Source: Tilletia caries (Eukaryota > Basidiomycota > Exobasidiomycetes > Tilletiales > Tilletiaceae). From it: DNA of 64,000 bases. The notes under the pieces were generated by a model. The model did no database searches. It was not told where the DNA came from and was given only the letters and a program-made list of their open reading frames with translations. Each line of letters opens with the position of its first letter. Positions within the stretch are counted from its first letter, which is position 1. Below, in pieces: positions 1-64,000 of this stretch. The stretch lies in the NCBI GenBank assembly GCA_032718865.1, contig JALUTQ010000045.1, positions 1,736,001 to 1,800,000 on the forward strand, given 5' to 3'. Made by a program: the position numbers and the translations under genes.

Positions 1-151
1 GCTGGAAGAAGTTTATGTAGGTCAAGTTTGCATTCGTATTGCGATTAGAAGGATGCGGAAGGAACAGTCGTGATAAGTGTACAGGATGCGAGCCCACAGC
101 GTAGACCCTTTGAGAGAGGTGATAGAATCAGTAGTTGAGAGCCCAGGACAT

Positions 152-1383
152 TCACGAGCGAGCAGGCTGGGTCCCGTTCTCGATCACAGTTTCGAGCTGA
201 GCCGCTTGGGACTCCAAAACGGCGAGCGAATCAATGATTTTGTCCCTGGCAGTCAAAAGCGGCTCGAGTACCTGGGAGATGCGGGGTTTCTCCGCTTGAA
301 GCGAGGCAATGGCGTCACGCAGCTTTGCGACGGCTTCCTGAGCGTCCGGGAGCGATCCGGGGTTTGTTTGGGCTACAATTGAGGTGTTTGACGTCGAGCC
401 CGTCATGGTCCCGCTGTTTGTGGGTGCTGCAAGTGAGGAGGAGGTAGACGCTCCTGCGAAGAAAATGGGTCGATTGAGTCGGAGCCTGCCGCTGAGGAAG
501 CGAAGAGGGTCAGACTCAGTTCTGCTCACCTGCATTCAAGTCGGTTTGTTGGGCAGGATCACTGCGCGCGCTCTTTACCGGATAAAGAGCAGGTCCCGTG
601 GCATCTTTCTTCGTCGTCTGCAAGCTGGGTTCGGCAACTGCTTCCACAACACCTCGGGACGATGATTGAAACCACTGGAGTTCGGACATGGACGCGTCGG
701 ACGAGTCGCTATCCCGTCGTGCACGCTGACGCGTCATGCGAGTAGCGGGCAGAACGGGTGGCGGGACTGAAAGAGGATACACATTCAAGATGCGATCCAA
801 TCGTCAGCCTGCGTCTTACTGTCGATGTGGAACGCGTAACAGTGAACAAGCGCTCACCTGAATTTGTGGAGGATTTGGGCTGCGGAGCGGACCCGTTCAC
901 AGCCGGGGGTTGGACCGTAGGCAAAGTGCGTTTAGGCGGCGGCGGCGGGGACCCAGGTGGACGATAAAACAGCGGCGGCGGCGGCCCAGGTGGAGGGGGA
1001 AGACACTTCCGGGGGTTTTTGGTCCGCGGCACTGCTGAAGGCTGGGGCTGAGGTTGAGCATGAGGCTGAGATGGGTGAGTTTGCACTGGAGCCTGGGTCG
1101 GAGCTGGAAGTTGCATTTTCTTCTGCGCCTGCTTCTGCTGGGACGTGTCGCGAGCCGGACAAGATTCTTTGGCATGTGCCGGCAGTGTGCTGTGGTTGGT
1201 CTTGCTCAAGTCGAAGAACCGACTGCAATCTTTGCATTTCCACTCCTCGCGGCCGTTGTAAGTTTTGAGCAGGACGAAAGATTGTAAGGCTGGAGGCATG
1301 GCCTCTCCTGAGCGAAAAGCGCGGGCTGCCAGGGACTCCTTTAACTTCCGTGCCTTGGCCATTCCGCGTCCTGATCGCTGCAA
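152..1383 (-). CDS. BED-type zinc-finger protein with C-terminal coiled coil
   Basis: Three exons reconstructed by eye: 1383-858, 766-530 and 453-152. Introns are 91 and 76 nt with GTGAGC donors and CAG acceptors, and the phases match, giving 354 aa. Residues about 45-80 carry a C-x2-C...H-x4-C pattern after WKCKDC, typical of BED fingers, which bind DNA in hAT-type transposases and chromatin proteins. A long Pro/Gln-rich linker follows, then an Arg/Ser patch, and the last 80 residues form a heptad-rich helix (AVAKLRDAIASLQAEK region). The start was chosen because the finger lies just after it. No transposase catalytic domain is present, so this could be a transposon-derived regulator or an unrelated DNA-binding protein. 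It faces away from the retroelement that begins at 1953. The splice model is my inference; the finger is visible directly. Confidence 0.62.
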
Positions 1384-1952
1384 CTGTTATCGATCGCGTG
1401 GCGCGCCCGTGGGTGGACTTGAGGGAGGTGGTGACGGATTGCGGGAAGTGGCAAAGAAAAATTTGCGCCCGGAACGCAACGGATGTGGTTGTCGAGCAGA
1501 AGCTGCATGCTCGACATTCGACAAGATCTGACAATCAACAAAAAAAAAAACAGTAAGCACGTCCAATTTTCAATCAAAGACTGCACTTCGTACCGCTCCT
1601 ACCCCTCAACCACGACGATGAGAGCATGTACCGGTTACGGAAGAATGGAGTTCCGTCGGCTGCGCCCAAGTCGGACGTCAGTCGGGCGAAGGCAGTGCGA
1701 TCACGGAGGTAGCTCGAGGCGACACCCGCCTCAGCTACGCTCCGTTTCATCTCATTGAAAAATTCTCTGCACTTCCCTCTCTTCTCCCAGCAGACAGGGA
1801 CATGCAGAACCATCACCTCCTTCCTCTCCTCCCGCTGTCGCACTGCCTCTCGGCTCCCTGATCCTTCGTGAGCGTGCGCGAACGTTCTTCGTTGCGTTGT
1901 CTCTGTCTCGTTTCATCTCTTTTCTCTGCTTTCCGTTCACGCTTCACGATCA
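1384..1952. other. Divergent intergenic region
   Basis: The 569 bp between the BED-finger gene (leftward) and the retroelement gag (rightward) hold an A-run at about 1540-1550 and a CT-rich stretch before the gag ATG. The 5' terminal repeat of the DIRS-like element should lie here or further left, but I could not find a match to its 3' flank. No gene is visible. Confidence 0.4.
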
Positions 1953-3996
1953 ATGCCTGGAAACAACGACGGCAATTTCAACGGAGAAGACGAAGGACCC
2001 ATTCAAGTCTTTGGCGATCTGACATGGACACCGCTGGGTTGGTCTTTGTCCCCCACTCGCATGCTCGAGGCGGCGGAGTTGTCCATTCAGCTGTACAACG
2101 AAGGTCAGCCGGACGTTGCCGCTCGGATCAGAGCCATCTACCAGACGCACAAGAACAAGGAGGAAAACCCCCAAGCTGCGCACTTCCGAGCGCTGGAGGT
2201 CAGTACCGATCGCCTCGCCGAGGACATCAGGGACGAACTGATCCTGGTCCACAACCTCCTCACCACATGGACCGACACGCACGAGCGTCTCGGTCGCACC
2301 CCGTGGTCATCGAGCGAGGAAGACGAAGCAAGGTCCCCTGCCCCACCCGCTCCAGCCACGACCGGACCCGCTTCGTCGAACTCCCGGCGTGCGGAGAAGC
2401 GCCGCGTCGAGGCGTCTTCCCCACGGCAAGGCCAACCGGCAGAAAAACGGAGTCGGGTCGTGGAAGAGCCCAGCGCATCAGAACCACAAGCCGCGGTTCC
2501 ACGGCCCGACGGGAAGCGCAAGGCTGTGACGATTCACAGAGGCGTCAGCAGCTCGGAAGGAGCTGGCTCGCTTCGTCCGCCGAAGAAGACCGTCAAGAAG
2601 GTGGCCGACCTGGAGTTCGTTCCCCTTTGGCTTCTGAGCAAGGACGCGTGTCGACGCGCGGCGGAAAAGGAGACCGGCTTCAAGAAGCCGATGATTCAAA
2701 ACTCCGACGGCACGTTCGTGGAAGCGGACGAAGCCTGCCCCGACGGGTACGTTCAGGAGGGCGACCTCGACTGGATACTCTGGAACGAGTGTACCAAGAT
2801 GCGTGAGTAGCTATACACCTTTCTCCCACTGTTTCCCTCCCCCTTGCAGCGGCTGCCGACGTGCTCCAACGCAGTCTCACCCCCATGGGAGGTGAGGGCG
2901 GTCGACGTACCGTGGAGGATACTCTCTGGGTCAGTAGATGCGCCGACGAGCGTGGGAACTGTCAGGAGTAGGAGATGCGCCGACGAGCGTGGCACCGACG
3001 AGTGCAGCGCCGACGAGCGCGCCGCCGACGAGCGTAGAGCCGTAGAGGCCATTGCAATGTCAGGCGTAACGTCCACATGGGTACGGCCGACGAGCCACGA
3101 ACAGCGAGCTTCAGGCGGAATGCATTGAAACATAGGCATTTCGATACGATGGCGCAGATGAAAAGCACATGATATGGCCCGTTTTTGGGAATGTAGACTA
3201 TAGTGACATGTGTCTGACGATTTCCGATCCTTCACTTTCTTTTGTTATACAGAAGAGACCCTCATGGCCGAGCACGACGTGGACGAAGACGTTCAGCAGA
3301 TGTTCAAGAAGGCGCATCACGCCGTGTTCAACCACAACCTCGCCGAGTCTCAACGCGCCGCTCTGCAGAAGTACTACGCTTGGAACCGGAGTACTTGGTG
3401 CAGACGGTACCAACTTATCGTGAACTCGGGGTCGGAAGATCCCATCTTCGACCTCGCGGTCGTCGATTCGGCCAACCTCGACGTTTACGTCAGAGAGGAG
3501 GAGACTCGGGCTCGCCAGGAGCAGAAGGCGAAGCTGGCGGCGATGCAGACCAAGATGGATCAGCTCGTGGCTGCGGCCACGGTTCGTCAAGCCGAGACCT
3601 ACACCCTCCCGGCTTGCAGCTCGAACCCTCCTCCCTCCTCGTCAAGAAAGCCCAAGACGAAGCGGACCGGAGATCGCAGTTCGTTTCGGACCGAGATCGC
3701 CGGAGTCGCCAGCACAGCGAGGCCCTACGCCTGCGCCCGCTGCGGAGGAAGAGCCCTGCACGACGTCGGGCGCTGCGAAAAAGACCCACTTCGCCAAGGC
3801 CAGCTGCGCAACCTACGAGACCATTACCCGTCGCGACAAGGCCGATGGACCCCTCGTCTTCAAGGACACCGGCATCGTCGTCTGCCTCAACTTCAACGGC
3901 GGACGAGCCTGCAACTACAAGGGCTGCCCCGGTCATCGGTGCTCTCTCTGCGGCGTCTCATCGCACGGCGCTCAGGCTTGCGGGCGCTCGGAATGA
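1953..3996 (+). pseudogene. Gag-like protein of the DIRS-like element
   Basis: Exon 1 runs 1953-2802. A second exon may be 2850-2889, and the last exon starts at 3253; if the middle exon is skipped, a 450-nt intron containing GCCGACGAGCG repeats results. The N-terminal half is charged and Pro/Ser-rich, and the part after 3253 is helical and coiled (about 3490-3590). At 3890-3985 the +1 frame encodes a zinc region (CLNFNGGRACN, then C-x4-H-x-C-x2-C-x5-H-x4-C) characteristic of gag in basidiomycete DIRS-like elements, ending at TGA 3994-3996. Getting from the exon frame to the zinc-region frame needs a one-base slip between about 3660 and 3780, so the copy is scored as broken. Its role would be binding element RNA in cytoplasmic particles. 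Confidence 0.65.
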
Positions 3997-3997
3997 G

Positions 3998-4304
3998 CTC
4001 CCTCCTCGGCCCTCTCCTCTCACGTTCAAGGCGGACGCCTGGGCCAGCGTCCTGGAAGGCCTTGGACTCGGTGATCGGTATGCCGATGTGGTTCAAGGTC
4101 TACGAGAAGGATTCGACCTCGAGATTCCCCGCATCACCAGCACAGCCATCGCCAGCAACGCCCCTTCAGCGAACATTCACCGCTCCGCCCTCCGCGAAAT
4201 CATCCTCAAAGAACGGCAAAGGGGAGCTTACATTGGCCCCTTCCAGAATGCCGGTGATGTCCAAGGCGTTCTCCACAACCCCTTCCAATCAATGCCCCTT
4301 TCCC
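3998..4304 (+). pseudogene. N-terminal part of DIRS reverse transcriptase, cut by the gypsy insertion
   Basis: A frame overlapping the end of gag encodes the lead-in to the DIRS reverse transcriptase: a helical segment (ADAWASVLEGLGLGDRY), then the motif ending in GAYIGPF that precedes the fingers subdomain. It stops at the gypsy element. The frame continues in sense at 11166, after the second TTCCC copy, where IPKPPDKFRLIQNFS follows directly. This continuity is the strongest evidence that 4305-11160 was inserted into this gene. The frame is +1 relative to gag, so it may be expressed by frameshifting or reinitiation. Confidence 0.7.
4300..4304 (+). repeat. Target-site duplication of the gypsy element (left copy)
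   Basis: TTCCC lies immediately outside the left LTR and is repeated at 11161-11165 immediately outside the right LTR. A 5-bp duplication is the usual size for Ty3/gypsy integrases. Confidence 0.9.
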
Positions 4305-4593
4305 TGTAATAGACTAGCTATACAAGTGCTTCAGAGTTGTGATTCCATGTCCGGAGCAAGTAAGTACAAGTGCAGGGAGCAGCGAGAAGGTGACGAGCAC
4401 GAGAGAGGGAAGGCACTCGGCCGAGAGAGGACAAAGGGAAAGGTAGCGACGTGAGGGGAGCGAGCAAGAAAGATAAGAGAGAAAGGGAGATAAGATAGTG
4501 AGTCCACGTGGAGTTGCCACGTGGAGCCACTATCTCCGGAAGCGAGAGCAGTAGAGAAAAAGAAAGAAAGAAAGGCCTGACCCGTCTAGCACA
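4305..4593 (-). repeat. 3' LTR of the gypsy element (left LTR)
   Basis: This 289-bp direct repeat is the same as 10872-11160. The plus strand starts TGTAATAGAC and ends CTAGCACA, so the termini are the TG...CA expected for integrase. It contains a near-palindrome around CCACGTGG (about 4504-4530) and a purine-rich tail. Confidence 0.93.
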
Positions 4594-5085
4594 TCCCCGC
4601 GTCGAGCAGAACGTCCGTCTCGGGACGAACGACCAGCCTGGACAACGCATCAGCATTGGTGTGTGTGGTGCCTGGCCGATAAACGAAGCGCAGATGCGCG
4701 AGATGCGGCATCAGCTGCGCCCGGCAACGCGAAATCACCGGTCCATAGCGCGCCCCGGCCGAACTCGTGAGCATCGCCCCCAACGGAGCGTGATCCGTCA
4801 CCACGGTTACGTCGGCCCCCTCCAACAAGTGGAGGAATCGCCCAAAAGCCCACGCAAGGCACGACAGCTCCAGCTCAGGCGCGACAAGCTTTTGCTCCGA
4901 TGGCATGGTCAACCGGGACAAGAAGGCGACAGGTCGCTCCGTCAAGATCACCGTCCGGCCATCAACCTCGAGACGCCGAGCGCGATGGAGCGGACCACGC
5001 AAAGCATCGTACAACGAGGACGACATAGCATGGACGCGCGCCGACACGTCATACTCTCGCAACACACCCGGAGTGCGCCGAGCCC
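4594..5085 (-). pseudogene. C-terminal RNase H half displaced downstream of integrase
   Basis: The minus-strand frame carries the second half of a gypsy RNase H: PVAFLSR, the catalytic Glu in APELELSCLAWAF, the catalytic Asp in VVTDHAPLG, and the final Asp in NADALSRL, followed by a stop close to the LTR. In ordinary Ty3/gypsy elements these motifs directly follow the YVDAS motif, ahead of integrase. Here YVDASKDGFGAVLHQ is at about 6540, before integrase, and the other three catalytic residues lie about 1.5 kb away, after it. The join from the integrase frame to this frame needs a one-base slip in a 9-G run at 5088-5096. Whether the halves assemble into one active domain is unknown. Confidence 0.72.
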
Positions 5086-8000
5086 GCGGGGGGGGGACGA
5101 GGAACCGGAGAGGAAGCACGAGAAGACGGTGCGAAAGGAGAAGCAGGCGCAACCCGATCAGCGTCCTCGACGGGCGAACCCGCACGGTGAGTGACGTACG
5201 GATCCTCATCCCCAGGGACAGCATCCAACTGACTGACCGCAAACGTGTCTCCAATCCTCAGGTCCGCCGGCAGCTCCAACCGCACCCGGTGGTCACTAAG
5301 GACCGCACTGATCCGGAAAGGACCCATCTTCTGCGGCGCCAGCTTATTCTCCTGGGAACCCGGAATCGGTCGATCCGGCAAACGCACAAAGACGGCATCC
5401 CCTACAGCATACGAGGGCAACGGCGCCCGGACCGCATCATAGCGCGCTTTTTGAGCGCGACGAGCTTCCGCCAGCGAGGCACGAGCATCCTCCAACCGCG
5501 CTCCCGCCGCCGTCAACCGCTCAACAAATGATCCGACACCCTCATGCTCTTGCGCATCAAAGACGGCGTGTACCACATCCGGATGGGCAACGAAGACCAG
5601 GTCGAACGGACAAACGCCGGTGGACACGGACGGGGTGGAATTCATCGCCAACTCCGCGGCAGGTACGGCGCGCTTGTCCCAATGAGCACGGGAGTCCAAG
5701 CACAACGTCTGCAGGACGCGCTTGACGGTCTGGATAGACCGTTCGACCGGGTTGGCTTGGTGGTGATGAGGGACCGACGGCGACAACACAGCTCCCAGCG
5801 ACGTCGCTAAGGCAGACATAACGACGCCGGACAACCGCGCTTCCGAGTCCGGGATCAAGCGACTCGGTCGCCATCCGTAACGGAGCACGCGGTCGCTGAG
5901 GATAGCGGCGACACCCTCAGCCGTGACCGACGCGGCGCACGGCTCGAGCAGGATCATGCGCGAGAACAGGTCCAACACCACAAGGACGGCATCATTACCA
6001 GCCCTCGACCGCGGGAAACCCAGCAATAAGTCCACCGAGATGGACTGGAACGGGAGGGAGGCGTCATCCTCGACATCTAACCGTCCGGTCCGGCGTGCCA
6101 ACTTCGTTGCAACGCAAGGTGGGCAATGCTTAACCCAGGCTCGAACAGCAACTGACAGCGCCGGACGCCAGAAATGTCGCCGAACAGCCAGATACGTCTT
6201 GGTGAATCCGAAGTGACCGCGTTGATCATGGACGGTGCGAAGGATGTCCGGAACACCGCCTTCGGGTAGCGCGAGCAGCCCATCTTGGCGGCGAATGAGG
6301 AGACCATCCTGCATCACCCACTCAGGCTCCTCAACACCAGCATCCAGAGCGCGAAGGATTGGGCCAAAGTGGCGGTCTCGACATAGCCAGGCATGCCAAC
6401 GCTCGCGTGCGACCGTGGATGGAAGCAACGAGGACTGCTGCACGGGAATCGCCGCAGCGGAAAGCGACACAGCCGGTGCCGGATCATCCACCTCAAAGAC
6501 CTGGTGCAATACCGCACCAAAACCATCCTTACTCGCGTCCACGTAAAGCACATAAGGCCGAGCGGGATCCGGATGCGCGAGGACCGGCGGAGAAGCAATC
6601 GCCCTCTTCAACGTCTCGAACGCGGCGTCCTGCTCGTCACCCCACGGAATCTCGACCCTATCCGCAGAGGCAGGGGACCCATCGGTCGCGACGAGCCGAG
6701 TGCGATCCCCACACCGCTCATACCGCCATCCCCGTGTCAAGGCGGTCAATGGGGCCGCAACGGTTGCAAATCGAGGAATGAACGAGCGGTAGTACCCAAA
6801 GAGCCCCATGGCATGGTACAGTTGCCGCAACGTCTTTGGTCGAGCCAAATCCAACACAGCACGAGCACGATCGGACCAGACCGCCACCCCCCGCGCCGGA
6901 CACCTTCCTCCCGAGTAGCGTCAGGGACGGCACGCCGAAGGTGCACTTCGCTTGGCTGAAGCGAAGACCGACGTCTTCCGCGCGAGCCAGCAAGGTCTCT
7001 AACGCGTGTACATGCTCGTCCATGGTGTTCGTCGCCACAACGACATCGTCAATGTAAACCACAGCCACCTTCCATCGCAGATCCCCAAGCAGCGAGTCCA
7101 TCAGCCGCTGGAACACCGCGGGCGCATTGCGCAAGCCGAAGGGCACGGTGCGGTATTGGAAAAAGGCCACGGTGACACGTGAACGCCGTCTTCCACCGGT
7201 CGCTTTCCCGCACACCGAGCTGATGATACCCCCGCAGGGCGTCCAGTGAACTGTACACTCGCTTCCCTGCCAACGAGTTGAAGATGGCATCAGTGGTCGG
7301 AAGAGGATACGCGTCCGCCACCGTATGCGCATTCAGCTTTCGATAATCCACGCAAAAGCGCCACTTCTCGCCCTGGCGGACCATCAAGACGGGGAAGGAG
7401 ACCGAACTGGAGCTGGGCTCGATCACCTCCCACTCCAACAGCTGATCAATCGTTGCATCCATGGCGCGCTGCTTCTCCGGACTCGCGCGGCGCGGGGCCT
7501 CGGGGTGAACGTTGCGATCGTCGTCAAGATCAATGGACATCTCATGGCCGACAACTCGACCAGGCCGACCGTCAAGAGCAAACGCTGCCGAATGACGACC
7601 CAGTACCGCAACAATGTCCGGATGCGGACGACCCTCAGCGTCAAGCCCGACTTTGAACACACCGTCGACCATCGCAACGGACACCTCCTCCGTCGGCGAC
7701 GGGAGATCGGACCCATCGACCGATTCACACACGTCCAGCGGGTCGATGTCGACCTCGACAGAGAAAGACAAGGACGAGCCGGCCGCATGATACGCCTCTC
7801 CCGGCATGGCCGCAGGCAAGTCGAAGACGTGCGCCGCATGCACCCCCACCTCACCAAGTTGGGCGACCACAGCGTCGGCGACCGGAGTACGGCGAGAAAG
7901 AGAGGTGGAGAGGGTACCGACATTGGTCAGGAGGACATGCGCCGTCCGGGAGTCGATCACAGCCAGTGGCCCCGCCAAGCGCACGGTCTCCGCGGCGTTG

Positions 8001-8929
8001 GACATCAGTCGAGGAAACGCGGTGTAGTCGAGACCGGGAGCCAATGGGGCGGTGTCGACGGGGACCCAGGCATGGGAACGAGCGGGAATAACGATGTCGC
8101 GCGTCGTGCAAAGCTCGGCTTGACGGGCATAGGGCCCCGGCATGTGCTCACGCACTGGAAACGTGAGTGGATTCCCATTGTGCTCCAGCACGGCAGTGCC
8201 ACGACGAGAGTGGATGGCGATTCCATGTGTGCTAATGAAATCCTGCCCCAAACACAGTCCGGGCGCGAACGCCTCGAGCACATGGAAGTCGACGGTGCAC
8301 TCCATGCACAAGGACTGGCCGACGGCATCATCGACGGCGACGAAGAACGTCATCGTACTCCACCCCAAGGACGACTTGGAGCCGATGCCGTGGATAGGCA
8401 GGGGTTGGCCTTGGACCGTGCCTCCCAACGTCTCGAGCAGCTGGCGATCGATTATGGAGAGAGATGAGCCAGTGTCCAGGAGGGAGGACAGGGGGTTACC
8501 AGAGGCGTCATTAATGCGAATGTGCATGGTAAGTGGCACATGATGTCTGTATGCTGTCCCCGTGCCCACCTCCGGTCCAGGAGCAATTGTCACGATCTTT
8601 CCAATGCGTCGCGTCTTCTGACGCAATGGTCTATTCTCTCGGTTCACAGGGAACGTCCGCGCAGTGAAGAACTGCGGCAGAGGTTCGATGCGTAAAGCAA
8701 GCGCCGGTATGGGCGCGTTTCCACTTGTGGACGGTTGTCCCTCCCCATCCTCAGGTGCGTTCACAGCTTCATCTCTGACTGTGCATTCTAAATCTGTAAA
8801 TGGAGAAACGTGCTTATTAGGCCGTTCCAACTCAGCAGAAAGGGGAGACTGTACTCCCCTAGAAAGGTGCCCATGGGGTCTCAGATCAGGGAGTGGTCCA
8901 ATCTCCCTGTCATCTCCACACATGGTCAT
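5049..8929 (-). pseudogene. Gypsy Pol: protease, reverse transcriptase, partial RNase H, integrase
   Basis: The frames follow on at 8929-7160, 7164-6890 and 6887-5049. The protease has LLDTGSSLSII (about 8480-8450). RT shows WRFCVDYRKLN, then YIDD in VAVVYIDDVVVA (about 7065-7045), and the thumb LGRKVS. RNase H begins with YVDASKDG at about 6540 and breaks off. Integrase has an HHCC finger (GHFGFTKTYLAVRRHFW...CPPC, about 6200-6100), then the DDE core with Asp in SVDLLLGFP, Asp in IPDSEARL and Glu in NPVERSIQ, and a C-terminal barrel ending VSQLD. Slips at a homopolymer at about 7160-7166 and a C run at 6887-6892 break the polyprotein; removing one base from each restores it. It functions in reverse transcription and integration. 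Confidence 0.88.
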
Positions 8930-9370
8930 GCCTACATGGTACCCGGCAGGGAGGTCCCGTCTTGGACCAGAGGGGGGGACGTAGCCCTCTCCCTGCCGCT
9001 CTTGAATCTGGTCTCAGTGTGAGTCCAGGGGCTACGACGAGCTGTCTCCGGCGCGAGCTCGTCAGGACAGTCGTGCTGACCATCCTTGCTGCTTGGCAGC
9101 GGAGGGGCGCTTCCCTCCCTTCCAAGATCCAGCCTCACCGCAGCTTCGACAGGGCTGGCATAGGGCCCTGCGTCAGTCTGGTTAGAGGAAGGATGTGGGA
9201 TGGACCAGTGAGTATTGGTCGATAGTTTAACGTCGTCACGGACAAATGAGACTGAATCAGACTCCGTCTCCGTCACTTCCAAGCTCTCCACGACCGCAGC
9301 ATGTACGACGGGCGCATCGGGAGGGTGAGGAGGCGGGCGGGCCCGTTCGACGTCGGTGCCCGCCACTAGT

Positions 9371-10722
9371 TTACCGTCGTTGCGGACGCTCAAAAAAAGG
9401 GGCCAGGCCAAGATCAGCCTCATCGATCTCCGGATAGTCGGCGACCGTGAGTGTGTTGATTTGGCCGGCTTGGAGCAGATGTTCGTGCTCAAAGTCAAAA
9501 TGCTCTCCCCCCACAGCGATTGCAGTTCCAACCCAGCCGCAACACCTTATTGGAGTTGGGCCGGCGGTACATGCGCGGCAGCCCATTCGCGGCCGGCACG
9601 ATCCGAGCGGGATCGTATGTCGCCGGCAAGGAGGTCTGCGGGCCCGGGGCCGTCACCGATGCGGGAGGAACGGTGTGATGCACCGCACGGGGAGGACGAG
9701 GAGGGGGCGCGGACGTCGGAGCCTGCCGGATCGGGGCAGAAACCGGAGCTGACGGGGTTTTTGACGACCTTGTCCGACGACATCGAGCTCGAGTCGAGGA
9801 GAGGAATGTTGTGCACCTTCCTCCAGACTGGCTCCCAACGGATGATGGCGTCCTGAAGATCATCGAGGACGGCACCTTCCTCCGGCAAGCGAATGTACGC
9901 ATACATGGAGGGCGGCAACTTGTCGGCCACCTCTTGCACCAGAATGCTCTCCGTGTACGAATCGCCGAACGCGTAACGCAAGAGCTGGACCTTGTCAAAC
10001 AGGTAAGCCATTCCAGACTCCTGAGACTCTTGCCACCGGCGATCATGCGCGTCCTGACGAAGCTGCGCCCGGTTTACAGCAAAGGCGCGACGCATCAGAC
10101 GCGCGTAATCCTCCACCGTGCGGAGGCCGCGCACAGTCGTCGTTGGCAGGCCTGCATGCCAGCGAGCCGCGATCCCTTCCAGCGCCTGGGGAATCGCCAC
10201 CACGACCGCAGGTTCCCACGCGGGATCGGAGTTGGAGCGAGCCATATCGGCAACCCGACTGAGGAACCGCTCCAAGCGGGTGGGCTCGCCGTCGTAGGAG
10301 CCAATGAGCTCCCGCTGGCACTTGAGCGGACGCGACACGGGAGGGGCCGCTGTCGGAGGGCGCGAGTCGAGATCGGTGAGGGTGTATCCCGCGCGACCAA
10401 GCGCGGAAGTGACGACACTTCGGGAATCGGAAGGCAGACGCGACCACAACGCCGGATGTTGCGCGGCGAGTCGTGCGGCTGCCTGCTCGGTAGGGGACGA
10501 GACCGATCGAGCGTCGTCAGAGGGGGATTTGGTGGCCACGTCGGGTGCGACGTTGGTGGAGGTGTCGGGAGCAACCGCAGCCGCAGCGATGGGCGGTTGA
10601 GCTGGGGTGGCCAACGTGGCCAGCTTGTAGTCCACAGCGTCCATCCGGGAGTCCATCCTGGTCATGAACGAAGCCAGAGTCGAGGCAACATCTTCGAGGG
10701 TGATGGCGGGTGGGTCGGACAA
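9371..10722 (-). pseudogene. Gypsy Gag with C-terminal zinc knuckle
   Basis: The minus-strand frame from 10722 begins with MSDPPAITLEDVASTLASF, a short coiled region, and then a retrotransposon gag core (ELIGSYDGEPTRLERFLSRV...WHAGLPT...ALEGIAARW) of normal size and position. The Pro-rich tail continues one frame over from about 9770, and the zinc knuckle CNRCGGEHFDFEH lies across a second slip in a run of six C (9507-9512, plus strand). Both breaks are one extra base. It would package element RNA. It lies just inside the 5' LTR (10872-11160). Confidence 0.8.
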
Positions 10723-10871
10723 AGGAGAACCGGACCGAGAGGTGGTCGGCTCTTCCTTAGACTTGCCGGATCCTTTTTGGCATGGCGAATGTGAGTGGGG
10801 AGATGGCTGGGGGGGTGGGTGTGTTCCTTCTGTCGTTCAGTGTAAACTTGGAATCTATACTCTCATCACCA

Positions 10872-11160
10872 TGTAATAGACTAGCTATACAAGTGCTTCA
10901 GAGTTGTGATTCCATGTCCGGAGCAAGTAAGTACAAGTGCAGGGAGCAGCGAGAAGGTGACGAGCACGAGAGAGGGAAGGCACTCGGCCGAGAGAGGACA
11001 AAGGGAAAGGTAGCGACGTGAGGGGAGCGAGCAAGAAAGATAAGAGAGAAAGGGAGATAAGATAGTGAGTCCACGTGGAGTTGCCACGTGGAGCCACTAT
11101 CTCCGGAAGCGAGAGCAGTAGAGAAAAAGAAAGAAAGAAAGGCCTGACCCGTCTAGCACA
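10872..11160 (-). repeat. 5' LTR of the gypsy element (right LTR)
   Basis: This is the second copy of the 289-bp LTR. In element orientation transcription would start here and run leftward. The bases immediately inside it (10871 downward) read TGGTGATGAGAGTATAG on the minus strand, a plausible primer-binding site because it begins TGG, complementary to a tRNA CCA end. The tRNA species is not identified. Confidence 0.93.
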
Positions 11161-11165
11161 TTCCC
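11161..11165 (+). repeat. Target-site duplication of the gypsy element (right copy)
   Basis: TTCCC, identical to 4300-4304, directly follows the right LTR. Confidence 0.9.
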
Positions 11166-12090
11166 TCATTCCCAAACCACCAGACAAGTTCAGACTCATA
11201 CAGAACTTCTCGGCCAACGTCGGTGGCTCCAAAGCGACAAACGATCTCATCCCGCGCTCCTGGGCAACCACATGGTCGACGTTTCGCCAGATTGTCGGCA
11301 ACATGCTTTCCTTGGAAGCATGCACCCGTGACGTTGACTCCGCCTACCGTCTACTCCCCGTCCACCCTTCGCAGTGGCCTGCCCTCGTTCTTCGAACAGA
11401 AGAGGGCTTCTTCATCGACACCCGCGTCTCCTTCGGCATCGGTCCGGGAACGGGAGTGTTCGGACGGGTCGGGGAAGCAGCGCTCGACATCTTCCGGGCG
11501 CGAGGATTCGGTCCCCTCGGCCGCTGGGTGGACGACATTCTCTTCTTCCGGGTCCGGCAACGCTCCATCGCAGGCGTCAACGCCCAACGATCTCAACTCA
11601 GCGAGTCTCTGGGTCCACAGCCCTTTCTTCGGCGTGGAGCCAAGTGGTGGGTCGACGGAGAGGGTCGCAGATACGACGAGTCGTATGAGTACCCGCTGCG
11701 AGCATCGACAGGACTCAGCCGGCTCGACGGCTGGCACTACGGCGACGAAGAGATCGAAATTCTTGCCGACGACCTTGGCCTCCCCCTTCACAAACCCACA
11801 CCTTGGTCCTCCATCTTTACATACGCGGAGTACGTTTTCGACATCCGCGAGCGTCGGGCAGGATTGCCAGCCAGCAAGGCTGCGAAGTACAGAGCCGACC
11901 TCGACATCTGGCTCTCCAGCCCTACGCATCGGCTGGAAGATGCGCAGCGACTCCTCGGGCGCCTCCTTCATGCGTCTCCCGTCGTTCTCGACTCTGCTCG
12001 ACACCTCACAAGGCTCATCGGCTTTGTCAACGTTGCCGTCCGGAGCAACGCGCACGCCCGCGCGGAGCGTCATGGGGGTGCCCCCCTGGA
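11166..12090 (+). pseudogene. DIRS-type reverse transcriptase core
   Basis: The frame opens with IPKPPDKFRLIQNFS (fingers), then NDLIPRSW, the Asp-containing ACTRDVDSAYRLLPVHP motif, FGIGPGTGVFGRV (the position of the SPG motif in other elements), and the catalytic RWVDDILFF at about 11520-11547. The first position of the usual F/Y-V-D-D box is Trp here. The thumb follows through RLLGRLLHASPV. The segment continues across the insertion at 12091-12893: GGAPLD joins DEDVQWWRERL exactly when that insertion and one TSD copy are removed. The upstream part lies at 3998-4304. Confidence 0.85.
12083..12090 (+). repeat. 8-bp target duplication of hAT-like insertion A (left copy)
   Basis: CCCCTGGA is repeated at 12894-12901. 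Eight-base duplications are characteristic of the hAT superfamily, though some other superfamilies share the size. Confidence 0.85.
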
Positions 12091-12893
12091 TAAGGATGGG
12101 CGCGGAGTAAGCCCCGGAGTGGGTTTCCCGGAGTTCCCCGACTAGTCGGGGCCTCACTCCGGGGGAGTACGGAGTACGGAGTGCATTTTCGAGGATTTAC
12201 TCCCGCTGATTGAATTCTGCAGGAGTACGGAGCGCAAGCCTGTCATGTCCCCGGAGTACGGAGTACGGCAAGGCCTGGAGCTAATTTTTCCCCGGAGTAC
12301 GGAGTGACTAGCTCGAATGCCAGACGGAGTGCGGAGTTTCCCCGAAACTCCGGGGCGCTCCGGGGCCGTGCCTTTTTTTCAAAAATCGGGTCGCAATTCT
12401 GAAAATTTCAGTCAGAAATGGTCATATTTTTGCTCTGATTTTTCAAAAAAAACATTGGCAAAAATTATTTTTTTCAGATTTCTCATTTGGGGTTCATATT
12501 GGGTGTTGGTGAGCTCTACGACCGTCAACGATGATTCTGTCGAACAAACACGTGGATGGAAGGGCGGCAATCAATGTAAGGGTCCCGATTTCTCAAGTTT
12601 TTGTAGGACCTCTGCGAACGTTCCCCGGAGTACGGAGTTTCGGGGGGAGTAGTCGCGCTCCGTCACCCCGGAGTGCGGAGTGGACTTTGAAATTTATCGA
12701 AATTTAGCCGGAGTACGGAGCTGGCGCAATGAGATGGGGAGATTTTTGTGCGGAGCGCGGAGTGGAGTTGGGGCGACTGCCTAAAAATGAGCGGAGTACG
12801 GAGCGCGAAAATGCATCTCAAAATCAGCCGGAGTCAGCCGGAGTAGGGGCCCCGGAGTACGGAGCACTCCGGGGCCCTCCGCGCCCATCCCCA
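12091..12893. mobile_element. Non-autonomous hAT-like element A (803 bp)
   Basis: The ends are inverted repeats of the form TAAGGATGGGCGCGGAG on the left and its near-complement on the right (two mismatches), flanked by the 8-bp duplication CCCCTGGA. The interior has no coding frame of note but is packed with CGGAGTACGGAG-type units (for example around 12160-12320, 12620-12720 and 12790-12870), like the subterminal transposase-binding repeats of hAT elements. It is inserted in the DIRS-like polyprotein between RT and RNase H. It is the same size class and has the same CGGAG-rich texture as element B at 36712-37499. Confidence 0.82.
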
Positions 12894-12901
12894 CCCCTGG
12901 A

Positions 12902-13439
12902 CGAGGATGTACAATGGTGGAGGGAACGGCTCAATGGCGAAGAGGTATGGAGATCCATTGCCCAGTATGCTCCCCGGGACATCAAACTCTACGTTGATGC
13001 GTCCTCGGACTGGGGCATCGGCATCTGGTGGGACGGTCGCAATGCCGCGTATCGCCTTCGAACGGATTGGTGATCGCACGGGAACGGCAGAGACATCCAG
13101 TTTGCGGAAGCTTTGGCCATTGAGGTTGGCCTCCTTCACGTCTTCGCGACCGGTCTTCGGTCCGCAGCTCTCATCGTATACACGGACAACACAGGAGTTC
13201 AATTCGGCGTCCCACGCGGACGTATGCGGAACGAAGCCGCAACCATCGTCATCGAACGCATACATGAGCTTCAAGTCCGGCACGACGTGGTGGTCCACAC
13301 TCGGCGGGTCGCATCAGCCGACAACCCTGCTGATGGACCCAGTCGTGGGATCCTCATCCCACCAACCCTTCCCGCAATCGTACTTCCCCCTTGCGTTGCC
13401 GCGGAGTTCCGTCCCGACCCGCAGTCGTCCTCGACCTGA
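12902..13439 (+). pseudogene. DIRS RNase H domain with internal stop
   Basis: After the insertion the frame reads DEDVQWWRERL, then KLYVDASSDWGIGIWW (first catalytic Asp), an in-frame TGA at 13071-13073 just after YRLRTDW, and then GRDIQFAEALAIEVGLL (catalytic Glu), VYTDNTGVQFGV (Asp) and ASADNPADGPSRG (final Asp). This is the RNase H motif series of DIRS-like elements. The TGA is a point mutation rather than a frame slip because both sides stay in the same frame. It removes RNA from RNA-DNA hybrids during reverse transcription. Confidence 0.82.
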
Positions 13440-13441
13440 CA

Positions 13442-14740
13442 TTGGCAAAGACAAGCAGCACGTGAAGAAGGCTCGCATCCCTGAGCGATCACAGGCATCA
13501 CGTCCCTCCGTGGCCGCGTTAAGAGCGGCGCGTCAGCAGACCACGAAGATACAAGCAGCTTCCTCTCCCGGTGCTGCGTCGAATCGCCGCCGATTTACTC
13601 CTCAGCCGCTCACAGTCGCCCACTCATCGCTGCGTCCCGACGTCCTTGCTCACCAGAGACTGTCGTCTTGGCGTCCAGTCACAGCGCTTCAAGGAACGCA
13701 CTTGTCCTTCGAGGAGGTAGCGTCCGTCAGCGCTGCCATGGCTGATTCCTACAGCGAGGATACGTTGAAGTCGTACGGGTCAGGCCTAGCACGTTGGCAC
13801 CAGTGGTGCGATCACCGCGGTGTTCCCGAACAGCTCCGGTGTCCTGCCCCTGCCGAGCTTCTCGAATACTTCATTCTCCAGCACGCCGGCCAATTTTTCT
13901 CCGACACCATCGGCACGTGGTTGTCTGGTATGCGAGCCTGGCATCGGATTCGGAATCAATCTTGGCCGGCCGGGGATATGCGTCGGACTGAGCTCATCCG
14001 ATACGCGGCTTTGCATACTCCCTCCACCAGTCGCAAACCAGCCCGTCCTGCCGTTACGCTGGAGTGGCTATCTGCCATCCTCAGCGTCGTCAAGCTCGAC
14101 AGCCCCGGGGATGTGGCAGCGGCAGCGGCGGCATCTGTTGCATTCTGGGGTCTGCTGCGGCTTGGGGAAATTACATGTTCGCCGAAGAACTTTGATCAGC
14201 GAAAGAACATCTCCCGCACTGGAGTTACCTTCGCCTCGGCGTACGGGGGGGGGGGTAGTCACTGCAACGCTCTCGCTACCCTTCACCAAGACAAGCCCTC
14301 ACGGTCAGCGTGTCGTCCTAACGGAGCGACCATCATCGGTCGACCCCCTGCTTTGGCTCCGCCGACATCTGGCGCTCAACACGGTCTCGAACGACGAGGA
14401 GAACAGCCTGCTTGCCTTCCGATATGGGAGGGGCGTCACACAGATGCGCCGCAAGACGCTGACGTCCCGGCTCCAGATCCTGGCCAAACGCGCCGACTTG
14501 CCGGTGATCGATGGCCATAGTTTCAGAATCGGCGGCTGTACGGAGTTGTTACGCGCAGGGAACGCCTTCGACGATGTGCGCGTCCATGGACGGTGGTCCA
14601 GTGAGGCGTGGCAGCGCTATGTGCGTGACCACGCAGAGATCATGGCGCCCCGGCTACATCTCGACGACACGGCATTATCACGTTTAGTCGCAGCTGAACG
14701 GGAGCGAGGCGTGGGCCCGCGCGCCGGTGCAGTCGGCTAA
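13442..14740 (+). pseudogene. Tyrosine recombinase of the DIRS-like element
   Basis: An N-terminal core-binding domain (DSYSEDTLKSYGSGLARW, about 13745-13800) is followed by the catalytic domain: Arg in AFWGLLRLGEI (about 14150-14172), HSFR in GHSFRIGGCTELL (about 14515), HGRW (about 14586) and the likely nucleophile Tyr in WQRYVRDH (about 14615). A run of eleven G at 14245-14255 shifts the frame by one base between the first Arg and the rest, so the copy is broken as written. This enzyme would integrate the circular DNA intermediate. The frame overlaps the end of the RNase H frame. Confidence 0.85.
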
Positions 14741-14764
14741 CCATGCTGGTAATCGGGAAGGGAG

Positions 14765-14905
14765 GCCCACTCTCGAGCTCGGCCCAAAATCATAGGCCCG
14801 CGCCCACCCACCTGCGGTGGGTCGCTCCCAACAATCACTTGTTCGCGACAACCGACGGAGGCGACGAGGAAGACTGCGGGTGCGCAGCCGGACTGTACCG
14901 AGGAG
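14765..14905 (+). repeat. 3' terminal region of the DIRS-like element
   Basis: The stretch contains GGCCCGCGCCCACCCACCTG with a short hairpin (ACCCACCTGCGGTGGGT) and GACTGCGGGTGCGCAGCC. A clearly related sequence in opposite orientation occurs at about 24990-25145. Being noncoding, downstream of the recombinase and repeated elsewhere, it is most likely part of the element's terminal or internal complementary repeat. Confidence 0.6.
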
Positions 14906-15245
14906 CACCCTCTTGCCAGGGAATGCTTATCAGACCGTGGAGGTGAGAGCTGCTGTGGTAGCCGGTGTGCCGTCCGCCAGTCGCAGTACGTCGCGGTCCC
15001 AGCTCGACTTCAGCCTCGCACAACAACAGCCACCAGCTTCAGGTAGCGATAGCAACAATGAAAAGGGGAGAGGAAGCGAGGAAGCATAGAGATACAAGCC
15101 AAAGGATCGCTGATTATTCTTCCCTTTCGCCGCTCCTCCCACTTGTAACCTCTCTCTCTCCCTAAATCAGCCCTTCTTTTCTCCACTAGGGTCGCCGAGT
15201 CGTCTCCGGGACAGTCTCGTCGCCGTCACTACGCTCAGCGCCGCC
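14906..15245. other. Intergenic, no gene seen
   Basis: The sequence downstream of the retroelement holds a CAACAACAGCCACC stretch and a CT-rich block (15115-15190) resembling a promoter for a rightward gene, but no supported reading frame. Confidence 0.3.
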
Positions 15246-15761
15246 TCAGACCGCAAGACTGCCTATAGTGCCTGCGGCTTGCTCTCTGGCACCACCTCTA
15301 ATGCCTGCCCCGCCGACAAGGCCAAGCAGATTAAAACCACCAGCGTCAAGCCCTTCTACATAACGTCTCACACGAGTGCTTGCAGCAGCCGTTTCAATGT
15401 CCACACCCTCGCAGTTCGCGTGAGCCCCATCTGAATTCAATCTGTAAGGCATGCCACCGTAGCCAGGTATTGAGTTGAAGCGTTCGCTGACCGCTGCTTT
15501 GATTTCCCATCGTTGAATCACCATTAGACCTACCGCCAATACTATCAACCCCGCCACCAAGAATTCGGTCGATGTCGAGATGTGCGGTGCCAACCCTGCC
15601 TCCAGCTTCGGATGCAACGACATGCCGCTCACCAGCGCGACTTTTTTTTCGTCCTTAGTGGCCGTCCTGCTGCGAGCCACCTCAATTCCAGTGCTGAGTG
15701 CTACTTCGATGATCAGCTCAGCAAGGACAAGTGTGCCAAGTGAGAAGAACTGATACTGCAT
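15246..15761 (-). CDS. Possible small membrane protein
   Basis: A minus-strand frame opened at the ATG at 15761 gives 171 aa with two hydrophobic segments, LGTLVLAELIIEVAL near the N-terminus and FLVAGLIVLAVGLMVI near residue 70, and a Gly-rich C-terminus (GLVGGAGIRGG). The frame continues open further upstream, but that part looks non-coding. A diverged copy of about 130 bp around the second hydrophobic segment occurs at 61487-61625, where STEYLLA and GLMVILRGELAA are recognisable on the same strand though not in one frame. That repeat is the only support beyond the open frame. I do not recognise the family. Confidence 0.35.
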   Translation of the reverse strand: MQYQFFSLGTLVLAELIIEVALSTGIEVARSRTATKDEKKVALVSGMSLHPKLEAGLAPHISTSTEFLVAGLIVLAVGLMVIQRWEIKAAVSERFNSIPGYGGMPYRLNSDGAHANCEGVDIETAAASTRVRRYVEGLDAGGFNLLGLVGGAGIRGGAREQAAGTIGSLAV

Positions 15762-15920
15762 ACAATGGCGATAGCGGTGGCGGTGGTGATAGTGGGAGTG
15801 GCTACAGGACCTACGTAACCCGCCACGGGCACCACGGACCCAAGCGTTCCGAGGTTGGCAACAGTGAGCACATGATCCCGGATAAGAAGCACAAGCTGAA
15901 AGACAGGGCGATGGTAGCAC

Positions 15921-17315
15921 TGGTGGGCGGTCTGGTCCTCACTCTCCCGTGCTGACTTCTATGAACACTTCTTTCTCAGCCAGAATCATCAACCCGGGAC
16001 AGCTCAAAGGAGCCGACAACTGGACTGAGGTTTCACGTCATCCAGGCCCATTTGATCGTCTCCTCGGCCACATCACTTCCTTCCTGTCATCCTTCTTGTC
16101 GCCCTCATCTATCGTCGTCATCGCTACATCACAAGATCATCAGATACATTATTATGTATGCTGATACGACGATGACCAGTCGCCGCCCCGAGGGCTCAAG
16201 ACGAAGAGGAGGCAAAGACAATTATGAACGTGCTGAAACGGGGCTCGCCTATAAAAAGCTCCTCCGAAATGGAGCCGCGGAGGAGCCTCGACTCGCAAGT
16301 CGCAACCGGAGGATGACCTGAAAGCAGTCGACCTTGTGCCTTAATTTGACCTTTCTCCCGCCTCTCTCCCGTCAGGAGCGCAGGATTCAGGACAACGGTG
16401 GCAGTCATATCGCATTATGCATTATGGTCCATGCCCTGACCAGCGGCCAACGATGAATATGAGATGGAGGTGAAGATGAAGTTACTACAGGCGACGCCCG
16501 CCCCGAGCAAGCGGCCGCACAGTTGATACAGCCACGGATGTTCAGTCCTTCGCGGTGAAGGCGCGCTGACTGCCGGCCGTCCGAGACGGAGTGTGGCGTC
16601 GGATTATTTACTGTTCCAGCGATTCTACAGCGAAATGAGATGAGATTGCGGTTGGCGGCCAGGTTGGACAGGTGAAAATTCTCTGCTCTGCTCCTTCGAG
16701 CTGCTTCTTCCCCTCCATCATCTTCGTCTCCCTCGCCTCTCTCCCTCAGACGCTCGGTCGACGACTTGAACGTGTCCTTTGCTGTCCCACCCACCTCCCC
16801 GTGCGTTTCCTCCCCTCCTAGCGCCGCTAGTCCCGGACCGCACGCAGCGGCGGACACGGCGTTCGAGCTCCAAGCTCAACCCCCAATTTGATGCGCTCGT
16901 CTCCTTGTCTAACTGATTACATTAGAACACCACACAGTGCGAGGACGGCCGAGGTGTTACTTCGGCGTTGTCTGCGTCCTCGTACGATCCCTTTACCCTT
17001 CCAACTTCCGACTTCCGTCCGGCGTCAGGCGTCAGGGCCGAGGGGACCCATCGTTGCGGAGCATAGCCCAGTGCCCACCTCACTTATACCACAGCCTCAA
17101 TCCTGATTGACCGAATCCTCCCGCACATAAATGAGGACTACGCCCACTGCGTCGGAAATCCCAGTACATACATGAAGGCACGGAGAGTTGCATGTGTCCC
17201 TGCATGCCTCATCCGCAGTAGTAGGCGGCATTCCGGCCCAAGGCCAAACGCGAAACCCTCATTTCTCCTACGAAAGGAAAAAAACGGGGGTAGGAAGGAA
17301 GAGGAAGGGCAAACG
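15921..17315. other. Long intergenic stretch
   Basis: I see no supported gene. A 150-codon minus-strand frame (16405-16857) lacks any recognisable domain. The last part, up to the TATA box at 17316, is the likely upstream region of the secreted barrel protein. Confidence 0.35.
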
Positions 17316-17323
17316 TATAAATA
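17316..17323 (+). promoter_or_regulatory. TATA box of the secreted DPBB gene
   Basis: TATAAATA lies 135 bp upstream of the ATG at 17458, followed by a CT-rich leader typical of strongly expressed fungal genes. Confidence 0.6.
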
Positions 17324-17457
17324 GAGCTATTGGCGCGCCGCTGAACTCTCCTCCCTTACCTCTTCTTACCCACTTCTCAATTCCTCTTCGTATCCTCACC
17401 TCAACTCCTCACCTCCTCTTTCTTCTCCTTGAACCCGCGCCCATTTTTTCTACCAAC

Positions 17458-18005
17458 ATGATCGCTATTCCTCGTCTCTTCGCCGCCGTCGCCCTCCTCG
17501 CTGCCGTTGTGGTCAGCGCTGCCCCGAGCCGCGACAAAACCTACCCTGCCTGTGACCCTCCCTCGAAAGGTCCCGTCCACGGCAAATGCCACCAAATGAA
17601 CATGAAGACCGACCAAGATCCCTTCTACATCGCCCCTGGGCTCGGCGCGTGCGGCGTCACCTACAACGACAACGTGATGGGTGCCTGCCTCAGCCCGGGT
17701 TGGATCAACTCCGTGAGTATGAGCTCAGAATGTCATGGTCGGGGAGCTTGCAGAATTTGTTCTGACCCATTGCTTTACTCCCCATCCGTCTTCAGGGCTA
17801 CTACAGCTCCTGCGGCCGGAAGACCACCGTCACCAATCCTCGCAACGGCAAGTCGATCCACGTCGTCATCATTGACGCCTGTGTATCGGCTTCCTGCAAC
17901 GACATCATGCTCACGAAGGCGGCCTTCCAGGCCATCGGCGGTAACATGGCGTCTGGCCACGTCGACAACAAAGTCAACTGGTACTTTGACGACCAGCACA
18001 AGTGA
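17458..18005 (+). CDS. Secreted double-psi beta-barrel (barwin/RlpA-like) protein
   Basis: Exons 17458-17712 and 17796-18005 are joined over an 83-nt intron (GTGAGT...TTCAG) in phase 0, giving 154 aa. The first 20 or so residues (MIAIPRLFAAVALLAAVVVSA) are a signal peptide. The mature part shows the DPBB pattern: GLGACGVTYNDNVMGACL, CGRKTTVTNPRNGKSIHV, VIIDACVSASCNDIMLTKAAF, ending VNWYFDD. In the family an Asp at the VIIDAC position and Cys pairs hold the barrel. Related fungal proteins act outside the cell on walls or as plant-interaction factors; no enzymatic activity can be read from this sequence. The gene ends about 250 bp before the Harbinger element. Confidence 0.88.
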
Positions 18006-18259
18006 GGCAAGCGTAACGAGTAGGAGCTGTACCGGCCCTTTGGATTCTCCTGCACGCGCGATGGTGGTGAGTTTAACAAACAGAGCGGCGGGCGGGTCCG
18101 TCTCGTGACTCGTCCCCGCTCACGCTCTTGCCTGTTTCTCCGTGCCTCGCTGACAACTGTGCAACCTCCTTCGATCACAGTTGATCCTACCTCGCTCATG
18201 AGACCTCAGCGCCGCCGTAAAGGAGGGTTGAGGTGGCACATCCATCTATCACTCGTAAT

Positions 18260-18312
18260 AGGGGTTGTCACGCAGACGGAGGAACTCTGATTAAACCCGA
18301 AGAAATGCTATA
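18260..18312 (+). repeat. Left TIR of the Harbinger element
   Basis: AGGGGTTGTCACGCAGACGG continues to GAGGAAC, then about 10 extra bases (TCTGATTAAA), then CCCGAAGAAATGC, which matches the right TIR again. The extra bases are absent from the right end. Confidence 0.85.
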
Positions 18313-18613
18313 AGCGAGGTTTTAGCGCGGTTCCTCGAGGAAAATGGGACGGAGGAACAGAGGAGGTCTGGAGCTCCTCTGTTTTGACCCTCCTCCGAAA
18401 AAATTCCTTCATCTTTGATTCTTGGCTTGTCGCATAGCAACAACAGTCTCGCGACAGGGTGTTGATTTATCGCAACACCGTGTAGATGCATATGTCTTCT
18501 TGTCTCCCATCCTTGCTCAGCCGTAGTGAAGAGAACCATCATCATCATCTCAGCTGCCGTGACTCTCCTAAACCCACCAGCATCGCCACCAGCATCGAGT
18601 TCTACAGCGCTTC

Positions 18614-20496
18614 ATGTCTACCCAACCGTCTTCCGCAGCGCTGCCGCCCGCGCGCACTGATCCCCCGGCATCGGCCACATCCGTTCCGTCAGAGGAAAGA
18701 GCGGAAGGAGGAGGGAAGAAGTGGCCAGTCATTCCGTATGTATCTCGTATTTTCCCTTTCCTTTCTCCTCCCCAATCTCTTTCCTTCCCTCTCCTTTCAA
18801 TTCTTTTTGAATTCTTCCCCTGTTCCCTAACTTTCCTCGTGCCCAAAATTCATTTCCCATCCACATCCTTTCCTGTCTCGTTTCTCACTGGTTGGCCTTG
18901 GGCCTTGTCATGGGAGCCTGACGAATGGGACTATGGAAGGGTCAATGAGGGCTGTGGATTCTGTGGTCTGTGGATGGCGAAGCCAGGTCCTGTTACCGGT
19001 GACCATAGGCTGGGGTTAGCGCATGACGCAGAGAGGTTAGGGGGGTGGATGGGTGGGAAGACACTCGAAATCATATCCTAACCACGTTCTTACCTCTTCG
19101 CTGTAAGGGCTAAGATGACTGATCACGGATGCTGTTGTTTCCCTTTGTTTTAGGTGGAAGGAAGACGAATTTGCTTTGGAGCACAAGCTCGTTACCCTTC
19201 TCCATGAATTCGACGCGTATCGCAAGGTCTGGTTCTGCCACAAGAACGAAGCACACTCGAACGAGAACAAGTCTTCTGCCGGCAAGGGCCTTGCGGTGCA
19301 GCTTCTGAAGGATACCGTGCTCAAGAAGCACGTTGCAGACCCTAAAAGCGCGAGTCTGAAGCACTATGGATCTCGTATTGTGCAGAAAATTGAGTGAGCA
19401 GCCCCCCTTCCCATTCTCCCCTGGCTCCTACTCGTCCTTGTCCTCTAGCTGCTCCCTGCACCTGCATGTGGATCGTGGTGCTGACACTGCTGAGCGCTGA
19501 CGGTGTTTCTTATCCTTGATTCAGTCAGAAGACCGGCCGTGGCCTTCTGACTCTCTTTTTATCAGGCTCGAACGGAGCTCAAGATCACTGGTAACGGTGT
19601 GAAATCTGAACATGACTTGAGTGACGAGTCTAGCAACCTTTGGGGTGAGCATGGGAACGTGTGGATCTATCTGCAATCTTCATCGATCGTTGTGGTTTTT
19701 GTTGTGTTCACGTTTCTTTTTCTTTCATGTCAGTTCAAGTCCGTAAGAGGGTGCCCTGGTACTTCGAGCTGGCCTCTCTCGTCGGTTCACGACTAGATAT
19801 CGGCACTGCCGCCGTCACGAACAGCTCTTCGGACGGCGCGAGCACAGTCTTGGATGCCCGCAATAAGGCAGGTAAGAAGCAGAAGAAGAAGAAGGGGACG
19901 AAGGAAGGAGAGGAGAAGAGCGACGGAGAGGAATCAGGAGAGGAGAGCAGCGAGGACGAGGAGGACAGTGAGGGAGATGATGAGGAAGAGGAAGAGGAAG
20001 GCCTGGATGGAGAGGGTGGTGCGATTCAGGAAGGAGATGGTAGTGGTGGTGGTGGAGAATCAAGCAGTGATGGGTCGGGAGCGAAGGGCAAAGGCAAAGT
20101 TCCTGCGACTCCTGATCGCCATGGAGCTAAGAGGGTGAGAACCATGTTTCTATGGTTTGAAAGTTTCTATGGTGTGGAAGAAGACGACCGCGCTGCTCAA
20201 CCTTACCTCTGTCTTGTTTCCAGTCTCTCCCTGAGGGAAGCAGCCCTGGCGGACCGAACCCCCCAAAGAAACGCAAGCCAGTTGATTCGATGAAGGAGAT
20301 GGTCATGGCTCGAATGGAGGCCAAGGAGAAGGAGAGGGCAGATCTCATCGCCCACGAGGCTGCCAAGCAGGAGCGGGAGCAGGAGATGGAGCGACTCAAG
20401 CACCAGACCGAGGTTCAGAAGCAGAAGACGGCAGAGCTCGAGATCGAACGGCTCCAGCTTCAGCTGCGTCTCAGGCAGATGCAGCGTGACATCTAG
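18614..20496 (+). CDS. Myb/SANT-like partner protein of the Harbinger element
   Basis: Exon 1 is 18614-18735 and exon 2 is 19154-19393, which encodes a compact domain WKEDEFALEHKLVTLLHEFD...VWFCHKNEAHSNENKSS. A small exon or exons lie in about 19565-19645 (ending SDESSNLW), followed by an exon from about 19731 to 20133 and a last exon from 20222 to 20496. The junction around 19394-19565 is not settled. A very acidic stretch (about 19870-20060) is followed by PPKKRKPVD, a nuclear-localisation signal, and a C-terminal coiled coil rich in Glu, Lys and Gln ending LRLRQMQRDI. In Harbinger elements such a protein brings the transposase into the nucleus and to the TIRs. It is convergent with the transposase gene. 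Confidence 0.72.
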
Positions 20497-20817
20497 GCAC
20501 GAAGCCTCTTCTCCATGCCATCTTCCCACCATGCAATCTCACTTTCATCTCACGATATGTCTCTCCTGGAACGTATGGACTGAAAGCAGTCAGAAGAGTG
20601 ATGTGTCGTTTCATTGTCACGAGAAAGAACGTTTTGCAGATCATAGAAAGCGTGGTCAGAACGTTCTTCGAGACTGACGAGGGGGGGATGGCTTTGCAGA
20701 GTATAGCCATGAGCCCGTCTCGGAACTTGTGCGCTCGAGCGAGCTGTCGCGCTCGAGACTCTCCTGTTGCAGCGTTGCCGGTGCCTCCCTGTTCTTCAGC
20801 ATTCTCATTGCGAGCCC

Positions 20818-22391
20818 CTACGGCCTGGTCCCCCGGTCCGCCGCTTCCCAGGCCGTACCCGCCGCATAGAACGGGTCCATCGAGGCATCACCCTGCTCCA
20901 CCCACTTGGCCGTCTGGTGGAGCAGTACCGCAGCACGAAGCCACAAGCAAGCGTATTGTACATCGTCCTGTGAAGTGTAGTAATTTTTAGACGTCAGAAT
21001 TTGCATCGTAAGCTATGCCCCTGCCATCCTGATGTAACTACTTGCCTCAGTTTTGATTCTCACTCGCAACTCTTTCAGACATTGGAACCGACCCTTCAGC
21101 CACCCAATGGTGTGCTCAGAGCTGATTCGGATTCGAGACAGGTGATAGTTGAAGTGACGATTGTGCGTCGGGTCTTTGAGAGGTCGGGTGAAAGGGAGAA
21201 CCTGAACAGAGAGAACGTACATCAGACTGAGGCCTCCTCATTCATCGCGTTCATAACGCATACTCACCAACCAGTCCTGTCTCTTATAGCCAGCGTCTGC
21301 CCAGCACCATTCTCCAGCTTCCAGCATCTCCGAATGACGTTGGGCCAGTCGCGTGTCCTCAAAGGCAACAGAGTCACAGCGACTGCCCGTCCTGCCCACA
21401 GAGAAATCGATTATATTCATCTGGTGATCATTAACAATCTGAGAGATAGATACATGTCAGCGCAAGCCGTTGTGTGAAAGGAGAGCACGGAGGGTAGCAT
21501 CTTGACTCACTTGGACGTTCATGCTATACCTTCCCTTGCGATCGAACCAAGCAGGTCCGTACAGGTACGGCTTCTCGGCCAGAGGCACCGTCGTACCGTC
21601 CACCCCACACCAACCTCCTCTCCATTCAGGTGTAGATCGTGCCGCGGCCTCGTTCTTAGAGGCCTCACGTGGCTCCCCCTTTCGCTGGCCATCGTACACT
21701 GTTCCTCAGTGTCTCCGACCGTAGTACCGCCTGTAGAACCCTATTCGTGCATTTGACCACAGTCCCCCCTGCCTAATCCAAACCGCGACGCAATTGAACC
21801 CTCAGTAGCCGCATTCCCATAGTGCCCCAGTCTGTAGAGAAGCACGGCAAGCTGAACCTCGACTGAGATTTGCGTCTTTCCGGGCGCCGTATAAAACATC
21901 GTCCCCTTTGATTTGATCGAGGATGAAGTCGAATGCGGGACCCGAGACGCGCAGCTCCTCACGAAAAGCACTGGGACGGCTAACAAACACATGGATAGGG
22001 AGGATTTCAGTACAGAGTAGTCAGCATTGGGCACATTAGTCCTGCATAGGCAACGCAGAAGTAGTAGTAGAGGTGTAAATAATACCCACTTTTTCTTATG
22101 ATCAAAAATGATATCTATCAGATCACCTGTTCGAGGCACAGGTTGACGAGGCTCGAGATACCGATGCGTAGCCGTGTAAATATATTCATCCACGAGCTCG
22201 TCCCTCATGGCCTCCGTAATCGTATTGTCTGACGCAGCTCTGAGAGAAGGAAGACGAAGAACCGGAACCGAGCGAGGCAGGGAAAGAGAGTCCTCTTCGT
22301 CGCTGGAAAAAAAAGCGTCCATGACCTCGGCAGCATAGAATGCCTCCCGGAGGTCATCGTATGCCGTCTGGTGGACAGTCCTCCTAGGCAT
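20818..22391 (-). pseudogene. PIF/Harbinger DDE transposase (DDE_Tnp_4 type)
   Basis: The minus-strand start is at 22391 (MPRRTVHQTAYDDLREAF). Introns are recognisable at about 22087, 21510, 21260 and 21045. Catalytic residues are visible in order: Asp in GVDGTTVPLAEKPYLYG (about 21620), Asp in WCWADAGYKRQ (about 21285) and Glu in ISSEHTIGWLKGRF (about 21110). The helix-turn-helix-like part reads LGHYGNAATEGSIASRFGLGRG. Runs at 21903-21906, 21764-21769 and 21675-21679 each carry one base too many, breaking the frame three times. The protein ends AADRGTRP at the TAG at 20818. The enzyme would cut at the TIRs. Confidence 0.82.
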
Positions 22392-22974
22392 GATGAACTG
22401 AACAATCAAAACAGACGCGTCAATACTGCAGCATACGGGTAGGTTCGCGCATTAGGACCCCTAGCCCTAAGGCTGAAAAACTCACGCCCTGATGTCTGAC
22501 GTCGATGATTCACTGCACACAAACAATAGGTAGATATGGCATGTGGGATTAGCACGCCAAAAACACTGAGACGGGGCGCGTGACCATTGACTGCGATGTC
22601 AGGCCGCACCGACGACGCACTCACACCAGCAACCAGAGACTGCTAAACAACACTTCCAGGTCACACAGAGGCGCGAAAAAGAAACGGGCAATGAATCTGA
22701 TGGAAGGGTATGAGAAAGAGGAGCTCGAGAGCGTCAGCCACGGACGCGCAGAGTGTTGATCTTCTTAGGACTCACTGAATTGCTGCAGAAGGATGGCGAA
22801 GGTAAGTGGTGACCGCCAGCAGCATAGGTCGACGCGTGCCGGTGTCCGTGACGCGTTTTTCCATGGTGGAACACCCCGAAGGATGCGCGAAATCGCCGAA
22901 ACCTTCTGCGGAGAGGGGCTGGTCACGCACCAGGCTCCTCCAAGCCACTTTCGAGCTCTAATTGCTTACATAAT

Positions 22975-23027
22975 TAAATGAAAGACATGGCATTTCTTCG
23001 GGTTCCTCCGTCTGCGTGACAACCCCT
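22975..23027 (-). repeat. Right TIR of the Harbinger element
   Basis: Reverse-complemented, it reads AGGGGTTGTCACGCAGACGG then GAGGAACCCGAAGAAATGC, matching the left end apart from the extra bases there. Confidence 0.87.
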
Positions 23028-23030
23028 AAT

Positions 23031-23726
23031 GGCCTTTCCGGTCACATCATTCAGTTCACTTCTTTCTTCTTGTCACCATTCGCGCCTTCGCACCGCCTCA
23101 TATTTCACCGCAATGTCATCAAAGTACAGACATACAAAACGTGTGGCCCAGATCACCAGTTTGATTCTCAGCCAAAGCCAAAGCATCGCGACATCGTGTA
23201 TGAATATGTGAAGACTTGCAAAGTAACATTGCATGCTGATGGCTGGTCCCGAAGTCAGAAGGCAACTGATGGAGCCTGCGAAGTCACTAGTCACTCCTTT
23301 AATCCTTTTCAGTGAGTAGATGATTCAAGACCTTAAAGGGGTGAGAGTGATGATTGAGTATTGAGGAGCTGACTCTATTGCGTGCAGTCATGCAATCAGG
23401 ATCGAGATGGGAAGTGCGAGTATAGGAGGGAAGAAGGAAGTAGGTGGAAGGGTGGCATGAATTGCGAAAGGTGACGAAGATTGTTGAGTGTCGATATGTC
23501 GTGTGACTGGAAAGGCACAGCGATTCGGGAATCCCGGAGAGGGCGACGATGCCTATGTTCAGATCCACTCCGGCCATGGACTCTGTTGCCGCTCTGACTT
23601 CGAGAACATGTCGATACTGGAGACGAATGGAAAGGATTCACGGTCAGCACCTTCGGAAAAGAACACGAGAGAGCGGAAGCATAGGAAACCAACGAGAGAA
23701 ACAAACACTCACAAGCCTGACCGGCA
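23031..23726. other. Intergenic, no clear gene
   Basis: A plus-strand frame at about 23100-23315 (HRDIVYEYVKTCKVTLHADGW) looks faintly protein-like but has no recognisable domain or clear start. The rest is the 3' side of the small secreted-protein gene on the minus strand. Confidence 0.3.
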
Positions 23727-23964
23727 TCAGCCGCAAATTTCCTTGCATTCCTTCAAGTGGCAGTTCCGCAGGCAAAACTGTGAGGGTGTCATGTGGATGA
23801 GCAGGAGAGTTTGCGCATCGTCGTGGAGGAAGATTTACTGATAATGGCAAACTTACCTCGCCGTGCGACCTAGGAGGAGCGTAGGATTCAGGATCGAAGG
23901 TTTCAGCGAAGCTGAGGCCGATCGCACTCAGCGCGAGGACAATGGTCGGGAAGAAGAACTTCAT
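23727..23964 (-). CDS. Very small secreted cysteine-rich protein
   Basis: Exons 23964-23857 and 23777-23727 are joined over a 79-nt intron (GTAAGT...CACAG), phase 0, giving 52 aa. A signal peptide MKFFFPTIVLALSAIGLSFA is followed by a short spacer and a C-terminal block with four cysteines, C-x3-C-x4-C-x3-C (CLRNCHLKECKEIC), then Gly and stop. Small secreted Cys-rich proteins of this shape are common fungal effectors or antimicrobial peptides; the pattern is seen, the role is inferred. Its architecture resembles the Cys-rich gene at 25856. Confidence 0.6.
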
Positions 23965-24515
23965 GCTTCAGAAGGGCAGTAAGAGGTTCCGTGCGGTGGG
24001 AAAAGAAAGAAGCTGTGGATGGATAGAAGAGATGATGGGAGTGGAAAAGCGGTCTGGTCTGTGAGGAACTGAAGAGAGGGAGATTGGAGCGTCGTCGTCA
24101 GTGTCTTGTACCTGATCAGAATGGAAAATATAAATGAAGTATTTAGTACATAGGACGACGATACGACGAGCCTGGGCCTCGAACAAGCGAACAAAGAATA
24201 CAGTAAAAGCAGGTCAGCAACAGCCGAAAGATTGGGTGATGAGAGCCTGTACATCATCCAGACCCCGAAGAAACATGGGAAAACGATTACTTCTGCTCAC
24301 GGGTGTTCCCGTCCGATGCCATGCGACGGAAGCATTGTACATAACGAGAACGCCTGTGCTATGTATCCCTGTAATTGAGGCCAAGTCGAAAAGAGTCAGG
24401 AACGGGAGAGCAGGGACAAGAAAGAGGTCAGACGTCTACGTGAATACCAAGGACGCGACGGGTGTGTCTACTGTCTACCTCCTTTTCGGCGGCTCTTCTT
24501 TCTTCTGCCTCGACG

Positions 24516-24954
24516 ATGTCATCCAGCACAACACCAGTAGCACTCACCTCATCAGCCGTCGCTGTCAAGACGTCGACCGACGCCGCCCCGTCAAATACGA
24601 TCCAGACCGAGCTCCAGCGGCTCATCGTAAGTCTAAAGGGCAAAAATGAGAATGACGATGATGAGGGCGACTCGTCCGGGTTAAGGAAAAAGATGATGAT
24701 GATGAGTACGAGGACGATGTAAGTATGAGGAAGGGGACGAGTGAGTGGAATTCCGCCCTGTGCACCAACCCCCACCCCCCCACTGCTTTTTGCATTTGTT
24801 CCCAACCACACTTCGACTTCCCCTGTGCACTCACTTCCCCTCCGCAACAACCTGCATATTATCATTGCGTTTTTGTACTTGGCTCGGTGCGATGAGGACA
24901 TGCCAGCAGCCGGACGACTGGCGTCACGGCGGACGTCAGCACGACATGCGTTGA
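24516..24954 (+). CDS. Small acidic protein of unknown function
   Basis: Three exons, 24516-24626, 24686-24718 and 24907-24954, have phase-0 junctions and GTAAGT donors and encode 63 aa. The N-terminus is Ser/Thr-rich, the middle is a short helix (TELQRLIEK) running into an acidic stretch DDDDEYEDD, and the end is QPDDWRHGGRQHDMR. The exact fit of three short exons is the evidence. I do not recognise the family. The last intron of 188 nt is longer than its neighbours. Confidence 0.4.
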
Positions 24955-24989
24955 CTTACGCGAAAGCGCACGGATCGGAGGTCCCTTGC

Positions 24990-25145
24990 ACAGCTGGGTG
25001 ATGCGGGAAATTGAGATGAAGCGACAGGCTGCACACCCGCAGTCTCCCAGGTGGCTTCCGTCTGATGGCGACAATGAAGGAACATGGGAAAGACCCACCC
25101 CCAGGTGGGTGGGCGCGGGCCCGATTACGTTCGTGCCGAGCGCGA
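24990..25145 (-). repeat. Solo terminal remnant of a DIRS-like element
   Basis: Read on the minus strand, this stretch matches 14765-14905 including GGCCCGCGCCCACCCACCTG and GACTGCGGGTG, with scattered differences and small indels. No coding part of the element accompanies it, so it is a fragment or a recombined end from an older copy in the opposite orientation. Confidence 0.6.
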
Positions 25146-25855
25146 TAGTGGGTCGCCCTGGGCGGGCGGGACCACTGAGCGACGCAGGACCGAATGGTAA
25201 ACGTAATACAAGCCGGCGCCAGAAGAAAGGACAGTGAAGAGAGTGGAGCATCGAGAAAAGCGTTGAGTGAAAACGCAGAGAGGAAAGAAGAAACGTTCTG
25301 AGAAACGAAACGAGATGCGAGAACGAGAAGAGGGTGCGGAGGATGGGGAAAGGAAGCAACGAGACTGAAGAGAAGGCAATAAACGTTCGTACACACTCGA
25401 GAGTGAGTAGGAAAGCGACGAGCGGTGAGAGTGCGAAGGGGGAGAAGATGGTGGGCCAGTCCTGCGAGCTTCCTGCTGCGAAGGAGGGAAATTTGCAGGG
25501 CCTCGAAATGAGAATGAGGCGGAGCGTTGCTCGATGCGTGTTGCCAACAATCACCATCGAGTCAACTGGCTCCGATACATGCTCTCGGTGACAGCAACTT
25601 TCCTTCTCATCTGGACGGAGGGCGACGACTTCATTAAGATAGCTTGTCCCTCATCATCGCATCAGCCCCGACCCCGAGGCGCGGTGAGTTGCAAACGCAT
25701 ATAAAGAAGACGTCTTTCCAACGTTTTCTACCCTTAATCACGCATCTCCTCTCCCTTCCTTTCCTCTATCCCTCTCCAAAGCTTTCGCAGGCTGCGACCG
25801 AACCTTCTCAATTACTTACAATCCGTCGAAGACCATTAAGTCGACCAGTGCTCTC
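25146..25855. other. Intergenic and promoter region
   Basis: The stretch between the repeat remnant and the Cys-rich gene is purine-rich on the plus strand. TATAAAG at 25700-25706 lies 156 bp upstream of the chosen ATG and is followed by a CT-rich leader, so the last 160 bp are a likely promoter and 5' UTR. Confidence 0.4.
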
Positions 25856-26395
25856 ATGCTCATCGGCATGCTGTTCGCCATCAGCGGCGTGAATGCAGTG
25901 AGTCTCGTCTGTAAATTCTTCTTCTCTTTTCCTCACGCTGACATCTCCCTTTGCTATCTTCCCTCAACTCGGTTCCTTTCAGTCTCCTGTTGAAGACAAG
26001 TGTACAACGGTCGCGGACCGATGCCAGACCAAAAACTTTGATAGAGAATACATATTCTTGGTACGTTGCGTGTATGACGTTTCAAAGACCCTGAAGATAC
26101 TGTACTGACATCGCACTCCCCGTCTTGCTTTCTGCTCCACAGAGCTGTACATGCCTGTCATGGTCTGTTAACGGTCACCACGTACGTTCCCGAGCTAAAG
26201 AGCGCGTTCTGATTCATTGCGCGACCATGCTATTGGACTAACGTATCAGACCTTTTGACAATTTTTGTGCAGTCCTGCTTCAAGGGATGCAGGAAAGACG
26301 GCAATGGGATAGGTTTCTGCTCGATACGGTGTCGGGAATTTCACCCAGATGATATACCATGTCCCCCCATGCCGGAGAACTGCAACTGGGGCTAG
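25856..26395 (+). CDS. Secreted cysteine-rich protein, four exons
   Basis: Exons 25856-25897, 25983-26060, 26143-26181 and 26273-26395 are all joined in phase 0, giving 93 aa. The start MLIGMLFAISGVNA is a short signal-like segment; the frame is open upstream without an ATG, so a further 5' exon could exist. The mature part has about ten Cys residues (KCTTVADRC, SCTCLSW, CFKGCRKDG, FCSIRC, CPPMPENCNWG), a disulfide-rich secreted scaffold. Cys-bearing segments fall on separate exons. The sequence does not identify the family. A role as effector or toxin-like defence protein is only inference. Confidence 0.6.
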
Positions 26396-26659
26396 CCATT
26401 CGCCGCCGCAGGACGAGCGATACTACGTCAGCTTCGCCTTCCCGGCCGAAGCCTTCTTGCAACACTTCCACTTCCAACAGGTCCGCGCCACACCCTCAAG
26501 TCGCGCAGAAGATACACCATCGCACCACGAACGTACAGTCTCAAGGCCGGAGTGAGGTACCTCCAAGCACCATCCTTCTCAGCATCTCAGTCCTTCTTCA
26601 GTCCTTCGGCCCTTCCCAAGCCTCGACCATTCCCTAGTCTCCACGGCCAAGCTCCATAG

Positions 26660-26895
26660 TCAGCCTAGTATCAGCATCAATTTGGGGAAGCCCACCAGGA
26701 TTCCGGGCGGAGACTCCGTTCAGCGGCTGCAGATCGTGGACGATCCGATATTGACCCTTCTGTTTCTTGGCCACCGCGAACCACTTGCTCGTGTACCCCG
26801 CAGATGACGGCTCGTATAGCCCCGAATCAACCTTGTCCTGGAGCAAGCGGAGGACGTCCTTCTTGATCGCGGCAGGGATCGGGATGTTCCTGTGG
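26660..26895 (-). pseudogene. Fragment of a gypsy reverse transcriptase
   Basis: The minus strand encodes IPIPAAIKKDVLRLLQDKVD, GLYEPSSAGYTSKWFAV and YRIVHDLQPLNGVS, the fingers region of a Ty3/gypsy RT. Nothing upstream or downstream of that region is present, and the small LTR-like element begins 8 bp to its right. It differs from the RT of the 4305-11160 element. Confidence 0.75.
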
Positions 26896-26902
26896 TGCCA
26901 TG

Positions 26903-27258
26903 TGTTGGATATATGCATCATCCATGACACTTGGGTCGAGACTGGTCTCACCTTTTAGTATAGTGGTAGAATGTTCACAACAGATTAAGAGTCTGATCGA
27001 CTCTGTCGTGAGTTCGATTCCCGGTATCTCCAGACTTCTTTTTCCGACCATTTTCTTGTCGGGTGCTTGTCGGGTTTTCCACAGCACGTGCTCCGGGTAC
27101 TCCGGGCCGAAAGAGTCTCGCCCCTAGTCCTATGGGGTCTCGCGTCTCAGACCAAAGGGTCATGATGATGAGAGGGAGTGTTGGATATATGCATCATCCA
27201 TGACACTTGGGTCGAGACTGGTCTCACCTTTTAGTATAGTGGTAGAATGTTCACAACA
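26903..27258 (+). mobile_element. TRIM-like miniature LTR element
   Basis: Two identical 80-bp direct repeats (26903-26982 and 27179-27258) begin TGTTGG and end CACAACA, so they have the inverted TGTTG...CAACA termini of LTRs. The 196-bp interior ends in a purine tract (GATGATGAGAGGGAG) just before the second repeat. There is no coding capacity. No 5-bp target duplication is evident. Box-A-like TAGTATAGTGG lies in the repeat and a box-B match GTTCGATTC lies 27012-27020, so a tRNA-like or Pol III feature straddles the first repeat and the interior. Confidence 0.55.
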
Positions 27259-27290
27259 CCCTCGCCATTCACAAACAGTTTCTCCTCAAG

Positions 27291-27696
27291 ATGGCGGCGT
27301 ACAATCTACCCCCTGTCACCATCGGAACGACTCACCCCGATCGCTACGTGTACGGTGCGATTGTCATCGTCACGGAAGCCAGGTACCCGGGCTGGCCATG
27401 GCCCCGAGGCTGGTGGTGGGACGGCGTCACCGAGGCCGAGCTCAGGGCGGTCGTCACAGAGATGTGCACCATCCTCGCGGATCCCCGCGTCACGGTCCAA
27501 GCAACCTCCCCCCCCGACCCGCCTCCCCTCGAGGCATGGGAGGGTGAAACATACCGAGGAGCGGATGGACGATTGGTACGTTGGATCCTTCCCACTCCCT
27601 CTCTCCCGGCCGCGCTGCGTGCCTCTGTTCTATGCGCACGGATGCTTGGCTGACACACGTGCTTTTCAGCGGCAGAGAGAGCGCCGAATAGCCTGA
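27291..27696 (+). CDS. Hypothetical protein, two exons
   Basis: Exon 1 (27291-27575, 95 codons) starts MAAYNLPPVTIGTTHPDRY and is joined over a 94-nt intron (GTACGT...TTTTCAG) to a short exon 27670-27696, giving 103 aa. The exon has a Trp-rich centre (PGWPWPRGWWWDG) and a helical segment (EAELRAVVTEMCTIL). No domain is recognised. It starts just after the TRIM-like element, so the repeat may supply its promoter region. Confidence 0.4.
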
Positions 27697-28268
27697 CGCA
27701 GGAGCGACACAAAACACGTAGCGTCAGCCAATGCCATTTCGCTTCACGACGAGCCCATCCCACACCAGCCAGCCCACACCCATTGTAATCCGCCTCTGAA
27801 CTGCAATGAATGCTCAAACGCCATCATGCATTTCTTCCTTCTTCTGAGAGATCCATTGATGATGAGCCCGGCGTGTTGCTTTCACCAAGCCCTAAAAACG
27901 CCCGGACAAACCTGAAAAGAAGGAGGAGAGCATGCCTAAGTAAAGGGGCCACCGGCGACATCGTCCGTCTCGGCCATGTGGCAGCGGACAAGACGTCCCA
28001 CGTGGTCATCACGTGAGCGCAAATAATCTGAAACAGGATGGCGTGGGAAAATAAGATCAGGTGAAACCACGCTAAACAGGGAGGAATGCATTCCTCTTTC
28101 CTCTTCACTATTTAAGCCGACCACCACGACCACCACGACCATCGACCCGACCACGACATACGCGAAAAACAAGGCACTTTCCAACTCACCTTGGGAAGGT
28201 CAAGCAACGGATTATCATACTAACACACACATATATCTAATACCGCCCTACTTTTCTCATTTCCGAAG
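27697..28268. other. Upstream region of the RecQ/recombinase gene
   Basis: This contains a TATA-like TATTTAAG at about 28109, a run of CCACGACCACCACGACC, and a leader ending at the ATG at 28269. No gene is seen. Confidence 0.35.
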
Positions 28269-31200
28269 ATGGCAAATCACAAGCAGGTGAGTTCGGCTCC
28301 TCACCAACATGTGGTGAAGGATCGACTCGCCCCCATCCATAGTTCCAAACTGACGATTCCGAGTCCTCACCTGTTTGAACAACAGACAACGTCCGAAGCC
28401 ACCGATCCCACCGGACACAACGAGGTGAGTAATGCAAGGATCAGCAGGTCCGAGCGAAAGACACTCGATTGCTGACCCACCCTTCCATCTTCCAGATCAA
28501 TCGTCATCTCCTAGTCACGGGCACATCGGCCCCAAACGCCGTCCCGCAGGTGAGTCCGCGCGATAGGCATACTTCCACAGCCGCTTTCAAAGTAAGGAAT
28601 GCTTTGGTTAACTAACCCACCCAATCCATTGTTGCTGTCCATCACTTCTCGTACTGGCTGAATAGGTCCTCTTCGGCAACCCGGACTTCGGACAGGCCGA
28701 CATGCAAACGGACGCCGGTCGGTTCGTCGATCCAGCCCCGACGGCAGATCATACCTGGCTCGTACAGGGTGGTCAGATGGATTGGGACACGTGGTCGGTA
28801 TGTACGATGGCTATCATCTCCGTCTGCAGTCTATGCCTGACACTGACCAAGAACCTCACCAATACAATGTGTACCCAGAATGGCCCCTTCTTCGGCCAGG
28901 TGAGTCATAACACATCTGCTGATGGAAACTCGAACCACTTACAGAGTATGTGGTTGCTTGTTTGCAGGTGGGCCCCGAACACATCGGCGGTATGCCGGGC
29001 ACCGTCATGAGTACGCTCAGTGTATGTATTACAGAACACCTGCGAGTACGCCGGCGTGCAATGGAAAGTAACTGACCACCGCCTCGTCTTCTGCAGGGCC
29101 ATCCTCTGGCCTGGACCAACCTGCCTGGGGCGGTCTTTGCCCCGGCACCTGGCAACCAAGGCGTCCTCCCAGTGACGCCCCAGCCGCACTCCGATGCCTC
29201 CGCCCCGCCAGCCTCGTCGAGTCCCGGCATCAGGAGCCAAGCCTCCCCGGCCGTCAGTTCCGACGACGAAGAGGAACCGACCAACAGCAGAAGCCTGACT
29301 GCCGAGGAGATCTTGGACAGGACCTTCGATGGGATGGACGACCCTTCGACGGCCATCCCTCTCAGCTCAGACCCGGTCACCCCACAAGGCCAGCGGGTCC
29401 CAGCCGACTTCCGAGGCTCCCCGGCGCAACCCGCCAGCTCGGCCACTGCTGTGGGCACCGCCCCTGGCGCCCCTTGGTCCGCCTTGTCAGGGGCAACTCT
29501 GACAACCAGCCAGGTGCTCATGCCGCCCCCACCTACAACTACTAAGATCACCAAAAATACCGCGCCAAGTGCGGTAGCAGCAACGGACCAAGAAAAAATG
29601 ATCCCATGTCCGCAATGTAAGGAGATGCAGCCGGGACGCAAGGCGCTGTGGTACCACGTCAAGGCCATACACGAACAAGAAGTCAAGGTGCTCTGCAAGG
29701 GCTGGAGCAAGCCAATCGGTGTCAAGCGTCAATCGACTAAAAAAAAGAAGAATGGAGAGGATGTCAACGCATACCACTGCCCAAAGTGCGACAAGACGTA
29801 CGAGACGTCGCAGACACTCCAACGGCATGCCAAGGCTTGCCCGGGAACAAAGCCGGAGCCCGGCACCAGGGACGAAGACGCTCCGCCTACCATCACCCTC
29901 GATCTCATCGACGAGTTGTGGTTCGACGACGAAGACGAAGGCGACCAGCCTTTTGAAAAACCGAACAACAACCAGATGACACCCTGGGCAGCCCGCTCAG
30001 GATTCATGACCCTCCTCGACGGCGAGCAGCTCAAGGACTACGTCGCCGCCATCGACCTTCCCAAGAAAGGTACCGACACCGCCGAGGGACACCTCTGCGA
30101 CCTGGCCGCCAGCGCCCTTCGCGAGGCTGCGGAGAAGTTGAACAGCCTCCCCACCCACCACGCCCAGTTGATGAACGCAAAGGACAAGAGCAAGATCCCG
30201 GTCACCCGACCGATGAATGCCCAGCCAACAACCTTGGCAAACTACATCAAGATCATCCAGAGACTCTGTCTTTTCTGCGTCCGAGTTCTCGACGCCGACG
30301 AAGACCTGGGCAAGGCGCAAGACACAGAAGACGCACCGTCGCCCTTAGCCAAGGTGCGGGCAGCACTCCAGCAGGACACCGTCCTCCGCGGCAAGGTCGT
30401 CCGCCTCAGCAACGACCCGGACAAGACTCTCATCTGGGAGATTGGCGAACACCTCCTGTCCGTCGCACTCCCGGACGACGTCGACGGTTCCGTCTTGTCC
30501 TTTTTCCTCGCGGCCATTGCCATCAAGCGGCCGGTGAACGGCACCTTCATCTCCGCCGGGGCGTACACACCCTTCCTCAGCCAGCTTTTATACTGTCTCC
30601 GACTCTGCTGGTTCTGGCACCATGCTCGGTACATCATCCGCAGCGGCGTGAACGCCAATCAAGGCCCGGAGGCCAAGAGCGCCTCCCAACAAATCAGCGC
30701 CTTGCACACAAGCAAACTGGGCCCCGACGCCGACATCAACTCCGGCGGCAACGCCATCCAAAGCTTGCGGGCCTTTGGCATGGCAACAGCCAAGGTATGT
30801 GACTGACTTTCCAAGTAAGAGAGCTGCATTCCACCGACTGACTTTATTCTTTCTACACCACCATTTTTCTCTAGGCGGAAGGAGGCAAGGACACCATCAT
30901 GTGGTCGGCCGACGGGCAGACGGTGGCCGTCGCTGGACACTGGGTCAAGTTGCAAGACGTCAAGACCATGATGAAGGACGCCATCACCACCGCCGAGCAG
31001 CAGCTCAAGACTCTGCTCGCAAGGGCGAAGGATCAAAGCTTCCTGGCCAACTTCGACTTCGCCAAGGTCGTCGACAAGCCCTCCCAAGACGAACCCGACA
31101 TGTGGTTCGGCAGCATGGCCTCCAACGAGGACCACCTCGACCTCCGCTCCTACAGCAACCAGGTCTTGCCCACCATCCTCTCCCTGAGGAAGGACGTCGG

Positions 31201-34200
31201 CTTGGACAGGTGGATGGCCGAGCCCGACTGGGACAAGGTCCAGCGCCTCTGGGACGAGGAGAACGACTTTCTCAAGTCCCTCCTCGTCGCCGTCCACATC
31301 ACCAGTGGAATGCCCAGCCGCGGGTCCGAGCTCCTCGAGACGACCTGGCGGAACGACTACGGAACCCGCCTCCGCAACGTTCTCGCGGGACACGACGGCG
31401 AGATCCTCTTGGACTCCACCTACAGCAAGACGGAGTACAAGTCAACAAGGATCAAGCAGAACCTCCGCTTCTTGCATCCCCGCCTCGCCAACATCATGGC
31501 GATCTACCTCAGCACCGTCCGCCAGACGACCGACAGGCTGTTCAGACGGAAACACAAGGCTAGCCGCAACTACCTGTGGTGCAATGTCAACCCAAACGTG
31601 GAGAGAAGGGTCGCGAGATGGGACACCACCATCCTCAGCAGGGAGCTCACAGAGCGCGCCACCCGGGCCCATGTCGGCAAGGGACTCAACGTCAGTCAGT
31701 TCCGGCAACTCATCGAGGCCGTCGCCCACAAGCACTTCAGGACCGGACGCCTCCGACAGGCCATGTCCGTCCTCTTCCCTGCCGAGTCCACCAAGGACAA
31801 CGAGGACGACAACCTCGACGACCTCACCCTCCTCGGCCTGGATGGGTACAGCGACGACGTGGACGACATCGCCGACGCCGCCGCTGACCACATGGCAGGC
31901 CTGGGCCCTGGTCGGCATGGACACGGTCAAGACCCCTTCTCAGCCCAGTCCGGACGCTCCGACGAGACAAGTTGGATCCATTACGCCCGCCAAAAAATAC
32001 ATCGCGCGGGAATGGACGAGGGCGTCATCAGCAATGCCCGGGTGGCTTCCCGGGTATACCAAGCGTTCTTCGGCCTCTTCGGTGCCACAGCACCAGCTCC
32101 GACGCCTTCCATCGCGGGACAGACACACACAGCCACAATGGCACCGGCAGTCCCTTCCTTGCCCGCCACGCCGACTCCTGCGGCAACGACACCGGTCCTA
32201 CCCATGTCAACCATCACCCCGTTGCCTCAGACGCCCACCCCCGTCAGCAACTTCAACATCCGCGCTCACACAGGCACACTCTCAACCGGCCGCAACTGGT
32301 TCGCCCCTCCCTTCGACGGATTCCAAGGACGAAGGCCCCTCTCCCCCAACACCCTCAAGGCCGTCCTCTCTCTCACCAAAGGGAGTGCACCAAGACGGCC
32401 GCTCCCGCTGCCAATCAGCGACACCTTGGCAATCATGGGGCAAGGCATGACCAACGTCGCCTGCATCGTCAAGACCAACGGAGGCAAGTCCCTCCTCTGG
32501 CAGGTGGACGCCACCCTCGGACGCAAGGACATCCCCTCCTTCTCCCTCCTCGTCGTCCCCTACCTCTCCCTCATCGACGACATCAAGCGCGTCTGCACGG
32601 AGAAGGGCATCAAGTACGCACTCTGGAACGAGCCCTTCACCATCGGCCCCAACGGCCCACAGATCGTCATCGTCTCCCTCAGCAGGACCTACATGACACC
32701 CTTCCTCCAGTGGGTCGCCGATCCAGAGATCCAGGCCGCCCTCCGAAGGGTCTTCGTCGACGAGGCCCACGTCCTCTTTGATGAACTCTTCCGTAAGGTA
32801 CGTGACAACAGCTATCGATGTGGGTTCAAACAAACAATGATACTGACAACATCTCTTTCTTTCTTCTTCTCCATCGTACAGGACATCGAATACTTTGCCA
32901 AGATCCCAGAGCGACTGCCGAACAAGCAGTTCGTCTACCTCTCCGCGACCATCCCGCCCGCCTGCGAGGAGAGCCTCGAGAGGGCAACGTGCATGCCCAT
33001 CCGCTTCCTGAGGGAGGGCACCAACCGCGAAAACATCGCATACTCCCTCATCGACGTCACCAACGAGGCTGGGGCCATGCTCCACATTCGGGACGCAATC
33101 GAACGCCTCACCACCGGGCCCAATCAAGGCCGGCAAGCCCTCATCATCTGCCGGGACAAGCCAACCGTCAGAAGGGTCGCGAAAGCCCTCGGTTGCCCGG
33201 GCTACTACTCCACCGAGGACCCCAAGGAGCGCCTGGAGATGGAGGAGAACATGAGCAACTTCAAGGCTCGGATCGCATGCACCATGGTGGCCACATACGG
33301 CGCAGGCACAGGCATCGACTACGAGGCCCTCGACTTCGTGGCCATCCTCGGCCACCTGTACTCCATGGCGGCCGCCTTGCAGGCAACAGGACGAGCTGGT
33401 CGGCGTGGACAGCGGGCCGAGGCCCACTTCTACAACTACATCAACGGCCCCCCAAACACCCGAACCGGACGGAATCCACCCTCGCTCCGACGACGACGCC
33501 GTCGGCATGCTCTTCGCCGGAAAGCGATGCTTGCGCCAGCCCATCTCCCAGTGGCTCGACGGACGCATCGTAAGCTGTATCGACCTCGCCGCCGAGTGGT
33601 GCTCCGTCTGCATGGCCACATACGACGGCGCTCCCGAGCCAACGAAGACCGTGAGGGACGGTAAGAGACGACTCATCGAGCCGGCCGAGGAGCAACCGCC
33701 GGCTAAGCGGAATATGGTCGAAACACCACCGGCTCCTTCAAACAAAAGGCACTGGCCTCTCTTCAATTCCTTCCAGTCTCCGTTCTTACCAGCAAGTGTG
33801 AGTAGACAAGGAAACGCACGGAAGGCGGGCGTAAGACGTGTTACTGACACGTACATAACCTTTTCGCAGAGCAAGGTAAAGAAGGCAAGGATTGAAGAGC
33901 CCACAGGCACGACAACTCCCCGCCCTTTCGCGAGGAAGCAAATCCGCCCCGCCTCCTCGCCGGATTATGGGCCCCCAGGACAGAGGAAGCTGGCCTTGGC
34001 AGACCGCCCTCCCACGCCACGCGCTTGGCCGATGCAGGACGGAGGAAGCCAGCCGTCTTCAAGTGCCGAATCGTCCTCCTCCGGCGGCCAAGTCGATTCC
34101 CCATCCGCCTACAAAGCCCCACAGTTCCCGGTCGTCATGCGCCCTCTCTCCGAGCGCGTGCCGGTGTTCAAGTCCCCACACGCGGGTGCCCCCGGCACAT

Positions 34201-34824
34201 CCTCCCCGTATCCACGAAAGGTAAACAGATGGAGCCCCTCAACACACAGTCCAGCAAGGGTGGCGATCACCTACTTCCATAACGGCATCACAAATCATGC
34301 CCGCAAGATCTTTCGCGCGATGCTCAAGGCCAACTTGAGGATGACCGACACAAACTGCCCAATGTGCTGCGCCGTGCAGCGGGACGAGATGCACAAGCCC
34401 GCAAAGTGTCCAATGAAGGATGTCAACTTAGGCGCCCAGATCAAATACCGAGAGGACAACGACTGGACCGCCCCCTTCTCCTGCTGGCCCTGCGGCCTGC
34501 CGGACGCCTACTGCAACTGCGAGAAGAAGGGAGGCACGGAACCCTCCCAAAGGACCCGGGATGCCGTCAGAGGCATTCTCCTCCTCCTCACCCACAACGA
34601 GGACGTGCGCGACGAGGCCGTCTCCTACGCACAGGGCATGTACAACCCGGAGTACACCTTGGGCCCACCGCGAGGACCAGGACTTTTTGGCCCCCGAGTG
34701 GCAGGAGACCATCGTCTTCATGAACGACATCAAGGTATACAGGGCCTTCCCCGCCGTCGCCGCCGTCCTCATCATGATGAATGACATCGCCGTCAACGGC
34801 ACCACGGTAGAATGGGAGGAGTGA
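28269..34824 (+). CDS. RecQ-type helicase fused to zinc fingers and a tyrosine-recombinase-like domain
   Basis: Exons 28269-28286, 28386-28424, 28496-28549, 28666-28797, 28879-28899, 28968-29021, 29097-30794, 30875-32797, 32882-33797 and 33870-34824 give about 1,930 aa. Order: two Cys2His2-type fingers (CPQC...H, about aa 277; CPKC...H, about aa 334); a recombinase-like region with VHITSGMPSRGSELLE (about aa 818), FRQLIEAVAHKHFR (about aa 948) and a Tyr in IHYARQKIH (about aa 1042); then a RecQ-type helicase with NGGKS, DEAH in VFVDEAHVLF, LSAT and QATGRAGRRGQ (about aa 1480); then a Cys/His-rich tail (NCPMC, CWPCGLP). This matches fungal telomere-linked-helicase-like proteins as I remember them. 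One extra base in a C run (33449-33454) and one in GGGCCC (34661-34666) break the frame; otherwise it is intact. It may act in DNA mobility or telomere recombination; this is inference. Confidence 0.72.
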
Positions 34825-34894
34825 ATGCGCGGAGGATGGCAATAGGCGACATTGGGATAAATTGTAACAGCCCATATGGCAACGTAGTTTACTA

Positions 34895-35290
34895 GCTCGG
34901 ACCCAATGCCTTCTATTTCCTTTTCCCGCGCACGTCCAGTGTGCACATAAAGAAATTTTTGTGGCAATAATTCAGGATTGGAAAAAGAAGTGGATTAAAT
35001 ATAAGTGGTCAATGGGAGAGCGTCAAAAGGTCCAACAAATTTGTGGATAAGAGTGTATGTGTGGGTTGTCTGGCCGGGCGCAGTTTAAATTGTTTTGCTG
35101 GACGGCCCTTTCCCATGCACGGCCATTGTGCATATCAATATATTATGTTGGACATCAATTCAGGGTTGAAAAAAGAAGTGGATAACATATAAGGTGTGCG
35201 GGTGGGAGTGCGTCGAAGGGCGCAATTTTTTTAAAGATAGACTGTGAGCGTGGGATGGCTCGCTGGGCGCAATTTCAAAATTTTCCCGGA
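34895..35290. repeat. Two diverged tandem copies of about 190 bp
   Basis: Copy 1 (about 34918-35104) and copy 2 (about 35105-35290) share, in order, TTCCC-x-GCACG, TGTGCA, ATTCAGG-TTG, AAAAAGAAGTGGAT, GGGAG-GCGTC and CTGGGCGCA-type blocks. They sit directly after the helicase gene, are AT-rich and noncoding, and could be a 3' terminal or replication-related structure. Confidence 0.55.
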
Positions 35291-35815
35291 CACCGACAAC
35301 TTATTTTTTTTAGCAAGCACCTGCCACGGGTGACGGGCGAGAAGAAAACGTAAGAAGAAAGACGAGAATTACGGGCTGGTGGAGGTCGTGAGCATCGCAC
35401 ATTTTAATAGGAAAATAGTGAAAGGGGACGGGAAAAACTGGAAAGAAATAAATGGGATTGGAATATACCGCGGGAGCTGCCGAACGGAGAAATATTAATT
35501 TTTCTGAGGAGAGGGCACCCACAGAGGGGCCGACGAACGAGAGAGGTGATTTTTCTTGCGCAAGTGGGAGCGGAATAAAATCAAGTAACACACAATAGGG
35601 CGACAGGAAAAATTGGGTGAGGCGGGGGAGGGTTATGGGTTTTGGCGGTAAATGATAGAAGAGAATAAAAATAAGGGAGAGGAAACTGGCTTCATCAATA
35701 AATGAATGAGGACGATATGCGTGTTGTTGTTATGTGAGGAAGAGCCGGAGCGCCCAAGGGACCGATGCCGCCCAGACGGACATGGGAAAAGGACGGCTTA
35801 AGAGGGAGGACGTGC
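35291..35815. other. AT-rich noncoding stretch
   Basis: No gene seen. The base composition is more AT-rich than the flanking genes. Confidence 0.35.
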
Positions 35816-36148
35816 AGTTGGACGGGGGACATAGTAGGTTGGACGGCACTACATGGTGGTTGGACGACTGACAATAGTGGTTGGACAACCTTAAATGATG
35901 GTTGGACAGCCAAAAATATTGGTTGGACAACGTTAAATGTGGGTTGGACGGCCGAAATGGCGGTTGGACCAAGCCACAATTTAAGGGTATTAGAAAATGT
36001 GGTTGGACATGCGGTTGGACAGGCCTGAATCCGGTTGGACTTACAACCGGTTGTAATAAAACCTTAATTTCATGCGGTTGGACATTTAGACTCTTTTTAA
36101 GTTTCGGGCACTGGAGCAGTGTCCCGACGTGTCCAACAGGTTGGACTG
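35816..36148 (+). repeat. GGTTGGAC iteron array with 21-bp period
   Basis: TTGGAC starts at 35818, 35839, 35860, 35881, 35902, 35923 and 35944, exactly 21 bp apart, then at 35964 (20 bp). Looser copies follow at 36003, 36015, 36035, 36078 and 36141. Most copies read GGTTGGAC, with an A-rich middle between them. Spacing of two helical turns puts every copy on the same face of the DNA, as in protein-binding iterons. It lies between the helicase gene and the next gene, ending 24 bp before its ATG. Confidence 0.85.
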
Positions 36149-36703
36149 TCTGTACATATGGTTAGGGAGCCATGGCCTCGATGATGGGCCTCAACAATCC
36201 CAAGGAGCGGATGAACAAGTTTGCAGTGCTGCTCCACCGGCACATGAACGGCCTGGATCCGACTTCGGTTGCGGTGACTCGGATGGCGCAAGTAGAGCAC
36301 ACGCCCGGCGAAAACACCTCTTGGAATTCGGGTCTAATAGCACGGGCACGGAACGATGCCGTGCTCGACGATCTTCCTGACGACATCGCGACACGCAAGG
36401 AACTCACCCTTCCGGATACAGCCGAGATCGATGTCCACCATCGGCTCCGGGCTTTCCTGATGCTCAAGCTGCAGGACGACCGCAACGGCGTCCTGGTCAA
36501 ATTCATCTTGCCGATCGCCCGACTGCCGATGCCGATGAACCGGCCAACGATGACGGAGCCGCGGCCGGACTCACTCCTGTTCGTCAAGGACACCGAGGTC
36601 TGCCACCGGGCCATCGAGTGGCGGATCAACCGGTTCGCGGCAAACTGCAACTGCCCTTGCTGTGGTGAAGCCTTCCGACGATCCTGCGTCGACCGAGCGA
36701 GCT

Positions 36704-36711
36704 GCTCCGAG
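36704..36711 (+). repeat. 8-bp target duplication of hAT-like insertion B (left copy)
   Basis: GCTCCGAG is repeated exactly at 37500-37507. Confidence 0.87.
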
Positions 36712-37499
36712 TAAGGTTGTCCCCGGAGTTGACGCGGAGCTGGGGTTTTGCGGACTCCGCACTCCTCCGACGGAGGGCTCCGCCGGAGGCGGAGCGCGGA
36801 GCTCACTTTTGAGAAACTTTTGATCTTAAAAAAGCACGGAGTCCGCTTGGAAGACTCCGCCGGAATTTGTGCGGAGGCGGAGCCCAATCCTGAGCCCACT
36901 TGCCAAAAGTGCGGAGCGCGGAGTCGTCAAAATTGTGTGAAAATTCCGGCGGAATTTCCGCGGAATTCCGACGGAGCTATGAGGTCACGTGATAGTTGAA
37001 AATAAGGGTCACGTGACCTCATTTTGGGTGCGCTCCGCCGGAATTCCGCAAAATTTCCGCGGAAAGTGCGGAATTTCGAGAAAATAGGCATCCTCGAGAC
37101 ACCCGCAGGGGATAAAACAGGCACCATCATCCGTTGAGAGCTTCAAAATAGCACTGGAGTCAATACCGCAACAATGTCGGATGGTGAATGTATAGCTCTG
37201 AGTGTATTAGAGTCATTCTGAGAGCAACTTATACCACCACTGCGCTCCGACGGAATTCCGCGGAATTCCGAGCTCCGCATACACGGAGCACGGAGGAGCA
37301 TTACGAAAACGCACAGAAAAAACGCGGAGCGCGGAGCTGGGATTTCAACTTTTTGTATAATTCCGTCGGAACGCGGAGCTGGTTTTTTTCCGCTCTGTCT
37401 TAGTCTGCGGAGGCGGAGCTCGCCTCAGAAAGTCAAAATTCCGGCGGAATTTGGAAGTGCGGAGGCGGAGCCCTCCGCGTTACTCCGGGGACAACCTTA
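36712..37499. mobile_element. Non-autonomous hAT-like element B (788 bp)
   Basis: Perfect 18-bp terminal inverted repeats TAAGGTTGTCCCCGGAGT with the 8-bp TSD GCTCCGAG. The interior is noncoding and dense in CGGAG, CGGAATTCCG and GCGGAGCTC units. It belongs with element A (12091-12893): both begin TAAGG, carry CCCCGGAGT near the ends, are about 0.8 kb, and are CGGAG-rich. A perfect TIR and TSD indicate a recent insertion. Confidence 0.87.
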
Positions 37500-39337
37500 G
37501 CTCCGAGGTGCTCAAGATACCGAAGATGGTCCCCGTCGCCAAACAGAAGTCCGTCGACCGGCTCAACTTCTTCGACATCATAGGCAACCTCAAGTACCGA
37601 CGCCCGGATTCGTTGCTCAACCACAAGCAGTACAAGCGCTTCCGCAAGATGATGATCCCGCTCGACACCCTCCTGCGCAAATTGGGCAACGGAGACGAGT
37701 CCCGAGGAGCCCAACCGCGAGATAAAACCAACTTCAAGGCCGCGAAGGCGGCACGACGGAAGCGACACGAGCCTGACAAGGTCGATGCCAGCACGGCGCC
37801 GGTGTGGACAGATCCGATCCCGGATGCCGGCCCAAACCAGAGTGTTTCCCTGAGTGAGGACACCCTTCGAGGTGGGAGACCGCCTGGCATGGAGGACGCT
37901 CCATCCCAGGTTTACAACTCTCGTGACTCACCCACTTTGTTTTTTTTTTCTCGGTCGACAGCCAACAAGCAGGGTCCTTTGGGAGCACTCACCACCATCC
38001 CCGAAGGATGCTTGTCATTGACGATGAAGCTGGCGGGGGTCTGGCTCTACAAGACACCTCTCGAGCGGTACGCATGCTTGCCACTCGCCTTGTTCTCCTA
38101 CAAGCTCAGCGCCGAGGACAAGTTGCAGTTCACATCCCGCGGCTTCACGGTGGCATCGGTCATCCAGCGGAACGTCATCGTCGACGAACTCAATCGACGA
38201 GCCCGGGGTCAGGGACATCGCTACCACGACCACGAACATGGGCGTCCATACAACCCATCGCAACCTTGGGACGAAGAGTTGGCGGATGCTTGGATGCGTC
38301 CGCTCGATTCGAGCGCCTTTTTTCCCGATTGGGACTCGTCGGAAAATGTGACATCCCTAACCGCCTTCGACGACTCCTCAATCCCCCCCATTCCGCCCCA
38401 AAACAAGGGAAAACGGAAGGCAACCGAAATCGAATCCCTACCTGGGGACGATGACGGTCGACCACTACAAAAAAGCAGGTCTTTCTACGAGGAACCATAC
38501 CAACCTTGGCTTGACCCGAACTGGGACTGCGACAACGATCCCTACTTTGCTCGATCGGACTCACCGGAGCCGGAGCCAGAGCCACGACTCGGTGTCGCAG
38601 GGCCGAGTCGCAATCGACCGCCCTCATCGTCGACACCGGTGCCATCGACAGGAAGGGCAACCATCGAAGAGAGCCCTCCCAAGAAGCCCGCCTACAAACA
38701 CCCTTGGGACGACCCCGACTGGGACGTCGAGGCGTGGGTGGCCGCGGAAGACGCAAAGGAAGCGGTTGAGGCGACCAAGTTGGGGCCCAAGAAGATCGTC
38801 TACGAACACCCTTGGTTGGACCCCGACTGGGACATGGAGGCGTGGGCTGCCGCCGAGCGGGCGAAGGACGGGACAGCACAGACGACAACACCTGGCATGG
38901 CGGGTCTGCTGCCTCCAGGAGCATCGACTCCACCACCGGCAGCGGCGCCTAGTCGGAAGAGGAAGGCACCGGAACCACCTCAACCACCGCGTCGGGGCAC
39001 GTACTTCCTTCCGGGGGTGTCTGAGCTGCCAAACGCGGTCGAAGACTATGCGGCGGTGGACTCGACTTGGTTCTGCCACCCGCTTCCGTTTGCGAAGGGG
39101 GCGTACTTCACTCGGTGGGGGCTGCAGATCCCGTCGGTGAAGCAGCGGGAGGCGATCCTGAAGGAGTTGACGAAGCGGGCCCGTGGTCAGGGCTGGTCTC
39201 GACATCTTCCGAGCGAGGGTCGGGGCTATGACCCGCTTCAGCCGTGGGTCGAGAAGACGCCTGAGGAGATTCGGGAGATTATCCAGCGGGAGGTGGCACG
39301 GGTGCAGGCGGCGCGTGCCGCTGGCCTCCCACGATGA

Positions 39338-40337
39338 CGGTCTTCGATCAATTCGGTCCTGGGATGGAGGATGCTCCATTCCAGGAGCTACTTCCGACCC
39401 CTTTTCCAGGTTTCTGGAGATTGGGTCGGGCCCCGTGCCTATTCAACTGGGACGGGGCGTGCCAAGGTACTCTGCGTCCGCACTTTTCAACACAGTGTGG
39501 GCTGGCGGCGATGGAGGCAGAGGAGTACCACTTGGTGTTGTGGGTTTTCACTTCTCCTTTTGGGGAGATTTGACGACGTGCTCCACCCGCGCGGGACAGT
39601 GAGGGGGCGAAACCGCTGCGCGTTACAGCAACCAGGTTGTCGCGTCTGGCCCCCGGCCGTGGGGGGTAATGATACCTGTGCAAGGGAGATGGGCAGCGTG
39701 GACGTGGAGAGGGGGCAACGGTGAGGGGGGGATCTGTGGTGCATTGGGATGGGAGCGTAGGATGGTAAGAGTCCATCGACGTCTCCCTCCACAGTGACAT
39801 CCCGCCCGCTTCACTTGCGAATCCCGCCGCGTTGTAGGCACGCATGGGTCTCTCGTTGGGGATAGCAGTACAGAAGAATTCCCTGCGCCAAAAACCGGCA
39901 TCCGTTCCGGGAGGGGAGGTATGGTCTGCCGGGGCAAATACCAAAGTGGAGAGTGGGACGGTCCTTGGGACGACTTTGGCATCGTGTTGGAGGGTCGCAT
40001 TCGTGGGTCTCTGTTGAGATTGCATGATTGTGTTAGGCACTACATTTTTACTCTCTGGGGTAAAAAGTGGATGTTCTGGGGTTGCGGGATCACGGCCTTT
40101 TCCGCCGCTCAGTGCGGATTACGGTGTTCGCCCCGTGGACTAGTCCCAGATGATGGGCCAGACTCTGCGCTTGTGGTTGCTGAGGGGATTGCATGGAGGG
40201 GACTCCGATGGAGTGCTGCTCGACACGGTTTTTCGCTATTGGGTTCTGGGGGGTTCAATACCTGCAGGATTATGGGGAGTTATAGCTTAGGCTTTGCATT
40301 TTCTGATGTAATCCGTAGTGGAGTTTCTCCTTGTCAT
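39338..40337. other. Intergenic, no supported gene
   Basis: The stretch holds a 27-nt near-palindrome at about 39358-39384 (CTGGGATGGAGG...CTCCATTCCAGG) that resembles one inside the preceding gene at about 37885-37911. No coding frame is convincing on either strand. Confidence 0.35.
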
Positions 40338-40981
40338 CTAAACATCCGCATATCCTAACCCTAAGCTGGTGAGTGACGAAGTAGATGACTCAACCGTATC
40401 GCGATCGCTGCTGTCAAGAAGTCCTTGCGTTACTGGGCATTCGAGCACTGGTGATGGCGTTGTGGGAGGCGATGGGGACAAAGGCACCTTCAGTACCGAT
40501 GCTAGTACCGAAGTTGGAGATGTGGCCGCTGGGAGAGCGAGAGGGACAATCACAGGTGCGGAGCAGCACCAACATTGGACGGTGGAGTGCGGGGCTGACT
40601 TGAGACGAAGATCTTGAACCAGATCGGAGTAGGGACGAGCTGGTGGAGGGAGAGTTGTGGTGGGAGATGAAGTGAGGGCCGTCTGCAGGCGTTGCTTTGT
40701 GAGCGCCAGCTCTTCCCGGAGTTGTTCCTCCGCGGTGACGAGCGCGGCGAAGGTGTCACACATCGTTGCGGATGCGATCAGGAACGAGTGTCCTAGCGGT
40801 GGTCTTGACGAGAGCTGGACGCGGAGAGTGAGAACAGCCTCGAAGTCGCCGCTGTACTCGTTCTGCTGTCCGAGATCGATCAGATCATCGTCGCCGAGCT
40901 GGACCATCTCGTTGGGCTCCATGACGTGACTGCGAACACGCACAAGGTTCTCCTTGGACTTGCCCCCAAGCCAAAATGCGC

Positions 40982-40989
40982 CTTCCAAG
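40982..40989 (+). repeat. 8-bp target duplication of hAT-like insertion C (left copy)
   Basis: CTTCCAAG is repeated at 41612-41619. Confidence 0.87.
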
Positions 40990-41611
40990 CAGAGGTCGGC
41001 ATGGGTACAGTCTTGGGTATTCGACCAACGATACTGTACTCTTGGGTACAAGTATTTTTTCCGACGAGATCGATACTCATACTCGCGAGTATACCCAAGT
41101 AATACTTGGGTATACTCGCGAGTATTTTGGTTAGTCAGGTATCACTATAGTGACAGCTATTATCACTATAGTGACAGCCACAATCACTATAGTCACAACC
41201 ACAATCACTATAGTCACAACATCTGTCACTATGGTTGCTGCAGCTGTCACTATAGTCACTACGTCTATCACTATAGTTGCTGAAGTTGTCACTATCTATA
41301 TTCGTATCACGTATGTGAGCATGTGAGCATTTGAAATAAAAACCAGGACTGGGTTTTCCGAAAGGCTGGACGGCTGGTCACTATTGTGTATTCCAAATTC
41401 CAATGCACAAAAGAGGATGTGAATGCCAGCTTTTGTTGCGTAAAAAGGCGGGTACATTCTTGAGTACATCTTGGGTACGATGGGTATTACCCAAGTAATA
41501 CTCAAGTATTGAAACTTGGGTATCTGACAGCTCATACCCAAGACTGTACCCAAGGACTTGAGTACAGTATTGGGTATACCCAAAGTTTACCCATACTCAT
41601 GCCGACCTCTG
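40990..41611. mobile_element. Non-autonomous hAT-like element C (622 bp)
   Basis: Termini are inverted repeats CAGAGGTCGGCATG on the left and the complement on the right, followed by GGTA motifs, with the 8-bp duplication CTTCCAAG. CAGAG at the end is typical of hAT. Subterminal parts are full of palindromic TACCCAAGTAATACTTGGGTA-like motifs. The middle holds a 21-bp tandem array. It belongs to a different family from elements A and B. Confidence 0.85.
41142..41296 (+). repeat. TCACTATA array with exact 21-bp period
   Basis: TCACTAT starts at 41142, 41163, 41184, 41205, 41226, 41247, 41268 and 41289, eight copies 21 bp apart. The first copies read TCACTATAGTGACAGC with a small palindrome; later ones diverge. 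It lies in the middle of element C. Confidence 0.9.
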
Positions 41612-41995
41612 CTTCCAAGTGCCGGATGGTGGCGTGGTCCGGATCAATGCGGCTGCTGCCGAAGATGAAATCGGCCGTGTGGTGTGGGACCTCGATGCGA
41701 CGGTGATATGAGTACCGTGTACCGCCGAGAAGGAGGCTTTCGTCATCCAATGGGCTGAAGGCGATGCTCTGAGCAGAAAGGGAAGAATCGAAAGGGACGA
41801 GAGTAAGGAACTGTGGAATAGATTCCATGGTAAGGAATGACCGCGACACGTGTTGGTGAGAGAAGCGAGGTAGGTTGCAAAGGCAGGACCGTGGAGCTGT
41901 GTGAGGATGTGTCGAAGAAGAGGAGTGTGATGCAAAGGTGAGACTGTGTGAGGGCGAGGCAAGGGGACGTTAAGGTGAATCTACTCTCATCACCA

Positions 41996-42233
41996 TGTAA
42001 TGGATAAGACCATCAAGTAATGAAAGGCAAGAGTATAGAATGACGAAGGAAAGAGCAACTAAGTACAAGGATGCGCTCGAGAGGAGAAAAGATGAGGTCG
42101 AGAGAGAAGAGTGTGGGAAAAGTGGAGGCAGGGATGTTGCTATGCGGGTGCGTGTGAGAAGAGGAGAGGAGATAATGGGAAAGAGAGATAAGATAGTGGC
42201 CACGTGTTTATACCATGTGGAGCCACTAGCACA
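41996..42233 (-). repeat. Diverged LTR related to the 4305-11160 gypsy element
   Basis: The plus strand begins TGTAATGGATAAG and ends CCACTAGCACA, with a shared GAGATAAGATAGTG block and CACGTG...CCATGTGGAGCCACTAGC near the end. Immediately left of it, CTCTCATCACCA matches the primer-binding-site flank of the intact element. It is therefore a 238-bp 5' LTR with a scrap of leader, same strand, from an older related copy. Confidence 0.72.
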
Positions 42234-43248
42234 ACCACACGCATACCACCACCTCCCCAACCTCACAATACCCATGTACCTACGCCTAGCAATACAGAAA
42301 AACGAGCTTTCCTGTCTTCAAAAAGCAGCATCGATCGAGCCTGAAAAAAGTTACGAATTTTTTAAGATCAGCGCCGGTTATATAGAGACCGTGAAACTCC
42401 TAGTGCAGGTCATGCCAATTGGGGAAACTATAGCGTCTGCATGATCTGTGGGGTTTCATTCAGAAGGCTGTACATCAGAAGCCTTGGAGAAGCCTTTTGC
42501 AGCGAAAGTCTGACAGAGCCTTCACGCCTAACCACTCTATGGCCCTTGCGCAAGAAACGCTCATAGCAGGGGTTTCATCATCACCTCAGAGGGCTCTTGC
42601 GTCAAAAGGCTTGTGCACTCTCCTATGCCCCGGCGGTGTGAAGCCTGTAATTAAGAAAATGCCTCGCACGAGCCTCCTTAAAACATTCTGTATACAGGCT
42701 CGTGTGAGCAGGCGGCGCAGAGTCAGACAAGCTCAGATTCCCGAAGCCGTTCGATTAGGTCCTTGTCAAGACCTTTCTAACACAGACCACACGAGCGTAC
42801 ACAGAAAATGTTTTTTGGAAGGCTAAAGAGAAAGGCTGTCAAAAGCCGTTTGGCCCAAAAGGGCCCCTAGGGGCACACAGGAAACCTGCGGTGTAAGTCA
42901 GTGGATTGTGCAGTGTGCTTCCCTTTTTTTAATTTTCGCTTAGTTCTTCTGGATTTTGCGGCATCAGGCAGGCACGGTCAAAGCGATGCAATGGAACGTT
43001 TATGCTGGGAAACCGGAAAGTTAAGACCCTTGCTTGTGATTTGCAAAGTGTGGAGAATATTTGCTGGCACAAAGTATTTGGGATTTAAAATTTCCCCTAT
43101 TCAGGCATCGGCGCATGAGTCCGGTGTTGGTCCGCGACTTTCTCACTGACGTTGTGCTGCGACTTGCGAGAAAGCTCATCGGACACGCGCTTGTTGTTGT
43201 GGTGTGTCCCTGTCTGGCAAGGACAAGGACTCACGCTGCACACTCACG
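42234..43248. other. Intergenic stretch upstream of the CaaX gene
   Basis: No gene is seen. Imperfect AAGCCTT-type repeats occur around 42470-42620. The last 300 bp are the probable promoter of the gene at 43249. Confidence 0.35.
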
Positions 43249-44967
43249 ATGGCACCGACAGCCACGGCGGCATCGACATCGACATCGACATCGACATCGA
43301 CATCGCCCGCCTCGATGGACGGCAGCAGCATCGCGGGCCCGTCCTCGCGCGCGACGCCGTCCGTGTCACCCTCGTCCGCTGCGATCCTGGCTGCTGCCAA
43401 ACAGCGTCGCATGCTCCTTCGCGCGGCCGAGGATCCTTCCCTCCTCGACGAGTTCGGTCCCTTGGGCGCCCCCAGTCCGTCCAAAGATGCGAGGGGCTGC
43501 CGCCGCAGAGTCGTCTCCGATACCGCACGACTCTCCCTCGGAGACCCGCTGCCCTCGCTCCAGCTGAACAGCGGCGACGGAACCCAGCCAGACCTGTTCA
43601 CCCAGTCTCGATTTCAGGACTACTACTCCAACATCGGTGCGGACGACTCGGCCAACAAGAACAGCTACAACAACAACACAGCAGCACGCGCCGAGCCTTC
43701 TCAGCATACGTGGCGTGCGGACGACAAGAGGCATCAGCCTTCCCAAGCATTGAGACACCCCCGCCAGGACCCTCAGAAAGGATACAACAGACAGATGGGC
43801 ACAGCATCCTCTCCTTCCCTCCGCAGGAACGCCCAGAACAGCTCGTCTCTGGCACCATCGTCCTCACAAGGTTCAGACAAGTCCTCTCTTCTGCCCGACC
43901 CGTCTTCCTCGTCTGGTCCGTACCTTCATGCTCCGAACTTCGTCGTCATCTCCTCATCATCATCCTCAGAACAAAGTTCGGATACGAGCTCACCCGCCCT
44001 CGCACAATCATCGACGTTCCAATTGCGGGCCCCTCAGCAGTCGGTGCCCGGCAGTCGATCCGTCTCCGAGCCCTATGTGACTCACGACTTTGACGAGATG
44101 CTACCGCCTGCGATCGCGCGCAGATTAGAGCAGCAGCGGCTCATGGCCCTCGATCCCCGTCTAAGTCGGGTCGAAGGATTGATCGATACATGGGATCGGA
44201 ACGGCCTGCCGTTGTCCACTAGAGATCTATGGCAGCAGCAACAGCGGGAGAAGGAGGAAGCGGCCCGGAAACAGAAGGAGCAGGAGAAGGCGAGGGAAGA
44301 GCAGGAGAGAGCGGAGGCGGAGGCAGAGGCGGAGGAGCGACAAGGGAGAAGACCATCCGCTGTCGAAGGCCAGGCGCAAGCGGAGACGGACAGTCGGGCC
44401 GCCCAGATGCGAAGACAGCGCATCCTGGCACAACGCGCACTCCAGCAGCAAAAACAGTACGGGCAAGAGGACGACAGTCGGGATCTGGCCGCTCCTGCTG
44501 GCGGCGAGAATGGCGAGGCGCATGGGGAGTGGGCGGACGAACGCGGGCATCAGCAGGAGCTGCAGGTGCAACAGCACCAGGAACAGCAGCAGCAACAGCA
44601 ACAGTACCACCAAGCGCAACAGCACCAACAACAACAACAACAAGCGCAAGAACGGCATGCAATGCAACCTCTCGATCCCAATGTCAGGCAACAACCATAC
44701 ATGCCTGCTGCCAGTGTCGGCGCGAATGGCGACGCCCGCGGAGACTGGGGAAACGGACGCGGGCATCAGCACCAACAACATGCGCCAGAACAACATGCGA
44801 TGCAGCCCCTCGATGCCAATTGGAGACGGCAGCCATCGGCTGTGCCGACGATGGGAAGCGAGGTGTACGATACGCAGAAGACGCTCGAGTCGACGGGCCC
44901 GGGATCGAAGATTAAGAGGAGGAAGGAGGATAAGGTGGAGAGCGGGTGCGGGTGCGTGGTCATGTAG
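43249..44967 (+). CDS. Low-complexity protein with C-terminal CaaX prenylation motif
   Basis: A single uninterrupted exon of 572 aa from the ATG at 43249. It opens with MAPTATA and a (Ser-Thr) run encoded by a CGACAT hexamer repeat, followed by Ser-rich disorder, then the one ordered block (HDFDEMLPPAIARRLEQQRL to LIDTWDRNGLPLST, about residues 280-330), a Glu/Gln/Lys/Arg coiled coil, and Gln-rich tracts. The tail is lysine-rich (KIKRRKEDK) and ends GCGCVVM. CVVM is a good farnesylation signal, and the basic stretch plus an extra Cys suggests membrane anchoring. Its family is not recognised. It has no frame damage and looks like a resident gene rather than a mobile element. Confidence 0.72.
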   Translation: MAPTATAASTSTSTSTSTSPASMDGSSIAGPSSRATPSVSPSSAAILAAAKQRRMLLRAAEDPSLLDEFGPLGAPSPSKDARGCRRRVVSDTARLSLGDPLPSLQLNSGDGTQPDLFTQSRFQDYYSNIGADDSANKNSYNNNTAARAEPSQHTWRADDKRHQPSQALRHPRQDPQKGYNRQMGTASSPSLRRNAQNSSSLAPSSSQGSDKSSLLPDPSSSSGPYLHAPNFVVISSSSSSEQSSDTSSPALAQSSTFQLRAPQQSVPGSRSVSEPYVTHDFDEMLPPAIARRLEQQRLMALDPRLSRVEGLIDTWDRNGLPLSTRDLWQQQQREKEEAARKQKEQEKAREEQERAEAEAEAEERQGRRPSAVEGQAQAETDSRAAQMRRQRILAQRALQQQKQYGQEDDSRDLAAPAGGENGEAHGEWADERGHQQELQVQQHQEQQQQQQQYHQAQQHQQQQQQAQERHAMQPLDPNVRQQPYMPAASVGANGDARGDWGNGRGHQHQQHAPEQHAMQPLDANWRRQPSAVPTMGSEVYDTQKTLESTGPGSKIKRRKEDKVESGCGCVVM

Positions 44968-47809
44968 ACCTTGGAGGGCTCGTACTCAACATCTTCCGCC
45001 TATGGAAGCCTCCCCGCTTCGGTCGGGCCTTCGACTCATCCAGGTCGTACCTTCGAATCCGGACCGTCGAGTCGAGTCGCATCGGACCTTTCCACTTGCC
45101 AACCAGCGTTCTTTCTTTTCGAGTTCACTATCCTTTCCACCCCTCCGACCTCGTCGCCGCTCTTTCATCTCGAGAAGTCTTGCTCTGTCACACTTGCGAT
45201 ACCAGATCCCCTCAATAAACCCCATCGAACAATGCCTCGAACTTACCGCACCCCCGAAATCCCTTCGAATCGGCCCTTCATACCAGGACGGCCACCCGAC
45301 GCTCTCTCCACCACCCTCCCCCTGTTTATCTATATCCTAATCAACCCCGCCCACGGTCAAAAATCGGAACACGGTGGAGTGGTGCGAAATCCGGGACTTC
45401 CATTACTTCTTATCCTCCGACACTGCCTGCGCATGCATAAACCCTCCCTTCGTTCATTTAACCTGGTACCAAGGGTTTATGGTCACCCTCCCTTTTCCCG
45501 TCTGCGGCGAGTTCGATACGGTTCCCTCTCTCAGTTGGACCCATCTCTGCGCAACTATCCGGTCATATAGCCTCAACCTCCCCTCCATTCCCATTGACTC
45601 CCCCGCCCCCATCCGTTCTTCTCTCTGTTTTACTTGCATTCCCCAATCTCACTCTTTACAACTCTGTGCATGCCTCTCCATTTTTCCTTCCTTTGCTTAG
45701 ATACACGCTCGTTCGTACTACTTGTTGTCTTGCAAGGATCTGTGTCCCCCCTACATCCCTCCCTCCCCTTGACATCTGACACGTGTACTCTCAGACCTCT
45801 GTTCACAGGACTGGCTGGCTTGAGAATGGTTATGCTGACATTTCGTTCACCTCGATCTTTTTCCCCCTCTTGACCTTCGTTTTTCGTAGCCCCCGCAGCG
45901 CGACGATCGTCTAACCGGCACCAGCCCGGGAATGCGTTCGGTGTCGGGAGGCGAAGGAAATCTAGCCAGATGGGCGGGTGTGGACGCATGGACGCACGAG
46001 GGTCGAGGGCTTCGCGTTGTCAGGGGTTGGTCCATGGCTTCGGGCGTAATAACGAGGGTCGAGGCCTTTCGCGTTGTGGGGGATCGGTCCTTGGCCTTGG
46101 CTTTGGTCTGGGCTTGACGCCGAAGAGAGGGCCGTGCGATGATGATAATGTGGTCGATGCGGCGCGCTGAACGCTGTCTTTTCTGCAGCTTACCTCTTGT
46201 CCTTGTCCGTCTCATCCTTTCCGCTCTATCCATCACACTTCGCTCTCCCTCCCTCCCTCCCTCCCTCCCTCCCTCTCACCTTCGTGCGCTCCGCTCTTCT
46301 CCTCCTTAGAGACAGTCCACCTAGACGCTATGCGTTGCGAAGCCGACGAAAAGCGAAGGGGAGGGACCAATCGACTCCGATGGCCTCCTGTACTCGATGG
46401 GGGCGCGAGAGAGGCCCCTGACTGGGAGACAGCAAGACGGTCGACGGACATCACCGATGCGCATCCCTATTGCGGGCTTGATCTCCAAGAGGGCGAGTGT
46501 GTAGGACGCTGCGGCGATGGATCGAACACGACGAGCGAGCGAGCGAGCGAGCGACCGACCGACCGACCGACCGACCGAATCCAGCTTTTGGAGTATTTCC
46601 GTGCTCGATGGAATCGACGGGGATCACCTCGGCGGATCTCTCTTGCAGGCCTGATCTCAACGAAGGTGAATGTGTAGGGAAGCTGCGGCGATGGGGCGGA
46701 CACAACGAGCCAGCGATCAAATCGAGCTCTTGGAGTATTTCCGTGCTCGATGGAATCGACGGGGATCACCCTAGGCGCGTCCCTTTGGGCGGACCTAAGC
46801 TCGAGGACAGAATGAGGCTGCAGCAATGGGCGAACATCGACGGGCCGATCGACTTGAGCGTTTCGATGGTTTCCGGGCTCGATGGCAGGTCATGATCGAG
46901 GCCCGCACGAATTGGATGATCGCGTCCGTCCGCGTACGGCGAGCGCTGGGTACTTGGATCCCCCCCCCAAGGGATAGGCCATGATGGAAGCCGGTCAGCA
47001 AGCGGAGTATCCGTCCGCGTACTGCGACCGTTATGGAAGAGATCACCCCAAGGGAGATTTGGGATGGTGGCTCGCACACCTGCAACAGCGACAGCGACCG
47101 ACGAGCCGATGGGAGGGTGAATCGAACGGACCGGGGTGGACTTTCGGGAAGCAACTCGGAGCGAGGGAATCCATATACGTTCGGCACAGGCCGCAGTCCT
47201 GAGCCCTGCAGCAAGGACGGATCGAGAGACACCGGATGGACTCACCCCCAAGCGCGTCCATTTGCTCGTTGGTGGCTTTGAGGGCAAGACGGGGGGGGTG
47301 CAGAGTCTCAAACGCGCCGCTTGGACCTTCGACTGGGGGCGGAGTTGGGCCAGCTTGCTTTCCGATCAGAGTGCTCGACCCGACCCGACCCGACAAAGCG
47401 ATGAATGATGATGGTGCAAGGGCAGGGACTGGGACTGAGTTGGTCGGGTCCTTCGAAGCCTCAAGGCAAGGGATGTATAGGACGGCGTCTGGACTGCGTC
47501 GGGAGTCGTCATGTTGCGGCTGTTGGTGAGTGCTAGATGAGGCTTATGTACCCGGGGTCCTTCCTCTTCCTCTTCCTGTTACATATGTATGGGACGACAG
47601 CGATGGCGAGGACTGACTGCAAACGCTGGCGGGGCATGGATCCCAGACCCTGTAGCACAGAACTGAGTGGGATTCATGATTCATTCATTCATTCGTTCGA
47701 CCAGGCCGGGTCGGAGTCAAGTGAGTAAGGTCATGGTGAAGTGATCGATCGATCGGTTGGAATGGGATCAGTCAGTGTGTGCGTGCCAGCGAGTCAGGAG
47801 GTGTTCCGT
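44968..47809. other. Long intergenic region with simple and tandem repeats
   Basis: No supported gene is seen on either strand. Simple repeats occur at about 46245-46276 (CCCT units) and 46538-46579 (GAGC then GACC units). A 28-bp block around 47680-47760 repeats ATTC and GATC units. The longest minus-strand frames here show no domain. Confidence 0.4.
46440..46830. repeat. Tandem repeat of about 142-174 bp, about three copies
   Basis: The block TGGAGTATTTCCGTGCTCGA, continuing to GGAATCGACGGGGATCACC, occurs at about 46588 and again at about 46730 (period 142 bp). The neighbouring GTGTAGG-GCTGCGGCGATGG block occurs at about 46498 and about 46671. Copies have diverged and one is expanded by the tetranucleotide repeat. 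Confidence 0.7.
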
Positions 47810-47818
47810 GTTCGTTGG
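47810..47818 (+). repeat. 9-bp target duplication of the DUF6589-RecQ transposon (left copy)
   Basis: GTTCGTTGG directly precedes the left TIR and is repeated without a mismatch at 54658-54666. Confidence 0.92.
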
Positions 47819-47990
47819 TAGTCTCATAGTTCAGACTATCGTTACGGTCGAGTGTGCGTGAGCTGTGTGTGAACGCGTGATCTTGTTGTGTGGTGATCAC
47901 GCGTCACAGTGTGTCACGTGGCAGCAAAAGCAAACGCCGGAAGCTGCCAGTGACAGCACACTGCACTGACCGTAAGGTAGTCTGATCCCA
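47819..47990 (+). repeat. Left TIR of the DUF6589-RecQ transposon
   Basis: It contains, in order, AGTCTCATAGTTCAGAC, CGTTACGG, TGTGTGGTGATCAC, TGTGTCACGTGGCAGC, AAAAGCAAACGCCGGAAGC and AGTCTGATCCCA. Each block recurs inverted at 54513-54657. The palindromes TGATCA and CACGTG occur inside it. Confidence 0.9.
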
Positions 47991-48029
47991 ACCCTCAATG
48001 GAATCGACACTTTTCACCACCACGACCCA

Positions 48030-51000
48030 ATGTCCCAAGCAAGTCACACAGGTCAACGCGCTGGGTTCCAAAACCCTCCCTCCCCAAGTTTCGAGCCGAT
48101 CCGATCACAGGATGGCGAGATATGGACTTTTGACTCCAGGTGAGTAGTAGCCTGTAGCTGAGACCTAGGTGAGCATGGCTTGACCGCTGAGCAGCCTTTG
48201 ATCCTCAACAGAGACGTAGGTAGCGGCACTGAGAGCAGCAGCAGTAGCAGCTCAAGTGAATGCCACCAAGCCCAGGACGGCAATTGGCTCGATTCGGACG
48301 AGGAGATGGCCGACGATCCCGACCAGCTTTCCTCGCGGCGTCGACTACAGAATCCCGACATCAAACACTTCTTCAAGTACCTAGACGACAGGAACATCAG
48401 CTGCGGAACGCTCATCCGGAACCTGTTCGACGTGGACGCATCAAGATATTTCCCTGAGGTTCGGAATCTGCTGCAAGTACACGTCAAGCCCTTCTTCCAC
48501 TCTCAGTCAGCCTACGCGTTCGTCGCCGCGTCCGAAGGCGCAAAGAAGGTCGCGCTGGGGTCTGTTGTCGACGAGATCAAGCGCGAAGGGAAGCGCGCGG
48601 CCCGGATGCCCGAGATTCGCCGACCTCCGTCAATGGATCGAGCAGAGGACATCAGGACGTACCGATTCGCCGACGCCATGGACGACATCGCTCGCACCAT
48701 GCCCTTCACGAAAGCCGTCATCGCCGCCATTGCGACGTCAAGCGAGGACGAGGAAGAAGCACCGAGCGCAGACCTCGTAGCTGTCGCGCAGTCCTTGGCC
48801 GACCTACCTAGGTCTTCCACTCCGCCGCCGGTCGAGCGCAAGGCGGACGTCGACATTTCTGCAACAGCACTGGATCAGATGCGCGAAGCGTGGGAGGATG
48901 TGGAGGATCTCGAAGAGGATTCCAACCAGAATGCGGAGGACGGTCGGGACGATCTCTCACAACAGGAGCCCGATAAACCGAAAGCGGTGAAGGGAGCCAC
49001 AGTCTTGCGGCGAGGCAGTCGATCTCCGAACATAGTGAGTCCTACTCTCTTTCCTCCTGTCGAAACGCTTCAACTGTGGCTGATACTCATGCTTACGCTC
49101 ACGTTCTGATCGGCTATCTAAGATCTGCACTGCTGCCACCCTCTCGCTCTTGTTCTCCAGACACCAACGAAATTCACGATTCGCTCTCACCCTCAGCCTT
49201 TTTCTTTTTGCATCGCGAACTCCACGACGGGTGATCGAAGTCCTGAGTCGACTGGGCATGTGTGTGTCATACATGACAGTCCTCCGAATAGTCAACGATC
49301 TGTCACGAAAAGCACAGAAGCAGGCACGGTCGGCGCTCCTCGACAAAACAAAAATCCACGTCTTTGGATACGACAACATTAACTGGCAGCAAAAGGTCAA
49401 CAACGTCGGCACCGGCCACACCACGTCGATGAAGGCAGCGACTCACGGCACGATCTACGAGGTGGATCCATCGACCAAGCTTCACGAAGGTCCGATTCAC
49501 CCGGTCTGTCATCCTCAAGTCTTCAAAGACTTGTTCGGCGAGGACATGCCGCATCCAACCACAACTCCGACAAGTCTGGTGGCTCCCGAGGATCCTGCCC
49601 TCATGCTCAAACTGCGAAGGAAGAGGGATCAGATGCGCAAGCAAGCACTGCCCGCCCAGCTTCAGCCCGCCGACATCTTGCTCGGAGACGAAGACGACGA
49701 GCACATTGTGCTAGCAATCCTCAGTCACGTCCGGAAGGAGTTTCTGCAGCGGCACTCCTCGATCAAATTCGACCCAGAGAAACAGCCCATTCCTGAGCCC
49801 CCACAGGTGTGGCCGCAGATGCTCCGCAAGACCAAGGTGATCCCCTTACCAGTACTCGACGTCGACGAGGGCACGACGAAAGGGAACCTTGAGGTTTTCA
49901 AGCAGTACTTCCGGTTCCAACTCCAAATTCCCGACTCGTTCTGGCGAGAGAACGTGTTGTTCACCTCCGCAGATGTCTACTCCGTCGAGAAGCTCAAGAC
50001 GGGGCAAAAAGGTCGGCAACTAGACCGCTCATCGCAAGAATTCGACCGCTTCTCTGCACAGCATCCTCTCGCTGCTCCCTGGCATCTGATGGTAAGTGTG
50101 TCTGATCAGGCATCGTCATTCTTCATGCATTTTTGACCATGCTCTCTCCCTTCCAGTATGCATACATGCGCTGCCTCTTCTCGACATATGGAGGCTCGAA
50201 GGAGAACGCCAGTTTCATCAGCTTTCGACATCTTTCAGAACGAAATGGCTTCCGGCACCTGCTTTCCATCCCACACAACTTCCACGACGGTAATCGCTTC
50301 CTACACTTCTGGTTCTCTGCTGCGAGTGTATCTGTTGTCGCCAACGCTCTCCGCAAGCACCGGCAGCCTCCAGAAGAGAACGACGGCCAGCAAGACGAAC
50401 CTGCACCGGCGCGACGAGCAGGTACACAGCGTCCCGAGGAGGCTGTTTGTCCTTCGACAGGTCTTCAAGAATGCGAGCATCCAAAGGACGAGTTTGACGA
50501 CCTCGACTACGAAACATTCATGCGAATCAGCGAGGAGGCCGTACGGAATATGATTGGGACAGGATCTTCCGACATGGTGGACGAGCATGAGCATCAAGAC
50601 GGCTTTGCCTTGCAAAGCAGGTTGATGCTCCTCGACATTGGTCTGTTCATCGAGCTTCAGCACGCGATCAAGAACGGCGATCCAGGACGGGTGCTGGTGG
50701 TCATCAAGCAGCTGGTTCCACGATTCCAGGCATCTGGCCAACACAACTACGTCGCCGAACTGCTGGATATCCTTGTGACGATTCGCTACGAGCTACCTCC
50801 CCCTCTGCGTGCCGTCATGCTCTCAAGTTTCCTCGTCAATCCTAAGGGCAAGCCGGACACGTTCACTCCCATCGACCACGTTCAAGAAAACTTCGTCTTC
50901 GAGCTCAAGAACTCGTGGCCTGTGGGAGGAACAACGAAGTCACTCCAGTACAAGAGTGTTATCGGCTCGCTGCTGGAGGTCCTTTCGAACTTGAAGATGG

Positions 51001-51500
51001 GCTTCTGGAAGGACTTGGGTATCAGTGGCCAAAACCAAGAGCATTCGGACAAGAAGAGGAACGCTACCATCGACTCTCTCCGGATCGACTTCGATCGTTA
51101 TGCGGTCTTCGAATGGGATCAAGCGGGACGGAGCTGTGACACCTTCGAGGTACTGCGCGGCGATACTGTCAAGGAAAAGAAGGACCGACTGAGGAAGCAG
51201 GGCAGGCCAGTCGGACGGGTTCGGCAGCTGAAGAACGTGGCCTGCGACATGTTCAAGACCGGTATGCTCGCACTCGAAGGCAAGACAAGTGCCACCGGCA
51301 CGTTTCAGCGATGGGTCAGGCGTCGAGCAGCAGCGATGAACAAGGAGGGAGCTGCTTCCATCACGATTGACGATCAAGACGCTGTCGACATTCCTGACGA
51401 CGATGACGACGACGTTGTCGATGGAGAACCTTTCGGTATCAGCGTTGTATCGGGTAACGTCGACGAGTTCGAGGAGCTGGGAGATGACAATGGAATCTAG
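48030..51500 (+). CDS. DUF6589 protein, candidate DDE-type transposase
   Basis: Exons 48030-48139, 48212-49034, 49123-50091 and 50157-51500 are joined with matching phases, giving 1,081 aa. The N-terminal 300 residues are acidic and Ser-rich. From about aa 312 the sequence follows DUF6589 as I recall it: RRVIEVLSRLGMCVSYMTVL, then FGYDNINW (Asp about aa 395), APWHLMYAYMRC (about aa 630), FRHLLSIPHNF, IDHVQENFVFELKN (Asp and Glu about aa 874-877), and LGISGQNQEHS (His near aa 930). The Asp...His...Glu spacing suits an RNase H-like, DDE-type nuclease fold. The C-terminus is acidic. The gene starts about 40 bp inside the left TIR and shows no frame break. The transposase role is inference from context. 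Confidence 0.8.
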
Positions 51501-51519
51501 TGCATTCCAAATACGCAGA

Positions 51520-54262
51520 CTACTTCTTCTTGGTCTGGACGGTCCTCTGTTTCCTCGAAGTAGCTCGAGCATACAGTCCAGCCATCCACATCTCTGCCCA
51601 GGTCTCTCCTTCCTCCGGCTTTCGTTGCTCGAGCCATGCCTTGGATGGGCATACTTTGTTATCACCTGTAGAACCCCAAGGTGAGTATCATGAACGAGGT
51701 AGTGTGAAGGCACACAGCGCCATACTCACTTCGATGGCCTCTTTCTTCCACCGTACCAGCACCAGTTCTGCGGTTGATCTCCTTGCAGATCGTGCACTCG
51801 GAGACCTACGGCGGCAAAGGATTCTGATCAGATGGGCATTGTAGGAGAAGTCGCTGCTGCTGAAGGTATGTACTCACGGTTGTGTTGGATCCCGACGCTT
51901 CTGCCTGCTGAGCTTGCTGAACAGCTTGCTGCACGCGCAGTTGACGATCTCTCTCCGCACGCAGCATCCGCTCTGCTTCTCTCTTCTTGCGAATCTCCTC
52001 CGCCCTCTGCTGAGCCGCTCGCTGAACTTCTTCCCGCTCCTGCTCCCTCCTCTCCCGGTCTTCCCGCAGCAGATCCTCAACTACGACTTGGAGCTCCGGC
52101 AACACTTCCGACTTCAAGCGCATGTTGACGAACGAACTCAAACGTGAGTCGCCTTGCTCGATATTGTGGTCAATCGTCTTGAGGTTGCTGACGACGGATT
52201 CGATGGCTTGCATGCTCAGGAAGGCATCGATGCCCATTCTGCCTGCTCGGTTGGTTCCTTTCCATTTCGTTCGCCACTGCTCTGCCCGCCACTCCTCAAG
52301 GCGGACCTGCAAAGCCTTTTGAAGAGCCATTACTCCGGGGAGGGCGGGAATCACTGGAGGCGGTGGAGGCTTTCGTTCGTAGGGAAGGTCGGGCAAGGGT
52401 TCAGGATTGCAGGTTGTGCAGCAACGCAGCTTTCGATCATCAGGTACGTGACGACTGGAAGAGTATGGCTCGCTGTGCGTGGGTAACAGCTCTTTCTCCG
52501 GTTGCTGCAGATAATCGAGAACGAGCTGTCGGATGCATGCGGTACGGGCAAGCCCGTGAGCGGACAGTGCGAGGAGCTCGTCATCTACCATCTTGCGCGC
52601 CGCTGGCGCCTCCTTCTCGCCGGCTCGCATCACTGCTGCGTCTTTGGCCAAGGACGGAAGGTCGTCCAGGTGCTGAGGGGCGGGCGGATCTTGAATGGGG
52701 AGAAGCTGTCCGGTTGTCGCGAGGGCCTTCTTCGTTTCCGGATCGATATGCGTCGGTTCGACAAAGCAGATCTCTTCCGCCTCGTCCGCAAAGTCCCTAC
52801 CGGCTCGACCCGCACGCTGCCACCATGCCGAAACGCTGCCGAAAAGCTTGGGCTGGATCACCCTCTTGACCGGACGACAATCGGCGCCCATACCGAAGGC
52901 ATCGGTACAGATCGCGATTAGAGTCTTTCCCGTCAAGATTCGAGAATGAACCACTTCGAGGTGCTCTTCCGACATATCGGCGTGGTAGACATCAACGGCA
53001 TCGTCGAAACCGGCGCGCACACACCACTCGTTGATGACGCGGTGCATTGATGTAGCTAAGTCCTTGTTGTTGATATAGATCAACGTGACAGGGAACTGAC
53101 GCGTTCTTTCCTCTACAGATGCAGCTGAATCGACGCCGTGCCACAGTTCCGGCATGACGGATAGGATATCGAGGAAGGACGCGGCCGGATAGCGCATCGG
53201 CAAGATCCGCAAGAACAGGTTCGGTCGATCGGTGCCCACATCGATGACAGATGGATTACGCAGGTTGAGTGTCGATTGGCAGGCCTCCCGTGCTTCTGGT
53301 GTCAATGTTGCTGACATGATCAGGACAGGGACCGACAGGTGTCTGCGTACTTGTCCAAGCTGGAGGAACTTCGGACGGAAGTCGCGACCCCACTGGTCGA
53401 GCGTGTGTGCCTCGTCGAAGATGAATGCGACGGCTCGTTGACGGAAACGATCATTCCGCAAGACGATGTCGAGGAAATCGCCTTCAGTCGCGGTCTCGGC
53501 GGTCGTGAAGACGAGGCGATACTCGCCATCCCGGATGGATCGCAGGTGGGCTGGGCTCTTGTTGGTGCTGTCCGCGTAGGTTGCACGGTCCTTGAATCTG
53601 TTGAAGGAGGGAAGCATTTAGTGAGTTATGCGGCTCAAGATGATGTCAAGACTGAAGGGTTGGATCGCTAACCTTTCTGCCATCTCTGAGGTCAACGACT
53701 GCAGGGGCTCGATGATCACGATAACCCCGTCTGGGAGCAGGTGATCCAGATGCTCGAATGCTTGTCCTTTGCCGGTGGACGTCGGAGAAATGTAGATCGT
53801 ATCGCGGCCCATTCGCACGCTGTCGGCAACCACAATTTGACTGGGTTTCGGAGGATGGTGAAGATCTGATCGGGCGAGGATGGCGATAGTCTCTGGGCAC
53901 AGCTGTGGAGAGGGAGGATATCATAAAGGTTCATTGGGGAAAAAGAGGAAGAAGCAGGAAGAAGATGTCAGTACTGTTCAGAATAAATGAAGATAAGTTC
54001 AGCATCGTCTCCATTCTCATCAATGGTTTACCTTCGCTCGCTTCGCCCATCTAGTTTCTTCATTCCCGCCCTCGTCTGCGCGCATTCGTTTCCCGAGACT
54101 GCCTTTAGGAATGATTGCGCTGCCGCTATGTGAAGTCCTCGATTGTTGCGGTCGTTGCTGTGCCTGTAATGGCATACATGCGCTCGAATTGGCTCGAAAC
54201 GGGAATACATGAGCACCAAGAGTTGCTCGAGACCTGCAGCTATACATTACCGTGCTCGGCAT
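51520..54262 (-). CDS. RecQ-type DNA helicase with C-terminal zinc tail
   Basis: Exons 54262-54032, 53902-53673, 53597-51878, 51805-51730 and 51665-51520 are joined in phase, giving 800 aa. Exon 1 ends with a basic stretch (KRMRADEGG...RWAKRAK), a likely nuclear signal; the start is less certain. Motifs in order: YISPTSTGKGQ (Walker A, Lys at about aa 122), FIFDEAHTL (about aa 215), MSATLTPEA, CTDAFGMGADC and WQRAGRAGRD (about aa 420), the RecQ motif VI. Walker A has Gly where Ser/Thr normally follows Lys. A Cys pair (CCTTC), a long coiled coil, and a last C-x2-C...H...C unit (ECTICKE...GHRSDNKVC) follow. RecQ helicases unwind DNA; here it probably assists transposition or repair of the donor site. 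It converges on the DUF6589 gene. Confidence 0.83.
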
Positions 54263-54512
54263 CGTTCCTGTTGGTAGTAGTGGAGTATTTGAACTGTGTT
54301 GAGGAGGATAATGATGACGGGAAGGTCAAGGTCTGCGAACAGGTCAGCTAGCACTCTGAGAGGGTCAGCTTTCATCCACCATAACTCGACAACCACTGAT
54401 CAGAATGAGCTCAGACTTGGGCAGCATACGTTTGAGCACATGTATAATCTATTACTGGAGTTTGAGGTCATTCTAGATTGGTCGTTGCAATCTCTAATGG
54501 GCACCTTTGGAG

Positions 54513-54657
54513 TGGGATCAGACTGCCTACGCGGACATCCAAGTGTTGACACTGGCAGCTTCCGGCATTTGCTTTTGCTGCCACGTGACACATGAGTGAT
54601 CACCACACATGCTGGTGATCATCACATGTCCGCAACGGCTGTCTGAACATGAGACTA
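54513..54657 (-). repeat. Right TIR of the DUF6589-RecQ transposon
   Basis: The inverted match to 47819-47990 covers the same blocks, with small indels (for example TCA in place of GCGTCACAG) and substitutions. An internal hairpin TGATCACC...GGTGATCA lies at about 54597-54621. Confidence 0.9.
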
Positions 54658-54666
54658 GTTCGTTGG
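54658..54666 (+). repeat. 9-bp target duplication of the DUF6589-RecQ transposon (right copy)
   Basis: GTTCGTTGG directly follows the right TIR, identical to 47810-47818. Confidence 0.92.
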
Positions 54667-55107
54667 CCCCGTTGTGCAATCCTGTCGTCGCTCTCTCTCT
54701 CTCTCTCTCTCATATCTCATCGCTGATGGGACGCAGACTGCAGCGCGCAGAGTAATGATCCAGTCCAGCTGCTGAGTGCGAGAGTGCGAGAGTGCGAGAG
54801 TGGGATGGTGCTGGGGAGGTGAAGGCGAAGGCGAAGACGAGATCGAAGCTGGGGAGACTGCGTGAGACTGTGTTTGTACGAGTAAGTGGATGATCTGCGC
54901 CCTGGTTTCTGAATTGTAATGGTGGGGGTGTAATGGTTTGTAATGGAGGGCTCCCCCTTTCTCCCGCCTGGACCTCATCTCGCGGGCGTCTACATAACCT
55001 CGCTCTCTCCCTCTCTCCCGCTGTCTCTCCTTGTCGCTGGTCGAAAGGATTCTTCTGCAGGACAGCGTCGACAGCACTCAGCAGCAGCAGCAGCAGCAGC
55101 AGCAGCG
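54667..55107. other. Promoter region of the coiled-coil gene
   Basis: It contains a CT repeat at about 54689-54712, GAGTGCGA repeats at 54776-54802, and a CAG repeat of about nine units at about 55079-55106 immediately before the ATG, likely in the 5' UTR. No gene is seen. Confidence 0.45.
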
Positions 55108-58100
55108 ATGGCAGACACGCAGTCATCCACGCACTCAGCCACAGCAGCAGCAATGACAGCAACAGCAACAAGAGACGAAAGCATCCAGGCAGCAAAGAAG
55201 AAGGTCAGTCTCTGATTCCCTCTCTCTCTCTCTGTGTATGGCGTACTGGCTGACACACGCGCTCATCCACAGCTCAAGGCATACCGCGCAAAGCAGGCCG
55301 CATCAGCGAAGAGAGCATCTCACACACGCACGCCCTCAGCAACACACGCCCGCAGGTCATCCACAGTCGCAGATCCGAAGAGATCATCACGCATAATCAC
55401 AGCAGCACACTCGCCTCCCACGGCACCAGCCACTGCCACTCCCACAGCCACAGCCAGCACCAGCACCAGCACCAGCACAGCGGAGAAGCGCATCAGTCGA
55501 CATGCACGCACAACAAGCATCGCAACCCATCGCCAGAGCGTCGATCTCATGGCTGCACAGCTTCCCACACACGACAACAGGCGCAACAGCAGACACGCAC
55601 GCAACCAGAGCATCGCCACAAAGCGAGACAGCATCGACATCATCACTCCATCCGTCGTCAAGAACAGGCGCAGTCAGATCCTCCCCAGCAGTCTCCTCTT
55701 CCAGTCACCAAACCCACGCTCCTCTCTCACCGCCCCATCCCATCACCATCCCTTGCTCCACCACCCGCCCACCTTCACCATCCCACCAGACGACGACGAC
55801 CAGGACAGACGCTCCGCTCTCGAAAAGCTCGAGGGAAGATCACCCACACGCACGCCCAGGTCAAGATCACCTAGCATGCCCCCACCACGCTCTCCCTCCA
55901 GCTTCGCCGCTCAGCTACCCGACGAGATCCTCCTCTCCCACAACACGCAGCAGCCAGGCGACCGCTCCTCCGTCACCAGCACGGTAGAACTCCCCCGCTT
56001 CGACGACGTGCACGGCACAGAGGCCATGGACAAGCGGGCCAGCGCAACCCTCATCAAACGCAACTCGTTCAATACCACACTCGAGCCATCCCCCGCTCCA
56101 CCACGCTCCCCCTTCCGCGACAGTCTCAAGCTCGCCCGCGAAGCAACCCCCCCACAGTCTCACTACCCCATCGCACCACTCCTCGCTCCTTTTGGATCAT
56201 CATCTTCTCTCGCTGAAGCTACTGATATGGACACCAATAGCACCCTCTCCACATCACAGTCCAACCCAGACGGTCTCAGCACCCTCACCGAGCTCGCAGA
56301 GGCAGAAGAGGAAGAAGAGAGCGATTCCAGCAAGCCAGCCGCTCCCAAACAGGCCATCGACGACAACAATGCCGAACAGCAGAAGGAGTCAGACGATCTC
56401 AGGAAACAGGCTCGCAGGGCCAGTCTCACCCCTCGTCCACTCAAACTCAAGAGTAGGCCCGCAAGTCTCTTCCTCCCCAGCGGCGGCATTGCAGGCGCCA
56501 TGGCCTATCGCATGAACCCGCTCCAAAGGCCTTCTCCTCTTTCCGGTCAGGCTTCACGAGAGATGCCCGCCGCATTTAAGCGGAATTCATTGCTTCTCTC
56601 CCGCGCGCCGACCGGGACGGAGAATAACAATGCGGCTGCGGCTGCCAATACTCTCACCGCATCCGCCTCTTCCGACGCAGCCTTTGTCAAAGCGATCGAA
56701 CAGGCCTCCTGGATCCGAACCGCAGCTCCCCCTTCGTCCCTCTCGAGATCATCCCTCGCATCCACATCGACATCCACAACCCCCATCGAGGAACCGGTCA
56801 TGGATGGCGGCGACGTCATCCTCCCCGCTGCGGCCACTGCCACCACGGCCGCTGCCCAGGCCGCCGTCGGTACCACCACCCTCCGACAGGGCATGCGTGC
56901 TCTTCGACTGGGAAGCATTGTCTCTGCTTCTAGTTCGTCGGGCACTGTGGGGCCTTTGACCTCCGCGGTCATGTCGCCTCCCATCTCGGCCAGCGAGACG
57001 TTCTCGGATGCGTTCACTCCTCCTGTCTCCGCTCCCGCTCCCGCTCCCGCTCCCGCCGACGTAATCTCCTCCTCCTCCTCTCCCCAGCTCCCACAAGGGG
57101 TGTCCGCTTCGAGTGCAAGTTCGAACTCAGTCGGCCGACGCTCGAGCATCGTCTACCGCTCGTCCTCGAACACCACAAGCGCCACGGCTTCCTCGTCCAA
57201 CTACGGCATGGGCCTCAAGCGCAACCGCCGCACCAACACCGCCGACAGCTCCGCCTCGTCCAGCATCTCCCCGCCCTCGAGCATCTCGACCACCCATGGC
57301 CGGGAACCGCCGAGCGACTCGGTGTCGACGATTAGTGTGCCGGTTGTTACGTATGAGGATATGTGTGCGCGGGCGGCGCAGACGGACGCTGTGAGGCGCT
57401 CGTTGGACCGCACTGCGCGGGACTTGTCACTCTCGGACGGCGAGCGGATCCGCCTGGTGGCTGTGCTCAAGGAGAAGGAGGCCCAGTTGCTCGATATGGT
57501 TGATAAACTGGCCGAGGCGGGCGAACAGGCGGAGATGTTGAATGAGGATGTCGAGGGTTGGAAGGCGCGCTGTAAAGATGCTGAGGCGAGTTTGGCCAGG
57601 GAACGCGTGGGCATGGAGGAAGGGAGGATCGCGGGGGAGGTCGCCATCCTGGCCTTACGCGAGCGTGTGCAGGCCCTGAGTGCCGTTCTGGAGTCGCACG
57701 GGCTCAGGGTACCCGGCTCGCCCTTGCTCCTCTCCCCGCCGTCTTCCTCACCGGCGGCGGTGGAGGTGGATGAGGACGGGGTGAAGAGGAAGTCTCGCCC
57801 GCCGTTGACGAAGTTGGACTTGGTTTCTGTGCTGCGGAACCCGATTCTGGGAGCGCCTCCTGCCAGTCCGTTGATGGGCACTTCGCCCTCGGCTGGTGGT
57901 GGGGGAGGGGGATACTTTGCTATTAGCGGTACGCCCTCTGCTGCCTTGGCCACACCTGCTCTCATCCGACGGGCGGCACCCTCGGGAAGCTCCCAGCATG
58001 GGTCTGACGGCAGTACCGGTGCTGGTGCTGGCGCTGGCGCTGGTGGGATGCACACCCCGCATTTGGAGATGGAGGCTACTGTCCGGCTGTTGCGGGAGAT

Positions 58101-59583
58101 GCGGCAGCAGATCTTCAACTTGGCTGGTTCGTTGGACTTTGAGCGGAAGGAGCATGCTAAGACGAAGGAGCTGTTGGAGGAGATGAAGGCGGCGGCGACT
58201 TCGTCACAGAAGGCGGCGGCGGCGGAGGAGGTCAAGGTCGTCGAAGGATCGGCGGCTTCGCAGCAGCAGCGGTCGAAGGGCGAGGGTCTGTACAAGCACG
58301 CCAATGCTGATGTTGGAGGCAGCGGTCTGGCACGGGCGGCGAGTCGTCTCTCGTACACGACGGACTCGCCGTATGAGAGCTACGAGGAGAAGATCCGCCG
58401 GCAGCAGGAGGAGTCTCACGACGAGCACACGCTCGACATGGACCGGACTGGGATCACCGAGCCCTCGTACGAGACGCGCGCGACGGAGTTCTCCTCCCGT
58501 GCCGATGAGACGTGTGCTGCTGCGGATGACCACGATGCCGCGCGGACGTCGTCCTCCACCCCGGGCCTCGAATACGACCATCGCCCTGGAGAAGGCTCTG
58601 GCTCGTCGTTCTCCCACCTGCGCACGGTCCGGGAGAAGAGCGCGTTCAACTCCGGCACGTTTGGGTACGATGACCAGCTTCGCTCGGTCGAGGAGGGCGA
58701 TTCGTTGCGGGAGGATGTGATCGTTCGCCGTCGGAGCGATGAGAGCTCTGTCGAGAGTAGTGCTGGGCCCGCGTCGCCCCCGAGTGAGATGATCGATCTC
58801 GAGGCGCAGGGCTGTGATGGCGAGGATATGTACGACGATGGCGATTCGGCGTTCGAGGATGAGGTTGACACACCGGAGTTGGACATCGAGCAGTGGAACC
58901 GACCGGACGTTGTCCGAGCCTGGTCGCTCGAACGCGCTACGGCCGCCGCGAAGAAGAGTCGCAGCCGCGCCAACGCACGCGGCGGGAAGAAGTCATCGTC
59001 CGCCTTCGCCGCTGCTGCTGCGCTCCAGCCTAACTTCGAGGACTTCTTCGGGATCATGAGCGAGCGGCGGTTGCCACCGTTGCCGACGCCGACGAGTGCG
59101 CTGGAGATGCCTCCCGTGTACTCGGAGTATGATCCTAAAGTTGGCCGGATCCGGCTCTCGGCGGGACGGATGACGAGTTATATGCGGCCGGAGGTGTATG
59201 ATGTTATGCCGGGTGGGCTGCCGGGTGCTGGGAGCATTGTGAATGGTGTCGCGGGTGGCGGTCTGACGAGGAGCACCTCGCTCCAGGGCGGTCGGTGGGC
59301 TCAGAATGTCGGCCGGACGGGCAGTATTGGCAATCAGCAGAGCGCCGCTGCCGCAGCAGCTTCTGCTGCTGGCGGACCAAACCGGTCGTACGCGGCCCTG
59401 CCCAAGCGGATGTCGATGCCTGCACAACCCAAACCGGCGCAGGCGAAGCGGATGTCGGCTACGAGGCCGCTGAAGGCGTTTGTGGATGGGCGGACGTTGC
59501 CGATGCCTCAGGCTGCTGCTGTGCGTGATTTGGACTTTGCGTATGCGACTGTTGGTGGGGTCGGGCCGTTGCTTCAGCTTTAA
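55108..59583 (+). CDS. Large Ser/Ala/Pro-rich protein with central coiled coils
   Basis: Exon 1 is 55108-55203 (MADTQSSTHSATAAA start) and exon 2 is 55273-59583, joined in phase 0 over a 69-nt intron, giving 1,468 aa. Most of the protein is disordered, rich in Ser, Ala, Pro and Thr, with Ala and Gly tracts. Two helical blocks stand out: about residues 705-815 (AVRRSLDRTARDLSLSDGER to ALRERVQALSAVLESHG) and about 940-980 (VRLLREMRQQIFNLAGSLDF then ERKEHAKTKELLEEM), both clear coiled coils. The C-terminus is basic (LPKRMSMPAQPKPAQAKR). The shape fits a cell-polarity or cytoskeletal scaffold but the family is not recognised. The frame is fully open, so it is a resident gene. Confidence 0.8.
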
Positions 59584-60504
59584 GAGAAGCAGACCATAGG
59601 AAATGTGGGATCTATTCTGTTTTTTTTTTTTTTTTTTTTGGATTACGACCTGGAACCTTTATTCGTGGCTGTCATACGTGAGTGGAGATGCACTTTGTCT
59701 GGTGCTAGAACGGGGGGAATGGTCGCTCACGCCTGTTCAATTTGACTCTTTTCATACAGGTTTTTTAACCGACCGGCCCTCGCTGGACGAAGGCCGCAGT
59801 TGGACGTTGGTGGACGGACGAATGGGAATGCTTCCTTCACGATTTCTTGCATACGAACTCCTCCTCTCTTGTTCCTCGACTTCGTATACGGCTTGGAAGA
59901 CATCGATTTTCTTTTACTTCTCTTGATTTCACTCGACTTTCGACTTCCTTTGGCCTGTGCCCGCTCCCCCTTTCGGCGCGTTCCTCCTCCGATCCTTGAG
60001 GCACGGCGAACTTTTTTCCTTCCCTCTTTTTCTCGTCGACCCCGTTTGACGTGCCAATCTCCCCTTCCTCCACTGGTCTTCAAGACGGTTTGCCTCGACT
60101 CTGACCCTTCCTCCGAAACGTACGCCCCCCCTTCCGCGCGGCGCGCGCGGTCGCCCTGCCCTCATTCCATCTCCCGCTCCCCCCAACGTCGTCACCATTT
60201 ATCACTGCAAAAGCCTGTTCTCCTCACTCCCGCCCAACACACGACCCCCAGCCTTTTCTCTTCCTCTCCCACCAATTTTCTCTGCAACGTCTTTCGGTCT
60301 ATATATGGCTCTCCATTCTCCCGCTTTTCTCCTGATACGCCCCCCCCCCCCGCCTTCTGGCCAGTTGAGCTCTCTTTCCCCTTCAAGCTGTCCTCCCCCC
60401 TTTCTTCTCCCTCCCCTTGAGCTTCCGTTGTTATTTTCTTGCACGTCTCAAAGATCTCAATCAAGTCCCAGCCTTCCACGCGATTCTTATTTCTTCTCTT
60501 CGCG
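59584..60504. other. Intergenic, pyrimidine-rich
   Basis: A T-run of about 20 lies at 59620-59640, probably just past the end of the preceding gene, and a C-run at 60340-60352. The rest is CT-rich and resembles an upstream region of a rightward gene. Confidence 0.4.
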
Positions 60505-60769
60505 ATGTGTGACCTGTGTCTGCTTGCCTTCCTCCTCTCTGGAAGCGTTTATGATCATGGAAGTAAGCAAAAGAACCTTTGACTTTGTTTGTTTGTTGGT
60601 TCGGTACGGTTTGTTTGTTGCGTTAATTTTCGCAGATGAACGCCACCAAACACCAAACACCAAACACCGGAGTTCCACAAACCATAGCAAGCTACGCTTT
60701 TCGCATCTCACGAAACGTTGCGAGCCTTGCACGGCTGCTGGTCAGCACAGCATTGGTCTGCCGCATTGA
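60505..60769 (+). CDS. Very small hypothetical gene, weak support
   Basis: The ATG at 60505 opens an exon 60505-60562 that joins across a 73-nt intron (GTAAGC...CGCAG) to 60636-60769, giving 63 aa beginning MCDLCLLAFLLSGSVYDHG. The start is hydrophobic and the long pyrimidine-rich leader fits a promoter. The second exon contains an ACCAAACACCAAACACC repeat and looks low in coding quality. It could equally be a noncoding transcript. Confidence 0.22.
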
Positions 60770-61486
60770 CAGCTAAAAGCGATTCATCGAGAGTTGAGAT
60801 TCGTCACTCCGAATTTTTGTCAGCGGAAGAGTATGGGGGAATACGCGGTTGCTGATGAACGACTGTGCCCTGTAAAACAACGATATCAGCCGGCCCTGTG
60901 TTGTGAATGCCACCGTTGGGAGCCTGTACAACTTCTCGCCCGCCCGTATGTCCTTTTCGCATCTCGGCCAAGTTTGCACTCGGGATGATGGCACGGTGCA
61001 TTGGCGGAGACGTCTTTGTTTGACGGTGAGGAACGCAGTGGCACGCATCGCCCATCGCACCGAACGCATGTTTCGGGTTTCCGCTGTTTCATCGGACGTT
61101 CGCGGGCGTGGATCTGCTAGGGCCTAGGGGATGAATAAGAAAATCGACAGCCAAAACGACAAATGCATGAGCGTTTGCTCTGATCTGAGAGTCCTAGCTG
61201 CTCTCCTCGCGATCCTCCGTCGACTGCATCTACCCCTCTTCTGCAGATTGAGTGGGATCAAGGTCCGATTTCAAGTCGGCGCAGCACTTTTGCCACCTTC
61301 TCCTCCAAGTAAGACCAGGTAGAATGATATTACCGATGACAGGTCCTTCCAAATTGCGCTTGAACTGCGGGCTTCCAACACACAAACGAAAAACACGCTC
61401 GGCGTCTGTGATGATCACAGCTTGAACCTTTCCGTAAGGTTATCGGAAAGAGCAGAGCTGACCGGTAGAGTATTCGCTGGCCACTG
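60770..61486. other. No supported gene
   Basis: Short frames occur on both strands without domain or splice support. One minus-strand frame around 60804-61020 (GGIHNTGPADIVVLQGTVVH) looks slightly protein-like but cannot be extended. Confidence 0.3.
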
Positions 61487-61625
61487 CTGCGAGTTCTCCT
61501 CGTAGAATGACCATAAGGCCCACCACAACAGCAGAGCCGCCACAGGTATCTGCGATATCTGCCAAGTGCCAGCAAGTATTCGGTCGACTTCTTCGTTGTC
61601 GACGTATGCCGTGCCAATCCTGACA
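61487..61625 (-). repeat. Diverged copy of part of the 15.5-kb membrane-protein gene
   Basis: About 130 bp aligns with 15493-15600 (for example GAATGACCATAAGGCCCACC here against GAATCACCATTAGACCTACC there, and CAAGTATTCGGTCGA against CAAGAATTCGGTCGA). On the minus strand both encode STE-[YF]-L and GLMVI-x-R, but the frame is broken here, so it is likely a relic. Confidence 0.4.
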
Positions 61626-64000
61626 CTCTGATGCGGAAGGGCGAAACGAAAGGTGATACGAAGGGCGAGGTGGGAAGGAGGGATGTTGCTGCTGGAAACA
61701 ATGGACGTCAGGACTACCGGATTCGTGCTTTAGACATTACTGACACATCAAGCATCATGAGTGCCAAGCAGCAGACCATCGGACGTGTCTATGGATGCCT
61801 GGGTGAGATTAAGGATGGAATCATCAGCGCTTGTCGGCGGGTCATAGCATTGGAACAGACTCGCGCTTGTGTACCAGCTACCTTAGCAGCCGACTGATGA
61901 AGTCGAAAAACGCGCCGGAACCGGAGGAATTGGTCGATCCAAGAAAGCGATGGAATCGGTAAGATGCTGGGGTCGGGCGGGGATGGGAGACGACAGGGTC
62001 AGGTGTCTGCAGATGTGGTGATCAATCAAGGTCAAGTCAGCTACTGCAATTGTCATGACTCACGGGCATGAGATTGAATGGCCGGGTGGAACGTCCCTGA
62101 GACCAGGCGAAATGATCGATCTTGAGGCGATGGAGGATCGTGTCAGTATGAACATCGCGAGCCAGGCATGTGCCAGCGCTGATCCTCGCCTGTATATGAA
62201 CCAAACCTGTCTCATGAACCGAAGGTAAATAGGAAAGACGTGAGGAGGGGAGATGGCGGTGGTCAGACGCTTGTGCCGTGTTGCTTTCTGGAGAGCGGTG
62301 GTGTGTGTGTAGTGTAAAAAAGAGGTCTAAAGAGTGGTGTATGCAGGGAATGGAAAGTCAATTTAGCAAGAGTCATCAAGCAAGCATCTTAGGTTGCCAT
62401 GTGCTCACCGCAACGTGTGCTCGCATCATGGAGCTTGCAGAAGATGAAGCGTAGGGAGTGGGCCGTCAACGTCCTGAGTAAGGAGGGAACTCACCCACTC
62501 ACTCTCGCAACCACCACCATGCTGACTTGCTGAGAGCGTGAGATGTGAAGGCATGGACTGACCCAGTTCGACGCTCGCTCACGTTTCTCTCTTTTCTATG
62601 TTCGGTTCTCTGCGGCACATTGCTGACCTCGCCTGGTTGCCTGCTCACCTCGCTCTCCCTCCCTCCCTCAGACACACATGCAGTCACGCCTGTTCGCGGA
62701 CATCGAACTTTGATACCATTCACAGAGAACATAGGGGCAGAAGGCCGGAGGAGATGTCGTCTCGGGCCATACGCAGGGTGTCTCAATGATCGAATGGTCT
62801 CAGTCATGAGCGTATGAACGACGAAGGTGGGTCGATGGCTGGAGCTCGACGATGCATGGCGGGCGTATGGTGTCTTGCTCGACTAATGACAGCGGTTTCG
62901 AAGGCGGCACTCATGGTATGCGCGGCCTTGCGAATCCTTGCAGGCGTTGATACCCCGACCGGCTTGTCTGCAAGCACTATATGCTTTCTTGCCGTCTGGA
63001 ACGCATATTTCCTCCGACCCCTGCCGCTGGCCTGGCATCAACCTGTCCCCTTTGACGTTCTCACTCTTCACCACTCTCGATCAATCAAGGTCAATTCAAG
63101 CGCGCCATGCCACATGTTCGGTTCGGAATTCTACCCTTTCTCTTCCTTTCCCTTCAGCCTTTCTTCCAGCATCTCAATTCACAACCCCCGTATTCACATC
63201 AAAATCAAGCTCATGGTCTCGTGGCGTCGTGTGTCCCTTTCAGGATAACCAGAGAGTCTTGTCCCCAGCAGCAACAAGCTTTGGCGACAGGTTATGTTTC
63301 GCACGTTACACCGAGACGGGCCACGGAGTGAGTCGTGCTTCACCTCTTCACCATGGGCTTCAATTGTGCATCACACATTCAAAACACGTTCACACACCTT
63401 CTCCCTCGCAGCTCATACAGTAAGCGCCTCGACACGCGACCCACAAATTCATGTAACATCATCGCAAACTAACGCAAGAGCCTTTCCAACCTTCGCTGTC
63501 GGGAAGCGGATACAGGACTCGACAGGGTGCTCAAACCGGACGGAGGTTAGAGACGACGAAGGCAAGTTGTATCTGAAGAATTCTCGTCGGAGAAGTGGTA
63601 CGAAATCCACAGCACCGCCGTCGTCCGTCACTGGCGGAGAGAGTGGGATCTCGACAGCAGTCACGATCGCTTTTACCAGGAGAAGCTCCCTGTGACGACC
63701 GCCCATCGGCTGCAGGAGAAGGATGTTTTGCGGGAAGTAGCTAATCTGATCAGGAAGGGGCCCATGAGAGGAAAGGAGGTGCAATCCATCACCAGAGGTC
63801 CAACGAACGTTGCTTGAGACCTTACTAAGGTCCCTTCCACGCGTCACCTGCAACAGTACGGAGCTACGCACCAGCTTGGTCAGCCAGCACACCCACGCTG
63901 GTGAGTTCTCTCTCGATGTTGCCCGTCGCTCAGACCCTTCACTCAACCTTTCCGCCTCTGACGATACCTGCTCATCATCTCAGATCACCTGCCCAGACTT
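61626..64000. other. No supported gene in the last 2.4 kb
   Basis: Several frames of 60-160 codons overlap on both strands between 62500 and 63950, none with a recognisable domain or a consistent splice model. CCCT-type simple repeats occur at about 62650-62670. A gene may run off the right edge. Confidence 0.35.

Follow-up and report, generated by a model that had tools for sequence, protein, structure and literature searches.

The element at positions 47819 to 54657 of the window (the whole 64,000-nucleotide stretch of Tilletia caries DNA that was analysed) is most likely a recently active DNA transposon of the AcademH type. Its DUF6589 protein would most likely be a DDE/RNase-H-like transposase, and its RecQ-family helicase a co-inherited partner; we put the probability of this reading at about 0.85. 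The element is a discrete unit with exact ends, 9-bp duplications and a co-inherited gene pair. Its mobility is shown, as is the joint transmission of the two genes.

Ends, duplications and copies of the element

Direct reading, together with a scan for inverted repeats flanked by 9-bp duplications, gave exactly the extent originally predicted and likewise bore out the perfect duplication outside the terminal inverted repeats: the layout is GTTCGTTGG, then TAGTCTCAT...ATGAGACTA, then GTTCGTTGG again, the two target-site duplications lying at 47810..47818 and 54658..54666. Direct reading and the comparison of copies placed the tips of the terminal inverted repeats at 47819..47836 on the plus strand (TAGTCTCATAGTTCAGAC, also recovered by the scan) and at 54641..54657 on the minus strand, the right tip being one base shorter than that of the copy on contig C40. 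Further inward an inverted-repeat search found three pairs of arms (I14, I1 and I9), located on the left at 47887-47900, 47910-47959 and 47975-47990 (47887..47990, plus strand) and on the right at 54513-54528, 54543-54592 and 54596-54609 (54513..54609, minus strand). The identity between arms was 94% for the 50-nt pair, 100% for the 14-nt pair and 94% for the 16-nt pair. A foldback within 80 bases of the ends was predicted with RNA parameters and without a shuffle control. The empty site that had been proposed as a check was not found: the joined flanks of the element matched no pre-insertion site in its own genome, the one genome searched.

A search of this genome (38.1 Mb, 40 contigs) yielded further copies of the element. 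Copies on C40 and C5 were 99.5% identical to the window element and a copy on C1 94-97%. The C40 and C1 copies stop at the same end bases as the window element in different flanks; in the C5 copy the left end lies at the same base, while the right end is altered and has no duplication. The tip TAGTCTCATAGTTCAGAC occurs exactly six times in the genome, namely at the left end of the window element, both ends of the C40 copy, the left end of the C5 copy, the right end of the C1 copy and a solo element end present on C40 besides the complete copy; the left end of the C1 copy matches it with one mismatch. CTGACAGCT flanks the C40 copy on both sides, and the flanks of the C1 copy, which is broken up by rearrangement and nested inserts, are gtcaaaagg and atcaaaagg (8/9 equal).

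The nested inserts have ends of their own. That in the C5 copy (L018/L019, C5:272593-282345) is 9.75 kb long and CACTA-like: its ends are of the CACTG type and it is flanked by a duplication of 2 or 3 bp. The C40 copy (L017) carries a 790-bp insert with an 8-bp duplication and clear inverted-repeat ends, and the C1 copy (L020) carries both a 1,222-bp insert with a 10-bp duplication and clear inverted-repeat ends and a 750-bp insert with a 9-bp duplication and less clear ones.

Three families besides that of the window were readable. They are represented by C9a (C9:345843-353208, duplication GGACTGGGG) and C9b (C9:363898-371571, duplication AGCAGCGAG), both from the inverted-repeat and duplication scan, and by C7 (C7:2096679-2103583, duplication GGTAAGGGA), from the same scan at a looser repeat setting. 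Two sets of 200 block shuffles each averaged 0.0 scan matches, a control run near the stricter repeat setting, the window and C7 ends coming from the looser one. Because C9a, C9b and C7 were picked by their duplications, they would be circular as evidence if taken alone. Independent evidence came from searching with the ends of C9a, which led to copies on C35, C32 and C34, in which the matches stop at most one base from the element ends and each of which has a perfect 9-bp duplication, all of them different; copies of the same type were located by their ends on C4 and C36. For the C7 family, the copies on C33, C30 and C35 start and stop within two bases of the proposed ends. In total, eight of the ten copies read at both ends had a perfect 9-bp duplication, one had 8/9 and one, with an altered right end, had none. 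Among the six not picked by duplication the figures were four perfect (C40, C35, C32 and C34), one 8/9 (C1) and one without (C5). A chance duplication was rejected, since copies share end bases in other flanks and the shuffled control, near the stricter setting, averaged 0.0 matches.

The joined flanks of the C7 element matched no pre-insertion site in its own genome. Its left flank, at C7:2096679, is repetitive, with matches at seven further genomic sites; the target of the C7 insertion was therefore probably itself a repeat. An inner end motif near GTGGGAACSACCGACG is common to the families of C9:363898-371571 and C7:2096679-2103583.

The gene pair within the element and across the genome

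In the gene models the two genes converge, as had been claimed, with 19 bp between their stop codons (51501..51519). The exon junctions of both were picked by eye at splice sites, with the homologous locus L027 as guide. On the plus strand, a DUF6589 gene (48112..51500) was modelled in four exons (48112-48139, 48220-49034, 49123-50091 and 50157-51500) encoding 1,051 aa; two of these exons matched DUF6589 in Pfam (7.8e-17 and 1.9e-38). On the minus strand, a RecQ-family helicase gene (51520..54262) was modelled in five exons (54262-54032, 53902-53673, 53597-51878, 51805-51730 and 51665-51520) encoding 800 aa. Its main helicase exon contained the Pfam domains DEAD and Helicase_C; TIGR00614 (recQ_fam) matched at 6.4e-41, below the curated cut-off, and the best PDB matches by sequence were WRN, BLM and bacterial RecQ. 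Two details predicted for the helicase found no confirmation: cysteines are visible where a zinc tail had been proposed and Pfam returned no zinc model from the main exon, the part searched, while the nuclear signal corresponds to basic stretches (GKRMR...AKRAK) recognised by eye only. The sequence of helicase motif I is STGKG in the four copies of the window family (window 53673-53902, minus strand; C40, C5 and C1) and GSGKS or GSGKT in the helicases of C9a, C9b and C7.

The association of the two genes extends well beyond the window. The genome held at least 75 DUF6589 matches, which merged to at least 48 loci, and at least 63 RecQ matches, which merged to at least 52. A convergent RecQ gene lay no more than 6 kb downstream in 42 of the 48 DUF6589 loci, the expectation from RecQ density alone being about 0.004 per locus. 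Four of the six unpaired loci had no RecQ within 12 kb, and in the other two the sole nearby RecQ was on the same strand. The proposal that RecQ is the partner of DUF6589 thus holds across the genome, and the pairing is kept even where the helicase has no more than about 30% identity to that of the window. No DUF6589 match was found within 12 kb of 10 of the 52 RecQ loci (C1:1373019, C10:81440, C21:658503, C3:1359405, C40:1435825 and five more); these may be remnants or host genes.

The 11 pairs nearest to the window by the last DUF6589 exon are the same 11 that are nearest by RecQ. Over the 36 paired loci, that is those scored in both searches, the scores (for DUF6589 from the last exon only) had a rank correlation of 0.57. 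Within the 25 most distant pairs no co-divergence was seen (rank correlation -0.27, p 0.20), and it is therefore evident only when the near pairs are set against the far ones. Relative to the C1 copy, dN/dS was 0.24 for DUF6589 and 0.29 for RecQ, values which mix constrained and decayed time because the C1 genes carry damage of their own (one new stop per gene, with 8 indel columns in DUF6589 and 12 in RecQ). Against the 99.5% copies dN/dS ranged from 0.33 to 1.24 on few changes; the DUF6589 gene of the C40 copy has two new stops.

DUF6589 as the probable transposase

Three acidic residues of the DUF6589 protein occupy alignment columns that do not vary among the homologues compared (10 of 10) and stand in RNase-H-like order. 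They are proposed as the first catalytic Asp (Asp365, in a YDN motif; codon 49372..49374), the second (Asp565; 49972..49974) and the catalytic Glu (Glu848, in a DHVQE motif; 50886..50888), all on the plus strand. In P0006 the second Asp and the Glu are 291 residues apart.

The structural model from P0001 had a mean pLDDT of 38.9, too poor for use, and Foldseek with both low-confidence DUF6589 models gave no match at E 0.001 or better; the best structural match of the low-confidence model, a weak one, was hAT (Hermes). P0001 matched nothing in PDB by sequence, and NCBIfam gave one weak match (E 0.056) among four DUF6589 proteins and otherwise nothing. Three protein searches of about 8,000 candidates each matched only DUF6589 proteins, from Tilletia and Phenoliferia, the nearest among those candidates being from Tilletia indica (79-81% identity over the searched part). 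Among these three, the alignment-based search added nothing new and the second search from a single sequence contributed just P0010; animal and Academ sequences were not reached. A scan of viral contigs found no relative. Among the papers searched for DUF6589 and PF20231, none was found to mention DUF6589 by name, and the four listed with the string PF20231 deal with unrelated subjects, as judged by their titles.

Nevertheless DUF6589 is probably the DDE-type transposase of the element. It is taken as the catalyst because of the conserved acidic residues, the weak structural match and an argument by exclusion, since apart from it a helicase gene is all that was recognised in the element. The conserved RecQ partner and the 9-bp duplications in diverged families point the same way, and this part of the original prediction stands as probable, without the new superfamily that accompanied it.

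In the mechanism we propose, the DUF6589 protein would bind the inverted-repeat ends, cut them and join them to the target at nicks with a 9-bp stagger. The duplications in this scheme are observed; cut-and-paste transposition and its chemistry are inferred. The RecQ-family helicase probably unwinds the ends, target gaps or hairpin-prone termini, thereby helping strand transfer or repair. Its role in transposition is testable, because the pairing persists with helicases so diverged from that of the window.

Relationship to AcademH and other known transposons

AcademH, a lineage credited to Kojima 2020 (via PMC10045372 and PMC10799480), is described in the relevant passages as the branch of Academ that encodes a helicase and generates duplications of 9 or 10 bp (PMC10045372) and as occurring in Basidiomycota (PMC10045372, PMC10799480). 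DEAD and Helicase_C domains are attributed there to AcademH and KolobokH (PMC10799480), and a RecQ helicase has been reported in Academ (PMC3627910). The window element has terminal inverted repeats and 9-bp target-site duplications, its helicase is of SF2/RecQ type as judged by domain matches, and its nearest proteins among the candidates searched come from Tilletia, a member of the Basidiomycota. It is therefore filed under AcademH, a probable placement made by matching features with published descriptions of Academ. Because AcademH had already been described with a helicase, duplications of this length and this host phylum, the claim of a new superfamily is not supported; the proviso made at the outset, that a published superfamily would remove the novelty and not the call, proved apt.

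It is unlikely that the element represents a superfamily apart from Academ that independently brought together DUF6589 as DDE-type transposase, a RecQ helicase and duplications of 9 bp. The element is tied to Academ by description and not by sequence, no paper naming it came to light, and AcademH is called low-copy (PMC10799480), unlike the DUF6589-RecQ family; however, the passages available on AcademH already give it a helicase, duplications of 9 or 10 bp and the same host phylum. A more specific version is less probable still, in which a superfamily distinct from Academ would have a hAT-like fold and an obligatory RecQ (STGKG in the window family) processing hairpin-forming ends. Hermes, the best structural match of the low-confidence model, has a similar spacing of 324 residues between the second Asp and the Glu. 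The duplications of hAT elements are 8 bp long whereas those found here are 9 bp, which speaks against hAT, and we know of no hAT element with a RecQ partner.

A KolobokH element, from the fungal Kolobok lineage with a RecQ helicase, is very improbable. KolobokH resembles the window element in encoding RecQ and is known only from fungi, but its RecQ lies downstream of the transposase domain, unlike here, and Kolobok duplications are described as TTAA-specific and 4 bp long (PMC9587614); the 9-bp duplications of varied sequence set the window element apart from that description.

Equally improbable is mobility driven by the helicase, with DUF6589 merely binding the ends. The weak structural model of DUF6589 leaves room for it; its invariant acidic residues in RNase-H-like order do not favour it. 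Moreover, fixed-length duplications are typical of a DDE enzyme making staggered cuts, and RecQ helicases are not known to us to catalyse strand transfer. Finally, subtelomeric RecQ repeats lying beside DUF6589 by accident and spread by recombination, a reading suggested by the often subtelomeric location of fungal RecQ helicases (PMC7473861, PMC4522978), by the 10 RecQ loci away from DUF6589 and by elements near contig ends (those on C9 are about 40 and 59 kb away), are very improbable in view of the exact ends, the 9-bp duplications and other elements that lie as much as roughly 0.9 Mb away from any contig end.

The useful result is the probable transposase. A likely function can now be given to DUF6589, a domain of unknown function present at no fewer than 48 loci in one genome: it would serve mobile RecQ helicases as their transposase partner, and annotators could label DUF6589-RecQ pairs as transposons, not host genes. 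Fungal subtelomeric RecQ helicases have the RecQ core in common with the element, but the passages concerned describe them by their place at chromosome ends and mention no transposase partner (PMC7473861, PMC4522978). AcademX, whose transposase is presumed related, has a nuclease and 3- or 4-bp duplications (PMC10045372) and is excluded by the helicase and 9-bp duplications of the window element. AcademH is reported to be low-copy in fungi (PMC10799480), whereas at least 42 DUF6589-RecQ pairs were found here, a difference not treated as defining; in their helicase, their duplications of 9 or 10 bp and their occurrence in Basidiomycota, AcademH and the window element are alike.
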